The notes below the pieces were generated by a model that was not told where the DNA came from, searched no databases, and saw nothing but the letters and a program-made list of their open reading frames with translations. Positions 1 to 50,870 of a stretch of DNA of 50,870 nt are shown here, piece by piece; position 1 is the stretch's first letter, and each line of letters opens with the position of its first letter. Origin of the DNA: a virus; the IMG/VR virus record IMGVR_UViG_3300036860_000231, positions 1 through 50,870 of that record. One strand, written 5' to 3'. Both the position numbers and the translations under genes were made by a program.

Positions 1-92
1 GTTGGCCGCTCGTAATGCACGGGGCCAAGGCCAAACGGTGCTGGATCCCTGGCGACTTGGCCGCCGCCGGCGCAGCGGACGTTGGCGCTCAT
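1..92 (-). CDS. Zinc-ribbon small protein, 5' part (truncated by window start)
   Basis: This is the first 30 codons of the same gene seen complete at 50437-50724. The window start cuts it. The ATG overlaps the stop of the upstream small membrane gene (ATGA), as is usual in this operon. This segment is identical to the right-end copy. Confidence 0.75.
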   Translation of the reverse strand, partial: MSANVRCAGGGQVARDPAPFGLGPVHYERP

Positions 93-214
93 CGGCGGGC
101 CTTGCGGTAGGTAGTGACCCACCGGCGGCGGCGTGCGCGCCGGATGGCGAGCCGGACCGCCACGGCCGGGGTGGCAAGGATCGTCAGGAGCAGGACGGCG
201 GCGGCCACCCTCAT
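89..214 (-). CDS. Small membrane protein, 41 aa (left copy)
   Basis: A hydrophobic N-terminal segment (residues about 3-24) is followed by a very basic tail containing RRARRRRW, which suggests a one-pass membrane peptide with a cytoplasmic basic end. It overlaps the genes on both sides by ATGA, so it should be translationally coupled. The right-end copy (50721-50846) differs by 8 bases: five third-position and three first-position changes, and no second-position changes. The resulting replacements are A17P, L22V and I24V. That pattern supports a real, selected coding sequence. I do not recognise a family. Confidence 0.6.
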   Translation of the reverse strand: MRVAAAVLLLTILATPAVAVRLAIRRARRRRWVTTYRKARR

Positions 215-630
215 GGCCCTCTCCCCCCACCCGGGTCGTCCTGGCCTTGGTCCCGGATCCGCTTCTCTACATCGCGGGCGGCGTCCCGGCGTTCCTGGGC
301 TTCCTCCCGCAGGTTGCGGTCCCGTTCTTCCTGGTCGCGCAGATAGTTGGCGTTCTGCCGTTCGTAGTCCTCACGGGCGCGGCGCCAGTCGCTGTCGGAC
401 CAGGCGTGCCGCTCGGTCTGCCCACCCTTACCGGGCCGGCCGTGGCGGCCGTGGCCGCCCTGGCGGGGCGCGGCCCGGGTGGGCTCCTCGACGGTGTCCT
501 CGACCTTCTTGCCCCATGACCAGCGGCCGGGGTCCTTGTCGAGGCTGCGGTCGGTCTCGGCGTCCAACGCCCGTTTTGACTCGTCGGGGTCGCCGCTCTT
601 CCACGCGTCCCACCAGGACCACGAGCCCAT
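211..630 (-). CDS. Charged coiled-coil-like protein, unknown function
   Basis: 139 aa. The N-terminus is Trp-rich (GSWSWWDAW), the middle is rich in Gly, His and Arg (residues about 55-75), and the C-terminal half is a strongly charged helix with Arg/Glu/Asp repeats and few hydrophobics. It looks like a long single helix or coiled coil, then an acidic/Gly tail. The ATG at 630 is chosen because it overlaps the preceding stop (TGATG). The last codons overlap the next gene by ATGA. No family recognised. Confidence 0.65.
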   Translation of the reverse strand: MGSWSWWDAWKSGDPDESKRALDAETDRSLDKDPGRWSWGKKVEDTVEEPTRAAPRQGGHGRHGRPGKGGQTERHAWSDSDWRRAREDYERQNANYLRDQEERDRNLREEAQERRDAARDVEKRIRDQGQDDPGGGRGP

Positions 631-878
631 CAGGCCCACCGGCCTTTGGTTGGCAGGTCCGAATGGGGCAGGTCCGCGGTGGTGAGCCGGGGCCACCGCT
701 CGCCATCGTCCAGCGCCCGGCCGGCCCGCCAGTTCGACGACCGCATGAGCGACGCCTCAGCCTCGTTGACGAGCGCGGCACGGTACTGGTCGCCGGTGCG
801 GCGGTCCTGGCCGGGTTTCGGCTTGCGGATGCGGACACCGCTCGCGCGGGTCTCCAAGCTCGGCCGCGGCGCGGTCAT
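630..878 (-). CDS. Small basic hypothetical protein
   Basis: 82 aa, basic in its first half (SGVRIRKPKPGQDRR), with a conserved-looking middle that could be helical. It starts at an ATG that overlaps the TGA of the preceding frame (ATGA) and ends one base into the next gene. No signal peptide, membrane segment or known motif is visible. Position in a chain of coupled small early genes is the only functional clue. Confidence 0.6.
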   Translation of the reverse strand: MTAPRPSLETRASGVRIRKPKPGQDRRTGDQYRAALVNEAEASLMRSSNWRAGRALDDGERWPRLTTADLPHSDLPTKGRWA

Positions 879-2299
879 AGCACACCCCCGACGACCTGCA
901 CGTTGGTGATCCGCTTGCGGGTCCACAGGTCGGTGTCGACCAGGATCAGCCAGAACCGGGACGGCTGGGGGTCCGGGTCAGGCGACGAGCTTGGCGGCCT
1001 TGTGGCGGGAAGTTTCGGCGTGCTGGGACACGTCGGCGAACACGCCGCCGCAGACGAGGCAGTCACTGAGCTGGATGTCGTAGTCGCCGTATTCGAAGGT
1101 GTCGCCGGTTTTCTTGTCGACCCCGGCGTGGGCGGGGACGTGGACGGTTGCCATGTGCGGTTCCTCTCTACGGGCTCGGATAGGGGGCCCGGGGGGGCCG
1201 CGGGACCGGGACCGTCGGGAGCTGTCGCCGCCATGCAGCTCGAACCAACGGTGACGCGCAGGTGCGCGTCGGGGGACGCGGCCGCCCTGGGGGTCATGGT
1301 CATGTGGTCGTTAGGGTTCGGCACCCAGGGGTCGGGCTCGCCCGGGACGGGCGGCTCACCGGGCGGCGACCAGGGATCGTCCGGCTGGTCGCCGTTCGGG
1401 CCGACGTGGGAGACCGGGGCGGGCTCGCATCCCCGACCGGGAGCGTGGGATGCAAGCACGCTGCGACCGGCGGGTGGCTGTCCCCAGCTGGAGCCCGCCC
1501 CGGGGATCACGCGGACCTCCTCGGCGGCAGCAGTAAGCTGATTGACGGTGCGGGGCGAGAACTCACGGGTCGCGAGATGGCGCTCGGCTACCTCAGCAAG
1601 CGGGAGGAAGAACGCCCACCGTTCCGGGATCGTGAACTCCCGGATCTTGGCAACTTTCGCCTTGGTGTCGGCAACGCTCCAGCTTTCCTTGACGAGATGC
1701 GCAGCCAGTGGCAGCCATGTCTCGCGCGGAGCGCCATGAACCTCGGCTAGGTGGGTGGACCGACCGAACAGTGAGCCGTCCGGAAAATCATGAGTTGATT
1801 CATGGTTTTCGTCTGCTGCAATATCTCTCAGCACAGTCCAAGTCTCGGCAGCCTGCCGGAGCTTACTGAGGCCACCTTGGTTCCGTCCAATGCTTCGCGC
1901 GTATTCGCTGAGTCCGCCATTCAGCCCGCGGCCATGGTCACCGAGAGCGACCCAGCGGAAGACATGGAGACCGATTTCCAGCGGGTCGAGTTCGGATTGC
2001 TCATTGGAGGTAACGAGGGCGAGATAGGCGGCCTCATCGTCCAACTCCCGAACCCAGCATGGCACCTCGGTAACGCCGGCTCGCCAGGCGGCCTCTGCGC
2101 GGTGGTGGCCAGCGATGATCTGATAGGGCCGATCACCTTCGACGGGCCGGACAAGCAGGGCATGCTCGGGGGGGAAGAGGCCTGCGTCACGGATGCGGGC
2201 GGCGATCCGGTCGATGACATCCTCGCGTCGCGTTATCCGGGGGTTGTCCGGATGCGGCGCGAGATCGCCCACGGGGAGCAGAACCGGCGCGTCGCTCAC
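875..2299 (-). CDS. ParB-like (ParBc domain) protein; C-terminus uncertain
   Basis: The first 130 residues form a ParBc fold: a hydrophobic start (LLPVGDLAPHPDNPR), an RPYQIIAGHHRAEAAWRAG segment equivalent to the GERR/GHHR box, and then a helical region resembling a ParB HTH (residues about 130-190). The GTG at 2299 overlaps the stop of the upstream XRE gene (GTGA). ParBc proteins bind or cut nucleic acid, or hydrolyse CTP; which applies here cannot be told. The frame stays open to 875, but after about 1200 the composition turns Ser/Thr/Pro-rich and a good zinc-finger gene lies inside in another frame. A +1 shift near the G7 run at 1191-1197 would instead end it at the TAG at 1168-1170. Confidence 0.7.
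   Translation of the reverse strand: MSDAPVLLPVGDLAPHPDNPRITRREDVIDRIAARIRDAGLFPPEHALLVRPVEGDRPYQIIAGHHRAEAAWRAGVTEVPCWVRELDDEAAYLALVTSNEQSELDPLEIGLHVFRWVALGDHGRGLNGGLSEYARSIGRNQGGLSKLRQAAETWTVLRDIAADENHESTHDFPDGSLFGRSTHLAEVHGAPRETWLPLAAHLVKESWSVADTKAKVAKIREFTIPERWAFFLPLAEVAERHLATREFSPRTVNQLTAAAEEVRVIPGAGSSWGQPPAGRSVLASHAPGRGCEPAPVSHVGPNGDQPDDPWSPPGEPPVPGEPDPWVPNPNDHMTMTPRAAASPDAHLRVTVGSSCMAATAPDGPGPAAPPGPLSEPVERNRTWQPSTSPPTPGSTRKPATPSNTATTTSSSVTASSAAACSPTCPSTPKLPATRPPSSSPDPDPQPSRFWLILVDTDLWTRKRITNVQVVGGVL
978..1154 (-). CDS. C2H2-like zinc-finger mini-protein
   Basis: 58 aa with a good ribosome-binding site (GAGAGGAA) ending 6 bases before the ATG. Residues about 33-52 hold CLVCGG, then a spaced H-x5-H (QHAETSRH), a compact zinc-finger pattern. 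It is nested in a different frame inside the apparent 3' part of the ParB-like gene. Its own start signals and protein-like composition make it the more believable product of this stretch. Likely a small nucleic-acid or protein adaptor. Confidence 0.7.
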   Translation of the reverse strand: MATVHVPAHAGVDKKTGDTFEYGDYDIQLSDCLVCGGVFADVSQHAETSRHKAAKLVA

Positions 2300-2520
2300 G
2301 AGGCCACCGGCTCCCCGTCCGGCTCCGGCTCGGTGAGGAGGTCGATGAGCGGCACGCCAAGGACGCGCGCCCAGTTCTTGAGGTCTTCGACGCCGGGGGT
2401 GACATGGCCGTTCTCCCAGCGGTTGAAGGTCCGCTCGGTGACGCCCAGCTCCTCCGCCATCTGCCGCTGGCTCTTGCGCAGCCAGCCGCGTTTGCGGGCA
2501 GCGAGGTCGAGGTTCAGCAC
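2296..2520 (-). CDS. XRE-family HTH regulator (Cro/repressor-like)
   Basis: 74 aa, almost entirely one lambda-repressor-like HTH domain: SQRQMAEELGVTERTFNRWE is the helix-turn-helix, followed by the usual hydrophobic fourth and fifth helices. GTG start at 2520 with AAGGAG five bases upstream. It is transcribed leftward, divergent from the repressor-like gene at 2699, and is coupled (GTGA) to the ParB-like gene. By position and size it is the early switch protein that opens the leftward operon, or an antirepressor partner. Either role is inferred. Confidence 0.85.
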   Translation of the reverse strand: MLNLDLAARKRGWLRKSQRQMAEELGVTERTFNRWENGHVTPGVEDLKNWARVLGVPLIDLLTEPEPDGEPVAS

Positions 2521-2560
2521 TGCGACTCCTTGTCATGCGGTAGGTCGAAGGTGCGGCCAC

Positions 2561-2588
2561 CTTGACACGTCAGATGATATGAGTCAAG
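2561..2588. promoter_or_regulatory. Candidate operator dyad in the divergent switch region
   Basis: CTTGAC and GTCAAG form 6-bp inverted arms around a 16-base centre, upstream of the leftward XRE gene. TTGACT on the minus strand here could also act as a -35. It lies in the 178-bp gap between the divergent regulators and is a plausible binding site for one of them. Confidence 0.4.
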
Positions 2589-2624
2589 ACATGGACCCCT
2601 AGCATGTGAGCGTGATACTGTCCG

Positions 2625-2653
2625 TTGACACGACAGACGGTGTCGTCTAGGGT
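2625..2653 (+). promoter_or_regulatory. Rightward promoter of the repressor-integrase operon
   Basis: TTGACA at 2625-2630 and TAGGGT at 2648-2653, with an exact 17-base spacer. TAGGGT is a common actinobacterial -10. It points into the operon that starts at 2699. The spacer carries a dyad (2630-2646), so binding there would block polymerase. Confidence 0.65.
2630..2646. promoter_or_regulatory. Operator-like dyad between -35 and -10
   Basis: ACGACA-gacgg-TGTCGT is a perfect 6-bp-arm inverted repeat centred in the spacer of the rightward promoter. This placement is typical of autoregulation by a phage repressor. Confidence 0.5.
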
Positions 2654-2698
2654 CTTGTCGCCTAGCACTACGGAACGGGTACTAGAAGGGGGTACGAC

Positions 2699-3151
2699 AT
2701 GGACCTCGAGCGGCTGGCCCAGATGGTCGCCAAGGCCCAAGACGACAAAGGCATCAGCGACTACGCCCTAGAACACGAGATCGGACGGCCCGGCGGCAAG
2801 GCGTTCAACGCCAAGCAGCTCAAACGCTGGAAGGACGGCGAACGCATCCAAGCCATCCCGCGGCCGGTTGTCCTCCGCATCATCGAGATCCTCGACCTAC
2901 CGGCTGATGAGACTGCCGAGCTGGCGGGCGTGTGGCCACCGCGGCGCACTGCCGCGATGCTCCGCGAACTGGACCGGTCCACTAGCGAACTTACCGCTCG
3001 GTACGTCGGACAAACCGCCTTACCAGTGCCCGCCGAACTCCAGGACGCGGCCCTGCTGCGCCGGCTCGGCGTGCCCAACCTCGAGCGGCGCCGCGCCGAG
3101 CGCCGCCGGCGGCCGCGGCTGGTTCCCCAGATGGAGCAGGTGGCCGCATGA
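2699..3151 (+). CDS. Putative phage repressor (HTH), immunity-type
   Basis: 150 aa. Residues about 8-75 resemble an HTH domain with an atypical long turn (DYALEHEIGR, then QLKRWKDGERIQ), and the C-terminal half is Arg-rich. An SD-like AAGGGGG precedes the ATG. First gene of the rightward operon that ends in the integrase, and divergent from the XRE gene; this is the usual place of a lysogeny repressor. Its last ten residues (LVPQMEQVAA) recur in a 15-codon ORF at 3381. No peptidase domain for RecA-dependent cleavage is seen. Confidence 0.6.
   Translation: MDLERLAQMVAKAQDDKGISDYALEHEIGRPGGKAFNAKQLKRWKDGERIQAIPRPVVLRIIEILDLPADETAELAGVWPPRRTAAMLRELDRSTSELTARYVGQTALPVPAELQDAALLRRLGVPNLERRRAERRRRPRLVPQMEQVAA
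3110..3151 (+). repeat. Gene-end repeat, copy A
   Basis: The 3' end and stop of the repressor-like gene. 36 of 42 bases match 3387-3428. It encodes RPRLVPQMEQVAA and the stop. Confidence 0.85.
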
Positions 3152-3384
3152 ACGCTAGTCACTGGTGGACGACGACGGCATTGTGGCTGCTGCTTCTGCT
3201 GGGTCTGTGCTTCTGGCTGCTCGCCGCGTTCATCCTGCCAGTCATCCTGCACGTCGTCATGCTTGGTGGCGGCAAGACGGTTTGGCTGGAGCTATGCATC
3301 ACCGTCGCCTTCGGGACGTGGGGATGCGCCGCCTTCTGGGTCGCCATCCGCCGCCTAATTCGCAGACATGGTGGTGCCCAATGA
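3148..3384 (+). CDS. Small membrane protein in the lysogeny operon
   Basis: 78 aa with two predicted membrane spans (residues about 9-36 and 46-66) and a basic C-terminus (RRLIRRHGG). The ATG overlaps the repressor stop (ATGA), so it should be made with it from the lysogenic promoter. A prophage-expressed membrane protein next to a repressor often changes the host surface or blocks superinfection; that role is inferred from position only. Confidence 0.65.
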   Translation: MNASHWWTTTALWLLLLLGLCFWLLAAFILPVILHVVMLGGGKTVWLELCITVAFGTWGCAAFWVAIRRLIRRHGGAQ

Positions 3385-3428
3385 CTCGGCTGCGGCTGGT
3401 CCCCCAGGTCGAGCGGGTGGCAGCATGA
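3381..3428 (+). CDS. 15-codon coupled mini-ORF copying the repressor tail
   Basis: It encodes MTRLRLVPQVERVAA. It overlaps the upstream stop by ATGA and the downstream ATG by ATGA, so it is fully embedded in the translational chain. The sequence is an 86% copy of the end of the repressor-like gene. It may be a leftover of a gene swap that now only keeps ribosomes coupled. Confidence 0.5.
   Translation: MTRLRLVPQVERVAA
3387..3428 (+). repeat. Gene-end repeat, copy B
   Basis: Imperfect direct copy of 3110-3151 (6 mismatches in 42), including the stop codon and the A of the overlapping start. Confidence 0.85.
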
Positions 3429-3628
3429 GCCGGACGCTGCGGCTGCCCTGCGCCGGATGCGGCAAGGAATACGACCGCGCCGACATGCTCGAGGCCTACA
3501 TCCCTGAGCAGGTCGTCACCATGACCGGAATCAAGGAGCCATTCAGTTTCGTGCCGATGCGGCTGGACTGGGTTGGTCCCTGTTGTGCCGAGTTGGCCAA
3601 CCAGTGGCAGCCGGGTGATGCCTGGTGA
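3425..3628 (+). CDS. Small zinc-ribbon-like protein
   Basis: 67 aa, with CAGCGKEYDRADM near the N-terminus and a CC pair near the C-terminus (GPCCAELANQW), together enough to bind one zinc. Coupled on both sides (ATGA upstream, GTGA into the integrase). Unknown function; possibly a small DNA-binding cofactor of the integrase, which is speculation from adjacency. Confidence 0.65.
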   Translation: MSRTLRLPCAGCGKEYDRADMLEAYIPEQVVTMTGIKEPFSFVPMRLDWVGPCCAELANQWQPGDAW

Positions 3629-4623
3629 GTATCGCCCTACCTACAGCAACGACCGCACCGATATCCGCTGTTTGCGACTTGGAGCGGTCTGTCCCCTTGG
3701 GCCAGGATGCGACGCCCGGCGCCCTGGCACCAGCCGGTCAGTTTCGCACCAAGGGGGGACCTTTGCCATCCACCGCCGCATGGGAACGGTATGTGCTGCT
3801 GCTACGACGCCGTCGCCGCAGCCAGGAAACCATCGACCTGTACCGGGTCGTCCTCAGAGAACTGTGGGCGTTCCTGGCCGACCAGCACCATGACTGGCGG
3901 CAGGTGACCCCGGAACTGGTGGACGCCTGGCTGGACAGCCAAGTCCGGGCGGCGTGGACCCGCAACACCTACGGCCGCGTCGTCCGCCGCTTCTACGCCT
4001 GCGCCGTCAGTCGCGGCTGGCTGGACGGTCCCAACCCACTCGAGGACTGGACCCCACCCCCAGCGCCCCCACCGCGGCCCCGCGCGCTACCGCTGGACGC
4101 CATCGGCGAACTGCTGGCGGTCGTGGACCCGAGGATCCGCATGATGGTCCTCCTGGGCTACTTCCAGGCGCTGCGGGTCGGGGAGATCGTGCGCCTGTCC
4201 GTCGAGGACCTCGCGCTTGGCGCGGACCCGCCGATGATCCGGATCGACGGCAAGGGCGGCAAACAGGTGTGGATGCCGCTGTCCCCGGCGCTGGTCGGCC
4301 CGCTGCGAACCTTCCTGCTGCTCCGCCCGGCACGGGGCCCGCTCATCCCCAACCACCGCGACCCCGACCGGCACCTGCATCCCAAGTATGCGGCCCATCT
4401 GCTGGCCAGCGTGATGCGGCCCGTGGTCGGCGACAGTGGGCATGCGTTGCGGCACACCGCCGCCCGGCAGCTCCGCCGTCAGACCCACGACCCGTTCCTG
4501 GTCCGCGACGCGCTCCGCCATGCGGGCCTGGGATCGTTGGAGTTCTACACGCAGGACCCGGAGACGCTGGCGGCCGCGCTCGGCCTGCTCCCCGACCCGC
4601 TGGGCGACGGTGCCAGCCGGTGA
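3625..4623 (+). CDS. int: Tyrosine recombinase / phage integrase
   Basis: 332 aa. Residues about 50-130 form a SAM-like core-binding domain (TRNTYGRVVRRFYAC), then the catalytic domain. The catalytic set is complete: R184 (QALRVGEI), K213 (GKGGKQVW), H273-x-x-R276 (HALRH), H299 and Y308 (SLEFYTQ). The first 48 residues are a poorly structured extension. GTG start, GTGA-coupled to the previous gene. It would insert the phage into, and with an excisionase remove it from, the host chromosome. I could not identify attP. It converges on the small leftward gene at 4627. Confidence 0.93.
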   Translation: MSIALPTATTAPISAVCDLERSVPLGQDATPGALAPAGQFRTKGGPLPSTAAWERYVLLLRRRRRSQETIDLYRVVLRELWAFLADQHHDWRQVTPELVDAWLDSQVRAAWTRNTYGRVVRRFYACAVSRGWLDGPNPLEDWTPPPAPPPRPRALPLDAIGELLAVVDPRIRMMVLLGYFQALRVGEIVRLSVEDLALGADPPMIRIDGKGGKQVWMPLSPALVGPLRTFLLLRPARGPLIPNHRDPDRHLHPKYAAHLLASVMRPVVGDSGHALRHTAARQLRRQTHDPFLVRDALRHAGLGSLEFYTQDPETLAAALGLLPDPLGDGASR

Positions 4624-4626
4624 GGG

Positions 4627-4812
4627 CTACCACTCAGGATCAAGTCCGGCGGCCTGAAGATGTTTGACCTCGGCCCAGACCTGCTCGAGGTGGTCGGTGA
4701 GCAAGTGGACGTCCATGTCGACGAAGTACCGCTCCGACGATTTCGCGGCGGCCAGGATCTCATCCAGGGTCATTTGGGCCTTGAGCCCGATGGGTGGTGG
4801 CTGATCGTTCAT
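4627..4812 (-). CDS. Small hypothetical protein
   Basis: 61 aa, acidic helical protein (MTLDEILAAAKSSERYFVD, then a second helix). Stop codon only 3 bases from the integrase stop on the other strand, so the two are convergent. It follows the small HTH gene on the same strand with a 16-base gap. No family recognised. Confidence 0.6.
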   Translation of the reverse strand: MNDQPPPIGLKAQMTLDEILAAAKSSERYFVDMDVHLLTDHLEQVWAEVKHLQAAGLDPEW

Positions 4813-4828
4813 GGTCTACTCCTCAGCG

Positions 4829-5029
4829 TCAGGAGGTCGGCGGGTGAGGCTCCTCGACCCGGCGGTAGCGTTCCCAGGCGGACTGCACGGTTACTCCCAG
4901 CGCCCCGGCGATCCGTGTCCACGAATCGCCCTTGGCCCGCGCGATGGCTACGGCCTTGTCCAGGCTGGCTTGGGCCTGGTCGCGCTGCTGGCGGAACTCG
5001 CGGATGTCGTCTAGCTCGAATTCGGGCAT
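4829..5029 (-). CDS. Small HTH (sigma-like) regulator
   Basis: 66 aa. The first half is a charged helix (REFRQQRDQAQASLDKAVA), the second an HTH of the SWTRIAGALGVTVQSAWERY type seen in small actinobacterial DNA-binding proteins. ATG at 5029 with AGGAG 6 bases before it (a GTG one codon upstream is possible). Its upstream region holds the TTGCATCAGG inverted pair, a natural candidate operator for it. Could act as excisionase-like or as a local repressor of the rightward accessory operon. Confidence 0.7.
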   Translation of the reverse strand: MPEFELDDIREFRQQRDQAQASLDKAVAIARAKGDSWTRIAGALGVTVQSAWERYRRVEEPHPPTS

Positions 5030-5039
5030 CACACACTCC

Positions 5040-5076
5040 TTGCATCAGGGGTTCCTGACAGGGTATCCTGATGCAA
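5040..5076 (+). promoter_or_regulatory. TTGCATCAGG inverted repeat with possible rightward promoter
   Basis: TTGCATCAGG (5040-5049) and its exact complement CCTGATGCAA (5067-5076) are separated by 17 bases. TTGCAT (5040-5045) and TATCCT (5064-5069) could be -35 and -10 with an 18-base spacer, pointing to the rightward accessory operon. The left arm touches the ribosome-binding site of the small HTH gene, so a bound dimer could control both directions. Confidence 0.5.
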
Positions 5077-5172
5077 GAGTTTCTGTCCACCTAGCGCCGC
5101 GGCCGGCGCGTATCCCAGGAACAGGCCGCATCGTCCAGCCCCCGACCGCATCCGGAACGGCCGGGAGCAGCT

Positions 5173-5197
5173 GTCGAGATGATCTGATCATCTCGAC
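5173..5197. promoter_or_regulatory. 25-bp near-perfect palindrome (operator candidate)
   Basis: 12-bp arms (GTCGAGATGATC and its complement) around a single T. It lies in the gap of more than 250 bases before the rightward accessory genes. It is too AT-balanced and too compact to be a terminator, and is best read as a protein-binding site. Confidence 0.55.
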
Positions 5198-5231
5198 TCG
5201 AGGTCTCTGTCCACCCACTAGAGTGCACGGC

Positions 5232-5263
5232 CTGCCTGCTCAAGGCAGCGGCCCGGCCGGGCC
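5232..5263. promoter_or_regulatory. GC-rich hairpins in the leader of the accessory operon
   Basis: CTGCCT-gctca-AGGCAG (5232-5248) is followed by the 14-bp palindrome GGCCCGGCCGGGCC (5250-5263), about 40 bases before the first rightward reading frame. Similar dyads precede the next two genes. Confidence 0.5.
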
Positions 5264-5301
5264 ACACCCATAAGCCAATCGCCCGAACTTGGAAGGACCC
5301 C

Positions 5302-5532
5302 ATAGGAGCGGTCGGCAACATCCGCGCAGACTCATTCCCACGCCAGAGCGACCACCTCGGCCAGCGGGTCAAGGTGTGCTTCCAGTACGACACGTCGCGG
5401 ACCTGCAATGGGACCATCGTCCGCGACGATCTCGAAGATCCGTGGCAGATGATCATCCGGCTGGACGACGGCCGTCACGTGCTGGCCACGGAATGCCAGT
5501 ACCAGCTGCTACGTGCACGACCGGCCTACTGA
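5302..5532 (+). CDS. Small beta-rich protein, apparent ATA start
   Basis: 76 aa. The protein-like core runs LGQRVKVCFQYDTSR, then GTIVRDDLEDPWQ, then IIRLDDGRHVLATECQ, a short beta-barrel-like pattern. No ATG, GTG or TTG precedes the core in frame. ATA at 5302 follows GGAAGG with five bases between, exactly where a start is expected. Starting at the internal GTG (VCFQYD) would cut into the fold. Either ATA is used, or one base differs from the true sequence. Confidence 0.5.
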   Translation: MGAVGNIRADSFPRQSDHLGQRVKVCFQYDTSRTCNGTIVRDDLEDPWQMIIRLDDGRHVLATECQYQLLRARPAY

Positions 5533-5540
5533 AGATTGGC

Positions 5541-5554
5541 GCCCCGGCCGGGGC
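5541..5554. promoter_or_regulatory. 14-bp GC palindrome before the next gene
   Basis: GCCCCGGCCGGGGC sits between the stop at 5532 and the ribosome-binding site of the gene at 5574. Possible mRNA hairpin or processing element. Confidence 0.45.
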
Positions 5555-5573
5555 AACACCCAAGGAGACTGTT

Positions 5574-5858
5574 ATGCGATGGAACGACCAAGAACTGACC
5601 ACCTATGGCCAGATCCTGGATGCGGTGACCGATATCCTCCACAACGGCACCCGTGAGCAGGCGCACGAGTTCATGGCCGCCTACCGCGCCGAGACACCGC
5701 ACGCCGCCACGAACATCGGCTACCTCGCCGGGTACTGCTCGACGGCGACCGCCACGAAGATCTTCGACTGGTTTGAGTGCGCCCATCCGATCTTCGGTAC
5801 GCATGTTCCGACCCCGGATGAGGCGTTCCATGCGGGGCAGCAGTTGGCGCAGTCATGA
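5574..5858 (+). CDS. Hypothetical protein of the accessory operon
   Basis: 94 aa, acidic, rich in aromatic residues and His (NIGYLAGYCS, KIFDWFECAHPIFG). Good AAGGAG six bases before the ATG. Sits between two GC dyads. No signal peptide, membrane span or known motif. The same strand and spacing as its neighbours suggest one transcript that ends at the 6245 hairpin. Confidence 0.7.
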   Translation: MRWNDQELTTYGQILDAVTDILHNGTREQAHEFMAAYRAETPHAATNIGYLAGYCSTATATKIFDWFECAHPIFGTHVPTPDEAFHAGQQLAQS

Positions 5859-5878
5859 GTGACCCCGGCTGGGGTCAC
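5859..5878. promoter_or_regulatory. GC hairpin before the last accessory gene
   Basis: GTGACCCC-ggct-GGGGTCAC, 8-bp perfect arms with a 4-base loop, starting right after the stop at 5858 and ending 7 bases before GGAGGAA of the next gene. No U-run follows, so it is more likely an mRNA stability or translation element than a terminator. Confidence 0.5.
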
Positions 5879-5894
5879 AACCTCGGAGGAACCC

Positions 5895-6233
5895 ATGACC
5901 GACCAGCCCGATCCTGAGCGTTCACTCTTCGGGATAAAGATCCACCAGCCCAGTGATGTGCTGAGGCCGGACGAGATCCTGCTTGTGTCGCCGGGGGAGG
6001 AACCAGGAAGCATCTCCGCCACACTGCTCAAGACCAGAGGATCGATGACAGCCATGAAGACGGTATGGGCCGTGCGGTACGGCAACTACGACCCCAGCGA
6101 GGTCATCGCCCTCTACGACAACGAGCAGGCCGCCAAGGCGCACGCCGCCATGAGCGACGATCCGCTCGAGGTCGAGGAGATGGAGGTCCGCAGCAAGCCG
6201 CCGCAACTCTCCGGTGATCCGCTCTCGACCTGA
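5895..6233 (+). CDS. Hypothetical acidic protein
   Basis: 112 aa. ATG preceded by GGAGGAA at a good distance. The second half (MKTVWAVRYGNYDPSEVIAL, then AAKAHAA) resembles small phage proteins that begin with this strand-helix pattern. A second start at that internal Met (about 6055) is possible but has a weaker ribosome site. Last gene before the terminator. Function unknown. Confidence 0.65.
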   Translation: MTDQPDPERSLFGIKIHQPSDVLRPDEILLVSPGEEPGSISATLLKTRGSMTAMKTVWAVRYGNYDPSEVIALYDNEQAAKAHAAMSDDPLEVEEMEVRSKPPQLSGDPLST

Positions 6234-6244
6234 CCCCGGACGCG

Positions 6245-6296
6245 AAGAAGACCCCGACCGGGGCCTCTGCAGGCTGCTGCCGGTCGGGGTCTTCTT
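6245..6296. terminator. Bidirectional terminator between convergent operons
   Basis: Perfect 17-bp arms (6245-6261 and 6280-6296) with an 18-base loop. The arms have A-rich and T-rich outer ends (AAGAAG / CTTCTT), so either strand gives a stable stem. Lies between the rightward accessory operon and the end of the leftward late genes. The 6297-6466 stretch shows no convincing gene. Confidence 0.8.
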
Positions 6297-6466
6297 GTGT
6301 TGCTGGCGGGGAGCTGGGATTGTTCGGTGGCCGGTGCCCGCGCACAACGTCCTTCGCACTACTTGCATCCACCTTGGCCCGGCGCGTCAGCCTCTGGTGG
6401 GGCGATCCCTGGTCGGCCGACCTCCCAGCTCCCCTTTTCTCTCTATGGGAATCTCTGTCCAGAATT

Positions 6467-6685
6467 CTACTTCAACGGCGTGACGATGTCCTTCTGCTCG
6501 GCCGGGGGCAGCTTCGCGGTCGGGGTCACGAGCTGTCGTGCGAACCCGCCAGCGATGAGCAGGACCACCCCGGCGATCTCGCTGGCCTGCTGCGGATCAA
6601 CCTTGATGGCGTATTTGGCGGCGACCCAGCTGATGATGGCCGCGAGCGCCGCGACCACAATTGGTTCACGTGCGATTGGATTCAT
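6467..6685 (-). CDS. Holin-like small membrane protein
   Basis: 72 aa with two hydrophobic segments (residues about 10-28 and 35-52) joined by a short turn containing QQASE, and a polar tail. Size, topology and place at the end of the lysis region fit a class II holin or a holin partner. ATG overlaps the stop of the gene upstream (ATGA). Last gene of the leftward late transcript. Confidence 0.6.
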   Translation of the reverse strand: MNPIAREPIVVAALAAIISWVAAKYAIKVDPQQASEIAGVVLLIAGGFARQLVTPTAKLPPAEQKDIVTPLK

Positions 6686-6927
6686 GATGGCCGGCCAGCG
6701 CCGACCGTGGCCGGCAGGTCCAGGGCCGCCCGGACGAAGCAGTCCTTAGCCTCCAGCAGCTTCCGCAGCCCGGTCGTCAGCTCCGGACCGTCCGGCAGCT
6801 CACGGACCATCGCCGCGGCTAGTTCGTAGTTGTCGGCGGAGATGGTCCGCATCGGCTCGGGCAGATGGTCGAAGGTGAAGTAGCGGACGATGTTGACGGT
6901 GGCCGGGTGGCGGCCCTCAAGGTCCAT
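6682..6927 (-). CDS. Conserved small phage protein next to the holin-like gene
   Basis: 81 aa. The pattern NIVRYFTFDHLPEPMRTIS, then LPDGPELTTGLRKLLEAKDC, is one I associate with a family found beside holins in phages of Actinobacteria. Helical, soluble. GAGGAA before the ATG at 6927. Likely part of lysis timing by position; the mechanism is not known. Confidence 0.65.
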   Translation of the reverse strand: MDLEGRHPATVNIVRYFTFDHLPEPMRTISADNYELAAAMVRELPDGPELTTGLRKLLEAKDCFVRAALDLPATVGAGRPS

Positions 6928-7423
6928 TGGTGGTTCCTCCCCACTGTCGTAGGAATGCGATCTGGAGCCGCCGGGCCCCGGCGGCCGTGACGCCCGGCTT
7001 GCAGAGTGCCGCGTGCAGGCCTGTCTCCGCCCGGTCCTTGCCCTCGAACTGTCCCCGCGCCTGCGGCCACAGGTTCTCCACCTGGTTACCACCACCGCCG
7101 GACAGGGGCAGGAGATGGTCGATCTCGCCCGGGTTGTGTTGGAGGCCGTAGCGTGCGAGGACCTGGCGGCGCCGCGTCGCCCACTGCGCGCTTGACAACT
7201 CCCGGCGAATCCTGGTCGCCTGTCCACGCACGCAGATTACTGTCGGGTCGCTGGTGCGGATCATGCCGGGGGTGAGGCACGGACTCGGGCGGCCGCGGGC
7301 CAGATAGACCGCAGGCGGCGCGCAACTGGCCACCGCGGTCGTGGCCGGCGTGGCCGATCGGTCGCCTAGCTGGCAGCCCGCAAGGATCAGGACCGCGACC
7401 AGGAGCAGACCCCAGCGCCTCAT
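6917..7423 (-). CDS. Lipoprotein with HNH-like nuclease domain
   Basis: 168 aa. A lipoprotein signal peptide ends in the lipobox LAGC (Cys17). The C-terminal half reads RYGLQHNPGEIDHLLPLSGG, then GNQVENLWPQ, the signature of extracellular HNH-type proteins (IDHLxPLxxGG...NLWPQ). D and H of that motif and the following N are present; several Cys pairs could form disulfides. The product should be anchored outside the membrane. Start ATG at 7423 overlaps the preceding stop (ATGA). It could cut incoming phage DNA (superinfection exclusion) or host DNA after lysis; both are inference. Confidence 0.7.
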   Translation of the reverse strand: MRRWGLLLVAVLILAGCQLGDRSATPATTAVASCAPPAVYLARGRPSPCLTPGMIRTSDPTVICVRGQATRIRRELSSAQWATRRRQVLARYGLQHNPGEIDHLLPLSGGGGNQVENLWPQARGQFEGKDRAETGLHAALCKPGVTAAGARRLQIAFLRQWGGTTNGP

Positions 7424-7773
7424 GACACCTTGGCGATCACGAGGTCGTGGCATTCACAGAGGCACGACGTCCCGTCGTTGCCGCACGGCTCGTGGTTGTC
7501 CCCGAACTTCTCCCAGCGGTTGCGGCAGTTGAGGCTGCGCATGGTCTCCTGCGCATGCTGCTCGCCACGTCGGCGCCCTTCCCTGATCCGCTGTTCCCGC
7601 AGCCGGGCCCGCTCGGCCACGTCGGCCGGATAGTCGATCATGCTGGCATCACCTCCATGACCAACACGAAAACAGGTGAGCTGCGTGTGGACAGCGTCAG
7701 GGTCGTCGAGGCGGCCACCGCAAGAACATGAGGTCCCTGGCGGCATCTCCCGCAGCGTCGTCGGCGGGTTCAT
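7420..7773 (-). CDS. Cys-rich hypothetical protein
   Basis: 117 aa. Two Cys clusters, CSCGGRLDDPD near the N-terminus and CGNDGTSCLCECH near the C-terminus, flank an Arg/Glu-rich helix. It looks like a zinc-bound two-knuckle protein. Its first six residues (MNPPTT) and the underlying 20 bases are identical to those of the next upstream gene. A second start with a strong GGAGGTGAT site exists at the internal MIDYPADV. Confidence 0.6.
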   Translation of the reverse strand: MNPPTTLREMPPGTSCSCGGRLDDPDAVHTQLTCFRVGHGGDASMIDYPADVAERARLREQRIREGRRRGEQHAQETMRSLNCRNRWEKFGDNHEPCGNDGTSCLCECHDLVIAKVS

Positions 7774-7774
7774 G
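7755..7774. repeat. Gene-start repeat, copy A
   Basis: 20-bp perfect direct copy of 8090-8109 that spans the start codon and the first six codons (MNPPTT). Confidence 0.9.
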
Positions 7775-8108
7775 CTGGTATCCACTTTCCTTCCCGGATG
7801 AATCCGTGGTCGCCGCAGGAGCACAGCAGCGACGGGCTGAGGGTGAGCGGCTCCCAAGACTCGACCGTCCACCGCGACTTGTCGGGGAAGACTCGTCGTG
7901 CGGTCTCGCTGTCGAAGAAGATCGCGCCCTCGCACAATTCGCCGTCGGCCTTGCGGTGCGCGATGATCGCGCCGATCCACTTGACGTCGGGCAGGTCGGC
8001 GTATTGCGGGTTGAGTTCCCGATCAGGTGCCCAGGTGGTATAGCGCAGCATGTGATCGTGGCCGAGGTCGAGGGAGTCGCTCACCTGCGGCGTCGTCGGC
8101 GGGTTCAT
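7770..8108 (-). CDS. DUF6527-like protein
   Basis: 112 aa ending in a Cys-rich motif of the type C-x-CGDHGFIREGKWIPA, preceded by WTVESWEPLTLSPSL. This tail matches what I know of the DUF6527 family, small zinc-binding proteins common in phages and genomic islands, of unknown function. ATG at 8108, ATGA-coupled to the next gene. Lies between the endolysin and the lysis-end genes. Confidence 0.6.
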   Translation of the reverse strand: MNPPTTPQVSDSLDLGHDHMLRYTTWAPDRELNPQYADLPDVKWIGAIIAHRKADGELCEGAIFFDSETARRVFPDKSRWTVESWEPLTLSPSLLCSCGDHGFIREGKWIPA

Positions 8109-8109
8109 G
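8090..8109. repeat. Gene-start repeat, copy B
   Basis: Perfect 20-bp copy of 7755-7774 at the start of the neighbouring gene. Confidence 0.9.
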
Positions 8110-8157
8110 GCACGGACCTGTGGGCTTGATGCTGGATCGGTGCGCCGAGACGTCCGA

Positions 8158-8340
8158 TCATGACGCGACCTTTGCTCGGTCAGCCAGCACCCTGAGCAGG
8201 TAGTCGGCCAAGCGCCGCAGGGCCTCATCCGAATAGCGAGTGGTGTCGATCGGTGGCGGCACAGGACAGCGGTGCTCATCTGTCCACGTCAGACCGCAGG
8301 ATGAACAGACGATGTTGAGCACTCGTTTCCCCTCACTCAT
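8158..8340 (-). CDS. Small zinc-knuckle protein
   Basis: 60 aa: VCSSCGLTWTDEHRC is a likely zinc knuckle, followed by a Pro linker and an amphipathic helix (RRLADYLLRVLADR). ATG overlaps the endolysin stop (ATGA). Typical of the coupled small genes of this phage. Function unknown. Confidence 0.65.
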   Translation of the reverse strand: MSEGKRVLNIVCSSCGLTWTDEHRCPVPPPIDTTRYSDEALRRLADYLLRVLADRAKVAS

Positions 8341-9398
8341 GGCGCAACCTTCGGCCCGAACGTGACGCTGATCACACCGCCGGTGTCGGTGGAGACCCCG
8401 ACGATCTCGAGCTGCCCGGCGACCAGCGCGGCGATCGCGGCCGGGTCAACCGTCTGCCCGACCTTGCCGGCCAGCGTGTCCAGCCGGGTGGAGATGTCGG
8501 ACAGCCCGGCGGCGAGGTCCTGACGGGTCCGCTCGATGTTGTTGGGGTGGGTGTCCGGCTGGGGAGGGTCAGTGGTGGCGTCCCCACGGATCACCGTCCC
8601 GAATCCGTTGCTCACTGTGGTAGTGAGCGCGGCGAACTTGCCATCCAGATATGTCTTGGTTTCTGCGTCCAACGTGATGTCCTCCTGTTGGCCGAGCAGC
8701 TGCGCCCGGAGCTGGTCCAGGGTGCCGTAGAAGCAGTTCGCGTCGACGTTGCCGCTCACCCCGGCCACCGTCGACGAGCTCGTGTATTGCAGCCACGCCA
8801 GCGACTTGAACCCGAACTCGAGCGGCGGCTTGTTGGCGAACAGCTTCGCCTCGGTCCACGGCGCCGACAGGTAGTGGGAGGGCGCCCAGGGGCAGTTCGC
8901 CAAGGCCCTGCCCGCGGCAGTGTAGCCGTGCTGCCGCATCCACCAGGCCGGGACGTAGGCGACCGGCCAGCGGCCGATCCGCTGATGGATCCTGATGGCG
9001 TACCGGTCGACCTGGTCGATGGTCGGGTGGCGGCCGTCGCTGTAGTTCTCGGCGTCCAGCATCACCAGCACCGAACGGGGATTGGTGACCGAAGCGATCT
9101 CGTCGATGAGGAAGTCGGCGCCCGCCTCGACCGGCTCGGCGAGGCCGACGACCCCGTACGCGCCGGGGACCGGGATCTTGCCGAGCATGTGGCTCAGGTT
9201 GGTGCGGCCGAGGTCGTCGTGGACGCCCATCCCGACGGTCATCCGCGCGAGCGCGAACCGGTAGGGGGTTTTGGCGACCGCGGTCCAGTCGATGCCGCCC
9301 TGATAGGCGCTGACGTCGATGCCGAGGGTGATCGCCACAGCTTCTCCCCAAGTGGTATCCCAGACATCCGTCCAGGTGTCGGCGAACAGGTCGCTCAT
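8337..9398 (-). CDS. Endolysin, GH25 muramidase
   Basis: 353 aa. After a Trp-rich leader (ADTWTDVWDTTW), residues 24-230 form a GH25 (Chalaropsis-type lysozyme) barrel: GIDVSAYQGGIDW with catalytic-site Asp28, and VMLDAEN with Asp115 and Glu117. The last 120 residues have helices and a beta end, possibly a wall-binding or oligomerisation domain. It should cut MurNAc-GlcNAc bonds of peptidoglycan. No signal peptide, so it needs a holin. The Trp-rich leader resembles the end of the tail protein at 14310, so a virion-bound role is also possible. Confidence 0.85.
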   Translation of the reverse strand: MSDLFADTWTDVWDTTWGEAVAITLGIDVSAYQGGIDWTAVAKTPYRFALARMTVGMGVHDDLGRTNLSHMLGKIPVPGAYGVVGLAEPVEAGADFLIDEIASVTNPRSVLVMLDAENYSDGRHPTIDQVDRYAIRIHQRIGRWPVAYVPAWWMRQHGYTAAGRALANCPWAPSHYLSAPWTEAKLFANKPPLEFGFKSLAWLQYTSSSTVAGVSGNVDANCFYGTLDQLRAQLLGQQEDITLDAETKTYLDGKFAALTTTVSNGFGTVIRGDATTDPPQPDTHPNNIERTRQDLAAGLSDISTRLDTLAGKVGQTVDPAAIAALVAGQLEIVGVSTDTGGVISVTFGPKVAP

Positions 9399-9508
9399 CA
9401 GCCGGTCCAGGTCAGCGTGGGAGGCAGACGGGATGGCCAGGGTTGGCGGTGCTCTGCGGCACCCGACACCTCGACGCTGCCGAGCAGCTTAGATGCGTCA
9501 ACTGTCAC
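9398..9508 (-). CDS. 36-aa small protein before the endolysin
   Basis: GTG start with GAGGAG nine bases upstream, stop overlapping the endolysin ATG (TGATG). Begins TVDASKLLGSVEVSG and ends RLPPTLTWTG. The good start signals and exact coupling argue that it is real. It resembles a short tail-protein fragment, and may be the remnant of a larger gene or a coupling peptide. Confidence 0.5.
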   Translation of the reverse strand: MTVDASKLLGSVEVSGAAEHRQPWPSRLPPTLTWTG

Positions 9509-9521
9509 CCATCAGGACTCC

Positions 9522-9917
9522 TCAGTGCGGCAGACAGGCCGGATGCAGGGTACTGCTCGGGTGCGTCGTGCTCTGCGGCACTCGGCACCGGGTTGTCGTG
9601 GTCACCCCGACCGTGGTGCTTGTGACCGTGGCCGGTGGCGGCCCAGTCGTGGGTGGTGGCATCACCACAACGATCCCCGACGACCCCGCTGGTCCAGGCG
9701 GCCCGGGCGGTCCCTGGGCTCCCGGCGCCCCAGTCACCGTCGGCACGGTCGAACTCGGCAGCGTGGACAATGCCCGGCCGGTCGTGGGCGGTTGGGTGCT
9801 GGCTGGCGGCCGCGTCGTCGAGGTCGGGACGGTCGGCTCGAACACCTTCGAGCTGACCGTGACAGCCGCGATAAATGCTGCGGTGGCGATCAGACCGAGG
9901 ATCACCGTCCATCTCAT
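9522..9917 (-). CDS. Membrane-anchored Thr/Pro-rich protein with collagen-like stretch
   Basis: 131 aa. An N-terminal membrane segment or signal anchor (residues 4-22) is followed by a low-complexity Thr/Ser/Pro region with a short collagen-like run (GPPGPPGPAG) and more Thr/Pro. Probably exposed outside the membrane in an extended shape. ATGA-coupled to the coiled-coil membrane gene before it. May act in lysis as a spanin-like spacer or change the envelope; neither is shown. Confidence 0.6.
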   Translation of the reverse strand: MRWTVILGLIATAAFIAAVTVSSKVFEPTVPTSTTRPPASTQPPTTGRALSTLPSSTVPTVTGAPGAQGPPGPPGPAGSSGIVVVMPPPTTGPPPATVTSTTVGVTTTTRCRVPQSTTHPSSTLHPACLPH

Positions 9918-10249
9918 GGGGGCTCCCCATTAGGAGTCGCAATGCCCTCGCGGTGCAGCGCGTCCTCGAGCTGGCGGATCCATCGGCGCAGCGCCTGCTC
10001 ACGGGTCCGTGCGGCCTCCATGTCAGCTTCGAGGGTGGCGACCCGCCGGTTGCAGTTCTCAATCCGGCGTTGCGCCTCCGTGATGCCAGCCTGGTAGAGG
10101 TCTCTGGCCGCGTTGAACGCCTCGCGGACCTCATCTTTGCTGGCCTTGGATGCGGCCTGCCGGCGGGCCGCGCCAGCCTGTGCGTATACCAGGATGCCCG
10201 GGATGATGCCGACCATCGCGACCAGGATGCCCGGCAGCCAGGCAGGCAT
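9914..10249 (-). CDS. Membrane protein with long coiled coil (lysis region)
   Basis: 111 aa. One N-terminal span (PAWLPGILVAMVGIIPGILV), then about 75 residues of heptad-like charged helix. Common layout of small lysis-region proteins (holin accessory or i-spanin-like). GAGGATT precedes the ATG. Next to two other membrane proteins and the endolysin. Confidence 0.6.
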   Translation of the reverse strand: MPAWLPGILVAMVGIIPGILVYAQAGAARRQAASKASKDEVREAFNAARDLYQAGITEAQRRIENCNRRVATLEADMEAARTREQALRRWIRQLEDALHREGIATPNGEPP

Positions 10250-10253
10250 GGTG

Positions 10254-10697
10254 TTAATCCTCTGGGAATGGGAGGCCAGCAGCGCACACGCTCACGATGC
10301 CCCCCAAGATCAAGAACGTCATCGTCGCGCGGATCACGGCCACGCCGACGGCCGGCCAGGTCGCCAGGGTCAGCGCGGCCCACACCAGCTTCCACGAGAT
10401 CGCCAGACCGAACGCGAGGCGGTCGTCCCGTATCCACACCTGAATCCCGCAGACCACGCCGATCCCGCCGATGACCAGTGCCCACACCCATAACGGCGCG
10501 ACCCTGATGATGATTTGGTAGGTCGGCGCGACCTTGAGCGTCTTCGCGGAAGTCGGGTCCAGCAGCGAGTACGCCCACACCAGGTCGAGGAGTGACAGCA
10601 GCCCGAGGAACGCGCCGCGGTAGCCGATCCGGCGGGCCGCCCGGTGCGCCACCATGGCGGCCCGGTGGTCGAGGTCGAGGAACCGCTCGCGGATCAT
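10254..10697 (-). CDS. Multi-span membrane protein
   Basis: 147 aa with four hydrophobic spans (starting near residues 25, 58, 85 and 115) and basic ends. The ATG at 10697 starts 5 bases after the stop of the tail-fibre-like gene. Candidate holin by size and location, though larger than most. The region has three membrane proteins, so the actual holin cannot be chosen from sequence alone. Confidence 0.6.
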   Translation of the reverse strand: MIRERFLDLDHRAAMVAHRAARRIGYRGAFLGLLSLLDLVWAYSLLDPTSAKTLKVAPTYQIIIRVAPLWVWALVIGGIGVVCGIQVWIRDDRLAFGLAISWKLVWAALTLATWPAVGVAVIRATMTFLILGGIVSVCAAGLPFPED

Positions 10698-10701
10698 CGC
10701 T

Positions 10702-11256
10702 CTACTGCTTCGATGACCAGCGGATGGACAAGTAGGTCCGGTCCGCGCCGGTCGCAAGCGTCCCCGCGGTCCCACCGGTGTCAAAGTAGGCGAACAGCTC
10801 CACATAGTCCCCGCTGGTGAGCGGGAAGTCGGTGCTCCGGCCGATCGAGGTGACCAGCCCACCACCAGCGCCGTTCTGGGTGGTCAGCAGCACCCGCGTC
10901 CCCGAGGCGACGTTCCCGGCGGCGTTCTGCCGGACCTGAAGCTGGAACGCCGTGTTGCCGAGCGTGTTCGAACTGGAGACTTGGCAGTGGACCGTGTAGA
11001 TGCCGGTCTCGCGGGCGAACACGCGGCTGTTGTTGGTGACGGTATCGTGGCCGGTCACCGAGTAGGGGTCATACAGCTCGCCGCCGAGGGAGATGAGCGT
11101 CCACACCCCGTTGGTCAGGGTGGTCCCGGCGGTGTGATAGGCGTACACCCGCGGGGGGGCAAGCAGGAAGTTCCCCAGGTCGCGGATCTCCCGGTTCAGA
11201 TCAGAATCAGCGACCAGAGAAGCGGCCGCCCAAGTCTGCGGGGCAGGAACAGCCAA
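10702..11256 (-). CDS. Tail-tip protein with C1q/TNF-like jelly-roll domain
   Basis: 184 aa. A short N-terminal part (MAVPAPQTWAAASLVADSDLNREIRDLGNFLLAPP) is typical of actinophage distal tail proteins. The rest is a beta-sandwich (GIYTVHCQVS, TAFQLQVRQNAAG, GDYVELFAYFDTGG) of the C1q/TNF type seen at receptor-binding tips. Likely trimeric and virion-exposed. Downstream of the GH26-like tail protein in the same transcript. Confidence 0.65.
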   Translation of the reverse strand: MAVPAPQTWAAASLVADSDLNREIRDLGNFLLAPPRVYAYHTAGTTLTNGVWTLISLGGELYDPYSVTGHDTVTNNSRVFARETGIYTVHCQVSSSNTLGNTAFQLQVRQNAAGNVASGTRVLLTTQNGAGGGLVTSIGRSTDFPLTSGDYVELFAYFDTGGTAGTLATGADRTYLSIRWSSKQ

Positions 11257-11282
11257 GTCTCACCTACCAGGTAGGATCAGGA

Positions 11283-13643
11283 TTAAGCCGGCTCGTAAAG
11301 AAAGCCGCATCTTTGCCCAGTAGAAGCGGCGGCGGTCGAAAGCAAACCGATGGTCCATCCGATGCCCAAGTAGCTGGTCGCTGAGGCGGTGTAGGTCTTA
11401 CTTCCATATACCCCGGCGGCATGCGTAGCGCCGTCGTCGGTGACCACGCCGGCGACCCGGCCATCGGCGGTGCCGGTGGGGAACGCCACGGCCCGCTGTG
11501 CCTCCCCGCCCGGCAGCGTCCACGAACTCGTGAGCCCGCCCGGGTTGTCGCGGGTGAACGCGGCGGAGATGACAAGGTCGGCGGCGCCGGTGGTGGTCGC
11601 GTTCGGAGTGACAACCGTGGCCGAATCAGCGTTCTTGGTGGATGACTGGTCGATATCCACCAGGGCGAGCTGGTCGGTGCCGGAGTAGGCGACCAGCTGG
11701 ATCGACCCGTGCGCGTTCACGGGGGTGCTATCAGTTGCACTCACCACCGTGTTCAATGCAATGGTGCTGCCGGAGTCGCCGGCGGCGGCAGTCTTGCGGT
11801 ACAGGCGGCTCACCAACTCCCCAGCGCCGGCGGCGAGCAGCCTTGAGTCGACCGCGGTCCACCCGGTCGGGGCGGTCAGGACCGCGCTGGTGCCGGAAGG
11901 GCCCATCCACGTGTCGGTGGCCAGGCCCATGTCATCCAGGTACAGGTCGTAGGTTTGCGCGACCGAGCTGGCCAGCCCGAAGTTGTAGGACACCCCAGCG
12001 GCGGCCATCGTGAACGCAGTCGAATCAACCGGCCCCTCGTCAACGGTCGTCTCGGCCGCCCCGCCCGCGTTGGTGTTCTCGAAGATCTTGACCGTGACCG
12101 TGGTCGTCGACCCGTTCCAGACCGCCTTCCATTCGATCCGATTCCACACGTTGGCGGCCGGGGTGATCGTGGAGGTGTAGCGGGTCGCGCCGGCGGTCAG
12201 GTCACGGACGATCACCTTCCCGGCGGTATCCAATCCGATGCCCCAGTTACTGCCGGTGGTGGGGTTCTGCTGCATCAGCCGGGTGATCTGGGGTGGCAGC
12301 GCGGTCCGGTAGTAATACAGCCGGCCGTAGTAGGTGCTCGGCGAGCCGAATGCAGTACTCCAGGTTGTGCGTGAGGTGGACTGCGCTGTGAGGGTGTAGT
12401 GGATCGACGTGGTCCCCGAGTGAGCCTGCGTGCTCGAGTACACCGGATTGGGGGTCGTGCTCAGCGAATCCCACGGGTTCGATCCCGCCGAGTTCGAATT
12501 GCCGGTGGTCACATTGGCGAGGTTGGTGCCCTCCCCGGCGTTCTTCAAACCGACGCGAGTGCACGTGTGGAACAGCAGCATCCCGTCGCCGGCCTGCACC
12601 GTGGCCGGGATCACCAGCGTCTGGCTGGCCGAATTGCTGTACGCCTTGGTTGCGTCATCCCGGAAGGAGCCCTGGTTGACCGGCGGCGGGTTCAAGCTCA
12701 TATCCGGGTTGAAGAACGAGTCGCCCGCCAGCGCCTTGTACCCGTCCAGGGTGGTGGTGGAGCTGTTGAGGCACTCGCTGGCGTTGGCCGACCCATTGAA
12801 GTACACGGCCGCCTTGATGATGTCGTAGGGGGGGCTTTTCAGCAGCGCCCGCATATCCGCGAAGAACTGCGCCTTCGCGTTCGGCTGCCCGCTGACCTCC
12901 CGCTTGCCCCATTCGGCCATCATCATCGGCTTGGTGTGACTGCCGCTCTTGGTGACCGTCGCCCAGTTCACCATCGGATATTTGGTGCTAAGGACGTACT
13001 CGGCGGTGTCACTGGCCGAGGTGTTGCCGTAGGGGTCGAACCCGATCCAATCCACATACGCGTCGCCCGGATACAGCGCGTTCATCCGGGTTGGGAACTG
13101 GGTCTGGTATCCGGATGGCTTGAACACCCAGATGACGTTGGTGGCGCCCTGGGCCACAAAGACGTTGTGGATGTGCTGCGCCGCGCTCGCGTATTCCGCG
13201 TCGGTGCCGTAGGTGCCGCCACCCTCAGTCGAGCTGGCGTTCATCTCGTTGTGGAACGCCAGGAAGAACTTGGACCCGAAGTCCCGCATCGCCTGCGCGG
13301 TCGGGATCACATAGGACGCGTCGTAGACGCCGGCGGCGATGTCGGGCCAGCGGAACTGCGTCGTCGTCCCGAAGATCCGGGGAGTCCAGTGGATCAGCAG
13401 CAGCCGACCCTCCGCCGCCATCGTCGCCTCACCACCACTGGCCGCGAACGAGGTGGTGAAGTCGTTCCAGTCATGGTAGGCGCTGGCCACGTTGAGGATG
13501 CCGTTCGTGGCGGCGGTCCGGTCGATCAGAGTCTCGTGGTTGCGGAGCCGGGTGAGATCCGAGGTGGCGGCGTCGCAGGAGCTGGACGGGTAGCCACCGA
13601 ATAGGCAGCCGCTACTCGGAACCAAGATGCTGGACAGGCTCAC
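11283..13643 (-). CDS. Tail protein with GH26-like glycoside hydrolase domain
   Basis: 786 aa. Residues 1-320 read as a TIM-barrel hydrolase of the GH26 (endo-mannanase) type: LLIHWTPRIF, FLAFHNEMN with Glu133 as acid/base, YVDWIGFDPYG, and KPMMMAEWGKR with Glu244 as nucleophile. Residues about 340-365 and 575-785 look like one beta-sandwich domain split by a LamG-like insert (about 385-560). GTG start at 13643 with AGAGGAG. Expected to sit at the tail tip and cut a host surface polysaccharide. Substrate unknown; mannan-type linkages are the family's usual target. Confidence 0.75.
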   Translation of the reverse strand: MSLSSILVPSSGCLFGGYPSSSCDAATSDLTRLRNHETLIDRTAATNGILNVASAYHDWNDFTTSFAASGGEATMAAEGRLLLIHWTPRIFGTTTQFRWPDIAAGVYDASYVIPTAQAMRDFGSKFFLAFHNEMNASSTEGGGTYGTDAEYASAAQHIHNVFVAQGATNVIWVFKPSGYQTQFPTRMNALYPGDAYVDWIGFDPYGNTSASDTAEYVLSTKYPMVNWATVTKSGSHTKPMMMAEWGKREVSGQPNAKAQFFADMRALLKSPPYDIIKAAVYFNGSANASECLNSSTTTLDGYKALAGDSFFNPDMSLNPPPVNQGSFRDDATKAYSNSASQTLVIPATVQAGDGMLLFHTCTRVGLKNAGEGTNLANVTTGNSNSAGSNPWDSLSTTPNPVYSSTQAHSGTTSIHYTLTAQSTSRTTWSTAFGSPSTYYGRLYYYRTALPPQITRLMQQNPTTGSNWGIGLDTAGKVIVRDLTAGATRYTSTITPAANVWNRIEWKAVWNGSTTTVTVKIFENTNAGGAAETTVDEGPVDSTAFTMAAAGVSYNFGLASSVAQTYDLYLDDMGLATDTWMGPSGTSAVLTAPTGWTAVDSRLLAAGAGELVSRLYRKTAAAGDSGSTIALNTVVSATDSTPVNAHGSIQLVAYSGTDQLALVDIDQSSTKNADSATVVTPNATTTGAADLVISAAFTRDNPGGLTSSWTLPGGEAQRAVAFPTGTADGRVAGVVTDDGATHAAGVYGSKTYTASATSYLGIGWTIGLLSTAAASTGQRCGFLYEPA

Positions 13644-13674
13644 AGTCGCACTCCTCTATGATGGGGCGCGACAC

Positions 13675-13719
13675 GGCGTGGCAAGGCTAGGCCGGGCGAG
13701 GCAAGGCTGGGCATGGCAG
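13675..13719. repeat. Phased GGCNN pentanucleotide repeat
   Basis: Nine consecutive in-phase GGCNN units (GGCGT, GGCAA, GGCTA, GGCCG, GGCGA, GGCAA, GGCTG, GGCAT, GGCAG) in the 84-bp gap between two tail genes. The gap has no coding sign. Confidence 0.85.
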
Positions 13720-13727
13720 GCATGGCC

Positions 13728-14300
13728 TTAATTGTCCCTATATTTCAGAACAACCAGTAATCCCGCACCGTCCGACCCTTGCGTGATCTGCGGCTTCAGG
13801 ATGTCGTCGGCGACCAGCCCGGTCGAGGTGAACACTGGCGCATTGGTGTTGATCGCCTGCCCAACCGTGATGCTCGGTTTGGTCGATAGCACCGACACGC
13901 CGTTCTTTAATAGATCCACCACACACGCCAGGCCGGTGGCGGCGACGGTGCCGAGCACCAGCCGGATCGACAGGAGCGTGCCGGCCTGCTCGACCCGCCA
14001 CGGTGTCCCATGGGTCGTTGGAGAGGTGACGGTGGCGAACTGCCACGGCACGTCATGCTGCTGGGGGAACAGCGAAACCGCCTGCCACTCCGCCGTCCCC
14101 GCGCCGGTCCCCGCTAGGTACTGGCTCGCCGCCGGCGCCAACGACGAGCCGGTCCCCAGCATCGTCTCAATGACCCGGATCGCCTGCCCGACGTTCTTCC
14201 CGAACGTGAGCAGCCCGCTGGAGCCGCCGGTGATCGGGTCGTTGGCGATCGTCGAATCGTCGTCCAGAGCGACCCGATTGATGTACTTGGAGTCAGCCAT
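13728..14300 (-). CDS. Virion/tail-tip protein
   Basis: 190 aa, starting MADSKYINRVALDDDS, a start seen in minor tail proteins. C-terminal half is beta-rich (WRVEQAGTLLSIRLVLGT, then VVDLLKNGVSVL) and resembles a short receptor-side jelly roll. Between the large minor tail protein and the GH26-like protein. No enzyme motif. Confidence 0.6.
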   Translation of the reverse strand: MADSKYINRVALDDDSTIANDPITGGSSGLLTFGKNVGQAIRVIETMLGTGSSLAPAASQYLAGTGAGTAEWQAVSLFPQQHDVPWQFATVTSPTTHGTPWRVEQAGTLLSIRLVLGTVAATGLACVVDLLKNGVSVLSTKPSITVGQAINTNAPVFTSTGLVADDILKPQITQGSDGAGLLVVLKYRDN

Positions 14301-14309
14301 GCGCCATCC

Positions 14310-16289
14310 CTACGACCATGTGTCACTCCAGATGTCGGTCCAGGTTCCCTCGGTATTGGCGATCGCGCCGGCTTGGGCGAGCCGTGTCGTCACCCCAAGC
14401 TCGCTGCGACCGGTCACCCCCAGCTGCCACACGTCATAGATGTCCCCGGGGGAGGCGTTGAACGCGATCAGCCACCGCCCGAGACTGGCAGTCTCGGTGT
14501 ACCCCTCGACCATCAGGTCGAGCGTGCTGGCGGGCGCCTGGGCTGGCAGATTGGACAGGCGGAACTTGGTTGACAGGTCCGCGGCCAGTATCGACAGGGC
14601 CAGCGACGGGTTGAGCTGGTCGAGGCTGAGTATGTCGACAACCACCTGGGGGGTCCTGGTCCGGGGCGTTCCGTAGGTGTTGACCCGCCAGGACGCGGCG
14701 CTGGACAGCTCGTCGGCGGAGCTTGCGGGGATCTCAGCCGAGTCCCGGTAGAGCCCGTACTCGTCCCTCGAGGCCTCATCGACGAACCGCGCGGAGGCGC
14801 CGTCAGGGCGGGAAATGGTCAGGTCATTGACCATCCCGAAGTCATCGCCGGGGAACTGGAGTTCGTCGGCGAGGTGGCCGGCGGCCACATCCAGGGTGAA
14901 CGCAGGGGCCTGGTTGTAGCGCCGCGACCGGTTGTGGAAGGTCAGCAGCCCCGACCGGCCGAAGAATAGGATGCCTGATTCGGCGGCGGCGGCCTGGCGT
15001 GCCACCTCGACGGGCTGCTGCCCGTTGGTCGCCTGCGCCCCGACCCGCCCGTTGCCGGCATCCAGCGCGCGGTCGGCGGTGGGGAGGCCGACCCAGTCGG
15101 CGATCCGACCGATCCGCTGGTCGGTCCGCTCCCCCGCAAGCCCCGTCAGGCCAGCCTGCGCATGGGCGGCGACCCTAGCAGCAGTGAGCGCGGCAGAGTG
15201 GGCGGCCACATGCGACAGGGTGCCATTGAATAGCCGGCCGGCCTTCGGATCCCCACCGATCGACAGACGAGAGTAGGTGCTGAGCGCGGTCGTGGTGAAC
15301 GTGGTCGAGTCGGCCTGCGCGCCGTCCAGGTACAGCAGAGCAGTCACCGTCGACCCGGAGATCGACATCGTCAACGCGCCATGATGCGTGTGGCCGTCAT
15401 CGACCCGGCTCGAGGACTCGAGGTTGAAGTAGTAGCCCCCGTCCACCGCGGTCCACGCGGCCGCCGACAGCTTCCCCCCCGCGGAGATGCGGAGCTCCGC
15501 GGTCGCGCCGGCGGGGGCAGTCAGCATCCCCACGATCGCGATCGTGCTGACAGTGCCCTCGGCGCGGAAGAACCCCTCCAGCGTGACCCCGGCGGAGCCG
15601 ACCCCGGTCCGCAGGGTCGCATCCAGCAGCTTCCCCGCAGTCGACGAGACGGGGGTGAACAGCGGCGCCGACAGCTGGTCGGCGCCCGGGCCGGTGCCCT
15701 GCGCGAACTCGACCGTTCCCCCCGAACCGACCTGCCGGATGGTGGCGGGGTCCTGCGGCTGCGCGGTCACGTTGCCCGCCGAGGTGGATTCGGCCGGCTC
15801 CGACAGCGGATAGTACGCGGATCCGTGGGTCGAGTCCGGGGCGACCGCATCACGGAGGACCTCCTCCTCCACCATCGAGCGGAGCTCCCCCGGCCGGCCC
15901 AGCCGTTTCATCCGGTCCGTCGCGGTGATCGTCGCCGGCGCGAACTGGCCCTGCGGTGCCTCCCAGGTGGTCGGGAACTCGTTGATGTGCCCGTCGAAGC
16001 GGATGTAGGGGGTGGCGCCCCAGGTGCGGGTCCACCGGACCCGCCGGCCGTTGCGGACGTTGGGGTAGTACGGCGACGCGGCCCGGAAGCGGGTGAACCG
16101 TCCGTCGGTGTTGTCGAGCGTGAAGGTCATCACGGTCGGGGAGGTGTCGGAGAACTCGTCGGGGCGGCCATAGTTGGACACGGTGATCTCGGGTGGCAGC
16201 AGCCAGGCGCTCACGTCGGTCCAGGTCGGCGATGCGGCCATCGGCTGCGACACGAACGCGATTTCGAGCTTGTCCGTGACGGCGGTCAC
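14310..16289 (-). CDS. Minor tail protein (tail tip) with LamG-like domain
   Basis: 659 aa. The first 130 residues (WTDVSAWLLPPEITVSNYGR, then TLDNTDGRFT) are the usual start of actinophage distal minor tail proteins. Residues about 210-390 look like a concanavalin/LamG beta-sandwich (LEGFFRAEGTVSTIAIVG, LYLDGAQADSTTF, SRLSIGGDPKAGRLFNG). The end is Trp-rich (GTWTDIWSDTWS). GTG start overlaps the tape-measure stop (GTGA). Probably part of the baseplate around the tail tip, binding sugars. Confidence 0.75.
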   Translation of the reverse strand: MTAVTDKLEIAFVSQPMAASPTWTDVSAWLLPPEITVSNYGRPDEFSDTSPTVMTFTLDNTDGRFTRFRAASPYYPNVRNGRRVRWTRTWGATPYIRFDGHINEFPTTWEAPQGQFAPATITATDRMKRLGRPGELRSMVEEEVLRDAVAPDSTHGSAYYPLSEPAESTSAGNVTAQPQDPATIRQVGSGGTVEFAQGTGPGADQLSAPLFTPVSSTAGKLLDATLRTGVGSAGVTLEGFFRAEGTVSTIAIVGMLTAPAGATAELRISAGGKLSAAAWTAVDGGYYFNLESSSRVDDGHTHHGALTMSISGSTVTALLYLDGAQADSTTFTTTALSTYSRLSIGGDPKAGRLFNGTLSHVAAHSAALTAARVAAHAQAGLTGLAGERTDQRIGRIADWVGLPTADRALDAGNGRVGAQATNGQQPVEVARQAAAAESGILFFGRSGLLTFHNRSRRYNQAPAFTLDVAAGHLADELQFPGDDFGMVNDLTISRPDGASARFVDEASRDEYGLYRDSAEIPASSADELSSAASWRVNTYGTPRTRTPQVVVDILSLDQLNPSLALSILAADLSTKFRLSNLPAQAPASTLDLMVEGYTETASLGRWLIAFNASPGDIYDVWQLGVTGRSELGVTTRLAQAGAIANTEGTWTDIWSDTWS

Positions 16290-18865
16290 CGGGTGACCCC
16301 ACCGAGTCGTCGGCTGAGCGCGGCCTGGCCGGCGAGGATGTCATCAACCGCGACCCGCGGAGGCTCCTCACGGAGCGCCTTGGCGACGGCCTTGCCGAGC
16401 TTGTCGTAGTCGAAGCCGAGCGCCTCCGGCCGGCCGGTGGTGTTGAGCGCCAGCCGACCCGGGGGAAGGAAGCCACCACGGTCGTAGCCAATCGGGCGGC
16501 GTAGCGGATCGACGGCCGCCAGCGACCCGTAGCGGCCGATGGCGTAATGCCCGCCGGCATAGGAGTTGGCATATGGGTTGATGCTGACGCCGTAGAGAAA
16601 CGGGCCGACGTTGCGGAACCTGCCGGCGTTGGCTGCGAACGTCCCCCGGATGACCTGCGCGCCACCAACACTGGGGTGGCCGGCGGCCCAGTTCGAGTCC
16701 CACTTGTTGACGATCGACCAGTTCCCGCCCGACTCGAACATGATCCGCCGCGCCCACGCGGCCCACTCTGCAGCGCGACCGAGGACTGCTGCGGTCCACC
16801 GCGCGACCCGATCCACGCTGGCCGTGCCGCCAGGCACCCCGAACGCCTTCAACATCTTGGTCAGCCCACGGTCCATGCGGATGCCGGTCCCGCGAGCTTG
16901 GAGCCTGTTGACTCCGCGTGCTTCCGCGTCGATGGTGCCGACCACCCCACCGCCGGCGAACCGCATGGCGTTCAGCCGCTTCATGTTCGCCACGCCGATC
17001 TGGCGGACCGCAGCGGCGTTGACGACGAACTCGCCGGCCGACAGTAGCGCCGGCACCCGGTCGGCGGTCGGACCGCCCGGCCCGATCACCAGCCCGCCGC
17101 TGGCGCCGCGGGTGGCGACCTTCACCTGCGCCCAATCCGCCTGGGTGAACGAGGGGGAGAAGTTCAACTTCAGCGACGCGGTGACGGGGATGTCCTTGCC
17201 GGTGAGCCGGTTGACCCGCGCCTGGATCTTGCCGAGCTGGTCGTCGACGGTCCGTTTCGCGCCCTTGACTGCTTCCTCGGCCTTGCGGAACGGCGCGCCC
17301 ATCGGGCCGGGCAATTTGCCCATCACGTGGAGGATCCCAGCGACAACCGCGAACTGGACGTCCAGCCAGCCACGGATCGCCTTGATGATGAACGTGATGA
17401 CGTTGCCGACCACCGTCTTGATGCTATTGAAGACGGTAACGGCGAACTGGCCGAGCTTGCGGAGCGCCGCGCCCGTGTTGTTGGTCCCCGTGATCCATTG
17501 CAACAGTGACGCGCCGATCCGAGCGAGCCAGCGGACCGCAGTGGTGATCCAGCCGATCACCTTGGCGATGGTGCCGATGAGGAACCCGAGCACCGGGCCG
17601 GCGAGCCGCAGGATGAACGGTAAGACCTTGGCCAGCGCGACGTAGAGAACCACACCGATGACGATCCCCAACGCCTTGAGGATCGGCCACAGTTGCGTGG
17701 CGATCATGTGCCAGAGTGTCTTCAGCCCCGGCAGCAGTCCCTGCACGAACGCGGCGATGGCGGGACCGAGCGCGCGGGCGATCCCGGCGATGGCGGGGCC
17801 AAGGATGCCGGCGGCGATGCGGGCGGTCCGCATGAACCAGTCGACCACCGCGCGGGCCACCACGCCGATCCGTTCCATGATCCCGACGAACCCGGTGGAG
17901 GTGACCCCCTCGCCGCTGAATGCCGCGCCGAGCGCCCGCACGCCGACCGCGCCGGCATGCAACCAGCGGCCAACCGTCGCCAGCGCCCCAGGCAGCTTGT
18001 CGACCAGAAATCCCAGGAACCGGTTCATGATCGGCAGGAGGACCGTTCCGACCTGTTCTTTCAGGTTGCCGACGAATACGCCGAACCGCTGGCCCTGATC
18101 GGCCGCCGCGGCGGCGGCCCCGCCGAATTCGGACCGGAGCTCGGCCAGGAGGATCTTCTGCGCGCCGGCGGTGTTGCCGGCCTTCACCATCGCGGCGATC
18201 TGGTCCTTCTGCTGCTGTGTGAAGGTAACCCCCACGCGGGTCAGCGCCGTGATCCCCTTGATCGGGTCATTCAGGGCCTTGCCAACCTGAATCGTCGAGG
18301 CTTTCATGCCCTCCGCGGTGACCTTGCCGTTGTTCATCGCGGCGGTCATGTCGACGATTGCGCCGGACGCCTGGTTGAAGATGTCGTTGCCCTTGCCGGC
18401 CTCGTTGCGTACACCTTTGAAGGTCAGCAAGAGGTTCTCGGCCGATTGGATCGCCTCATCGTCGACGCCGACCTTGTTTGATAATGCGGTGGCAAGGTCG
18501 CCGATCTGCTTGGCAGACACGTGAGCGACCCCGCCGGTCGCCTTGAGGACCGCCTGGGTCTGCTTGCCGACTACCGCAGCCTCGCGGGCCTCGTCAGTGA
18601 CGCTCTTGATCCCAGCGACAATCGCGGCACCGCCAAACGCGGCGGCCAGACCCGGCCCGAATCCGCGGAGAATCCCACGGACCGGGCCAATGCCTGCGCG
18701 CAGGCCGCCGGAGAAGTGCCGGCCGAACCGGGTGCCCGAGTCCCTGCCGCCCCGCTCGGCCGTGGCCGCCATTGGCTTGAGCATCTGGCTGGTGAGCTGC
18801 CTGGAGAAGTCCCGCGAGATCCGCGGGACTACATCTAGATAGGCAGTACCAGCTGAGACGGCCAA
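16286..18865 (-). CDS. Tape measure protein with lytic transglycosylase-like domain
   Basis: About 859 aa. Starts AVSAGTAYLDVVPRISRDFS; residues 70-330 are helical, 330-560 hydrophobic and membrane-like, as in tape measures. Residues about 700-800 carry FESGGNWSIV, then NPYANSYAGGHYAIGRYGS, a soluble transglycosylase-like fold with the Glu of ESGGN as likely catalytic residue. TTG at 18865 follows GGAG by 7 bases; an ATG at 18919 is the alternative but has a weak ribosome site. It sets tail length and may open peptidoglycan during DNA entry. Confidence 0.85.
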   Translation of the reverse strand: MAVSAGTAYLDVVPRISRDFSRQLTSQMLKPMAATAERGGRDSGTRFGRHFSGGLRAGIGPVRGILRGFGPGLAAAFGGAAIVAGIKSVTDEAREAAVVGKQTQAVLKATGGVAHVSAKQIGDLATALSNKVGVDDEAIQSAENLLLTFKGVRNEAGKGNDIFNQASGAIVDMTAAMNNGKVTAEGMKASTIQVGKALNDPIKGITALTRVGVTFTQQQKDQIAAMVKAGNTAGAQKILLAELRSEFGGAAAAAADQGQRFGVFVGNLKEQVGTVLLPIMNRFLGFLVDKLPGALATVGRWLHAGAVGVRALGAAFSGEGVTSTGFVGIMERIGVVARAVVDWFMRTARIAAGILGPAIAGIARALGPAIAAFVQGLLPGLKTLWHMIATQLWPILKALGIVIGVVLYVALAKVLPFILRLAGPVLGFLIGTIAKVIGWITTAVRWLARIGASLLQWITGTNNTGAALRKLGQFAVTVFNSIKTVVGNVITFIIKAIRGWLDVQFAVVAGILHVMGKLPGPMGAPFRKAEEAVKGAKRTVDDQLGKIQARVNRLTGKDIPVTASLKLNFSPSFTQADWAQVKVATRGASGGLVIGPGGPTADRVPALLSAGEFVVNAAAVRQIGVANMKRLNAMRFAGGGVVGTIDAEARGVNRLQARGTGIRMDRGLTKMLKAFGVPGGTASVDRVARWTAAVLGRAAEWAAWARRIMFESGGNWSIVNKWDSNWAAGHPSVGGAQVIRGTFAANAGRFRNVGPFLYGVSINPYANSYAGGHYAIGRYGSLAAVDPLRRPIGYDRGGFLPPGRLALNTTGRPEALGFDYDKLGKAVAKALREEPPRVAVDDILAGQAALSRRLGGVTR

Positions 18866-18938
18866 TTGGTTCTCCAGTCGTGACCCGCCCGACCTATCGC
18901 CAGATTCGGCGTGGGGCATATGCTCTGTGACATGAGAA

Positions 18939-18968
18939 GGCCCGGCGCGAGAAGCGCTCGCCCGGGCC
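18939..18968. promoter_or_regulatory. GC hairpin before the opposite-strand moron
   Basis: Arms GGCCCGG and CCGGGCC, then (after one bulged C) GCGAG and CTCGC, with a 5-base loop. It precedes the only rightward gene inside the late region. No T-run follows on either side. Confidence 0.55.
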
Positions 18969-18997
18969 CGGCCGAATCCCTAGTGGAAGGGACCGAC

Positions 18998-19204
18998 ATG
19001 AATGAGCCTACCGCCTACCGAGGACCCGACAGACACGCCCACGGCAAAGGCTACTGGGCACTGATCGGCTGGTGGTGGGAACCACTCGCCTGGCTTGGCA
19101 GGATGCTGCTTTGGCTGACGTTCTTCCCCGCCGGGATCTGGCGATCGCTCCGCAAGAGCCGCAAGAACCGTGAGGCTAGGGAACGCCGCGGTATCCGCAG
19201 CTAG
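18998..19204 (+). CDS. Opposite-strand small membrane-associated protein (moron candidate)
   Basis: 68 aa. GGAAGGG precedes the ATG. The centre is very rich in Trp and hydrophobics (GYWALIGWWWEPLAWLGRML, then LWLTFFPAGIW) and the C-terminus is basic (SLRKSRKNREARERRG). Probably one or two membrane-dipping segments with a cytoplasmic basic tail. It lies between the tail chaperone and tape-measure genes but on the other strand, touching the chaperone stop. Such independently transcribed inserts usually are expressed from the prophage. Confidence 0.6.
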   Translation: MNEPTAYRGPDRHAHGKGYWALIGWWWEPLAWLGRMLLWLTFFPAGIWRSLRKSRKNREARERRGIRS

Positions 19205-19644
19205 CTTCTGCTGAACACCGCCTTCGTTCCTTCCCCACCAAAGAAGGCCCTGATCTCTGCTGCTGTGCTCATCTTCGGGGGTTCCACCATCTCGGCCGGC
19301 TCGGCTACATGACCGCCCTCGCCAGGGCGCGGCACCCGGATCGGCTCAGGATGCGGCTCCTTGAACCACGCCGCATGCAGCAGGCAGATGATCTGCTGGA
19401 GTTGCTCAACCGTGGTGGCCAGCAACTCCTCCCGGTCTCCCCACACTACCCCAGGGCCATGCAATGCCCGAGCGGTCCGCGACGTCGGCGGTAGGCGCTT
19501 TACGAGGGTGAGGAGCCGTCGGACCCCGATATGGCCGGGGCCGTAGCAGCACGCCGCGAGGTCGAGCCGGTAGTGTGCTTGGAAGTCGGCTTCGCAGGCG
19601 TCCCACCATTGTCCGAGGAAGCTGGAGAGCCCGAGGGCCTCCCG
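19201..19644 (-). CDS. Tail assembly chaperone, -1 frameshift extension
   Basis: This frame has no good start at its head but is open from the slippery site, beginning REALGLSSFLGQWWDACEAD, and has a typical GT-type end (LLHAAWFKEPHPEPI). It is read when ribosomes slip at 19644-19650, giving a fusion of about 236 aa with the upstream frame. The long form is needed only in small amounts to load the tape measure. Confidence 0.85.
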   Translation of the reverse strand, partial: REALGLSSFLGQWWDACEADFQAHYRLDLAACCYGPGHIGVRRLLTLVKRLPPTSRTARALHGPGVVWGDREELLATTVEQLQQIICLLHAAWFKEPHPEPIRVPRPGEGGHVAEPAEMVEPPKMSTAAEIRAFFGGEGTKAVFSRS

Positions 19645-19910
19645 AAAAAATCCCCGATCCCATACAGCTCCTCGGCGATGTCGATCAGATCATCCATCTC
19701 CGGATCCAGCACGGCGAACTTTGGCCATGCCTCCCCGAACAGCGTCCGCATCGCCCCGCCGAAGTCCATCTGTGTCAGATAGTCCAGAAACAGCAGCGGC
19801 ATCCTCGGCGGCAGTTCGAACGTCTGCCCACCGAGCACCAGCGAATGCGGCTGGTTCTCCGCCTCGCTGCGGGCGGCTCGCTTGGCGTCGAGGTCGAGCG
19901 TTCGGGCCAT
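19500..19910 (-). CDS. Tail assembly chaperone, short form
   Basis: 136 aa. N-terminal 90 residues (LVLGGQTFELPPRMPLLFLDYL, then EDLYGIGDFF-like end) match the general G protein of siphophage tail chaperones; the last 45 residues are Ser/Thr/Pro-rich and lie after the slip site. Located between the neck/tube genes and the tape measure, as in most siphophages. Confidence 0.85.
   Translation of the reverse strand: MARTLDLDAKRAARSEAENQPHSLVLGGQTFELPPRMPLLFLDYLTQMDFGGAMRTLFGEAWPKFAVLDPEMDDLIDIAEELYGIGDFFGRPSGSPASSDNGGTPAKPTSKHTTGSTSRRAATAPAISGSDGSSPS
19644..19650 (-). other. Slippery heptamer T-TTT-TTC for -1 frameshifting
   Basis: In the chaperone frame the codons are GAT-TTT-TTC-GGG. A one-base backward slip keeps two Phe codons paired and continues as CGG-GAG-GCC into the second frame. 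The frame arithmetic matches the extension that stops at 19201. Confidence 0.85.
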
Positions 19911-19919
19911 CAGAACTCC

Positions 19920-20306
19920 CTATCCGGTCGAGTTGGGGCGGCGACGTGGCGCCCGCACCCGAAGGCCGCTACGTCGACCAGCCCGCCGCAGAATATTGCG
20001 GCCCTTCACGAATCCGCCACCCGGCGTGCGGTGCCCCTTCTCGATCCATCCACCCTTAAAGTCATCGGCCTGGACGCGGCCGAGCGGCAGCCCCCTCTTG
20101 GATCGGGCGAGGCCACCATGGATGGAACCGAGATACTCGCCGGTGTCGAACGCTTCCTTGACGGCGATCTCTCTGGCCGTCAGCGCTATCTCGCTGGTGA
20201 TCGCCAGCAGCGCAGCATCCAGCACGCCAGAGCGGCGCAGTTCCTCACCGAGCTGCCAGTTGGGCGCGAAGATGATGTCCTTCGCGCGGATCAGGCCGCG
20301 GGGCAT
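19920..20306 (-). CDS. Neck/tail-completion protein (HK97 gp10-like)
   Basis: 128 aa. Starts PRGLIRAKDIIFAPNWQLG; the central helix ALLAITSEIALTAREIAVKE and the GEYLGSIHGGLA segment recall HK97-gp10-type head-tail joining proteins. The C-terminus is very basic. ATG at 20306 with GGAG six bases away, overlapping the preceding stop (TGATG). Between tube and chaperone genes. Confidence 0.5.
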   Translation of the reverse strand: MPRGLIRAKDIIFAPNWQLGEELRRSGVLDAALLAITSEIALTAREIAVKEAFDTGEYLGSIHGGLARSKRGLPLGRVQADDFKGGWIEKGHRTPGGGFVKGRNILRRAGRRSGLRVRAPRRRPNSTG

Positions 20307-20470
20307 CAGGATCTCCTCTCCAGCAGCGCGGCGACCTGCTCCGGGTAGTGCTCGACCACGAACGCGACCAGATCCTCGACACGCTGACCATTGGGCTGCT
20401 TGCCCCAACCGACCCATAGCTCAAGGTTCTCAGAGCGGTTGCTGATTCTACCTGGTGGAGACGACAGCTC
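20306..20470 (-). CDS. 54-codon frame after the tail-tube amber stop
   Basis: The frame continues that of the tail-tube gene directly after its TAG and is open for 54 codons. It is clearly protein-like from about codon 9 (ISNRSENLELWVGWGKQPNG, then VEDLVAFVVEHYPEQVAALL). No ATG, GTG or TTG precedes the protein-like part; only CTG (second codon) and ATC (ninth) exist. So it is a separate gene with a near-cognate start, a readthrough extension of the tube protein, or an error of one base. Stop is coupled to the next ATG. Confidence 0.5.
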   Translation of the reverse strand, partial: ELSSPPGRISNRSENLELWVGWGKQPNGQRVEDLVAFVVEHYPEQVAALLERRS

Positions 20471-21034
20471 CTACGCGAAAGCTGCCGAATCGTTCGTAAC
20501 GATATATCCGAGCACAGAACCCGAACTGGGCGTCATGGCAGAAATGGTCAGAGGGAGTTCAATCGCTGCCGATCTTCCGATGGTCGTCTCGCCGCCCTCG
20601 GTCACCATGCACCGGCCCATCACGAACCGGTAGATCAGTGCTGCATCATTCCATTCGACGCCGAAGACCCGCTCATCGACGGTGGGGGTGGAGGAGATGT
20701 CGTAGCGGAAGCTACCGCCACCCTGGGTGGTGATCGTGCCCCCACCGAGCCACAGCGGCAGCGTGTCCTTGTTGAACTGCTCCAGGGAGAAGGCGGCTTG
20801 GAGCGAGACCCCGGTGATGATGTACCGCAGGGGGCTGATCGACTGCCAGCCCTTGACCTGCTCGGTGTCCATCGAGCGGGTGAGCTTGACCGCGTCCTCG
20901 GTGGCGAAGCCGAGCTGTGTGAAACCGGTCCAGGCGGCGCCCACGTTGGCGGGGCCGGCCGTCCCGGACGGGGCGATGTAGATGATGCCCGAGGCACCGA
21001 TACGGATCTCGGATGCGGCAAGACCACCCGGCAT
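20471..21034 (-). CDS. Major tail (tube) protein
   Basis: 187 aa. ASEIRIGASGIIYIAPSG, then WTGFTQLGFATEDAVKLTRS and PLRYIITGVSLQAAFSLEQF, is the standard pattern of siphophage major tail proteins. It builds the tube around the tape measure. Good position between terminator-like and chaperone genes. It ends in TAG followed by an open in-frame extension (20306-20470). Confidence 0.85.
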   Translation of the reverse strand: MPGGLAASEIRIGASGIIYIAPSGTAGPANVGAAWTGFTQLGFATEDAVKLTRSMDTEQVKGWQSISPLRYIITGVSLQAAFSLEQFNKDTLPLWLGGGTITTQGGGSFRYDISSTPTVDERVFGVEWNDAALIYRFVMGRCMVTEGGETTIGRSAAIELPLTISAMTPSSGSVLGYIVTNDSAAFA

Positions 21035-21078
21035 GGGTTTCCTCCTCTAAATGGTTGCGGCGCTTGCCGCGCGTGCTG

Positions 21079-21402
21079 TTACGGGTGGCGGATCGCCGCG
21101 ACCGTCACTGACGAGGTCACCGAGTAGCTGGTGACGGTGACGGTGGACCCGAACCTCGCGGGGTCGAAATCGCCGATGATCTCGTCACCGGTCGTCGCGG
21201 CGACCACAACAACGTTGGGGTGGTTGACACCCTGGTTGCAGTTGACCGCGGAGGCGACCGTGACAGTGCATGTGCCGGCGTTCGCGTTCTTCACGTGGAG
21301 GAACGTCTTGCCGTCGTTGGTGAACGTGTCGCCGTTGGCGGGGGTGACGTACGCCTTCGAGTCGCCGGTCAGGTCGTAGGGGTAGATCGTGTAGGCGGCC
21401 AC
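21079..21402 (-). CDS. Small beta-rich virion protein
   Basis: 107 aa: YTIYPYDLTGDSKAYVTPAN, then TFTNDGKTFLHVKNANAGTC. All-beta composition with no charge clusters; I associate this pattern with small structural proteins (decoration or head-tail) of actinophages. Adjacent to the tube gene. Confidence 0.6.
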   Translation of the reverse strand: MAAYTIYPYDLTGDSKAYVTPANGDTFTNDGKTFLHVKNANAGTCTVTVASAVNCNQGVNHPNVVVVAATTGDEIIGDFDPARFGSTVTVTSYSVTSSVTVAAIRHP

Positions 21403-21405
21403 CAG

Positions 21406-21660
21406 TTATTCCTCCCCTGCCCGCTCGGGATGGTCGCGGAGCACATCAATGATCTGTGGCTTGGTCACGCCCGAGCGGATGTCGATGCCTCGGCTGGCGG
21501 CCTCGGCGACCAGCTGCTCCCGGGTGAGACCCTCGAGCTGGTCGTCAGCGACCGGGCCGGTGTGCTCGGCTGTCTCGCCGGCTTCTTCGGCTCGACGCTG
21601 ATCCATCTCCGCCTGCCCGATGCGGTCTTTCTCGTCCTGGCCCATCGGCTGCTTCGGCAT
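21406..21660 (-). CDS. Small SAP/HeH-like domain protein
   Basis: 84 aa. Acidic N-terminal half, then LEGLTREQLVAEAASRGIDI and a second helix (TKPQIIDVLRDH) that form a helix-extension-helix motif as in SAP domains. Such short proteins often sit next to capsid or tube genes. ATG at 21660. Confidence 0.6.
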   Translation of the reverse strand: MPKQPMGQDEKDRIGQAEMDQRRAEEAGETAEHTGPVADDQLEGLTREQLVAEAASRGIDIRSGVTKPQIIDVLRDHPERAGEE

Positions 21661-21671
21661 ATCGCTCCTTT

Positions 21672-22160
21672 CTAGGTGGTTCGCGCTTCCCAGACGATGG
21701 TCCAGTCGACGTTGACGCGGGCGACCGACACGCGATCCTGCTCCCCCAACCCCATCGTCCATACCGCCGACTGCATCAATGGGGGATTGCGGTGCCGTCC
21801 CGCGAGCGCCCCTGCGAAGTCGGGGTCGTCGCGGAGCTGCTGCATGATCTCCCCGAGCAGTACACCGGCCCGTCGGATCGCCGCGGCGGCCTTGGCAGTG
21901 TCCCCGCCGGGAAGCTCGACCCATACGTAGCCGGCGAGCGTGGGTGGCTCAAGGGTGGCGCGGCTGGCTTCCCCGCCACCCCAGCCGAAGAACCCGGCGC
22001 CGGCGACGGTGCAGCGGGTGAACCCGATCGCCTCCGGGTCGGTGGTGACCCCGAGGTCGACGAGATAGACGGGGACAGCTGGTGGGCCGACGAGGGCGGG
22101 GCGGGCGGCGAGCTGGGCCTGAAGGCTGATGAGGACGTCGGGGACCGAGGTGGTGGCCAT
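21672..22160 (-). CDS. Tail terminator / neck protein
   Basis: 162 aa, alpha/beta with VPDVLISLQAQLAARPALV at the start and a final strand DRVSVARVNVDWTIVWEAR. Size, order (after the connector, before the tube) and the start-end pattern fit a tail terminator. No enzyme motif. Confidence 0.5.
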   Translation of the reverse strand: MATTSVPDVLISLQAQLAARPALVGPPAVPVYLVDLGVTTDPEAIGFTRCTVAGAGFFGWGGGEASRATLEPPTLAGYVWVELPGGDTAKAAAAIRRAGVLLGEIMQQLRDDPDFAGALAGRHRNPPLMQSAVWTMGLGEQDRVSVARVNVDWTIVWEARTT

Positions 22161-23066
22161 CTACGCGAACACCCCACCACGGCGGGCGTTGTAGGCCGGG
22201 TCACTCAATGTTGCGTCAATTTTCGGTACGCCATAAAAGGATCTGCCACCCCCGGAGAGTGACCGTCCGGCCGGATCGAATGAGTAAGAGGTGCCGTCGG
22301 GCGTGATCCATGTCGATGCGGTGGAGGAGGCCTGCGCGGGGAGCAGCAGCATCGCGGCGCGGGCGAGCGCGACCTCGCTGATCTCCGCCGGCGGCCTTGC
22401 GAAGCCGTAGACATACTCGACCACGACGTTCTGTGGTGTGGTGGCGGGGAACGTCCCACCGGTCTTGCGTTGCAGCAGGCCAGTGTCTGCGAGGGTGTAG
22501 TCGGTGGCGGTCTGGGCGGCCCCGTCGATGGTCACGGATAGGAGCCGCTGACACCGGTACTTGGACAGGATCAGCGAGGTCTGCCCGTCCCCGTCGAAGG
22601 TTTCGCGGGCGAACCTTGGGATGAAGCTGTACCCGGTGCGGGCCTCGAAGTCGTCTGTTACCTCGACACGACGGTCCAGCAGGGTCTGGTTGGGGTAGTC
22701 GGTGGTGGACTGGAACGCGAGCTGGCCGGCGACCTTCACGGCGCGGAGCGCGGCCAGGGTGTACAGGAACGCGCCGACGACTTCGACATAGGTGGTAATG
22801 GTCTGCGGCTGGGTACCGATGTTCCCGGTCCACGTGATCGCGTAGAGGGTCAGCTCGGCGGTGGCGGTGGCAGCCAGGGTGAACGTGTATGTGCCGATCG
22901 ACACGCGGGTCACCGAGCCGGAGGCGGGCCCAGCGGTGCCGTCCGGCTTGGTGATGGTGACGGCTGGGACACCGGAAGCGTCGATGTCGATGAGGGCACC
23001 GTCGGAGTAGAACAGGCCGCGGGGCTGAACACTGGTGCCCTTGAGGACTTGCAGTGTCTCAGCCAC
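22161..23066 (-). CDS. Head-tail connector with N-terminal Ig-like domain
   Basis: 301 aa. Residues 1-95 are a beta-sandwich (GTSVQPRGLFYSDGALIDID, then VPAVTITKPDG) and residues 100-301 resemble gp6-type connectors: helical stretches, DDFEARTGYSFIPRFARETF and ALARAAMLLLPAQAS. ATG at 23066 lies next to the repeat-protein stop. Confidence 0.6.
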   Translation of the reverse strand: MAETLQVLKGTSVQPRGLFYSDGALIDIDASGVPAVTITKPDGTAGPASGSVTRVSIGTYTFTLAATATAELTLYAITWTGNIGTQPQTITTYVEVVGAFLYTLAALRAVKVAGQLAFQSTTDYPNQTLLDRRVEVTDDFEARTGYSFIPRFARETFDGDGQTSLILSKYRCQRLLSVTIDGAAQTATDYTLADTGLLQRKTGGTFPATTPQNVVVEYVYGFARPPAEISEVALARAAMLLLPAQASSTASTWITPDGTSYSFDPAGRSLSGGGRSFYGVPKIDATLSDPAYNARRGGVFA

Positions 23067-24077
23067 TCAGATTCCTCCCGCATCATCGATGATCCCGGTG
23101 CCTTGCCCAGCGTCGTCCAGCAATCCCGTCCCGCCAGTGCTGTCATCCAAGAGCGCGGTCCCGGCAGTGGCATCGTCAAGCAGCGCCACTCCGGTGCCCG
23201 CGTCGTCCAGGAGACCCGCCCCACCACCGCCCGACTCGACCCAGCGGGGCAGCGGGGTGGTAATCGTCGGCGGTGGCGCGTCCCACCGTTGCCCCGCAAC
23301 CCGTGGAACCAGCGGTGGGCGGCGGCGGGCAACGATCCAGCCCGGCCGCCAGATCCCCGGCGCGACCGGCCCGACGAACGGTGGCGGCGGGGTGATCCGC
23401 CCGCGGCGCGGCGTGACGGTCGGTGTGCGTCGCCGTGCGCAGACGAACCGTGGTGGCGGTCCCGACGGTGCCGGTGGGACCGGCAGGAACCGGCCAGCAC
23501 GGGGCCGTAGTGTCGGTGGTGGACGGTGAGCCTGGAGCAGCCGTGGGATGAACGCGGGTGGCGCTGCTGGGATGAATGGCCATGGCGGGTCGAACCGTGC
23601 CCCGCGTGGCGGGGGTGGGCTCCACCGTGCGTGGCGGCCGACGCTGGAGACGGTCCATGGACTCGGCGTCGGTGGCGGGACTGCCGGGGGGGCGTCCCAT
23701 CGGTGGCCGCGCCGTGGCAGTGCGTAACGGGGCCGCTGCCGGGCGCTCAGCCACGTCGGCACCCACGGAGGCGGGAGCGGCGCGACAAACGGCCACGGAG
23801 GGCTCCACGAGCCGCCACGGCGTATCGCTGGGGCCGGTTGTGGGCGGTTCGCCTGCCGTTGCCATCGTGCTGGGAGTGCTGGCGGTGGCAGGGCCACAAA
23901 CGGCCAGGGCGGATCCCAGCGCTGCCCACGGCGAACCGCCGCTGCTGGCTGCCGCAGTCCCGCCTGCCGCTGCCATTCTGGCGGCTGCGCGGGGGGGACG
24001 GGTGCGGCAGTTGGCCACGGTGGGTCCCAGCGCTGGCCCTGACGGTAGGTCGCGCCACGCCAGCGCCGATGTGCCAT
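23067..24077 (-). CDS. Pro/Arg/Trp-rich repeat protein with LLDD tail repeats
   Basis: 336 aa. Residues about 10-285 hold eight degenerate units of roughly 35-45 residues built around (R)RGxRWDPPWPF and a Pro-rich linker with a basic segment (for example RRGQRWDPPWPFVA, RRGGSWSPPWPFVA, PRGARFDPPWPF, AGQRWDAPP). The last 50 residues are five copies of a 9-10 residue unit GLLDDAGxGT. No globular domain is seen. Located with virion genes, so probably structural or surface-exposed. I do not recognise a named family. Confidence 0.65.
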   Translation of the reverse strand: MAHRRWRGATYRQGQRWDPPWPTAAPVPPAQPPEWQRQAGLRQPAAAVRRGQRWDPPWPFVALPPPALPARWQRQANRPQPAPAIRRGGSWSPPWPFVAPLPPPWVPTWLSARQRPRYALPRRGHRWDAPPAVPPPTPSPWTVSSVGRHARWSPPPPRGARFDPPWPFIPAAPPAFIPRLLQAHRPPPTLRPRAGRFLPVPPAPSGPPPRFVCARRRTPTVTPRRGRITPPPPFVGPVAPGIWRPGWIVARRRPPLVPRVAGQRWDAPPPTITTPLPRWVESGGGGAGLLDDAGTGVALLDDATAGTALLDDSTGGTGLLDDAGQGTGIIDDAGGI

Positions 24078-24088
24078 GAGCTACCCTG

Positions 24089-24559
24089 TCAGTTGGTGAC
24101 CGCGCAGGTCAGCCACCCTGTTGGCTCATAGTTCTGATTGGTCGTGTAGGCATAGCCGTTTGGTGCCTGACCAAGCGGAACCGGCTGATCATCCAAGTAC
24201 GGTCTCCAGTTGACCGCTATTGGGCCAGCCCCCGGGAACGTGAACGCAAGCGATAGGGCGGTCTCGCCCGCTGGGCAATGGATCTGGCCGGTGTAGTTCC
24301 CGTAAGGAACCTCAACAACGTGAACGCCCGCAAGCCCGGGCTCTCCCTGCGGGCCAGTCTGGTTCCAGTTCAGCGCCGTGTAACCGCTCGGGCATGACGC
24401 TGCGGAGTCGATGGCGATCAGGGCGCCCTGCGCAGGGTTCGAGGTTTTGTAACAGGCATGGATCATACCATCCGGGCCGGGGATCGTCGCGTAGGCGATG
24501 CCGGCGCCGATGCCGAGAATGAGCAAAGCCGCGACGATCGGTGCGATTCGCTTCCTCAA
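24089..24559 (-). CDS. Secreted protein with short collagen-like segment
   Basis: 156 aa. TTG start with GAGGAG eight bases upstream. Signal peptide RKRIAPIVAALLILGIGAGI..AYA, then TIPGPDGMIHACYKTSN, ALNWNQTGPQGEPGLAG, a pattern common in secreted proteins of Actinobacteria. The remaining beta-rich domain has paired Cys. An exported host-type protein inside a virion operon suggests transfer from a bacterium and a surface or virion role. Confidence 0.65.
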   Translation of the reverse strand: MRKRIAPIVAALLILGIGAGIAYATIPGPDGMIHACYKTSNPAQGALIAIDSAASCPSGYTALNWNQTGPQGEPGLAGVHVVEVPYGNYTGQIHCPAGETALSLAFTFPGAGPIAVNWRPYLDDQPVPLGQAPNGYAYTTNQNYEPTGWLTCAVTN

Positions 24560-24563
24560 GGGC

Positions 24564-25040
24564 TCACTCCTCGAATTCGATGAACAGTTCGAACACGTGG
24601 TTGGCGGCAAGCAGGCCGCTGCGGTTCACGAACGCGAATCCGTCAGTGGCCAGCTTGCTGATCTCGAATTCCTCTAGGAACTCTGCGGGGATGTCCACGC
24701 CGCTTTTGGCGTTGAACGGGATCGTGAAGATGTCGGTGGCTTCGGCACCCTGGGTCGGCACGCCAGTGAATGCCGTGTCGAATGCCATGCGGGCGGTGCC
24801 GTGCCGGGCGAGGTTGGCGTTGATTGTGCCAGCGACCGGGGTGGTGCCAGCGCTGGTGACGCGGTTGATGCCGACCTTGCACTGGAAGTCGTTGACTGCG
24901 GTGTTCGCGGTGGTGTTGCGGCAGCCGAGGATGACGCGCCGCAGCAGCCCGCCGCCGTTGGCGGTGCCCATCAGCCACGCGAACGCGGTGTCGTCGGCGA
25001 GCGCCGCCACGCTGGTGACCTGCGCTGTGTACCTTGCCAT
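24564..25040 (-). CDS. Virion structural protein (beta-rich)
   Basis: 158 aa: TAFAWLMGTANGGGLLRRVIL, then GTINANLARHGTARMAFDT. Beta-sandwich composition, no motif. Preceded by GAAAGGA. It lies among a set of beta-rich genes downstream of the capsid. Resembles the protein at 26077 in style (MARYTAQV / MARTAVAY). Confidence 0.6.
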   Translation of the reverse strand: MARYTAQVTSVAALADDTAFAWLMGTANGGGLLRRVILGCRNTTANTAVNDFQCKVGINRVTSAGTTPVAGTINANLARHGTARMAFDTAFTGVPTQGAEATDIFTIPFNAKSGVDIPAEFLEEFEISKLATDGFAFVNRSGLLAANHVFELFIEFEE

Positions 25041-25052
25041 GTAGGTTCCTTT

Positions 25053-25229
25053 CTACCAGCGTCCGCTGTACTGGCTGACGATCGGTGGTGGCGTCTGCCC
25101 GGCGCGGCGCCACAGCAGCAGGGTGAGCAGGTCGGCGAGGTCGCCGAGCCGCAGCCACGCCACGGCCGCCACAACGACAAGACCCTCGAGCAGCGTGGCG
25201 GCGAGCAGAATCATCCACATGGCTACCAC
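25053..25229 (-). CDS. Small membrane protein ending SQYSGRW
   Basis: 58 aa from GTG at 25229, which follows AAAGGA by six bases (a GTGA-overlap start at 25244 is possible). One hydrophobic span (MWMILLAATLLEGLVVVAAV). The last residues VSQYSGRW are identical to the end of the upstream gene, and the duplication includes stop and ribosome site. Confidence 0.6.
   Translation of the reverse strand: MVAMWMILLAATLLEGLVVVAAVAWLRLGDLADLLTLLLWRRAGQTPPPIVSQYSGRW
25055..25088 (-). repeat. Gene-end repeat (SQYSGRW module), copy A
   Basis: 34 bases, 31 identical or nearly so to 25243-25276 (2 internal mismatches), encoding the same C-terminal residues; the neighbouring AAAGGA is also shared. Confidence 0.85.
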
Positions 25230-25240
25230 GACGGGTCCTT

Positions 25241-26056
25241 TCACCAGCGGCCGCTGTACTGGCTGACGAACGGTGGGATCACCCCGGCCGCTGGGGCGGC
25301 CCCGGACGGGTTGAGCGCAAGGATCGTGCCCTGCCCGACCGCCGAGTCGGTGATCGTCACCACTTCGGAGGCCGCCGCAGCGGTGCCCTGCGGCAGGTAC
25401 TGAATGTCACCCCAGACGTTGGTGACCGCCGCGATCGAACACTGGTTGATCGCGCCAGTGTCGGTCCACCCGGACGCGACGCTGATCGTCTGGGTGACGC
25501 CGACGCCGACCTTCCCACCCCAGACCAGCACGAGCATCGCGAGGTTCTCGTCGGGGGTGAGCGTCCCCGACGTGTACGTCCCGGAAGATGCTTGGGCGGT
25601 CTGCTGGAAATCGTTGTCATTCGGGCCGAGCGGATGGGTGGTGTCGACCCCACGGAACGCGGCCGCATGGGTCGACCAGGACCGGGCGGTCGACAGGGTG
25701 AACCCTGGTGCGGTGTCCCCCGAGACGAAGAATCGGGTATAGGTCGCGGTCCGGATCGACGTGTCGCTCAGGTCCGAGATGAGCGTCATCGTCGCGCCGC
25801 TGGTCTGGCTGATCGTGGTCGGGGTGCCACCCGACCCGTAGGTCACCTCGAGGACGATCAGGTCCCCGTCGGTGAAGTCGCCGGTGGGCCATGCGGTCGT
25901 GACGGCGGTACCTTGTGCGGCCGCGGCGGTGGTCCCGTCGGTGCCGACCTTGGTGATCGGGGAGACCGCCCCGGCGGCAGACGCAGGCTTGATAATGCGG
26001 GTGCCGAGCCGCGCCCGGGGCAGCCTTGGTCGGCGGATCGGCCGGAGGACCGGCAT
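25241..26056 (-). CDS. Virion beta-sandwich protein ending SQYSGRW
   Basis: 271 aa. Basic N-terminal arm (PVLRPIRRPRLPRARLG), then a beta-sandwich of the type DGDLIVLEVTYGSGG...WSTHAAAFRGVD. The same fold pattern recurs at 26524, at the start of 27285 and at the end of 11283. Probably an exposed head or tail decoration. Its last residues PPFVSQYSGRW are copied in the next gene. Confidence 0.6.
   Translation of the reverse strand: MPVLRPIRRPRLPRARLGTRIIKPASAAGAVSPITKVGTDGTTAAAAQGTAVTTAWPTGDFTDGDLIVLEVTYGSGGTPTTISQTSGATMTLISDLSDTSIRTATYTRFFVSGDTAPGFTLSTARSWSTHAAAFRGVDTTHPLGPNDNDFQQTAQASSGTYTSGTLTPDENLAMLVLVWGGKVGVGVTQTISVASGWTDTGAINQCSIAAVTNVWGDIQYLPQGTAAAASEVVTITDSAVGQGTILALNPSGAAPAAGVIPPFVSQYSGRW
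25243..25276 (-). repeat. Gene-end repeat (SQYSGRW module), copy B
   Basis: Matches 25055-25088 with 2 mismatches, offset 188 bases. Confidence 0.85.
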
Positions 26057-26076
26057 CGCTCACCCCCGGCAGGCTG

Positions 26077-26520
26077 TCACTGGTCGACGCTCCAGTACAC
26101 GTCGGAGGCTTGGAAGGTCCCGTTGATGCTGATCAACCCGAGTCCGTTCGCCGTGCCGGACGGGACCAGCAGGCCACGGCCACCGAACGTCCAGATGATC
26201 CCCGACCCGATCGACGCGCCAATACTCACGCGGCGCACCTCGGCACCCAGCGGTGTACCCGCCGAGTGCGCTTGCACCGAAGCCCACTTGGCGGTCAGGT
26301 TCGTCGCGCCTTCCTCGTAGGTGATGGTGCCCGCCGCCGCGCCCTGGGTGCCGGCCGCGGTCAGCCGCGCGAGCGTCAACTCGAACGCGGTGGTCGTGGT
26401 GCTGGTGAGACCGACCTCGACAAGCCATATGTCGCCGGTGCCAAGCGAGTAGATCGATGTCGCGGGCAGCGTCGCCGACCCGGCGCCGGTGGTGCGGTAG
26501 GCCACTGCCGTACGCGCCAT
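26077..26520 (-). CDS. Virion structural protein (beta-rich)
   Basis: 147 aa, starting MARTAVAYRTTGAGSATLPA and with GDIWLVEVGLTSTTTTAFEL, GTPLGAEVRRVSIG, all beta. No signal or membrane span. Located between two beta-sandwich virion genes with tight spacing. Typical of phage surface proteins with low sequence complexity. Confidence 0.6.
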   Translation of the reverse strand: MARTAVAYRTTGAGSATLPATSIYSLGTGDIWLVEVGLTSTTTTAFELTLARLTAAGTQGAAAGTITYEEGATNLTAKWASVQAHSAGTPLGAEVRRVSIGASIGSGIIWTFGGRGLLVPSGTANGLGLISINGTFQASDVYWSVDQ

Positions 26521-26523
26521 TGT

Positions 26524-27285
26524 CTAGCCTCCGATGATCGTGGACGGGCTGGGTGGTGGCGCGGCCGGGCCGACCCACTGGGGTCGCTCGGATGGACGTG
26601 GGGAACGCATCAGGATCTGCGGTGCTCCGGCGGTGGCGAGCTTGAACGCCACCGTCATCAGCGCCTTACTCGACGCGTTGGTGAGCGTCGCGGTCGACTG
26701 GCCGGTCGCGCCGGCGGTCGCCTTCGTCGCCGACACCAGGCCAATCCCGCCACCGTTCCCGGTGAGGATCCAGTTGTCCATCTGCTCGACAATGGACATG
26801 TAGGTGACGTTGGTGAGCGCGCTAAGGTTGGCGGTCGAGGCCACATCCGTGCCGGTGGAGATGATCTCCAGGATCAGCGTGTCGTCCACGGTGGTGGTGA
26901 CACCCGGCCAGGTCGCCGAGGTGTCGCTGGTTGCTTCGACCGCTGAGGCGGCGATATCCCACGGGTTGCCGGTGGTGGGGCAGCCGCGGATGGCGATCAT
27001 CCGGCCGACATTGTGATCCCCGGAGTCCCCGAGGCTGGGGGCGGTGAACACGCCGTCGTAGCGGCGCCAGATCACCCACAGGCGCGTGTTGGTGCCCTCC
27101 TGCACCGGACTGCCGGTGATGTGCGCCCACCCGGACGGGAGGGTGTACGCGCCGGGGGCGGTGACTCCTTCGCATTCGGCGATGATGACCAGGATGTCGT
27201 CGGCGACGATCGAGGCGGGGAACGCCGGGGTGATCGCCGAGGCGCTGGAGGCGACCGCGCCGACCGCAACAACGGTGGGAGGCAT
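26524..27285 (-). CDS. Virion beta-sandwich protein
   Basis: 253 aa. ADDILVIIAECEGVTAPGAY, RLWVIWRRYDGVFT, DHNVGRMIAIRGC and TVDDTLILEIISTG follow the same strand order as the protein at 25241. The C-terminal 30 residues are Pro-rich. The ATG overlaps the stop of the previous gene (TGATG). Confidence 0.6.
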   Translation of the reverse strand: MPPTVVAVGAVASSASAITPAFPASIVADDILVIIAECEGVTAPGAYTLPSGWAHITGSPVQEGTNTRLWVIWRRYDGVFTAPSLGDSGDHNVGRMIAIRGCPTTGNPWDIAASAVEATSDTSATWPGVTTTVDDTLILEIISTGTDVASTANLSALTNVTYMSIVEQMDNWILTGNGGGIGLVSATKATAGATGQSTATLTNASSKALMTVAFKLATAGAPQILMRSPRPSERPQWVGPAAPPPSPSTIIGG

Positions 27286-29381
27286 CAGGTGGGCAAGACT
27301 GGTTCGGGGTCGGGGTACAAGGCCACGTACCCGGTGGTCGGCGCGTCGGGGGCGTCCACGATCACGATCTGCGTGGCGCCAGCGGCGACACCTGTGTCGG
27401 TCACGCTCGGGTATTCGGTGTGCAGCATCGAAGCCGCGTCGGGCGAGTTGGTGACCGTCACCGAGCGGGTCCCCAGCGTGTTGGGATTGGTCGCCACCGA
27501 TGCGAGGGCCCCGAACAGGGGTTGGGTGACGGCCTTGCGGACCGCGTATTCCAGGTACACCGCGTGGACACCCATGTCGGGGGCCGCGTCGGTGGAGAAC
27601 CCGACCCTGATCGTGGCGGCGTCCAGCTTGGCGACCGTCCACCCGTTGGTGGATGGCCAGGTCCCGCACTGCCAGCGCGGCTCGGTGGAGGACACCGCGG
27701 TTGGGCTGGCCGCATCGTAGGAGACGCCGGTGTCGACCAGGACCTGCTCGGTGGTCCCGTCAAAGCCGCGGATCCCCAGCGTGCCGGTACCCGCCCCGGT
27801 GCCACCCCAGGCGGGCGCCAACATCCGCACTCCGGTCACCACCTCGCCGGCGGCCACCGTCGGGGCGGCCATGGGGAACTCCATGTAGTCGCTTGCGGCG
27901 GTGGCGGTCTGGACCACCCCATCGGCGCTGGCGGAGATGGTCGGGGGGACCTCATCCAACGCGTTGCGCGCGTTGGTCGCATTCCATGCGGCCAGGGTGC
28001 CGTTGGCGGTGAACACGCTGAAGTTGGTGCTCGTGCCGGACACGGTGGGGGTGCCGGCGGGGTCGACGGTGAGCAGCCGGATCTCATGCGGGCCGAGCGG
28101 GTAGGCGGAGTAGTTTTGGGACAGGACCACGTCGTCATAATCGGCCGTCATCGTCTGCGACCCCGAGGCGCCAAGCTCCAGCATGACCATGGACGTCGCG
28201 GACTGCCCGCCAAGCTCCGCGGCGGTCTGATCGGTGTAGATGTCCGTGCCGGTTTCCAGCCGCCAGTCGGCATGCCACGTCGAGGTTGTCGTCTTGGCGC
28301 GCAGGTCAACCCACACCCACGTATTCGTGGCGGTGGTGCCCGACTGCCAGGAGACGGTGCCGGCGGTGCCGCAGCGGACCCCAAATTTGGCATTGGTCGC
28401 GTCATAGAGCAGCTCGGCGAGATGGGTGCCGGTGTTGGCGGTCAACGATGCGACCACGACCGTGCCGGTGGCGGAGACAACCCGGACGTTGAACCCGGCC
28501 GCTGCGGCCTTGGTGTTCATGTTCCCCGCCCGAACATACCCGGCGGCGGCGGACTGCACCACCCGCAGCCCATAGCCGGAAGTACGGGCAGAGCCAGCCT
28601 GGATGAGATAGCTGGTCCCCCAGGTGCCGCCAGTGGTGGCAAACGACGCGCCCAAAAGGCATGTGGAGCCGGTGTGCGAGTTGATACCGCCGTGGGTGCC
28701 CCACTCGAACCCGGCCAGCACGTGTAGCGGCGCGACAATGGCAGAGTCGGCAGCAGCGTAGGCGATCGTGATCGCATCAACGCTGGCCGGGCTACCAGAG
28801 GTGGTGAATACCGCCGTGGTGTTGAACTGGCCGGTCTGACCGGTGACGAACCGTCTGGCCACCGCGAGCGTCCTCGCCGTGTTCGGGTCGCTTATGTCGG
28901 CGACCTCGGCGAAGTTATCGGTCCAGTTGCTCCACGACTGCACATCGCCAGCTGTGACCGTCGCGCTGACCACGCCAAACACGACCGTATCCAGCGCAGC
29001 GGTCAGCGGGGTTGTCGGCAAGGTGGCCGTATTGCCGTTGGAGACCAAACCAGTGGAACCGGCCGAGGCGTCCACGGCGACGGCCGGTTCAATATTGGTC
29101 ATCTCGCAGGCATACCAGGAGAACAGCGTGCCGGTCGCAGTCGTGAACGTCCAAGACGACTCGCCGGCAGTGACCTCGGACTTGTGCGAGGCGATCACCG
29201 TGCCAACGGCGCGGTCGGTGACGAACCCGGCCGGGCCGACGGCCTCAAGCCCACCAGTGATGATGACCACCACGGTATTGCCGGCGGTCGTCCCTAACGG
29301 CAGGGTCACGTTGACGCTGGTGCTAGTCGTGGTCGTGAACCCGGTGTTCTCCTGGATCACGTTCGCGTCGCTCAGCGGCAT
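27285..29381 (-). CDS. Large virion protein: beta-sandwich plus LamG-like domain
   Basis: 698 aa. Residues 1-215 repeat the beta-sandwich pattern (AGNTVVVIITGGLE, TLFSWYACEMTNIEPAVAV). Residues about 220-435 look LamG/concanavalin-like (GYGLRVVQSAAAGYV, LAELLYDATNAKFGVRC, TWVWVDLRAKTTTSTW). The rest has two more beta domains (STEPRWQCGTW, DMGVHAVYLEYAV). Likely a carbohydrate-binding surface protein of the virion. Confidence 0.6.
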   Translation of the reverse strand: MPLSDANVIQENTGFTTTTSTSVNVTLPLGTTAGNTVVVIITGGLEAVGPAGFVTDRAVGTVIASHKSEVTAGESSWTFTTATGTLFSWYACEMTNIEPAVAVDASAGSTGLVSNGNTATLPTTPLTAALDTVVFGVVSATVTAGDVQSWSNWTDNFAEVADISDPNTARTLAVARRFVTGQTGQFNTTAVFTTSGSPASVDAITIAYAAADSAIVAPLHVLAGFEWGTHGGINSHTGSTCLLGASFATTGGTWGTSYLIQAGSARTSGYGLRVVQSAAAGYVRAGNMNTKAAAAGFNVRVVSATGTVVVASLTANTGTHLAELLYDATNAKFGVRCGTAGTVSWQSGTTATNTWVWVDLRAKTTTSTWHADWRLETGTDIYTDQTAAELGGQSATSMVMLELGASGSQTMTADYDDVVLSQNYSAYPLGPHEIRLLTVDPAGTPTVSGTSTNFSVFTANGTLAAWNATNARNALDEVPPTISASADGVVQTATAASDYMEFPMAAPTVAAGEVVTGVRMLAPAWGGTGAGTGTLGIRGFDGTTEQVLVDTGVSYDAASPTAVSSTEPRWQCGTWPSTNGWTVAKLDAATIRVGFSTDAAPDMGVHAVYLEYAVRKAVTQPLFGALASVATNPNTLGTRSVTVTNSPDAASMLHTEYPSVTDTGVAAGATQIVIVDAPDAPTTGYVALYPDPEPVLPT

Positions 29382-29428
29382 GCCTGCTCCTTCGGGTCCA
29401 GAATCAGACGATCATGGTCGTGCAGCCG

Positions 29429-29917
29429 CTAGTCGGCGATCCCGTTGGTGGCAGCGAATTCTCCCCATGCTGCCACGGCGGCAACGTCATAGGCGCGGGC
29501 GGCCTCGTCCTCAGCCAAGAAGTTGCCTAGGTGGCGCATGCGGCCATCAATGGAGATCTGCGCCTTCCACCTCTGGTTGGCGCGGTCCCAGTAGACGCCC
29601 TTGTAAGAGGAAGTTCCGCCTCTCCTCCGCTGGTTGGCGTTGTTCTGGGACTGCGTTGCAGGCCGCAGGTTGGCGCGCCGGTTATCCAGTCCGTCCCCAT
29701 TCTGGTGGTCGATGCTCAGGGTGCCCATGATGAGGTTGTGCATCCTGGTCGTGGTCCGGCACCCGTCAGGCCGCGTGATGGTGGCAGCGACGTACGGGCC
29801 GTGGCGTCCCTGTTCCCAGACATGCCAGCGATGCTGCATCACGAGGTCGTAGTCCTCATCATCGACGAGGGCGAAGCGGCCAGCGGCCTTCTTGCCGTTT
29901 AGCGGTACGGTCTTCAC
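29429..29917 (-). CDS. HNH homing-type endonuclease with AP2 domain
   Basis: 162 aa. N-terminal NUMOD-like part (DEDYDLVMQHRWHVWE), HNH core HNLIMGTLSIDHQNGDGLDN with NLRPAT, then an AP2-like domain (SSYKGVYWDRANQRWKAQI, RHLGNFLAEDEAARAYDVAA). All key His, Asp-His and Asn residues are present. GTG at 29917 follows GAGAGG by eight bases. A mobile endonuclease inserted between virion genes. Confidence 0.85.
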   Translation of the reverse strand: MKTVPLNGKKAAGRFALVDDEDYDLVMQHRWHVWEQGRHGPYVAATITRPDGCRTTTRMHNLIMGTLSIDHQNGDGLDNRRANLRPATQSQNNANQRRRGGTSSYKGVYWDRANQRWKAQISIDGRMRHLGNFLAEDEAARAYDVAAVAAWGEFAATNGIAD

Positions 29918-30011
29918 GTCTGGTCCTCTCGTCAGGATCAGGCCACGGCCCAGGGTGTTGACGCACCGCTGGGCCACTCTTGTCAGGAGCTATTTTAGCA
30001 GGTCAGAGCAC

Positions 30012-30425
30012 CTACAGGCTGACACTGATGCCGTTCGTCTCGTCCGTGACGACGATATCGCTGAAGGAAACCGTCATCGGAGGCGAGCAGGGCGGCTGGA
30101 ACGTGGCAGTCAAGCTCAGCTCGAAGATCGCAAAGCCTCGCTGGACAGGGAAGTCACCAGCCGCGTTCAGGCTCTCCTTGTTGGCGGCCTGCGGATGGTT
30201 GTCACCAGGGTTGATGCACGAGGCGGTCGCGCTCAGGACCACGTGGATCTGGGTCTCGTCGCCGAGGCCGGCTTCCTTCCCGCTGACGGTGAGGGTGTCG
30301 CCGGTGCGGGTGGCGGTGAGCTGGTCGTCGACGAAGTGGGGTGAGCCGGCCAGCGCGGTGCTGGCGACCCCGAGGGTGAGCGCGGCCGCAGCGGCCAGCG
30401 CGACGATGATATGTCGTGCCTTCAT
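30012..30425 (-). CDS. Secreted protein of an actinobacterial-type family
   Basis: 137 aa. Signal peptide KARHIIVALAAAAALTLGVA...ALA, then GSPHFVDDQLTATRTGDTL, VSGKEAGLGDETQIHVVL and CSPPMTVSFSDIVVTDETNG. I have seen this pattern as a chromosomal secreted protein family of Actinobacteria. Two Cys could form a disulfide. Its place next to the glycosyltransferase fusion and the capsid genes is unusual; possible host-derived cargo or a surface modifier. Confidence 0.6.
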   Translation of the reverse strand: MKARHIIVALAAAAALTLGVASTALAGSPHFVDDQLTATRTGDTLTVSGKEAGLGDETQIHVVLSATASCINPGDNHPQAANKESLNAAGDFPVQRGFAIFELSLTATFQPPCSPPMTVSFSDIVVTDETNGISVSL

Positions 30426-30440
30426 GGTGTCCTCCTTGGG

Positions 30441-32390
30441 TTACTTGCTTGCAGGGACTTTCACCGGCCGGCAGACCAGCCAGTCGCACTGCCGCGGCTC
30501 GTCGGCGATCCCGTCGGGCTGCCACCGGGTCATCGCGCTGGCGGCAACCTCGAACTGGTAGCCAAGATCGGTCAGGGTCTGCTCGAGCTCAGCGCGCTCG
30601 TAGTAGCCATAGATGTCGTGGCATTCCACGAACAGGACCGGCCGCCAGCGGGCAAGCGTTTCGGCCATGCCCCGCAGCGCATGGAGGTCGGCGCCTTCCA
30701 CATCCAGCTTCACCAGGTCAAGCCGGCCAGCCTGCTCGAGTGCCTGCGCCACGTCGAAACTGTCATCCAGCGGCAAGGCTGGCACTGTCCCGTCATCACC
30801 GTTGACGCTGGGAACCGTCCGGGTCGACCCACCCTCGACCTGCCCAGTCGGATCGTCCAGCCGCAACCGGGTCTTGGAATCCCAGGCAGCCATCTGCACA
30901 ACGGTCACGTTGGTGATGTCATTCATCGCCAGATGCCGCCGCAGCGTCGCCGCGGTCGCGGGGTTCGCCTCAACCGCGACCACATGGGCGGCCTTCCGCG
31001 CGAGCCGGAGCGTCCAATGGCCAACGTGGGCGCCCACGTCCAGCAGTACTCCACCGTCGGGGAGGAGCCCTTCCAGGATGGGCCGGTTGGGCCCCTCATG
31101 GTCGGCGAACCCGATCCCATCCCCGGTGGTCGGGCCACGGTCCAGCCACAGCAGCCCATCCGCCTCAACCACGCGAGCGTTGAGCCGCTTACCATCCCGT
31201 GGACGCAGCGCCTCTGCGCGACGCGCGGCCAGCGCCTGCTCAAGCTGCTCAAGCGCCGGCACCCAGTACTGCTCGGTGACCGTGTCGGCGTCGTAGTCCT
31301 GCGCGAACGCCCATGCCCGGGCCCGGAAGCCCTCATCGCGAACATGCTCGTATGCCTGCTCGTATGCGTCGACGATCGCGCCGATCAGGGGGCGCCTGGC
31401 CCACGCCATCTGTGAGTCGTGCCAGAAACGCTCCCCGGGGACCTTCCAGCCGGCGCCGCAAAGCTCCGGCATCGCGGTCGTGTCCGTCACGATGACCGGG
31501 GTGCCGCACGCTTGCGCTTCCACGAGGGGGATGCCGAACCCCTCCCCCCATGAGGTGTTCGACAGCACGTCGGCGGCCCGGTAAATGTCGGCGACTGCGG
31601 TGGCGGGCATCCCGATCCGGTACTGGTACTGGTCGCTGAAGATGTAGCTGGACTTGGGGAGCTTCTCCAGCAGCGTGAGAACATTCACGCCATAAGAGGA
31701 CTGCACATCGGTATGCAGGGCCAGCACCGCATCGGAGTGGCGGCGACGGAACTCGCCAAACGCGGTGATCTGCTCAGCGAACGCCTTCCGGGAGGCATCT
31801 TTGCCGACGTTGGCGGCCACGACCGCAATCACGAACGCATCCTTGGGCAGACCCGCCCGCTCCCGGGCCTCCGCCTGGTCGGCGGGATGGAACACCTTCG
31901 GGTCGTAGCCGTGGGGAACGTACAGCGGCTGGAGGCCGGCTTCGGTGAGCCTGTCGCGGCCGAACTTCGACATGGCGATCGGGATCGCTCCGGACCGTTC
32001 AAACCATCCAGTGGTCATTGGGGGAACGGTCTCATGGTCGACCGGTGTCCACGCGGCCACGCTCATGTGCTCCAGCAGCGGCACCTGGAAGGTCCACACG
32101 TCCCCCAGCGTGATGACCATCCCGCGGGTGGACACCTCACTGAACGCGTCCCCGTCGCCCGCACCGAAATGGTAGACCGCGTGGGGGACGAGCACGTCGC
32201 AGCCGTAATGCTCCGCGTAGCTTGGCAGGCACAGCATCCCTTCCCAGTTCCGGCGGATGCCTTGCAGCCCGTAGTAGCAGGAGATGGCCACGTCATGGCC
32301 AAGGTCCCGGATCCGGCGGGTGAACAGGCCGGTTTGGGTGCCGTAGCCGGTGCCGATCCAGGGCGCGACCGAGTGCCACAGCACTTTCAC
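30441..32390 (-). CDS. Glycosyltransferase (GT4-like) fused to FkbM methyltransferase
   Basis: 649 aa. Residues 1-400 form a GT-B glycosyltransferase: N-terminal GTGYGTQTGLFTRRIRDLGH, then SNTSWGEGFGIPLVEAQACG with the E-x7-E donor-binding motif. Residues about 430-649 form an FkbM-family SAM methyltransferase: GGVLLDVGAHVGHWTLRLA, VAVEANPATAATL and VKLDVEGADLHALRG. GTG overlaps the stop of the zinc-finger gene (GTGA). Directly downstream of the capsid genes, so the likely substrate is the virion, with added sugar and O-methyl cap. A host-surface target is the alternative. Confidence 0.85.
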   Translation of the reverse strand: MKVLWHSVAPWIGTGYGTQTGLFTRRIRDLGHDVAISCYYGLQGIRRNWEGMLCLPSYAEHYGCDVLVPHAVYHFGAGDGDAFSEVSTRGMVITLGDVWTFQVPLLEHMSVAAWTPVDHETVPPMTTGWFERSGAIPIAMSKFGRDRLTEAGLQPLYVPHGYDPKVFHPADQAEARERAGLPKDAFVIAVVAANVGKDASRKAFAEQITAFGEFRRRHSDAVLALHTDVQSSYGVNVLTLLEKLPKSSYIFSDQYQYRIGMPATAVADIYRAADVLSNTSWGEGFGIPLVEAQACGTPVIVTDTTAMPELCGAGWKVPGERFWHDSQMAWARRPLIGAIVDAYEQAYEHVRDEGFRARAWAFAQDYDADTVTEQYWVPALEQLEQALAARRAEALRPRDGKRLNARVVEADGLLWLDRGPTTGDGIGFADHEGPNRPILEGLLPDGGVLLDVGAHVGHWTLRLARKAAHVVAVEANPATAATLRRHLAMNDITNVTVVQMAAWDSKTRLRLDDPTGQVEGGSTRTVPSVNGDDGTVPALPLDDSFDVAQALEQAGRLDLVKLDVEGADLHALRGMAETLARWRPVLFVECHDIYGYYERAELEQTLTDLGYQFEVAASAMTRWQPDGIADEPRQCDWLVCRPVKVPASK

Positions 32391-32551
32391 TGGCCGGCAC
32401 CTCCACCGTGCACCGCACGCTGATGATCCTCCAGCCGATGCCCGGGGATCACCGCAAAGCAGGTCGGGCAGTAGATCGCCGTCACCATGCTGACCTCGGG
32501 TGGTTCATTGTCGCTATCCATCTCGAGTTGGAGCGGGATGACAAGCCGCAT
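32387..32551 (-). CDS. Small C2H2-like zinc-finger protein
   Basis: 54 aa with GGAGGAA before the ATG. CPTCFAVIPGHRLEDHQRAVH holds Cys pair and two His in finger spacing. Coupled (GTGA) to the glycosyltransferase fusion, so made in step with it. Confidence 0.75.
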   Translation of the reverse strand: MRLVIPLQLEMDSDNEPPEVSMVTAIYCPTCFAVIPGHRLEDHQRAVHGGGAGQ

Positions 32552-32616
32552 AGTTGTTCCTCCGGATATATGGGAGCGCCCGCTCCGGAGGGGACGGGCG
32601 CTCCCAACCTCGATGA

Positions 32617-32955
32617 TTAGTCTTCCGTTGCTGCGTCGAGCCGTTCCTGGAGCTGCGCCTTGGTGCCGTAGGTCGGTAGGCCCTGGGCTTCCGCCTGGGC
32701 GCGCAGATCCGCCAGGGTCGGCTCCGGCGGCTCCGGCAGTGCTGGCGGCTTCTCCTCTTCGAGGATGACTCCGCCACCGCCGGCGCAGTGTGCTCGGTAC
32801 CAGTCCACCGCCGCCTGATCACCGTCGTCGACCTCGACGACCTCATCGGCAGCCCAGGACTGGTAGCCGCTCGGGGTGTAACCCGAGTTCGGCCCGACCA
32901 GTTGCACTCGCATCGGTTGGGCTCCTGTCAGAGGAGGTACCAGTTGCACTCGCAT
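32617..32955 (-). CDS. Small virion protein with SAP/HeH-like end and duplicated start
   Basis: 112 aa from the upstream ATG or 98 aa from the second ATG at 32913; both have CAGGAG at the same distance because of a 42-bp tandem duplication. Residues about 80-112 (TLADLRAQAEAQGLPTYGTK) resemble a SAP/HeH motif. Directly downstream of the major capsid gene; candidate decoration or head-completion protein. Confidence 0.65.
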   Translation of the reverse strand: MRVQLVPPLTGAQPMRVQLVGPNSGYTPSGYQSWAADEVVEVDDGDQAAVDWYRAHCAGGGGVILEEEKPPALPEPPEPTLADLRAQAEAQGLPTYGTKAQLQERLDAATED

Positions 32956-32981
32956 CGGTTGGGCTCCTGTCAGAGGAGGTA
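32898..32981 (-). repeat. 42-bp tandem duplication across a gene junction
   Basis: Two perfect adjacent 42-bp copies. Each copy holds the last codons and stop of the capsid gene, CAGGAG, an ATG and five codons (MRVQL). Because 42 is a multiple of three, both starts are in frame. Confidence 0.95.
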
Positions 32982-34244
32982 CTTGACGAACGCCTTGGGC
33001 CGGATCACGTCACCGCCAACCCGCAGCTTGAACAGGAACCCGACGACCCCGTCGGCGGCGAACAGCTCGTCGAGCCGCTGCATGGTGATTTGCTGCCGGT
33101 CGACGACCGCGTAGCCGGCGTTCAGGTTCGCGTAGATCACGCTGGCGTCGACCGCCGCGGCGCTGGTCGCCATCGCAGGAAGCGACTCCAGGATGTAGAA
33201 CGCCTTGCCCCAGAGGGTGTCGGGGTCGCCGACCCGCATGGAAGGGATCCACAGATAGTTGGAGGTGGTGTCCTTCAGCAGCGAGATCGCCTCGGCCGCG
33301 TCGGTGGAGGCGAAGTAGGCGCCCTGGGGACGGAGCCGCGCGGGCATGCGGTACTGCATCGACTTCAGGCCGTCCCCGGTCGGGGTGGCATTGGTGCCGG
33401 TGACCGCCTGGGTGATCAGTGGCGAGCCCTGGGTGGCCCGCATCGCGATGCCCCACGGTTGGCTGGTGCCGGTGCCGTTCCCGAACGCGTCGTCCTCCAG
33501 CTGAGCGAACAGCTCCCCAACGATAGTCTGGACCAGGGACACGAGGTTGAAGTCGGTGTCTTGGAGCTCGTCCACGCCGATCTTCGCCAGCCCGATCAGG
33601 TCGTGGACCGAGATCACATCGGCGGTGGTGGTGCCGGGGGTCGCGTCGCGGCCAGCGGCGGTGCCGGAGCCGGCACCGAGAACCTCCAGCTTGCCCCACG
33701 CGGCGGTGCCAGCGGTGAGTGAGCGGACATCGACCTTGTCGCTGGTGGTGGGGCGGACCAGCGGATTCGCCGACCGGAAGATCGCCAGGTGCGGCAGGTC
33801 CTTGAAGATCGGGGTGGCGATGTCGTGGGGGACCAGGATCTCACCGGTGGCGTCCTCGACGAGGGCTGCCTTCTCCTCCAGGGTGAGCGACGCCTTGCCG
33901 GCCCGCATCGCCTTGGCGAACCGCTGGACCGCCAGCCGGGAGCTGGCCTGACTCATCGGGTCAGCACCGCCGGCGGCGACCGCCTTCGACTCGGCGACCG
34001 CGGCGACCCCGGCCAGCACCCGACCGTCATCCTCGGGCTTGGACGCCCAGGTTTCCATGTCGTCCTGGGCCTTCTGCGCCTCCGCGAGCTCCCGCAGCCG
34101 CGCGGCCTCGCCGAGCAGCGACTTGCGGTGCCCGACCTCCTCCTTCGTCATCTTGGTGGGGTCTTCGTAGCGGTCATTGATCGCCCGCGCGAGATGGATG
34201 CACTGCAACGCCTTGTCCATCAGCTCCTGATGGCGCGTGGTCAT
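32970..34244 (-). CDS. Major capsid protein, HK97 type
   Basis: 424 aa. N-terminal 110 residues are a charged helical delta/scaffold domain (EEVGHRKSLLGEAARLRELA), removed in HK97-like phages. The rest is the capsid fold: LEEKAALVEDATGEILVPHD, FKDLPHLAIFRSANPLVRPT, VGELFAQLEDDAFGNGTGTS, and a beta end with AGYAVVDRQQITMQ. ATG overlaps the protease stop (ATGA). Confidence 0.92.
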   Translation of the reverse strand: MTTRHQELMDKALQCIHLARAINDRYEDPTKMTKEEVGHRKSLLGEAARLRELAEAQKAQDDMETWASKPEDDGRVLAGVAAVAESKAVAAGGADPMSQASSRLAVQRFAKAMRAGKASLTLEEKAALVEDATGEILVPHDIATPIFKDLPHLAIFRSANPLVRPTTSDKVDVRSLTAGTAAWGKLEVLGAGSGTAAGRDATPGTTTADVISVHDLIGLAKIGVDELQDTDFNLVSLVQTIVGELFAQLEDDAFGNGTGTSQPWGIAMRATQGSPLITQAVTGTNATPTGDGLKSMQYRMPARLRPQGAYFASTDAAEAISLLKDTTSNYLWIPSMRVGDPDTLWGKAFYILESLPAMATSAAAVDASVIYANLNAGYAVVDRQQITMQRLDELFAADGVVGFLFKLRVGGDVIRPKAFVKYLL

Positions 34245-35701
34245 CGGTCCCTCCCCAGGGCCTGGTTGATCTCGGCCTCAAGACGGTCGAGATCGCCCGA
34301 CGTGCGCAGGTTCTCGGTCTGATTGCGCGACCCGTCGAGCAGTTGCTGGGCATGGGCGAGGAGCACGTCGGTGCCACCTTCAGCGGCCGAACGTGGTTCG
34401 CCTTCGGGTGCGTCGCCACGCGGCCCTGGGTTGATGATCCCGAGCGCGTACTGCTCCGGGGTCACCATCAAGCCATCAGGTTTCGCAGTGCCCCCGGCCG
34501 GCGTGGTGCCGGTGGTGGCGGCTGCGGGGATGGTGGGCTGCCCGTCGGCAAGCCCGGCCACCTCATTGTCGGGATTGTACACACCAAGAAGCGCATGCAC
34601 AGCGGCTTTGGCGGCCGGCTCGTAGGTGAGCTCCAGCGCCTTCCGCAGCTCGGGGGCCCACACGTCATAGCCGAGGCTTGACTGGCTGGACATGCCCGCC
34701 AGCGACAGCAGACTGGGTGGGGGGTCCTCGCCGAGCTGGCTGCGATATAGGCCGACCAGCGCCCGGGCGGCCGCACGCTTCTTCTCCGGGCTGACCCCTT
34801 GCACTGCGCCGACCCCGTGCCCGCCGGCGGCGGCATGGACGCCGTTGCGGTTCAGCGTCCCTGACGGTTCCCGCACCGGCAGCTTGTAGCCGGCCTTGGT
34901 GTCGGTGGCGCCTTCCACGGCGATCAGGCAGGCGCGGCGCCACTGCTCCAGCGTGTAGTCCGCCTCGGTGAACTGCGACCATGGCGTGTCGGAAACCGCC
35001 TTGTGCTCACCCAGCGACTTCACTGACGCAAGCTGCGCCTGCGGATTGGCTGGCACCGGGGTGAGCGAGATCTCCAGCAACCGCGCCTCGCGGACCGCCC
35101 GGATCGCCTTGCCGTCCTTGACCTGTATCGACTGGTGGACCGGCAGCCACCCGACCGACACGCCGGACAGGTGCCCGTCCTTGGCGAGCTGTCGGGCCCG
35201 CTGGCCCTGCTCGTCATGGGTGAACCCAGCGCGGAACCATAGCCCCTGCGCGACCGACTTGAGCTGGGCGACCGACCCGATGATCCGGCTGATTGAGTCG
35301 CCATGCCAGTCCAGCAGCGGGACCTTCGCCTTCGACCGGGACCAGTCCTCCGCAGACTTGGAGAACGCGCCCGTCTCCAGCAGGTCGTCCTGCAAGTCGA
35401 CGTTGCCGTAGACGGCGGCCAGCCCGGTGATCTCACCACCGCCCTGGTCAGTGACGGCCTTCTGCTCGATCTGCGCGAACAGCCGCCGAAGTTCGTCCAT
35501 CTGCTCCACCTCACGGGTTGCTGCCTGCTGGCCGGCTGTCGGCTCGTTGGCATACAGGGCGCGCTGCTGCGCAAGAGCTCGTTCTCTGGTGGGATGGCAG
35601 CCCTCGATCGAGTGACGACCCTCAGCTTCAGCCCGCTGGTTGACGACTGCCCATTCACCAGCGCGGCATGCCGGATGGTTATGCTCGACGGTCCACGGCA
35701 T
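34241..35701 (-). CDS. HK97-type prohead protease with long C-terminal extension
   Basis: 486 aa from ATG at 35701 (WTVEHNHPACRAGEWAVVN, a common N-terminus in actinophages). Residues about 85-240 are the U35-like protease: GLAAVYGNVDLQDDLLETGA, PLLDWHGDS with catalytic His, KDGHLSGVSVGWLP with catalytic Ser, REARLLEISLTPVPANP. The C-terminal 220 residues are Pro/Gly-rich and may act as scaffold. It overlaps the portal end by 23 bases. Confidence 0.85.
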   Translation of the reverse strand: MPWTVEHNHPACRAGEWAVVNQRAEAEGRHSIEGCHPTRERALAQQRALYANEPTAGQQAATREVEQMDELRRLFAQIEQKAVTDQGGGEITGLAAVYGNVDLQDDLLETGAFSKSAEDWSRSKAKVPLLDWHGDSISRIIGSVAQLKSVAQGLWFRAGFTHDEQGQRARQLAKDGHLSGVSVGWLPVHQSIQVKDGKAIRAVREARLLEISLTPVPANPQAQLASVKSLGEHKAVSDTPWSQFTEADYTLEQWRRACLIAVEGATDTKAGYKLPVREPSGTLNRNGVHAAAGGHGVGAVQGVSPEKKRAAARALVGLYRSQLGEDPPPSLLSLAGMSSQSSLGYDVWAPELRKALELTYEPAAKAAVHALLGVYNPDNEVAGLADGQPTIPAAATTGTTPAGGTAKPDGLMVTPEQYALGIINPGPRGDAPEGEPRSAAEGGTDVLLAHAQQLLDGSRNQTENLRTSGDLDRLEAEINQALGRDR

Positions 35702-37091
35702 GGCCGTTCCCATTCGTCGAGACAAGCTGCTTGCGTCGTTCCAGGAAGTTCACCGCGTAGCTGGCCGCCTCAAGCTGTGCCCGCTCCGACGGTGACTGCT
35801 GTGGCTGCTGGTCCTCGCCAAGACGGGAGAGCGTCACGCCTGCGGGGGTCAGGAACACGTCCCCACCGTCCACCGGATCCAGATCGACAGTGCGGCGGAA
35901 GTCGTTGATGGTGATCCCGCCGCGCGCGAGCGCGTTGGTGGCCCGCTCCCACCGGTCCGTCTCCGCCTCCCGCAACGCCGGCACCCCGGAGTTGTCCCAG
36001 TCCACCCGCACCCGGGAACGGCCCACCCCCGCGAACTGGGGCAGCAGCCGGGAGCGGACCGGCGCGGCGAAACGGCGCTGCAGGCCAAACAGGTCCTCTT
36101 GCCAGAACGACTCCCGCGCTTCCCGCATATTCGAGAAGGTCGAGCGATCCAACCCGCTTTTCGCGCCGACCAGCACCGCTGGAATCCCGATCGCCATGCA
36201 GATCCGCGTTTCTGAGATCGCCCGCAGGTCCGGGAACTCCAGTTGCTCCAATGTGAGACCGAGCGGGGTGACCTTCATCCCCTGCTGCAGGAACGCCGGC
36301 TCACCCTTCCGGTTCCCGCCGAACGCCTTACGCCACTTGGCCTTCAGCTTGCTGGTGACTTCCTCGTTGGTCGCCTCCGCCGTCTCAATCACCACGCCAG
36401 GCACCGCGTAGTTGCGGAGCAGCGTGTCGACGAAGTCGGTCGCTGCATTGTCCAGCGAGGTCGCCCGGGCGGCCGGCCGCAGCGGCGGCTGCCCGAAATA
36501 GGCATCCACCGGATTCGGGTACTTGATGTGAATCAGGTCACCGCGAGGGATCGGGATGATCTGCGCGTTCACCGTCCGCGGCTGCGACGATGGGTCAAGG
36601 ATGTACCCGTAGTCCCACACCCGCGGACTCGAGGTCGGGAAGATCCGGATCAGGTCCGGGCGCAGCGGCCACAGCTCCGCTGGCAGCCCGTCCCGGCCCC
36701 GCAGGATCAGCCAGTAGCAGTTCCCCGCAAGGTCCAGGTAGGTCACTGCCAACTCGAGGAAGCTGAACTCGTCGGTGACCGGGTTCGGCTGAGCGAGCAG
36801 CCTGCGCAGCCGATGGTCCTCCAGCGGCTCACCCTGCCCGGACGGGTACACCCGCATGATCGACTGCGGCAGGTTGCTCGCCCGCTTGAAAATGCACGCG
36901 TACACCAGCTCGTTACGGCTGTACCCACTCCGCGCCGACGACTCATATGACGAATCCGGGTACAGCGCCCCGTCCAGGTTCGGCCGGCCACCAGGCAACG
37001 CAGGGATCGTGATCACGTTCCCGCCGAAGTCGGTGTTGGTGGGGAAGCCCTGCTGCTTGGTCTCGACCCGCGGGCCGGTGATCCATCCCAC
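35679..37091 (-). CDS. Portal protein
   Basis: 470 aa. GYSRNELVYACIFKRASNLP, LDLAGNCYWLILRGRDGLP, DLIHIKYPNPVD and RICMAIGIPAVLVGAK (the classical portal box), STFSNMREARESFW. Complete HK97-type portal. It forms the dodecameric DNA gate. Immediately downstream of the small membrane gene. Confidence 0.92.
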   Translation of the reverse strand: MGWITGPRVETKQQGFPTNTDFGGNVITIPALPGGRPNLDGALYPDSSYESSARSGYSRNELVYACIFKRASNLPQSIMRVYPSGQGEPLEDHRLRRLLAQPNPVTDEFSFLELAVTYLDLAGNCYWLILRGRDGLPAELWPLRPDLIRIFPTSSPRVWDYGYILDPSSQPRTVNAQIIPIPRGDLIHIKYPNPVDAYFGQPPLRPAARATSLDNAATDFVDTLLRNYAVPGVVIETAEATNEEVTSKLKAKWRKAFGGNRKGEPAFLQQGMKVTPLGLTLEQLEFPDLRAISETRICMAIGIPAVLVGAKSGLDRSTFSNMREARESFWQEDLFGLQRRFAAPVRSRLLPQFAGVGRSRVRVDWDNSGVPALREAETDRWERATNALARGGITINDFRRTVDLDPVDGGDVFLTPAGVTLSRLGEDQQPQQSPSERAQLEAASYAVNFLERRKQLVSTNGNGHAVDRRA

Positions 37092-37092
37092 G

Positions 37093-37428
37093 TCAGGCCG
37101 CCTTGTCGAGTGTGATCCCTAACCACAGCAGCAGCGCGCCTAGCACCAGCAGCGCCGCGCCCAGCCGGCCGGTCACAAGGCCCGCGCCGGTTGGCAGGAC
37201 CGCCACCCCGGCGATGACCGCGCTCGCGCCGGTCAGCTGCTGCGGCATCGCTCGGATCTTCGGCCATACCTCAAGTGCGCGACGGCGCGCTGTCTCCAGC
37301 CACTCGGAGCGGTCCCGGGGCCAGCCGATCTCGACCAGCACCCCAAGTACGAGCAGCGCCCAGCCGAGACTGGCAAGCGACCAGATCCCAGCGGTCGCCA
37401 AGGCAATCGCAGCGATTCTGCGAGGCAT
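37093..37428 (-). CDS. Membrane protein between terminase and portal
   Basis: 111 aa with hydrophobic spans near residues 5-40 and 68-110 and a basic helix in the middle (RSEWLETARRRALEVW). Only one base separates its stop from the portal ATG. A membrane protein in this place is unusual; no family recognised. Confidence 0.65.
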   Translation of the reverse strand: MPRRIAAIALATAGIWSLASLGWALLVLGVLVEIGWPRDRSEWLETARRRALEVWPKIRAMPQQLTGASAVIAGVAVLPTGAGLVTGRLGAALLVLGALLLWLGITLDKAA

Positions 37429-37442
37429 TACAAGCCTTTCGG

Positions 37443-38924
37443 CTAGAAAATGTCAGGAGGTGGGGCAGATTCGTCGGCCTGGTGGCCACGGGCCGTGTGG
37501 CCCCACAGCGCCTCGGTGACTGCCACCAGCGGCGAGATGTCCACCGTCACACCCTTCCGGGCCCACAACCACCCGTCACCAAGGTCGCGGCGTTGCGCCC
37601 CAGCCATCGCCGCATTCAGCTCCGGCTGGTCCAGATGCCGCAGCCACGCCGGCACATCCACCAGCGGGTTAGCGCCGGCGGCGTCATACAGCGCGCCGCA
37701 CCCGTGCGCGATATCCCGCACCGACGCCTTCAGGATCTCCAGCCCAGCCGCCTCCGCCTCCGGGAGCAGCGACCCGGCCGGCCCAGACGGGGCGATCACG
37801 ATCGTGCAGGGGGACCAGCGGTCGCGGCGGTCGACCCGCTCTTTCAGCCACGGCACCACCCAGCTTGTGCCGCGGCGATGCTCGACCAGTTCGACATGCG
37901 ACAGCCCATCAGCCCGGCAACCAGCCGCACCGATCGACGCCCACGTCCTGTCCGGGGTCACATCGACCGCCATCGCGGGCCGGTCCACGATCTGCGACCC
38001 GGAATCCGCCAGGGACTGCCATGGCTCCCGGCCGATAACCAGCCAGTCGGCGGGGGTCTCATCCAGCCACTGGTTCAGATAGGCGCGGCGAAACTCCTCC
38101 AGCGGCATCGACTGGAACTCCGACCGGACCGCATCCTCCGTCACCGTCCACCCAAGCGCCGGCATGCACGCCCACCACGTCGCCGGATCCGCCGGATCAG
38201 CATCGTTCGGCGCGGACCATTCGAAATAGGCCACCCCGCTGGTCAACCCAGCCTCCGCCGCCAGCCGGCCCGCCTCGACTTTGCTCCACAGGTACGGCGA
38301 CTTCGCCTTGCTCTTCCCTGCGGTCGACACCACGTCCAACTGCGGCTCCGGGCGGGTGATCATCGCCGGCGCCATACCCTGCTCAACCCGAGCGTCCTCC
38401 TGCGCGAACGCCTCGTCGATCACGCCCTCATCCAGGACATCGCCATGGCCGGACTCCTCCGTCGGCGCGTCCAGGCCATGCAGCGACCCGTTCCGCCAAC
38501 GGATCGCCTCCTGCCCGATCTGCCGGCGGACCGTGAACAGCGACGCGAACGGCGAGCCGTTCAAGATCGGGAGATGCTCATCCTCCCACTTCTTCCGCGC
38601 CTTCAGGCGGGTCTGCGCGGTATAGACGATCACCTGCCGCCGCCCGAACGCCTGCGCCCGGTGCACCATCTTCGCCAGCAGCAGCGTCGTCTTCCCCGAC
38701 TGCCGAGGAACCGTCAGCACCAACCGGCGATAGACCAGCAGCCCAGTGTCAGGGTCCTGTTCCAGCGCGACGTCGGCGACGTGCCGCTGCCACGGCATCA
38801 GCGGCGTCCCCAACGCCGCCGCGAACCGCGCGAGCTCCCCGCCCCTTGTCGGCCGATCCGTCCTCGGAGTCGTCCACCGAGGTGAGCAGCGAAGCGACGA
38901 AGGAAGATCCAGAATCGCTGTCAC
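37443..38924 (-). CDS. terL: Terminase large subunit
   Basis: 493 aa. TLMPWQ-type start (PLMPWQRHVADVAL), Walker A LTVPRQSGKTTLLLA, Walker B GDVLDEGVIDEAF, and nuclease-domain acidic residues starting at MAVDVTPDRTWA. GTG at 38924 is chosen because the TAILDLPSSL start is common in related proteins. It packages DNA by ATP hydrolysis and cuts it. Overlaps the small subunit by about 176 bases. Confidence 0.93.
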   Translation of the reverse strand: MTAILDLPSSLRCSPRWTTPRTDRPTRGGELARFAAALGTPLMPWQRHVADVALEQDPDTGLLVYRRLVLTVPRQSGKTTLLLAKMVHRAQAFGRRQVIVYTAQTRLKARKKWEDEHLPILNGSPFASLFTVRRQIGQEAIRWRNGSLHGLDAPTEESGHGDVLDEGVIDEAFAQEDARVEQGMAPAMITRPEPQLDVVSTAGKSKAKSPYLWSKVEAGRLAAEAGLTSGVAYFEWSAPNDADPADPATWWACMPALGWTVTEDAVRSEFQSMPLEEFRRAYLNQWLDETPADWLVIGREPWQSLADSGSQIVDRPAMAVDVTPDRTWASIGAAGCRADGLSHVELVEHRRGTSWVVPWLKERVDRRDRWSPCTIVIAPSGPAGSLLPEAEAAGLEILKASVRDIAHGCGALYDAAGANPLVDVPAWLRHLDQPELNAAMAGAQRRDLGDGWLWARKGVTVDISPLVAVTEALWGHTARGHQADESAPPPDIF

Positions 38925-39120
38925 CACGCCGCTCCAAGGTCTCCAAAGTCGACCGCAACTCCCGCGCAACCGCTGCCGTGGCCAGCCCGGCGCCTTCGTC
39001 GAGGGTTCGAGCCAGCGTATATGCCGTCTCTGCGAGCGACCGCTGCACCCCGCTCAGGTCACCTAGCGCCTTCACATCCCGACGAGTCGCCCGCTCGATC
39101 GAGCCACGCTTGACAGTCAT
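38749..39120 (-). CDS. Terminase small subunit-like
   Basis: 123 aa. Helical first 65 residues (RDVKALGDLSGVQRSLAETA, LARTLDEGAGLATAAVAREL) with a Ser/Asp-rich stretch (DSDSGSSFVASLLTSV), the usual form in actinophages. The last 35 residues lie opposite-frame over TerL and look like chance coding; the true end may be earlier if a base is missing. ATGA-coupled to the HNH gene. Confidence 0.7.
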   Translation of the reverse strand: MTVKRGSIERATRRDVKALGDLSGVQRSLAETAYTLARTLDEGAGLATAAVARELRSTLETLERRGDSDSGSSFVASLLTSVDDSEDGSADKGRGARAVRGGVGDAADAVAAARRRRRAGTGP

Positions 39121-39383
39121 CCAACCAACCGGAGTTGCTCATAGCCCCCGCGGTTGTTGCGCTGCGTATTACAACGGCGGTGGGCAAGACGAACGTTCGC
39201 CCGAGTGTCATCGCCGCCAAGGCTCAACGGCACGATGTGATCGCAGGTCGCTGCCTTGGGATGCTGATATGGAAGATCCATGTTCACCTTCCGGTGACAC
39301 AAGCCACAGGCTTGTGCACACCTATGGATTATATGTCCGACCTGCGACAGCCCCCCGGGTGGCGTACCCACTATGCTGCCCAC
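39117..39383 (-). CDS. HNH endonuclease next to terminase
   Basis: 88 aa. CGLCHRKVN, ATCDHIVPLSLGG, NVRLAHRRCNTQR: complete HNH with zinc-binding Cys pairs. In many HNH-carrying phages such a protein works with the terminase in cos cleavage. It is coupled to the terminase small gene, which fits that role. Confidence 0.88.
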   Translation of the reverse strand: MGSIVGTPPGGLSQVGHIIHRCAQACGLCHRKVNMDLPYQHPKAATCDHIVPLSLGGDDTRANVRLAHRRCNTQRNNRGGYEQLRLVG

Positions 39384-39434
39384 TGGCGCGGAGGCGACGG
39401 AGCCGACGGCCGAGAGATCCGAGATGGCCCCCCT

Positions 39435-39827
39435 CTACTGCCAGCCGGACCGGACGGTCACGCTCGCTGGCCGGACCACCACAACCACATTTGGGCGACT
39501 CGCGAGGACCCCAACCACCGCGTCGAGGTGTTTGGTCATCATCTCAATCGCGTCAGGATGCAAACAGTCAAGCCACACGTGTTGGCCAAGCGTATTGCGG
39601 ATCCGTTTATCGGCGAAGACTCCATCATGGCTGATCAGCGCCGCGTTCCGCGCATGGGCATAGACGGCGATGTCGTCATCGCTGGCCTTGTCGAGCCGCG
39701 CTTCGTGCGCGGTCCAGGCGGTATGCCGCTCACGGCGCAGCAGCCTAGCGACGCCAGCGTCCACGTCGTTGTCGAGGAAGAAGCGCAGCCTAGGCCGCGT
39801 CGATCGTGGCGCGGGCGCGGGCGACAT
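39435..39827 (-). CDS. PIN-like toxin (DUF5615/Mut7-C type)
   Basis: 130 aa. RLRFFLDNDVDAGVARLL with Asp19 and Asp21, KASDDDIAVYAHARNAALIS, HDGVFADKR with Asp68 and Asp73: the acidic set of the DUF5615 PIN-like family. It overlaps the DUF433 gene by 38 bases, the usual gene order for this toxin-antitoxin type. Predicted RNase. Confidence 0.82.
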   Translation of the reverse strand: MSPAPAPRSTRPRLRFFLDNDVDAGVARLLRRERHTAWTAHEARLDKASDDDIAVYAHARNAALISHDGVFADKRIRNTLGQHVWLDCLHPDAIEMMTKHLDAVVGVLASRPNVVVVVRPASVTVRSGWQ

Positions 39828-40431
39828 CGGCGGCGGTGAGCGACGGAAACGCCTTGAGGATCCGCTCGGTCGTGTAGCCCCGCGCGAGATAGTCGACGAC
39901 CGCTTGAACAGGGATCCGAGTGCCCTCGAAGACCGGCTTGCGGCCGTGGACCTTGCGGCGCCGGACGATCCGTCCCGCGGCGGCCTCCTCGCGGCGGCCA
40001 GCCCGGTCGTGGATCTCGGTGGCGATCGCGGTGAGCGGCAGCACCTTGACGATCACGAGTTGGCCCGGCTTGCGGCCGCCCTCCCATGACCCATCGGGGT
40101 GCTGGAAGTAGACCTCACTCGCATACGTCGCATAACGCAGATCACGGAGCGGCGCGGCGTAGCCTTGGGCGTGGAGGCGGGCAACGATCTTGCGAATCTC
40201 CTGCAAGCTGATGTGCTCATTGCGAAGCATCGCCACCGCCATCAGCTCGACCAGATCACCGAAGCCATACAGGCGGACGGTGCTGCGGGAGTTGAGCTGA
40301 CGCTTGATCGACGGGATGACGAGCCCGATGTCATCCCAGTACCGCACGCGGCGGACAGTGACCCGTACCAGACGTGCGGCGGATTCGATCGGGAGGGCGA
40401 GCAACTCATCGGGCAGGTCGTCGATCGGCAT
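39790..40431 (-). CDS. DUF433 antitoxin with MerR-like HTH
   Basis: 213 aa. N-terminal MerR-type HTH (LPIESAARLVRVTVRRVRYW, then RLYGFGDLVELMAVAMLR) and C-terminal DUF433 (GRKPVFEGTRIPVQAVVDYL, RGYTTERILKAFPSLTAADV). ATG at 40431 with AGGGGGTGA upstream (another at 40464). It probably binds the toxin with DUF433 and its own promoter with the HTH. Confidence 0.85.
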   Translation of the reverse strand: MPIDDLPDELLALPIESAARLVRVTVRRVRYWDDIGLVIPSIKRQLNSRSTVRLYGFGDLVELMAVAMLRNEHISLQEIRKIVARLHAQGYAAPLRDLRYATYASEVYFQHPDGSWEGGRKPGQLVIVKVLPLTAIATEIHDRAGRREEAAAGRIVRRRKVHGRKPVFEGTRIPVQAVVDYLARGYTTERILKAFPSLTAADVARARATIDAA

Positions 40432-40546
40432 GGCGGCGATCACCCCCTTGCGGGCCAGCCTCATCTAACCACGCGACCCCGTCAATCTCTACACGACGTG
40501 GGGGCGAGGGGTGAGGTTGAACCGGAGATCGTGACCGCCCCCGGGT

Positions 40547-40861
40547 CTACCACGCTCGTGACCTGCGGGTTTGCTCGGGCATGGTGAGCCTGTTCGACCG
40601 CTGCTGGTTGCATCGGCGTGGCTGCCCGTTGCGCCGCTTGTCGGCCGAAGGGTTGGGTGGGCATTGCGGGCAGCCGTTGACACCGTGGGCTGGGCGCCAG
40701 TTGCTCGGGTCGCCTGCCAGTTCGGGGGCGACGGAGGCGGGGATGACATGGTCGAGGCTGTCACTGCCGGGGTGGCCACACAGCCAGCAGATCGGGCCGG
40801 TCGCCTGGACCTCAGCGAGCGCCTTGCGGTAGGCGCGGGAGTCGTAGGTCCACTGGCTCAC
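40547..40861 (-). CDS. HNH endonuclease (early side)
   Basis: 104 aa. ICWLCGHPGSDSLDHVIPAS, DPSNWRPAHGVNGC, then CNQQRSN: HNH with zinc Cys. ATG overlaps the next-upstream stop (ATGA). Very near the terminase region, so it may be homing or packaging-related. Confidence 0.88.
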   Translation of the reverse strand: MSQWTYDSRAYRKALAEVQATGPICWLCGHPGSDSLDHVIPASVAPELAGDPSNWRPAHGVNGCPQCPPNPSADKRRNGQPRRCNQQRSNRLTMPEQTRRSRAW

Positions 40862-41112
40862 CGGGGAAGGTGTGCTGCCAGCCAGTCGCGGAGCCGCAGG
40901 ACGCCAAGCTCACGGGCGACTGTCTGCCCCAGATTGCGGAGTGCCGCATCGAACTCAGCCCACTGACGGATTGGCTCCTGCCGCTTGACGATCCAGCCTC
41001 GGCGCAGGGCGATGGTCTTGCCGAGCCAGATGAAGGCGCAAAATCCGAGAGAGCCAGCGGTAAACAGGCCGAGGCCGACCAGGATCTGCGGGATGGTGGG
41101 TTCATTACTCAT
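40858..41112 (-). CDS. One-span membrane protein
   Basis: 84 aa. Span at residues about 10-30 (ILVGLGLFTAGSLGFCAFIW), then a basic helical domain with RRGWIVKRQEPIRQWAEFD. ATGA-linked to the HNH gene. Function unknown. Confidence 0.65.
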   Translation of the reverse strand: MSNEPTIPQILVGLGLFTAGSLGFCAFIWLGKTIALRRGWIVKRQEPIRQWAEFDAALRNLGQTVARELGVLRLRDWLAAHLPR

Positions 41113-41213
41113 GTGGACACTCCACTACCTGGGGATTTCAGCACACGACGAACGGTTCGCGCAACCATCCACCTGCACATGTCCCGATTGTCTAGTCGTA
41201 CCGGGTCGGACAT

Positions 41214-41717
41214 TCATGGCATCGCCCGGTTGGATTCCCACTGTTCCCGTTCGACCTCCAGGTTCGCCTCGTCCGCAGTCGCGAAGCTGTCGAGCTCCTT
41301 GCGGAGTCGGGTGGTAGCGTCACGAATCCGTTTGGCTTCGCGGCGGCTGCGGCCCCGGAGGATGACGGCGGCACGGTCAGCGATGTCGGGGTCCGACCAG
41401 GTGCCGTCGGCGCGCTGGGTTTGGGCGAGCCGCTCCGCGGTCGGGTCGCCGCCACGCTGCCGGGTGCGGATCTCGTCCTGCCCGTTGCCACGGGCGGCGC
41501 CGTCCATGGCCTGGTGGGTCCACCACCACAAGGTGGCGAGTTGAGTGGCATAGGCGTGGAGCAGGCCGAGCGCCTCGGGGTCGACGGCCTCTAGGGTGTC
41601 GAGCCATGCGGGGGTGACGTGCTCGGCGAGGCGATGGATCGGGTCGCCGCAGCGGGCGCACAGCCGACTGTCTCGACCTTGGTCGTGGGGTCCGCGGTAG
41701 CCGGGCGGCTGTGTCAA
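41214..41717 (-). CDS. Helical protein with zinc knuckle, TTG start
   Basis: 167 aa. SRLCARCGDPIHRLAEH is a zinc knuckle; a Trp-rich helical segment (TLWWWTHQAMDG) and an Arg/Glu helix follow. TTG at 41717 overlaps the upstream stop (TTGA). Typical of unnamed small actinophage early proteins. Confidence 0.6.
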   Translation of the reverse strand: MTQPPGYRGPHDQGRDSRLCARCGDPIHRLAEHVTPAWLDTLEAVDPEALGLLHAYATQLATLWWWTHQAMDGAARGNGQDEIRTRQRGGDPTAERLAQTQRADGTWSDPDIADRAAVILRGRSRREAKRIRDATTRLRKELDSFATADEANLEVEREQWESNRAMP

Positions 41718-41953
41718 CTGCGCCTCGCCTTGGCTGGCTTGGATGCGCCGCACCAGTCGCAGTGTTGATGGCGTCGCACGTAGACCGGGTCGTCGTGGTC
41801 GACCACGCCTTGCTCTCGCCAATCGTGCAGTCCGAGCCGATGCTTGACGATCCGGATCGTCCAGTAGAGCCGGTACCAGATGCGATAGGGGATCGTGAGT
41901 CCTTCGCTGTCGCCGCCGGGGGCTTTCCAGCCGAACACGGTGGGTTGGTTCAT
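41714..41953 (-). CDS. Small protein with C-terminal Cys pair
   Basis: 79 aa: GLTIPYRIWYRLYWTIRIVK is aromatic and basic; the C-terminal HQHCDWCGASKP is a zinc half-knuckle. ATGA-linked to the previous gene. No family recognised. Confidence 0.6.
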   Translation of the reverse strand: MNQPTVFGWKAPGGDSEGLTIPYRIWYRLYWTIRIVKHRLGLHDWREQGVVDHDDPVYVRRHQHCDWCGASKPAKARRS

Positions 41954-42150
41954 GGGGTCTCCTGCGGGTCGGGGTCGGCCGGTGCTCCAAAGACACATGG
42001 TGTGCCGTTCGAATGGATCGGCCGACTGTGGTCATACCACCACGGCAACCCATGGAACGCCTCCGTGCAATGCACGCAACACAGGTCGCCTGGTGGTTCA
42101 CAGTGCACGCCGTGCAGGTCACAGCAGGTCGTGCGGACGGGCGCGCTCAT
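41950..42150 (-). CDS. Cys/His-rich mini-protein
   Basis: 66 aa with CCDLHGVHCEPPG, CCVHCTEAFHG and later Cys: enough ligands for two zinc ions. ATG at 42150 overlaps the upstream stop. Part of the zinc-ribbon series. Confidence 0.65.
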   Translation of the reverse strand: MSAPVRTTCCDLHGVHCEPPGDLCCVHCTEAFHGLPWWYDHSRPIHSNGTPCVFGAPADPDPQETP

Positions 42151-42251
42151 GGCTGCTCCTTGGCGTTGCCAGCGCATGACCCGCACTGGTCACCTCGCCA
42201 GATGGGCCGCTGGCAGGTGGTGTAGGGGCGGCTTGAGGGAAGGTCAGCCAT
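42147..42251 (-). CDS. 34-aa Cys-rich peptide
   Basis: ADLPSSRPYTTCQRPIWRG, then CGSC. Coupled on both sides by short overlaps. Three Cys form a possible zinc site shared with a partner. Confidence 0.5.
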   Translation of the reverse strand: MADLPSSRPYTTCQRPIWRGDQCGSCAGNAKEQP

Positions 42252-42438
42252 CGGCATCGCCGAGTCGGCAGTTAGGGTGGCAAGGCCAGCCCAGCGGATG
42301 CGGATGCACAACCTCCGAGACGCCGAAGTATTCGGCCGCTGACACCAAGACCGGCTCGCCGTTCGCGTTGCGAAGCGGTTCATAGATCTCGGGGGTCCAC
42401 AGCGGGTCGATCACAACTGGGGGGTCAGGGTCGGGCAT
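42244..42438 (-). CDS. Small hypothetical protein
   Basis: 64 aa: PLWTPEIYEPLRNANGEPVL, AAEYFGVSEVVHPH, CHPNCRLGD near the end. Preceded by AAGGAGCACCCC, the ribosome-site type used by its neighbours. A single Cys pair. Confidence 0.6.
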   Translation of the reverse strand: MPDPDPPVVIDPLWTPEIYEPLRNANGEPVLVSAAEYFGVSEVVHPHPLGWPCHPNCRLGDADG

Positions 42439-42453
42439 GGGGTGCTCCTTGGG

Positions 42454-42690
42454 TCAGCGCTCGGTGCCAGCCATTGCTGGTGTCGCCGGACCCGGCCAGC
42501 CTTCCTGCTCGGCCAGCCACCCGCGGGCAAGCCGCCACGGACAGTCCGTGGCGTGGATGTACTCGCGCAGATCGCGGACCGGGTCCCAGCGGCCTTCGCA
42601 GAGCGTGCAGTGCCCCTGGTCGTCCATCGGCTCGGCCGCTCTGGCGAGCAGCAGGACGATCTCGGCGGCGGTCGTATACGGGTCGGGCAT
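42454..42690 (-). CDS. Small zinc-ribbon protein
   Basis: 78 aa with GHCTLCEGRWDP, then EYIHATDCPW: Cys2-His-Cys type zinc site. AAGGAGCACCC precedes the ATG. Helical N-terminus (AAEIVLLLARAAE). Confidence 0.65.
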   Translation of the reverse strand: MPDPYTTAAEIVLLLARAAEPMDDQGHCTLCEGRWDPVRDLREYIHATDCPWRLARGWLAEQEGWPGPATPAMAGTER

Positions 42691-42709
42691 GGGTGCTCCT
42701 TGGGGTCGG

Positions 42710-42982
42710 TCAAGGGCGTGGCAACGGGCGGTAACGGCCGTGGTGATGCACCTGATCCCACCATTTGGCCAGAACCAGACGGGTGGTCGCGCCTAGGCGA
42801 GTTCGGCTCGACCCTGCCGCCACCTCCCGACACACCCTGTGTCGCACATCCTCGGGTGTGGCGTGGTAGAGCGACCATCGGTAGGGCCCGACGCCGGCGA
42901 CTTCCGCGTCGTAGCCGGGATGGTAGTCAAGCGGCTTGGCGCCACTCCAAGTGCCGTCGGGGTTCTGCTGCATGGCGGGCAT
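42710..42982 (-). CDS. Small hypothetical protein
   Basis: 90 aa, starting PAMQQNPDGTWSGAKPLDYH, a short motif also seen in small phage proteins, followed by a basic helical end with TRLVLAKWWDQVHHHG. Ribosome site AAGGAGC precedes the ATG. Unknown function. Confidence 0.6.
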   Translation of the reverse strand: MPAMQQNPDGTWSGAKPLDYHPGYDAEVAGVGPYRWSLYHATPEDVRHRVCREVAAGSSRTRLGATTRLVLAKWWDQVHHHGRYRPLPRP

Positions 42983-43017
42983 GGGTGCTCCTTGATCGGG
43001 GGGACGGCCGGGCGGGG

Positions 43018-43167
43018 TCACGGGGTGGCGTCGGCCGGCTCCACGTTGTCCCGGACGAACTCGGCGTCGGCGGGGCTGAGGTGGATGGCGGTGCCGAACC
43101 GGTCGGTGATGATGATGATCTGGTCGGGTCGGGTGTGGATGGTGATGTTGCCGTTGGTCGCGTACAC
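43018..43167 (-). CDS. 49-aa beta-rich protein
   Basis: GTG at 43167 with GAGGAGC upstream, 11 bases after the winged-helix gene's stop. ITIHTRPDQIIIITDRFGT is beta, then LSPADAEFVRDNVEP is helical. Common small early phage protein style. Confidence 0.65.
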   Translation of the reverse strand: MYATNGNITIHTRPDQIIIITDRFGTAIHLSPADAEFVRDNVEPADATP

Positions 43168-43177
43168 GGGATGCTCC

Positions 43178-43939
43178 TCAGGGTCGGGGGGACCGGGGCC
43201 GGGTGGTAGGTGGTTCACGGCCACGGTGCCGCTTGCCGCGTCCTGAACGTCGGGTGGGTCGAGCTGCCTGGCCGGGAGCTGCCTGCTGCGCGGTTGCTGC
43301 GGCGGCGCTCACCGGTGGCGCGTCAGACCCTGACGCCTCGGTGGGGGCGGTGCCGAAGAGGTCGGCAAGTCGTTGCCGTTCGGCTTGGCGGTCAGCGATG
43401 GTTTTGGCGGTCAGATCGGCCTTGAGGGTGGCGAGGGTGGCGGCCGCGTCCGGCGGGACACCGTTGCCACTTGCCGAGCGGCTGCCGAGCGCGTCAGCGC
43501 TCGGCTCGGCAGCCGCGGTCGATGCGCCAGCGGTTTTGATTCGATCTTCTTCAGGTCTTATTCCACCTATAGACGGACCCGCAGATCGAGTCGCTACGGG
43601 ACCCTGGATCGAGTCGCTACGGTCCGCAGATCGAGTCGCTACGGAGTCATCCACCGACTGTAGTGACTCGATAAGCGAGCCGCTACAGATGCGGTAGGTG
43701 GTCGCCTTCCGGCCGGACCCGTTCACCACGATCTCGATCTCGCCGGTCGCCAACAGTTCCCTGAGGGCGAGATGCACGGTTGAGCTGGACACGTTCGCCT
43801 CGAGTGCGAGCGTCCGACGTGACGCGTAGCTGTCGCCGGTCTTGTAGTCGGCATGGGATGCGAGGGCGATCAGGACGAGCCGAACGGCACCACTGGTGTG
43901 GCTTCGTTTCATGACGTCACGGATGGCGTCGAGGCTCAC
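43178..43939 (-). CDS. Winged-helix DNA-binding protein (replication initiator-like)
   Basis: 253 aa. Residues about 12-85: SGAVRLVLIALASHADYKTG, ASRRTLALEANVSSSTVHLA, LRELLATGEIEIV: the winged helix of phage replication initiators. The rest is low-complexity and charged. GTG overlaps the upstream stop (GTGA). Near-identical short repeats of the type TCGAGTCGCTACGG lie inside the gene at about 43580-43680 and could be iterons. Confidence 0.7.
   Translation of the reverse strand: MSLDAIRDVMKRSHTSGAVRLVLIALASHADYKTGDSYASRRTLALEANVSSSTVHLALRELLATGEIEIVVNGSGRKATTYRICSGSLIESLQSVDDSVATRSADRSDSIQGPVATRSAGPSIGGIRPEEDRIKTAGASTAAAEPSADALGSRSASGNGVPPDAAATLATLKADLTAKTIADRQAERQRLADLFGTAPTEASGSDAPPVSAAAATAQQAAPGQAARPTRRSGRGKRHRGREPPTTRPRSPRP
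43560..43690. repeat. TCGAGTCGCTACGG iteron-like repeats
   Basis: GATCGAGTCGCTACGG occurs three times (around 43577, 43603 and 43629), with degenerate copies after (AGTGACTCGATAAGCGAG-like). They lie inside the winged-helix gene, the classical place of a phage replication origin. It may be the origin bound by that protein. Confidence 0.55.
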
Positions 43940-44118
43940 CGCGCTCCTTGGCGGGTCGGCTTGGACTTGGCCAGTCGGCGGAGGACCATTGCGGCTTCGA
44001 GCTCGCTGCACTCGTCGATGAGCACCGCGTTCAGCGCGCTCTTGATCGCGGTGGCGCGGACACCCGCGCGGAGTGCATCACGGATGGCGCGGTACAGTTC
44101 GAGGGTGTCGTCAGTCAT
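43936..44118 (-). CDS. Small helical protein
   Basis: 60 aa: TDDTLELYRAIRDALRAGV, IKSALNAVLIDECSELEAAM. All-helical, coupled by overlaps to both neighbours. Possibly a regulator or inhibitor; no motif. Confidence 0.6.
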   Translation of the reverse strand: MTDDTLELYRAIRDALRAGVRATAIKSALNAVLIDECSELEAAMVLRRLAKSKPTRQGAR

Positions 44119-44770
44119 GAGTGTCCTTCTTCCGCTGAGGGCCGCGATGCGGCCACGACTCGCGTGGCGATCTTGAGAAGTCGGTCTCACGCTCGAGCTC
44201 GTCGATGGCCCAGTGGAAGTCGTCAAGCGACGCCTCTTCCAACCGCTCGGCGGTGATGATGCCGGGGGCGAGCTTGCGGCGCCGCGTGGACTCGGGACTC
44301 TCCTCAAGGATGAAGTCGCCTGGGAACTCGTCCCAGCGGAAGACGAAGAACGAGCTGGACCCATCGGGGTTCTCGAACTCGCGGCCCATAGTCGGCTCGT
44401 AGACCGCGCGGAACACCTCGAGGTCAGCGAAGGTCCACAGTGGGATCTCACCATCGGCGCGGCCGAAGCCGTAGAGGAAGAAGTCGCCGGCGCCTTCCAG
44501 TGCCTTGGCGAGTTCGGTGGTTGTCCCCCAGCGTGGCCGGCTGGCGCGGACGGTGAACTCGTACCAGTGGTGCTCCCACTTCTCGTAGCGCCGCAGCCGG
44601 CAGGCGACGCTGAGGTCACCGGAGCTGTGGATGACGAGGTCGCTGTTGCGGTGGCGGTCTTCCCGCCAAGTGCCACGCCGGACGGTTCTGGGGGCGGCGG
44701 TGGCGGCGATGCTTTGGAGCTTGCGGTTGTAGCGCCGCTGCCAGTTGAAGTCGTTCTCGAAGCTAGGCAC
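44111..44770 (-). CDS. Conserved protein, possible PD-(D/E)xK-like fold
   Basis: 219 aa from GTG at 44770 that overlaps the methyltransferase stop. Core: RHRNSDLVIHSSGDLSVACR, then HHWYEFTVRASRPRWGTTTE and ALEGAGDFFLYGFGR. An Asp...EFTVR spacing resembles PD-(D/E)xK nuclease cores, and the fam pattern is one I have seen next to phage methyltransferases. Nuclease activity is inferred only. Confidence 0.55.
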   Translation of the reverse strand: MPSFENDFNWQRRYNRKLQSIAATAAPRTVRRGTWREDRHRNSDLVIHSSGDLSVACRLRRYEKWEHHWYEFTVRASRPRWGTTTELAKALEGAGDFFLYGFGRADGEIPLWTFADLEVFRAVYEPTMGREFENPDGSSSFFVFRWDEFPGDFILEESPESTRRRKLAPGIITAERLEEASLDDFHWAIDELERETDFSRSPRESWPHRGPQRKKDTHD

Positions 44771-45926
44771 TGGCGGCCACCTCGTTCCCCCAGACCTGGA
44801 ACCCTTCGCGCTCGCCGCGCTCGAACATGGCCAGCCGTGGGCCGGGAGTGGCCTGGCAGACCCGCTCGTAGAACACGTCGGGTTTGATTGAGTGGCCGAT
44901 GGCTGGCGCCTCGAATGACAAGCGCAGCCCTTGGCGCAGCAGCGGCAGGTCACCGACGCGGCCGAACAGGACGTGCTCGGTGTCGTACATCCACGAGAAC
45001 GGCGTGGGGCCGACGTTCTTCCGCCACGTCATGACGCACTGGTAGCGGACTTCCCATGCCTCGAAGAGGGCGAGGCCAGCCGGAAGGAACTTGTGGGTCA
45101 CCCAGAGGTAGAGGTGCGCGCCCTGCTGGTCGAGCATCCCGGGGATCGGTAGTTCCTTGATCTCTTCGAGCGTCATCGTCGGGTAGTCGAGTGCTGGTCC
45201 TTGGTCCGGGCGCGCTTCGCGTTCGATCTTCGGCATGGGCCAGGGTGGGTCCAGCGTGATGCACTTGAACGGGCCTTCAGGGAACCCGGGGGTGACGGCC
45301 GGCTGGGGCGTGTTCAGCGACGCCTCGTATTGCCGCACGATCTGGCCGATGCGCTCGGCGGTGATGTGGTAGTCGGCCGCGATGCTGGACAGCAGTTCGC
45401 CGGCTTGGCGTCGCTCGAAGATGACTTGCCGGGCGTGCTTCGGGACGCTGAGACGCTGGTCGACCAAAGCTTTGGCGGATCCGCCATCGCTTTGATGCTC
45501 CCAATCGCGAGCCGTCTCACGCGCCACGCCAACCAGACCAGCCGCCTCTTCCTGCGTGCATCCGGCCTCGCGCAGGTCGAGGTAGACCTGTCGTTGGTAC
45601 TCGCGGACGGTGGCACGCTGTTCGGGCGAGAGTTGGCGCCGTGAAAGGTTCGCGGCTAGCGCGAAGGCTTCCTTGTGTGCCTCGGATGGGAACGACCGCC
45701 GCTCGATCTCTGGCGTGATGCCGAGTTCATCGCAGGCCAGCTGCCGATGATGGCCGTCCAGCACGAAGCCGGTGTCAGCGTCGATCACGATTGGGCTGTG
45801 AAGGCCGCCGCGGGCGGCGATGTCGGCCTTCAGCGCCTCGTATTCGGCGCGTGACAGCGGCGGCAGGAACTGGTACGGGTCGCGCGGGGGATGCGCGGCG
45901 GACGACGTGGGGGTAGCGTCAGGCAC
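44763..45926 (-). CDS. ParB-like domain fused to MT-A70 adenine methyltransferase
   Basis: 387 aa. Residues 15-105: ParBc (YEALKADIAARGGLHSPIVI, TGFVLDGHHRQLACDELGI). Residues 110-200: HTH part (TQEEAAGLVGVARETARDWE). Residues 215-387: MT-A70 methyltransferase with CITLDPPWPMPK, catalytic DPPW. GTG with GAGGAGG upstream. It likely methylates phage DNA at N6-adenine and so may protect against host restriction. Confidence 0.88.
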   Translation of the reverse strand: MPDATPTSSAAHPPRDPYQFLPPLSRAEYEALKADIAARGGLHSPIVIDADTGFVLDGHHRQLACDELGITPEIERRSFPSEAHKEAFALAANLSRRQLSPEQRATVREYQRQVYLDLREAGCTQEEAAGLVGVARETARDWEHQSDGGSAKALVDQRLSVPKHARQVIFERRQAGELLSSIAADYHITAERIGQIVRQYEASLNTPQPAVTPGFPEGPFKCITLDPPWPMPKIEREARPDQGPALDYPTMTLEEIKELPIPGMLDQQGAHLYLWVTHKFLPAGLALFEAWEVRYQCVMTWRKNVGPTPFSWMYDTEHVLFGRVGDLPLLRQGLRLSFEAPAIGHSIKPDVFYERVCQATPGPRLAMFERGEREGFQVWGNEVAASA

Positions 45927-46006
45927 GCCCTACCTCCTCAGTAGGTGTGGGCCATGGCCCCGGCAGGTGACACTGCGCGGGGCCGCTTCTACCGCATTTT
46001 ACCAGG

Positions 46007-46201
46007 TCAGCGGCCATATCCCGAACCCCACGTCTTGGCTGTGATCTGCTCGGCGAAGTCGACGTAGCCCTGCCAGATCGTCTTGTACTGCTCGCGGTCC
46101 TCATTGGTCGTGTCGGTGAACAGCAGATCCTCGAGCGCGTCGGCCATCCGTTCGGCATGCTGGGTCAGCTCACTGATCAGGGCTTCAGTCGCGGGGCTCA
46201 T
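46007..46201 (-). CDS. Small acidic helical protein
   Basis: 64 aa: TEALISELTQHAERMADALE, DLLFTDTTNEDREQYKTIWQ. Overlap-coupled to the preceding small gene; 80 bases before the methyltransferase fusion. No motif. Confidence 0.6.
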   Translation of the reverse strand: MSPATEALISELTQHAERMADALEDLLFTDTTNEDREQYKTIWQGYVDFAEQITAKTWGSGYGR

Positions 46202-46353
46202 GCGTCACCCCGCCCGCACCGGTCCCGGTGCCACTGCCGGAACGCCTCTAGGGTTTCTTCGCGCCACGTGCGGAGCTCGCCGTAGCAGTGCAGGCACACG
46301 ATCAGCGTGTCGAATCCGGGGGCGACGATGGTGGCGGTCGGGTCCGAGTTCAT
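46198..46353 (-). CDS. 51-aa zinc-knuckle protein
   Basis: TLIVCLHCYGELRTWREETL, then HRDRCGRGD: a zinc-knuckle/ HxxxC finger pattern. ATGA-coupled on both sides. Confidence 0.6.
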   Translation of the reverse strand: MNSDPTATIVAPGFDTLIVCLHCYGELRTWREETLEAFRQWHRDRCGRGDA

Positions 46354-46538
46354 CGGACATCCCATGCCTCGGCCTGCCGCTTGGCGACGACCTTGTCGTA
46401 GTACGACTTCGGCACCGTCTCCCGTTCGAGCTGGTCGACGGCTTGGTGGAACCACTCCAGCGGCATCCCCTCCAGGTCGTCGCCGGTGGGGGTATGGCCG
46501 AGCCACACGGTGGTCCGCTCGACCCCGTGGTTCACCAT
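46350..46538 (-). CDS. Small protein, unknown
   Basis: 62 aa: TVWLGHTPTGDDLEGMPLEW, then FHQAVDQLERETVPKSYYDK. ATG overlaps the preceding stop by 3-4 bases (ATGGTGA). Its middle resembles a motif in the neighbouring protein at 44111 (DDFHWAIDELERETDFS). Confidence 0.6.
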   Translation of the reverse strand: MVNHGVERTTVWLGHTPTGDDLEGMPLEWFHQAVDQLERETVPKSYYDKVVAKRQAEAWDVR

Positions 46539-46687
46539 GCCGGTCGCCACCAGTACTGGCCGTTGGTGGTGGCGCCGCACCATGGGCATGCCCAGCTGTC
46601 GGGGGTTCGGATGGTGGCGTACCAGCCGCACCAGGGGCACAGGGGGATGGCTGCCCACTCGACCTGGGGGTTGGGCATGCCGGTCAT
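46532..46687 (-). CDS. Double CPWCG zinc-ribbon mini-protein
   Basis: 51 aa with IPLCPWCGWYATIR and SWACPWCGATT, a complete four-Cys zinc ribbon. Probably a small RNA/DNA or polymerase adaptor. ATGA-coupled. Confidence 0.7.
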   Translation of the reverse strand: MTGMPNPQVEWAAIPLCPWCGWYATIRTPDSWACPWCGATTNGQYWWRPAW

Positions 46688-46905
46688 GGCTCGACCTTCC
46701 GCGGTGCCTTGCCGCCGAAGGCGACGTCGTTGAGGAGCCAGCGGACCCATTCGGCGTCCGACTCGGCGACGTGTGATCCGTCGGTGGGTTGGACGATGAG
46801 CCGGATCGGCTGTCTGTCACCGTCACGCTCATCGGTCATCCAGACGGCCCATGGCTTGATGGTTGGGTCGTCATGCCCGTCAGGGCAATGCGGACATGCG
46901 GTCAT
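46684..46905 (-). CDS. Small protein with N-terminal CPHC
   Basis: 73 aa: TACPHCPDGHDDPTIKPWAV, then RQPIRLIVQPTDGSHV, ending in a helix. Zinc ligand set incomplete. Coupled by overlaps. Confidence 0.6.
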   Translation of the reverse strand: MTACPHCPDGHDDPTIKPWAVWMTDERDGDRQPIRLIVQPTDGSHVAESDAEWVRWLLNDVAFGGKAPRKVEP

Positions 46906-47084
46906 GGCTCGGCTCCCTCGTCTGGTGCGACCCAGCCGAGGTCGTACGCTTGGTTGCAGCAGCAGGTGAGGTGTGCGCCGCGGTCGTCCCAGTCGTCATC
47001 CCGGGGTTTGCTGCATCGGTGGTGATTGCCGTGCACGCATGGGGTGCAGGTGCCGTCGTCGACCATCCAGCCCTGGTCGGTCAT
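46902..47084 (-). CDS. Cys/His-rich 60-aa protein
   Basis: CTPCVHGNHHRCSKPRDD, then LTCCCNQAYDL: six Cys and several His, probably two zinc sites. ATGA-coupled to neighbours. Confidence 0.65.
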   Translation of the reverse strand: MTDQGWMVDDGTCTPCVHGNHHRCSKPRDDDWDDRGAHLTCCCNQAYDLGWVAPDEGAEP

Positions 47085-47272
47085 CGGTCACCCCGCTTGG
47101 GGGTACACCAGGGCGCCAGCTCATCGAGGCCGGTCTTGTGGGGGACGGGCTGTTTGAGGGCGGGGATTGGGCGGCCGCGGTTGACTCTAGGGCCGCGGAC
47201 GACTCGCCATGCGATGTCGCGGCCGCAGCGGGGGCAGGGCTTTCGGTCGAGGGTCCGGCGGGTGGTGGTCAT
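47081..47272 (-). CDS. Small zinc-ribbon protein
   Basis: 63 aa with RKPCPRCGRDIAWRVVRG and a later WCTP. Basic. ATGA-coupled. Confidence 0.6.
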   Translation of the reverse strand: MTTTRRTLDRKPCPRCGRDIAWRVVRGPRVNRGRPIPALKQPVPHKTGLDELAPWCTPKRGDR

Positions 47273-47610
47273 GGCGCCACTCCAGGCTCATAGCCGGTCA
47301 CCGGCAAGCCGAGGTGCTTGGCGACCTGTTCGAGGTACCACTGTTTGTGGTGGGCGCCGTCGGTGTGTAGGCCATGGGAGACGATGGCGGTGATCGCGTT
47401 GCGGTGTTCATCTGTGAGCTGAATGTCGCCGTGGCCGGCTTTGCGGGCCTCGCGGGCGATCGCAGACCATGCCAATGACAGCAACGCCTCCCGGACGGTG
47501 TGGTCATGGTCGACCTGACCCATGTGGTCGCCTTCAGCCGCCTGAGCAGCGAGGTTGGCGCAGCTGACGGCCCGCTCGAGCGCGTCGGCAGCCCGGAAAT
47601 AGGGGCTCAC
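47269..47610 (-). CDS. Hypothetical helical protein, GTG start
   Basis: 113 aa: SPYFRAADALERAVSCANLA, EALLSLAWSAIAREARKAG, LTDEHRNAITAIVSHGLHTD. GTG overlaps the upstream stop (GTGA) within the junction repeat. Function unknown. Confidence 0.65.
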   Translation of the reverse strand: MSPYFRAADALERAVSCANLAAQAAEGDHMGQVDHDHTVREALLSLAWSAIAREARKAGHGDIQLTDEHRNAITAIVSHGLHTDGAHHKQWYLEQVAKHLGLPVTGYEPGVAP

Positions 47611-47643
47611 CGGTCGACCTCCCGCTGTGCCGCCTGGTCGAGG
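47607..47643 (-). repeat. 37-bp junction repeat, copy A
   Basis: Perfect copy of 48028-48064. Encodes LDQAAQREVDR, the stop and the GTG of the next gene. Confidence 0.95.
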
Positions 47644-47795
47644 GCCTTCTCGAATAGCTCTGCCCATTCCCACGGCTCAAGAGCGCCATATTCGGCGATG
47701 TAATAGCTGATGGTCTTCTGTAGCCGCTCGACCTGGTCTTGTGCCTCGAAGGTGTTGCGGTCGGCCTGGTCGAGGGGGCGGCGGGCGGCGGTCAT
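47607..47795 (-). CDS. Small coiled-coil protein ending LDQAAQREVDR
   Basis: 62 aa: FEAQDQVERLQKTISYYIAE, helical, with the repeated C-terminus. ATGA-coupled to the upstream zinc-ribbon gene. Function unknown. Confidence 0.65.
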   Translation of the reverse strand: MTAARRPLDQADRNTFEAQDQVERLQKTISYYIAEYGALEPWEWAELFEKALDQAAQREVDR

Positions 47796-48031
47796 GGGTG
47801 CAGGTCCTCTTCCGCCCAGTGGACCCGCAGTTCACGCATTCGCTTTCTGTCTTCGAGCGCGTCGGCGATGATGATGCGGCGGACCTGTTCGGCCGACAGG
47901 TAGTGGCAGTGGCATTGGCAACCCCACAGGCCACATTCGTCGCAGCGAGCGTCGAAGCAGGCGCGGGACAGTGGCCCGGGGTGGCCCATCTTTCGTTCGG
48001 CGATTCTCGCCGCGACCTCTTCGCCGGTCAC
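47792..48031 (-). CDS. Zinc-ribbon protein, GTG start
   Basis: 79 aa: TGEEVAARIAERKMGHPGPL, CDECGLWGCQCHCHYLSAEQ with five closely spaced Cys and two His. GTG overlaps the preceding stop (GTGA). Last helix charged. Confidence 0.65.
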   Translation of the reverse strand: MTGEEVAARIAERKMGHPGPLSRACFDARCDECGLWGCQCHCHYLSAEQVRRIIIADALEDRKRMRELRVHWAEEDLHP

Positions 48032-48064
48032 CGGTCGACCTCCCGCTGTGCCGCCTGGTCGAGG
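48028..48064 (-). repeat. 37-bp junction repeat, copy B
   Basis: Perfect copy of 47607-47643, again over a gene end and the following GTG start. Confidence 0.95.
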
Positions 48065-48297
48065 TGTCCCCATCGGATGGCGGTCCGTTGCCGCTGGCAG
48101 GCAACTCGAGCATGGCTCAGAGCGGTGTCGAGATCCAGGTTGAACGGCGCATACGAGAGGGCGAGGCCGGCTGCCTGGATGGCCTGGTGGAGGTCGGGCG
48201 GGCCGGCCGGGGCGCCCGTGGGATTGGTTGCCCCGGCCGGCCCGGTCACATCGGCACCGCTCCCGCGTTGTTCGGGTACCCAAACCGGGACCTGCAT
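48028..48297 (-). CDS. Small protein ending LDQAAQREVDR
   Basis: 89 aa from ATG at 48297 (AGGGAGG eight bases upstream; other in-frame starts at 48303 and 48306). Ala/Gly/Pro-rich N-terminus, then DLHQAIQAAGLALSYAPFNL. Shares its last 11 residues with the gene at 47607. Confidence 0.65.
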   Translation of the reverse strand: MQVPVWVPEQRGSGADVTGPAGATNPTGAPAGPPDLHQAIQAAGLALSYAPFNLDLDTALSHARVACQRQRTAIRWGHLDQAAQREVDR

Positions 48298-48299
48298 GG

Positions 48300-48478
48300 T
48301 CATCACCTCCCTGGGGCTGCTCGACCTTGGGGTCGGCCAAGTCCTTGAACTGGTCTGTCACGTCGTACTTGGTGATGGCTTCGATGCGGCCTTTCTCAGC
48401 GTCGAGGACCTTGTAGCGCGTGACGACATAGACATGGTCGGTAAGCCCACTACGCATGAGCTGGGGATGCTGCGGCAT
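48300..48478 (-). CDS. Small protein, 3' end unresolved
   Basis: Codes for PQHPQLMRSGLTDHVYVVTR, then EAITKYDVTDQFKDLADPKV. Its frame has no stop before the next gene; it stays open to 47792 through that gene's other frame. A one-base difference would let it end at TGA 48300-48302, right at the next start. ATG at 48478 overlaps the annealing-like gene's stop. Confidence 0.5.
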
Positions 48479-49374
48479 CAGTCCTCCCCTTCGTCGAGGA
48501 GGTTCGGCGCCAGCCCGGGGTGACCCTCGGCTTCCCCGTCCTCGGGCTGGACCGGGCTGGCGGCCGCCTGGTCCGCGGCGGAGCCCCGGGGGGACTGCGG
48601 CTCCGCCGCGGACACCTTGGCACCAGCCGGCCGGCCAGGGTCGCCGTCGTCACCAGCCGGCCGGCTGGAGGAAACCTCACGCTCGATCGCACGTTCAAGC
48701 TGCCGCAGCTGCCCCTTGGCGAGCGGCCGCTCATAGCCCTTGGACTCGAGCCACGTGGCGACCCACTCCCGCAGGCCATGATCTTGGATGCGCTGGCCGA
48801 GGTCGGCGTGGGCGCGCTGCTGCTCAGCGAGGTCTTTCCAGCCCGGTGCCACGCCCTTGCCGCCCGACACGGTCTCCCCGCGGGCGGCGGCGGCCTCCAT
48901 CTCCTCAGCGGGGGTGGTGTCGTAGCCGGCGAGCTTCATCACGAACCCGAGCGGCATCCGCAGCGCCTTCGAGCTCGCACGGGTGATCGCCATGCTGCGG
49001 AGTTGGAAGCTCGGTGCGTCCCGCCATTTGGCGTTCTCGTCGCGGGTGCATTGTGCGTCTGCGCGGCCCACGATAGTGCCGGCCATGGTGCGGGCCTCGA
49101 CGGTCGCCTCGTAGCCGACCTCGATGTACTCGGGATCGAGGATGGGTCCGGATGAGACTGTGACGGCGAACACGCCGAGCATGGTCCCTGCGAGGGTCCA
49201 CCCTTCGAGGAAGACGTGCTCGGACTGGCCAATCCGCTTGGCGAGTTGGCGTTCTCGGATGAGGGGAGCGATGACATCGGCGATGGCGGTGGCGCGGGCG
49301 ACGATGGCGTGCGGGGTCGCGTCGCCGAACAGGGTCATCGCCTGCCGGTCGGGGCTGAGGTCGAGTTCGCTCAT
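48478..49374 (-). CDS. Recombination/annealing-type protein (putative)
   Basis: 298 aa. HVFLEGWTLAGTMLGVFAV, FQLRSMAITRASSKALRMPL, GFVMKLAGYDTTPAEEM is a pattern I associate with phage proteins placed among recombination genes (ERF/Rad52-like in style). C-terminal 90 residues are low-complexity, as in single-strand annealing proteins. ATG at 49374 overlaps the upstream stop (ATGA). Confidence 0.5.
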   Translation of the reverse strand: MSELDLSPDRQAMTLFGDATPHAIVARATAIADVIAPLIRERQLAKRIGQSEHVFLEGWTLAGTMLGVFAVTVSSGPILDPEYIEVGYEATVEARTMAGTIVGRADAQCTRDENAKWRDAPSFQLRSMAITRASSKALRMPLGFVMKLAGYDTTPAEEMEAAAARGETVSGGKGVAPGWKDLAEQQRAHADLGQRIQDHGLREWVATWLESKGYERPLAKGQLRQLERAIEREVSSSRPAGDDGDPGRPAGAKVSAAEPQSPRGSAADQAAASPVQPEDGEAEGHPGLAPNLLDEGED

Positions 49375-49568
49375 GCGTTCACCCACGCCTCGAACCAGTG
49401 GTGGATGCCGAGGTTGCTTGCCTGCGGGACCGGGTCGGGCGTGAGGTGGACTCCCAGGTTGTTTGCCTGCGGGATCGGAGCCTGGATGCCGTGCTTGGCC
49501 CCTCGGCATTGGGTACAGCGGCACCGCTTCGGGTCACTGCTTGAGTGTTCGCATTGAAGGTTGTGCAT
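49371..49568 (-). CDS. Cys-rich CxC-xx-C protein
   Basis: 65 aa. CEHSSSDPKRCRCTQCRGAK with following HG is a zinc motif seen in actinobacterial and phage small proteins. Imperfect internal repeat (PIPQANNLGVHLTPD / PVPQASNLGIHHWFE). It overlaps the preceding gene by 35 bases. Confidence 0.7.
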   Translation of the reverse strand: MHNLQCEHSSSDPKRCRCTQCRGAKHGIQAPIPQANNLGVHLTPDPVPQASNLGIHHWFEAWVNA

Positions 49569-49923
49569 CAGGTGCTCCTCTGCTTGGCAAAGAGGGCGAA
49601 CTGCCGCTCATGGTTGAGGCAGTGGCGTCCACCTCGCCTTTCAGCGCGTCAATCCACGGGTCATCGTCCGATGGGAGTTCCGGAGCGATATCGCCAGCGG
49701 GCTGGTCGTGCGCCTGCACCCAGTCCGGGTTGGGTTCCGGGACGGGAACGGCGGGTGGGATCCAGCCGTCCTTGATGGCCAGGGCGGTCCCGGCCTCGAG
49801 GATGGCCAGCGCCTGCTCGTCGAGGTTCCATTCGCGCTCGGGGAGGTCGGCGAGCCGCTGGAGGGTCTGGACACGGCGGCTGATGAACTGGCCAGTGCGA
49901 GGATTTCGACAGGGATTGACCAT
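49534..49923 (-). CDS. Hypothetical acidic protein
   Basis: 129 aa: VNPCRNPRTGQFISRRVQTL, LADLPEREWNLDEQALAILE, then Pro/Asp-rich. ATG at 49923 overlaps the stop of a 10-codon ORF (TGATG). No motif recognised. Confidence 0.6.
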   Translation of the reverse strand: MVNPCRNPRTGQFISRRVQTLQRLADLPEREWNLDEQALAILEAGTALAIKDGWIPPAVPVPEPNPDWVQAHDQPAGDIAPELPSDDDPWIDALKGEVDATASTMSGSSPSLPSRGAPDAQPSMRTLKQ

Positions 49924-49955
49924 CACTTTCCCCCCGTGACCTTGTCGTCGATCAT
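49923..49955 (-). CDS. 10-codon coupled mini-ORF
   Basis: MIDDKVTGGK, overlapping the preceding stop (ATGA) and the following ATG (TGATG). Probably a coupling peptide; could be chance. Confidence 0.35.
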   Translation of the reverse strand: MIDDKVTGGK

Positions 49956-50149
49956 TCGGCGACCTTCCCTGGGCGGAGCGGCTTGGTGAGCAGGGCGGCA
50001 CGAGCCGCCGCGATGTGACCACGGATCACGTGGATCCGCGCGACGGTGAGGGGCTTGTCCAGGCCCTTGTCGGCGTAGTACAGCCGGTCCAGCGCGGTGG
50101 TGACCAGCTCGTCGCGGGTGGGCAACTCCGCCCTCGCCGGGGCGGTCAT
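49952..50149 (-). CDS. Small helical protein
   Basis: 65 aa: PTRDELVTTALDRLYYADKG, RIHVIRGHIAAARAALLTKP. Helical, basic. ATGA-coupled to the excisionase-like gene. Confidence 0.6.
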   Translation of the reverse strand: MTAPARAELPTRDELVTTALDRLYYADKGLDKPLTVARIHVIRGHIAAARAALLTKPLRPGKVAE

Positions 50150-50358
50150 GGAGTGCCACCGTCCGACTCGCCGATTGGGATCTCACGGGCGGCGCGGAGC
50201 ATGCGAACCGCCTGCTCCGGGAAGCGTCGCTGCCCGCCGAGGGTCCGGATGTGCGGGAGCTTGCCCTCCTTGGCCCAACGCAGGACGGTTTTCTCGCCGA
50301 CATGGAAAAGGGCTGCGACCTCGCCGGTCTTCAGGTACCGCTCTGTGGTTGGTGGCAT
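50146..50358 (-). CDS. Excisionase-like HTH (MerR/HTH_17 type)
   Basis: 70 aa: RYLKTGEVAALFHVGEKTVLRW is the HTH, followed by GKLPHIRTLGGQRRFPEQAV, the beta-wing with conserved GG-x-R-R-F. Typical of small phage excisionases or MerR-like helpers. 78 bases before it hold no gene and may be a promoter. Confidence 0.82.
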   Translation of the reverse strand: MPPTTERYLKTGEVAALFHVGEKTVLRWAKEGKLPHIRTLGGQRRFPEQAVRMLRAAREIPIGESDGGTP

Positions 50359-50436
50359 CTGCTATCCTTCCGTTGTTGCGAGGGCTAGGTCGTTGGGTGG
50401 CGTCGTCTCGGGGCTTCGGGACGGCACCGCTGGCGT

Positions 50437-50724
50437 TCACGGACTCGTTGTGGGGATGAGCTCGACCCGGCCGCCACAGCGGGGGCAGGGCTTGCGGGTC
50501 ATGGCTTCCCTGTCATTCCGGTAGGTGGCTTCGAAGTCGAACCGGTAGGGGTGCTCTGCGGACCCGTCACCGGTTGACACGGCTGCCCCTCGGATGAACC
50601 GCTCGCCCTTCCAGCCGCAGGGCTCGCCATTGGTTGGCCGCTCGTAATGCACGGGGCCAAGGCCAAACGGTGCTGGATCCCTGGCGACTTGGCCGCCGCC
50701 GGCGCAGCGGACGTTGGCGCTCAT
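50437..50724 (-). CDS. Zinc-ribbon small protein
   Basis: 95 aa. GLGPVHYERPTNGEPCGWKG in the first half, KPCPRCGGRVELIP at the end. The ATG overlaps the upstream small membrane gene (ATGA). The 5' part is repeated at 1-92. Unknown function. Confidence 0.7.
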   Translation of the reverse strand: MSANVRCAGGGQVARDPAPFGLGPVHYERPTNGEPCGWKGERFIRGAAVSTGDGSAEHPYRFDFEATYRNDREAMTRKPCPRCGGRVELIPTTSP

Positions 50725-50846
50725 CGGCGGGCCTTGCGGTAGGTAGTGACCCACCGGCGTCGGCGGGCGCGGCGGACGGCGACCCGGACGGCCACCGGCG
50801 GGGTGGCAAGGATCGTCAGGAGCAGGACGGCGGCGGCCACCCTCAT
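50721..50846 (-). CDS. Small membrane protein, 41 aa (right copy)
   Basis: Same gene as 89-214 with A17P, L22V and I24V changes; hydrophobic N-terminus and basic tail conserved. Confidence 0.6.
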   Translation of the reverse strand: MRVAAAVLLLTILATPPVAVRVAVRRARRRRWVTTYRKARR

Positions 50847-50870
50847 GGCCCTCTCCCCCCACCCGGGTCG
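50843..50870 (-). CDS. Charged protein, 3' end only (cut by window end)
   Basis: The last 8 residues and stop of the gene seen complete at 211-630. It is truncated here by the end of the window. Confidence 0.6.

Follow-up and report, generated by a model that had tools for sequence, protein, structure and literature searches.

The 37-bp repeat that we call J1 lies in a run of small genes on the minus strand of a viral genome, the whole of which (50,870 bases, ~67% G+C, making up one complete viral record in IMG/VR) is referred to here as the window. Its two copies, at 48028-48064 (copy 1) and 47607-47643 (copy 2), are identical at 37/37 bases (self-BLAST E 9e-12) and both lie at gene ends, as a preliminary description of this DNA had reported. 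Read on the minus strand, J1 is CCTCGACCAGGCGGCACAGCGGGAGGTCGACCGGTGA, which encodes the last 11 codons of a gene and its stop (...LDQAAQREVDR*) and carries a GGGAGG ribosome-binding site; the following gene begins at a GTG in a 4-nt overlap with that stop (GTGA). Copy 1 forms the 3′ end of the gene at 48028-48297 (89-92 aa) and is followed by a 79-aa mini-gene of family F82 at 47792-48031, whereas copy 2 forms the 3′ end of a second mini-gene, at 47607-47795 (62 aa), and the start of the gene at 47269-47610 (113 aa), all on the minus strand. The searched viral contigs contained no relatives of the 62-aa and 113-aa proteins (the mini-gene proteins P0001 and P0003), and the mini-genes around J1 matched no Pfam or PHROG family.

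The window encodes a portal, a head protease, a major head protein, a large terminase, a tape measure protein, an endolysin and an O-like replication-initiation protein, together with a tyrosine integrase at 3697-4623 on the opposite strand, and the structural set and the integrase identify it as a temperate HK97-type siphophage. Our own gene caller placed 84 of the 92 genes on the minus strand, and gene starts throughout this work are its predictions, with no curated annotation. A 238-bp direct repeat at the window ends (1-238 and 50633-50870, 96.6% identity) raises the possibility of a complete, circularly permuted genome whose ends overlap inexactly. A 21-nt repeat occurs three times with a spacing of 22-23 (43579-43644) within the O-like replication initiation gene (43178-43939), as would be the case for origin iterons located within an O gene. 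ParB-like domains are present in two separate genes, at 875-2299 and 44763-45926, the second of which also matches a DNA methyltransferase. The window is not close to any phage isolate: searches of isolates returned one weak match only with blastn of the right end and no match with megablast of the left half or with tblastn of F3, a predicted annealing protein described below.

J1 in related phages

Seven related viral contigs, recruited via the protein encoded at 48478-49524 and with G001-G003 and G005-G007 among them, were read whole. With the window they make up a comparison set of eight related contigs, seven of which come from a narrow series of metagenome identifiers. Between any two contigs, 0.6-30 kb of DNA can be aligned, at 67-87% identity, so that the eight are mosaics of one another, and we refer to them as a group of uncultivated temperate soil phages.

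The 37-mer recurs in these relatives with 2-9 mismatches, every time at a gene junction. When weaker copies are included, J1 is found 14 times in six phages (two copies each in the window, G001, G006 and G007, three each in G002 and G005), and all 14 share the reading phase of the upstream gene and lie 24-39 nt from the end of that gene. They follow seven unrelated gene families and precede eight unrelated ones, and this recurrence beside other genes means that J1 is not a private duplication of the window. The F82 mini-gene is 94% identical in G001, where it is preceded by a J1 whose upstream gene is unrelated, and the alignment between the two phages extends from J1's left edge as far as 17 nt inside the following gene, and no further on either side. 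A degenerate J1 pattern searched against all viral contigs revealed no further group, and the matches in L011, L015, L016 and L018 were rejected, each being a lone, weak hit away from any matching junction. Separately, a stretch at 48168-48222 (peptide DLHQAIQAA), within the gene upstream of J1, is common to G001, G002, G005, G006 and G007 at 92-100% identity. It occurs in otherwise differing genes (F14 and others) and is another portable stretch, this one internal to a gene.

Junction families and their slots

Over the eight phages we distinguished 15 junction families, some with two members only, which cover 53 of the 664 gene starts. Besides J1, the clear families are J2 (...ADPDPQETP*/ATGA), J3, J4, J5 and, in G003, J6, and further families act as J1 does, to a lesser extent. 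J2 is located at 41954-41984 on the minus strand of the window (GGCCGACCCCGACCCGCAGGAGACCCC followed by ATGA) and is also found in G002, G005, G006 and G007 before unrelated genes. A start-side junction at 42423-42456 (minus strand) is common to G001, G002, G005 and G007 and is repeated in the window at 42680-42704. J6 forms the longest array seen, with four successive mini-gene junctions at 34533-35523 of G003 (L025:14533-15523) reading CACCCGAAGGTGAGCAGCCATGACCGACC.

Each family has its slot: J1 is found between F14 and F13, J4 between F3 and F18, and J2 and J3 before F30. The J1 slot reads F14-J1-F39 in G006 and F14-J1-F91-J1-F39 in G002 and G005, where F39 ends with another J1 variant; it reads F14-J1-x-J1-F13 in G007, F14-J1-x-J1-F82-x-F13 in G001 and x-J1-F82-x-J1-x-F13 in the window. 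The J4 slot is F3-J4-F18 in G001 and G006 and F3-J4-F41-J4-F18 in G005. Outside the slots, F39 and F45 have relatives with different C-terminal tails, so the tail belongs to the slot, not to the body of the gene. For pairs of junctions with unrelated genes on both sides, identity is 0.86 at positions -20 to -1 and 0.30-0.33, the chance level, in the flanks; because the families were picked by their core similarity, the core value is not evidence, and it is the chance-level flanks that are. The 4-nt overlap is present at 35 of the 53 junction-family sites compared with 192 of the 611 others (Fisher p 1e-6), which bears out the earlier suggestion that coupling is kept intact.

Repeats at gene starts

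Four other repeat pairs of the window had been grouped with J1 as stop-and-start junctions duplicated around a small gene. All of the pairs are real, but they are of mixed types and not all of them are stop/start junctions around a small gene. The first (3110/3387), at 3110-3151 and 3387-3428 on the plus strand, is identical at 36 of 42 positions and consists of stop/ATGA junctions flanking a 78-aa gene at 3148-3384, with copy 1 spanning the end of F9 and the ATGA start of the mini-gene and copy 2 lying before F75. The pair at 7746-7774 and 8081-8109 (minus strand, 26/29 identical, formerly listed as 7755/8090) covers gene starts (MNPPTT...) and not gene ends; the copy at 8081-8109 belongs to the gene at 7770-8108, and the copy at 7746-7774 to the next gene, which has an ATGA overlap and a start at 7773 that was read from the sequence by hand, the gene caller having chosen 7641. 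At 25044-25088 and 25233-25276 (minus strand, 41/45 identical, formerly 25055/25243), the repeat covers gene 3′ ends (...SQYSGRW*) and a ribosome-binding site, before a 158-aa gene and before a 58-aa mini-gene (25053-25229), respectively, and since the same pair is also present in G001 it was inherited. The last pair, 32897-32938 and 32939-32980 (minus strand, formerly 32898/32940), is a perfect 42-bp tandem over a ribosome-binding site and start, with no gene between the copies. This tandem comes directly after the major capsid gene and creates a 9-codon ORF (MRVQLVPPL) with its own ribosome-binding site. One common mechanism for the five cases of the window cannot be assigned with certainty.

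Both copies of short-range direct repeats lie at gene borders in four of five cases in the window (0.23 expected), and in the eight phages both copies lie on gene starts in 15 of 31 direct repeats (0.15 expected, with a maximum of 2 in 2000 randomisations). When scanned at equal stringency, the eight phages had 18 of 27 repeats on two starts (0.52 expected), or 5.2 per 100 kb, compared with 4 of 34 (0.4 expected), or 0.37 per 100 kb, in 65 control contigs that carry the F3 family and comprise three times as much sequence. Nine GC-rich controls had none of their six direct repeats on two starts. These repeat pairs are not all independent, because a family with n copies yields several pairs, and the four copies in G003 alone make six. 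Among the short islands shared between phages, 15 of the 36 in the window contain a start codon (2.07 expected). As a positive control, the scan found the published pair of Island3 (58 bp, 91%), which was the sole pair in that phage; the repeats of phiC31 were also considered as start junctions and rejected, as they are intergenic. A comparison with random positions had been proposed in the preliminary description, and its outcome is that repeats at gene borders are far in excess and those at random internal positions are not equally frequent.

Filled and empty sites

Checking presence and absence in relatives, as had also been proposed, revealed filled and empty sites with repeats around mini-genes. 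Our strongest single result from sequence comparison is the 3110/3387 locus, which is F9-J-(78 aa)-J-F75 in the window and F9-J-F75 in G001 (at 21756), an empty site where the mini-gene is absent. From -70 to -31, the identity of the G001 junction is 95% with window copy 1 and 30% with copy 2; from +1 to +70 these values are 31% and 100%, and copy 2 equals the single G001 junction from about -30 onward. As it matches copy 1 upstream and copy 2 downstream, a crossover inside the junction is indicated. In G001 the end of F9 is of the copy-2 type, and more nearly so in G006, suggesting by parsimony that the window gained the 78-aa gene; for all cassettes, the direction of change (gain or loss) is taken from parsimony and from nothing else.

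A second recombinant is seen at F65/F64, where, set against G006, G002 (and G007) is 99% (87%) identical to copy 1 upstream and switches to copy 2 within the junction. At F14/F39 and F3/F18 a clean fit is confined to the downstream side, as the upstream genes themselves have variable ends. Counting by local alignment with the repeat-rich family F0 left out, we found junction repeats in 6 of 34 filled/empty sites (0.34 expected). The distribution is bimodal, and the six sites with junction repeats are all single-gene. A start-anchored version of this comparison was dropped because it missed offset copies and was inflated by F0. At one-sided mosaic joints, the 55 downstream-shared pairs have an identity of 0.39 at -20 to -1. 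Since 28 of the 34 sites and most one-sided joints lack such a sequence, junction exchange is not the general means by which these phages swap genes; by these counts it operates beside other routes and accounts for a minority of cases.

A predicted annealing protein next to the J1 slot

Just upstream of the J1 slot, F3 (48478-49374, minus strand) encodes a protein predicted to be of the Rad52/RecT/ERF single-strand-annealing type. The prediction comes from its AlphaFold model (mean pLDDT 78), for which Rad52 took VIA-align ranks 1-7 among the re-aligned chains, with Z scores of 7.0-7.6 (below 8), and the annealing protein Mgm101, again among re-aligned chains, scored 6.5-6.8. RecT- and ERF-named viral models were among the BFVD matches at E<=0.001, Foldseek on the PDB gave no match at E<=0.001, and the protein matched nothing in Pfam. 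The F3 family, annotated in PHROG 19042 as of unknown function, is widespread in phages; it has an invariant TPAEEM motif and no fewer than 438 relatives among viral contigs, and a search of genome contigs found distant relatives only. F3 may have a role in junction recombination; it would not be sufficient, as the 65 control contigs carry the family without the repeat pattern.

Discussion

We think it probable that the 37-mer belongs to a set of several boundary sequences at which homologous recombination adds, removes or swaps mini-genes in temperate siphophages. Such a boundary block of 20-40 nt is made up of the last codons of the upstream gene, its stop, and the following gene's ribosome-binding site and start, and each junction family is tied to one syntenic slot. 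When copies of one junction recombine, whether between two phages or within a single phage, any upstream gene of the slot would be joined to any downstream gene, and a mini-gene could enter, leave or be exchanged while the reading frame, the stop and the coupled start are preserved. Two direct copies around a mini-gene would then be the signature of an added cassette, and the exchange may proceed by short-homology single-strand annealing, possibly via the Rad52-like F3. The genomes compared here document that unrelated genes share these junctions in constant phase, and that there are filled and empty sites and two recombinant junctions. Such a pattern is what homologous recombination over 20-40 nt would produce. 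As stop, ribosome-binding site and start are held together in the junction, an exchange within the block would leave the translation of both neighbours intact, which may explain why these joints survive selection.

A translational or regulatory element, that is, a start-associated signal (ribosome-binding site plus factor site) under selection at many genes, of the kind put forward for the Start Associated Sequences (SAS) of cluster K mycobacteriophages, with sharing that would reflect function and not exchange, is in our judgement an unlikely explanation. A Shine-Dalgarno-like sequence is present at the right distance in the clear families, even ordinary orthologous junctions are somewhat more conserved at -20 to -1 than in their flanks (0.89 vs 0.78), and the position is like that of the SAS (PMC3203893). 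However, the junctions fall into several dissimilar slot-bound families instead of one consensus over the early region, their conservation reaches upstream codons beyond any ribosome-binding site, the empty sites are recombinants, and neither RNA structure (z 0.59 and -0.45) nor promoter- or terminator-like sites were detected at the junctions. A regulatory role would also keep junctions alike and is compatible with a role in recombination, so the two are not exclusive. The SAS and ESAS of cluster K are repeats right before the starts of small non-structural genes of differing families, with an AGGAG motif; SAS is one 13-bp consensus, GGGATAGGAGCCC, located 3-7 bp before starts in 11-19 copies per genome, part of it paired with inverted repeats (PMC3203893). 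Both kinds of repeat stand immediately upstream of small-gene starts, but those described here are 20-40-bp blocks in several unrelated families, with 1-4 copies per family and genome, that extend into upstream codons, and the SAS consensus is absent from the J1-J6 alignments, so that J1-J6 were rejected as SAS.

The preliminary description explained the repeats by duplication of a junction in place, after which the middle was filled or replaced. Just one case in the window looks like plain duplication, namely the 42-bp tandem that covers a start at 32897-32980, and the two window copies of J1 are identical. Nevertheless, copies of J1 stand beside other genes in other phages, no junction duplicated around random DNA was seen in the eight phages, and the copies at 3110/3387 differ at 6 of 42 positions, with copy 2 equal to the single junction of G001. 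Diverged copies, one of which is the junction of a relative, fit recombination between pre-existing junctions better than a fresh duplication, and we therefore regard duplication followed by filling as very unlikely.

Site-specific insertion, in which a recombinase or homing endonuclease would recognise the junction in an integron-like manner, appears highly improbable. The arrays with a common junction in G003, G005 and G002 do resemble integron arrays, being tandem small genes with the same junction at the 3′ side, but at least six unrelated junction sequences occur in one group, the switch points vary in position within the block, and the mini-genes around J1 are without Pfam or PHROG matches. 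The only integrase among the window proteins scanned is the ordinary tyrosine integrase at 3697-4623, and with no dedicated integrase among them, no attC structure and many unrelated junctions, integron cassettes were rejected. Chance, Shine-Dalgarno bias or an assembly artefact can practically be dismissed, for although 37-bp repeats can confuse short-read assembly and GC-rich DNA raises chance matches, 15-18 cases were seen where 0.15-0.5 are expected at random, the GC-rich controls gave none, and the same blocks recur in independent contigs from several metagenomes.

Boundary recombination of the kind we propose has a close precedent in cluster I mycobacteriophages, where a small gene of Island3 (gp67/gp68) is flanked by ~60 bp of 3′-end sequence in common with the upstream gene, and Brujita has a single recombinant copy where Island3 has two, with C-terminal residues duplicated; the case was described as the first such event in mycobacteriophages (PMC3029335). 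The 3110/3387 locus, with two copies at the filled site and one recombinant copy at the empty site, is the same kind of event. Island3 and Brujita represent one locus in one pair of phages, while here several loci and families are involved in eight phages, with series of one to four cassettes. More generally, short conserved boundary sequences at mosaic junctions have been proposed as recombination points of phage modules (cited in PMC3029335). The junctions described here resemble them in that short homology lies at the border, the flanking genes are unrelated (J1), the switch falls inside the shared sequence (window and G001; G006 against G002 and G007) and homologous recombination is proposed. 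They appear to differ in that the block is the translational junction itself, is slot-specific and occurs in tandem arrays. Boundary sequences at mosaic junctions were reportedly put forward by Susskind and Botstein in 1978 and, for HK620 and lambdoid phages, by Clark in 2001, and while the idea is old, clear multi-locus cases are to our knowledge rare. Rad52-like phage recombinases have been found by experiment to carry out relaxed homologous recombination over long diverged homologies, such as regions of 88-95% identity (PMC3945230). That work and ours have in common exchange between temperate phages at limited homology and a Rad52-like protein, here a predicted one, but the homologies here are of 20-40 nt and the inference is drawn from sequence only.

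What is new is how many loci are involved, together with the families bound to particular slots, the series of cassettes and the tally of sites that lack such sequences. Boundary joints can be identified at many loci with empty, filled and recombinant sites, and their share can be counted (6/34), which makes the question testable. A more far-reaching possibility, which we put forward tentatively, is an integrase-free cassette system, with slot-specific junctions kept as landing homologies for an annealing protein and mini-gene arrays that grow, shrink and swap, perhaps under selection. If true, this would be a regular, perhaps selected, mode of accessory-gene exchange. Our findings suggest how phages gain many small accessory genes while the translation of the neighbouring genes is left undisturbed.
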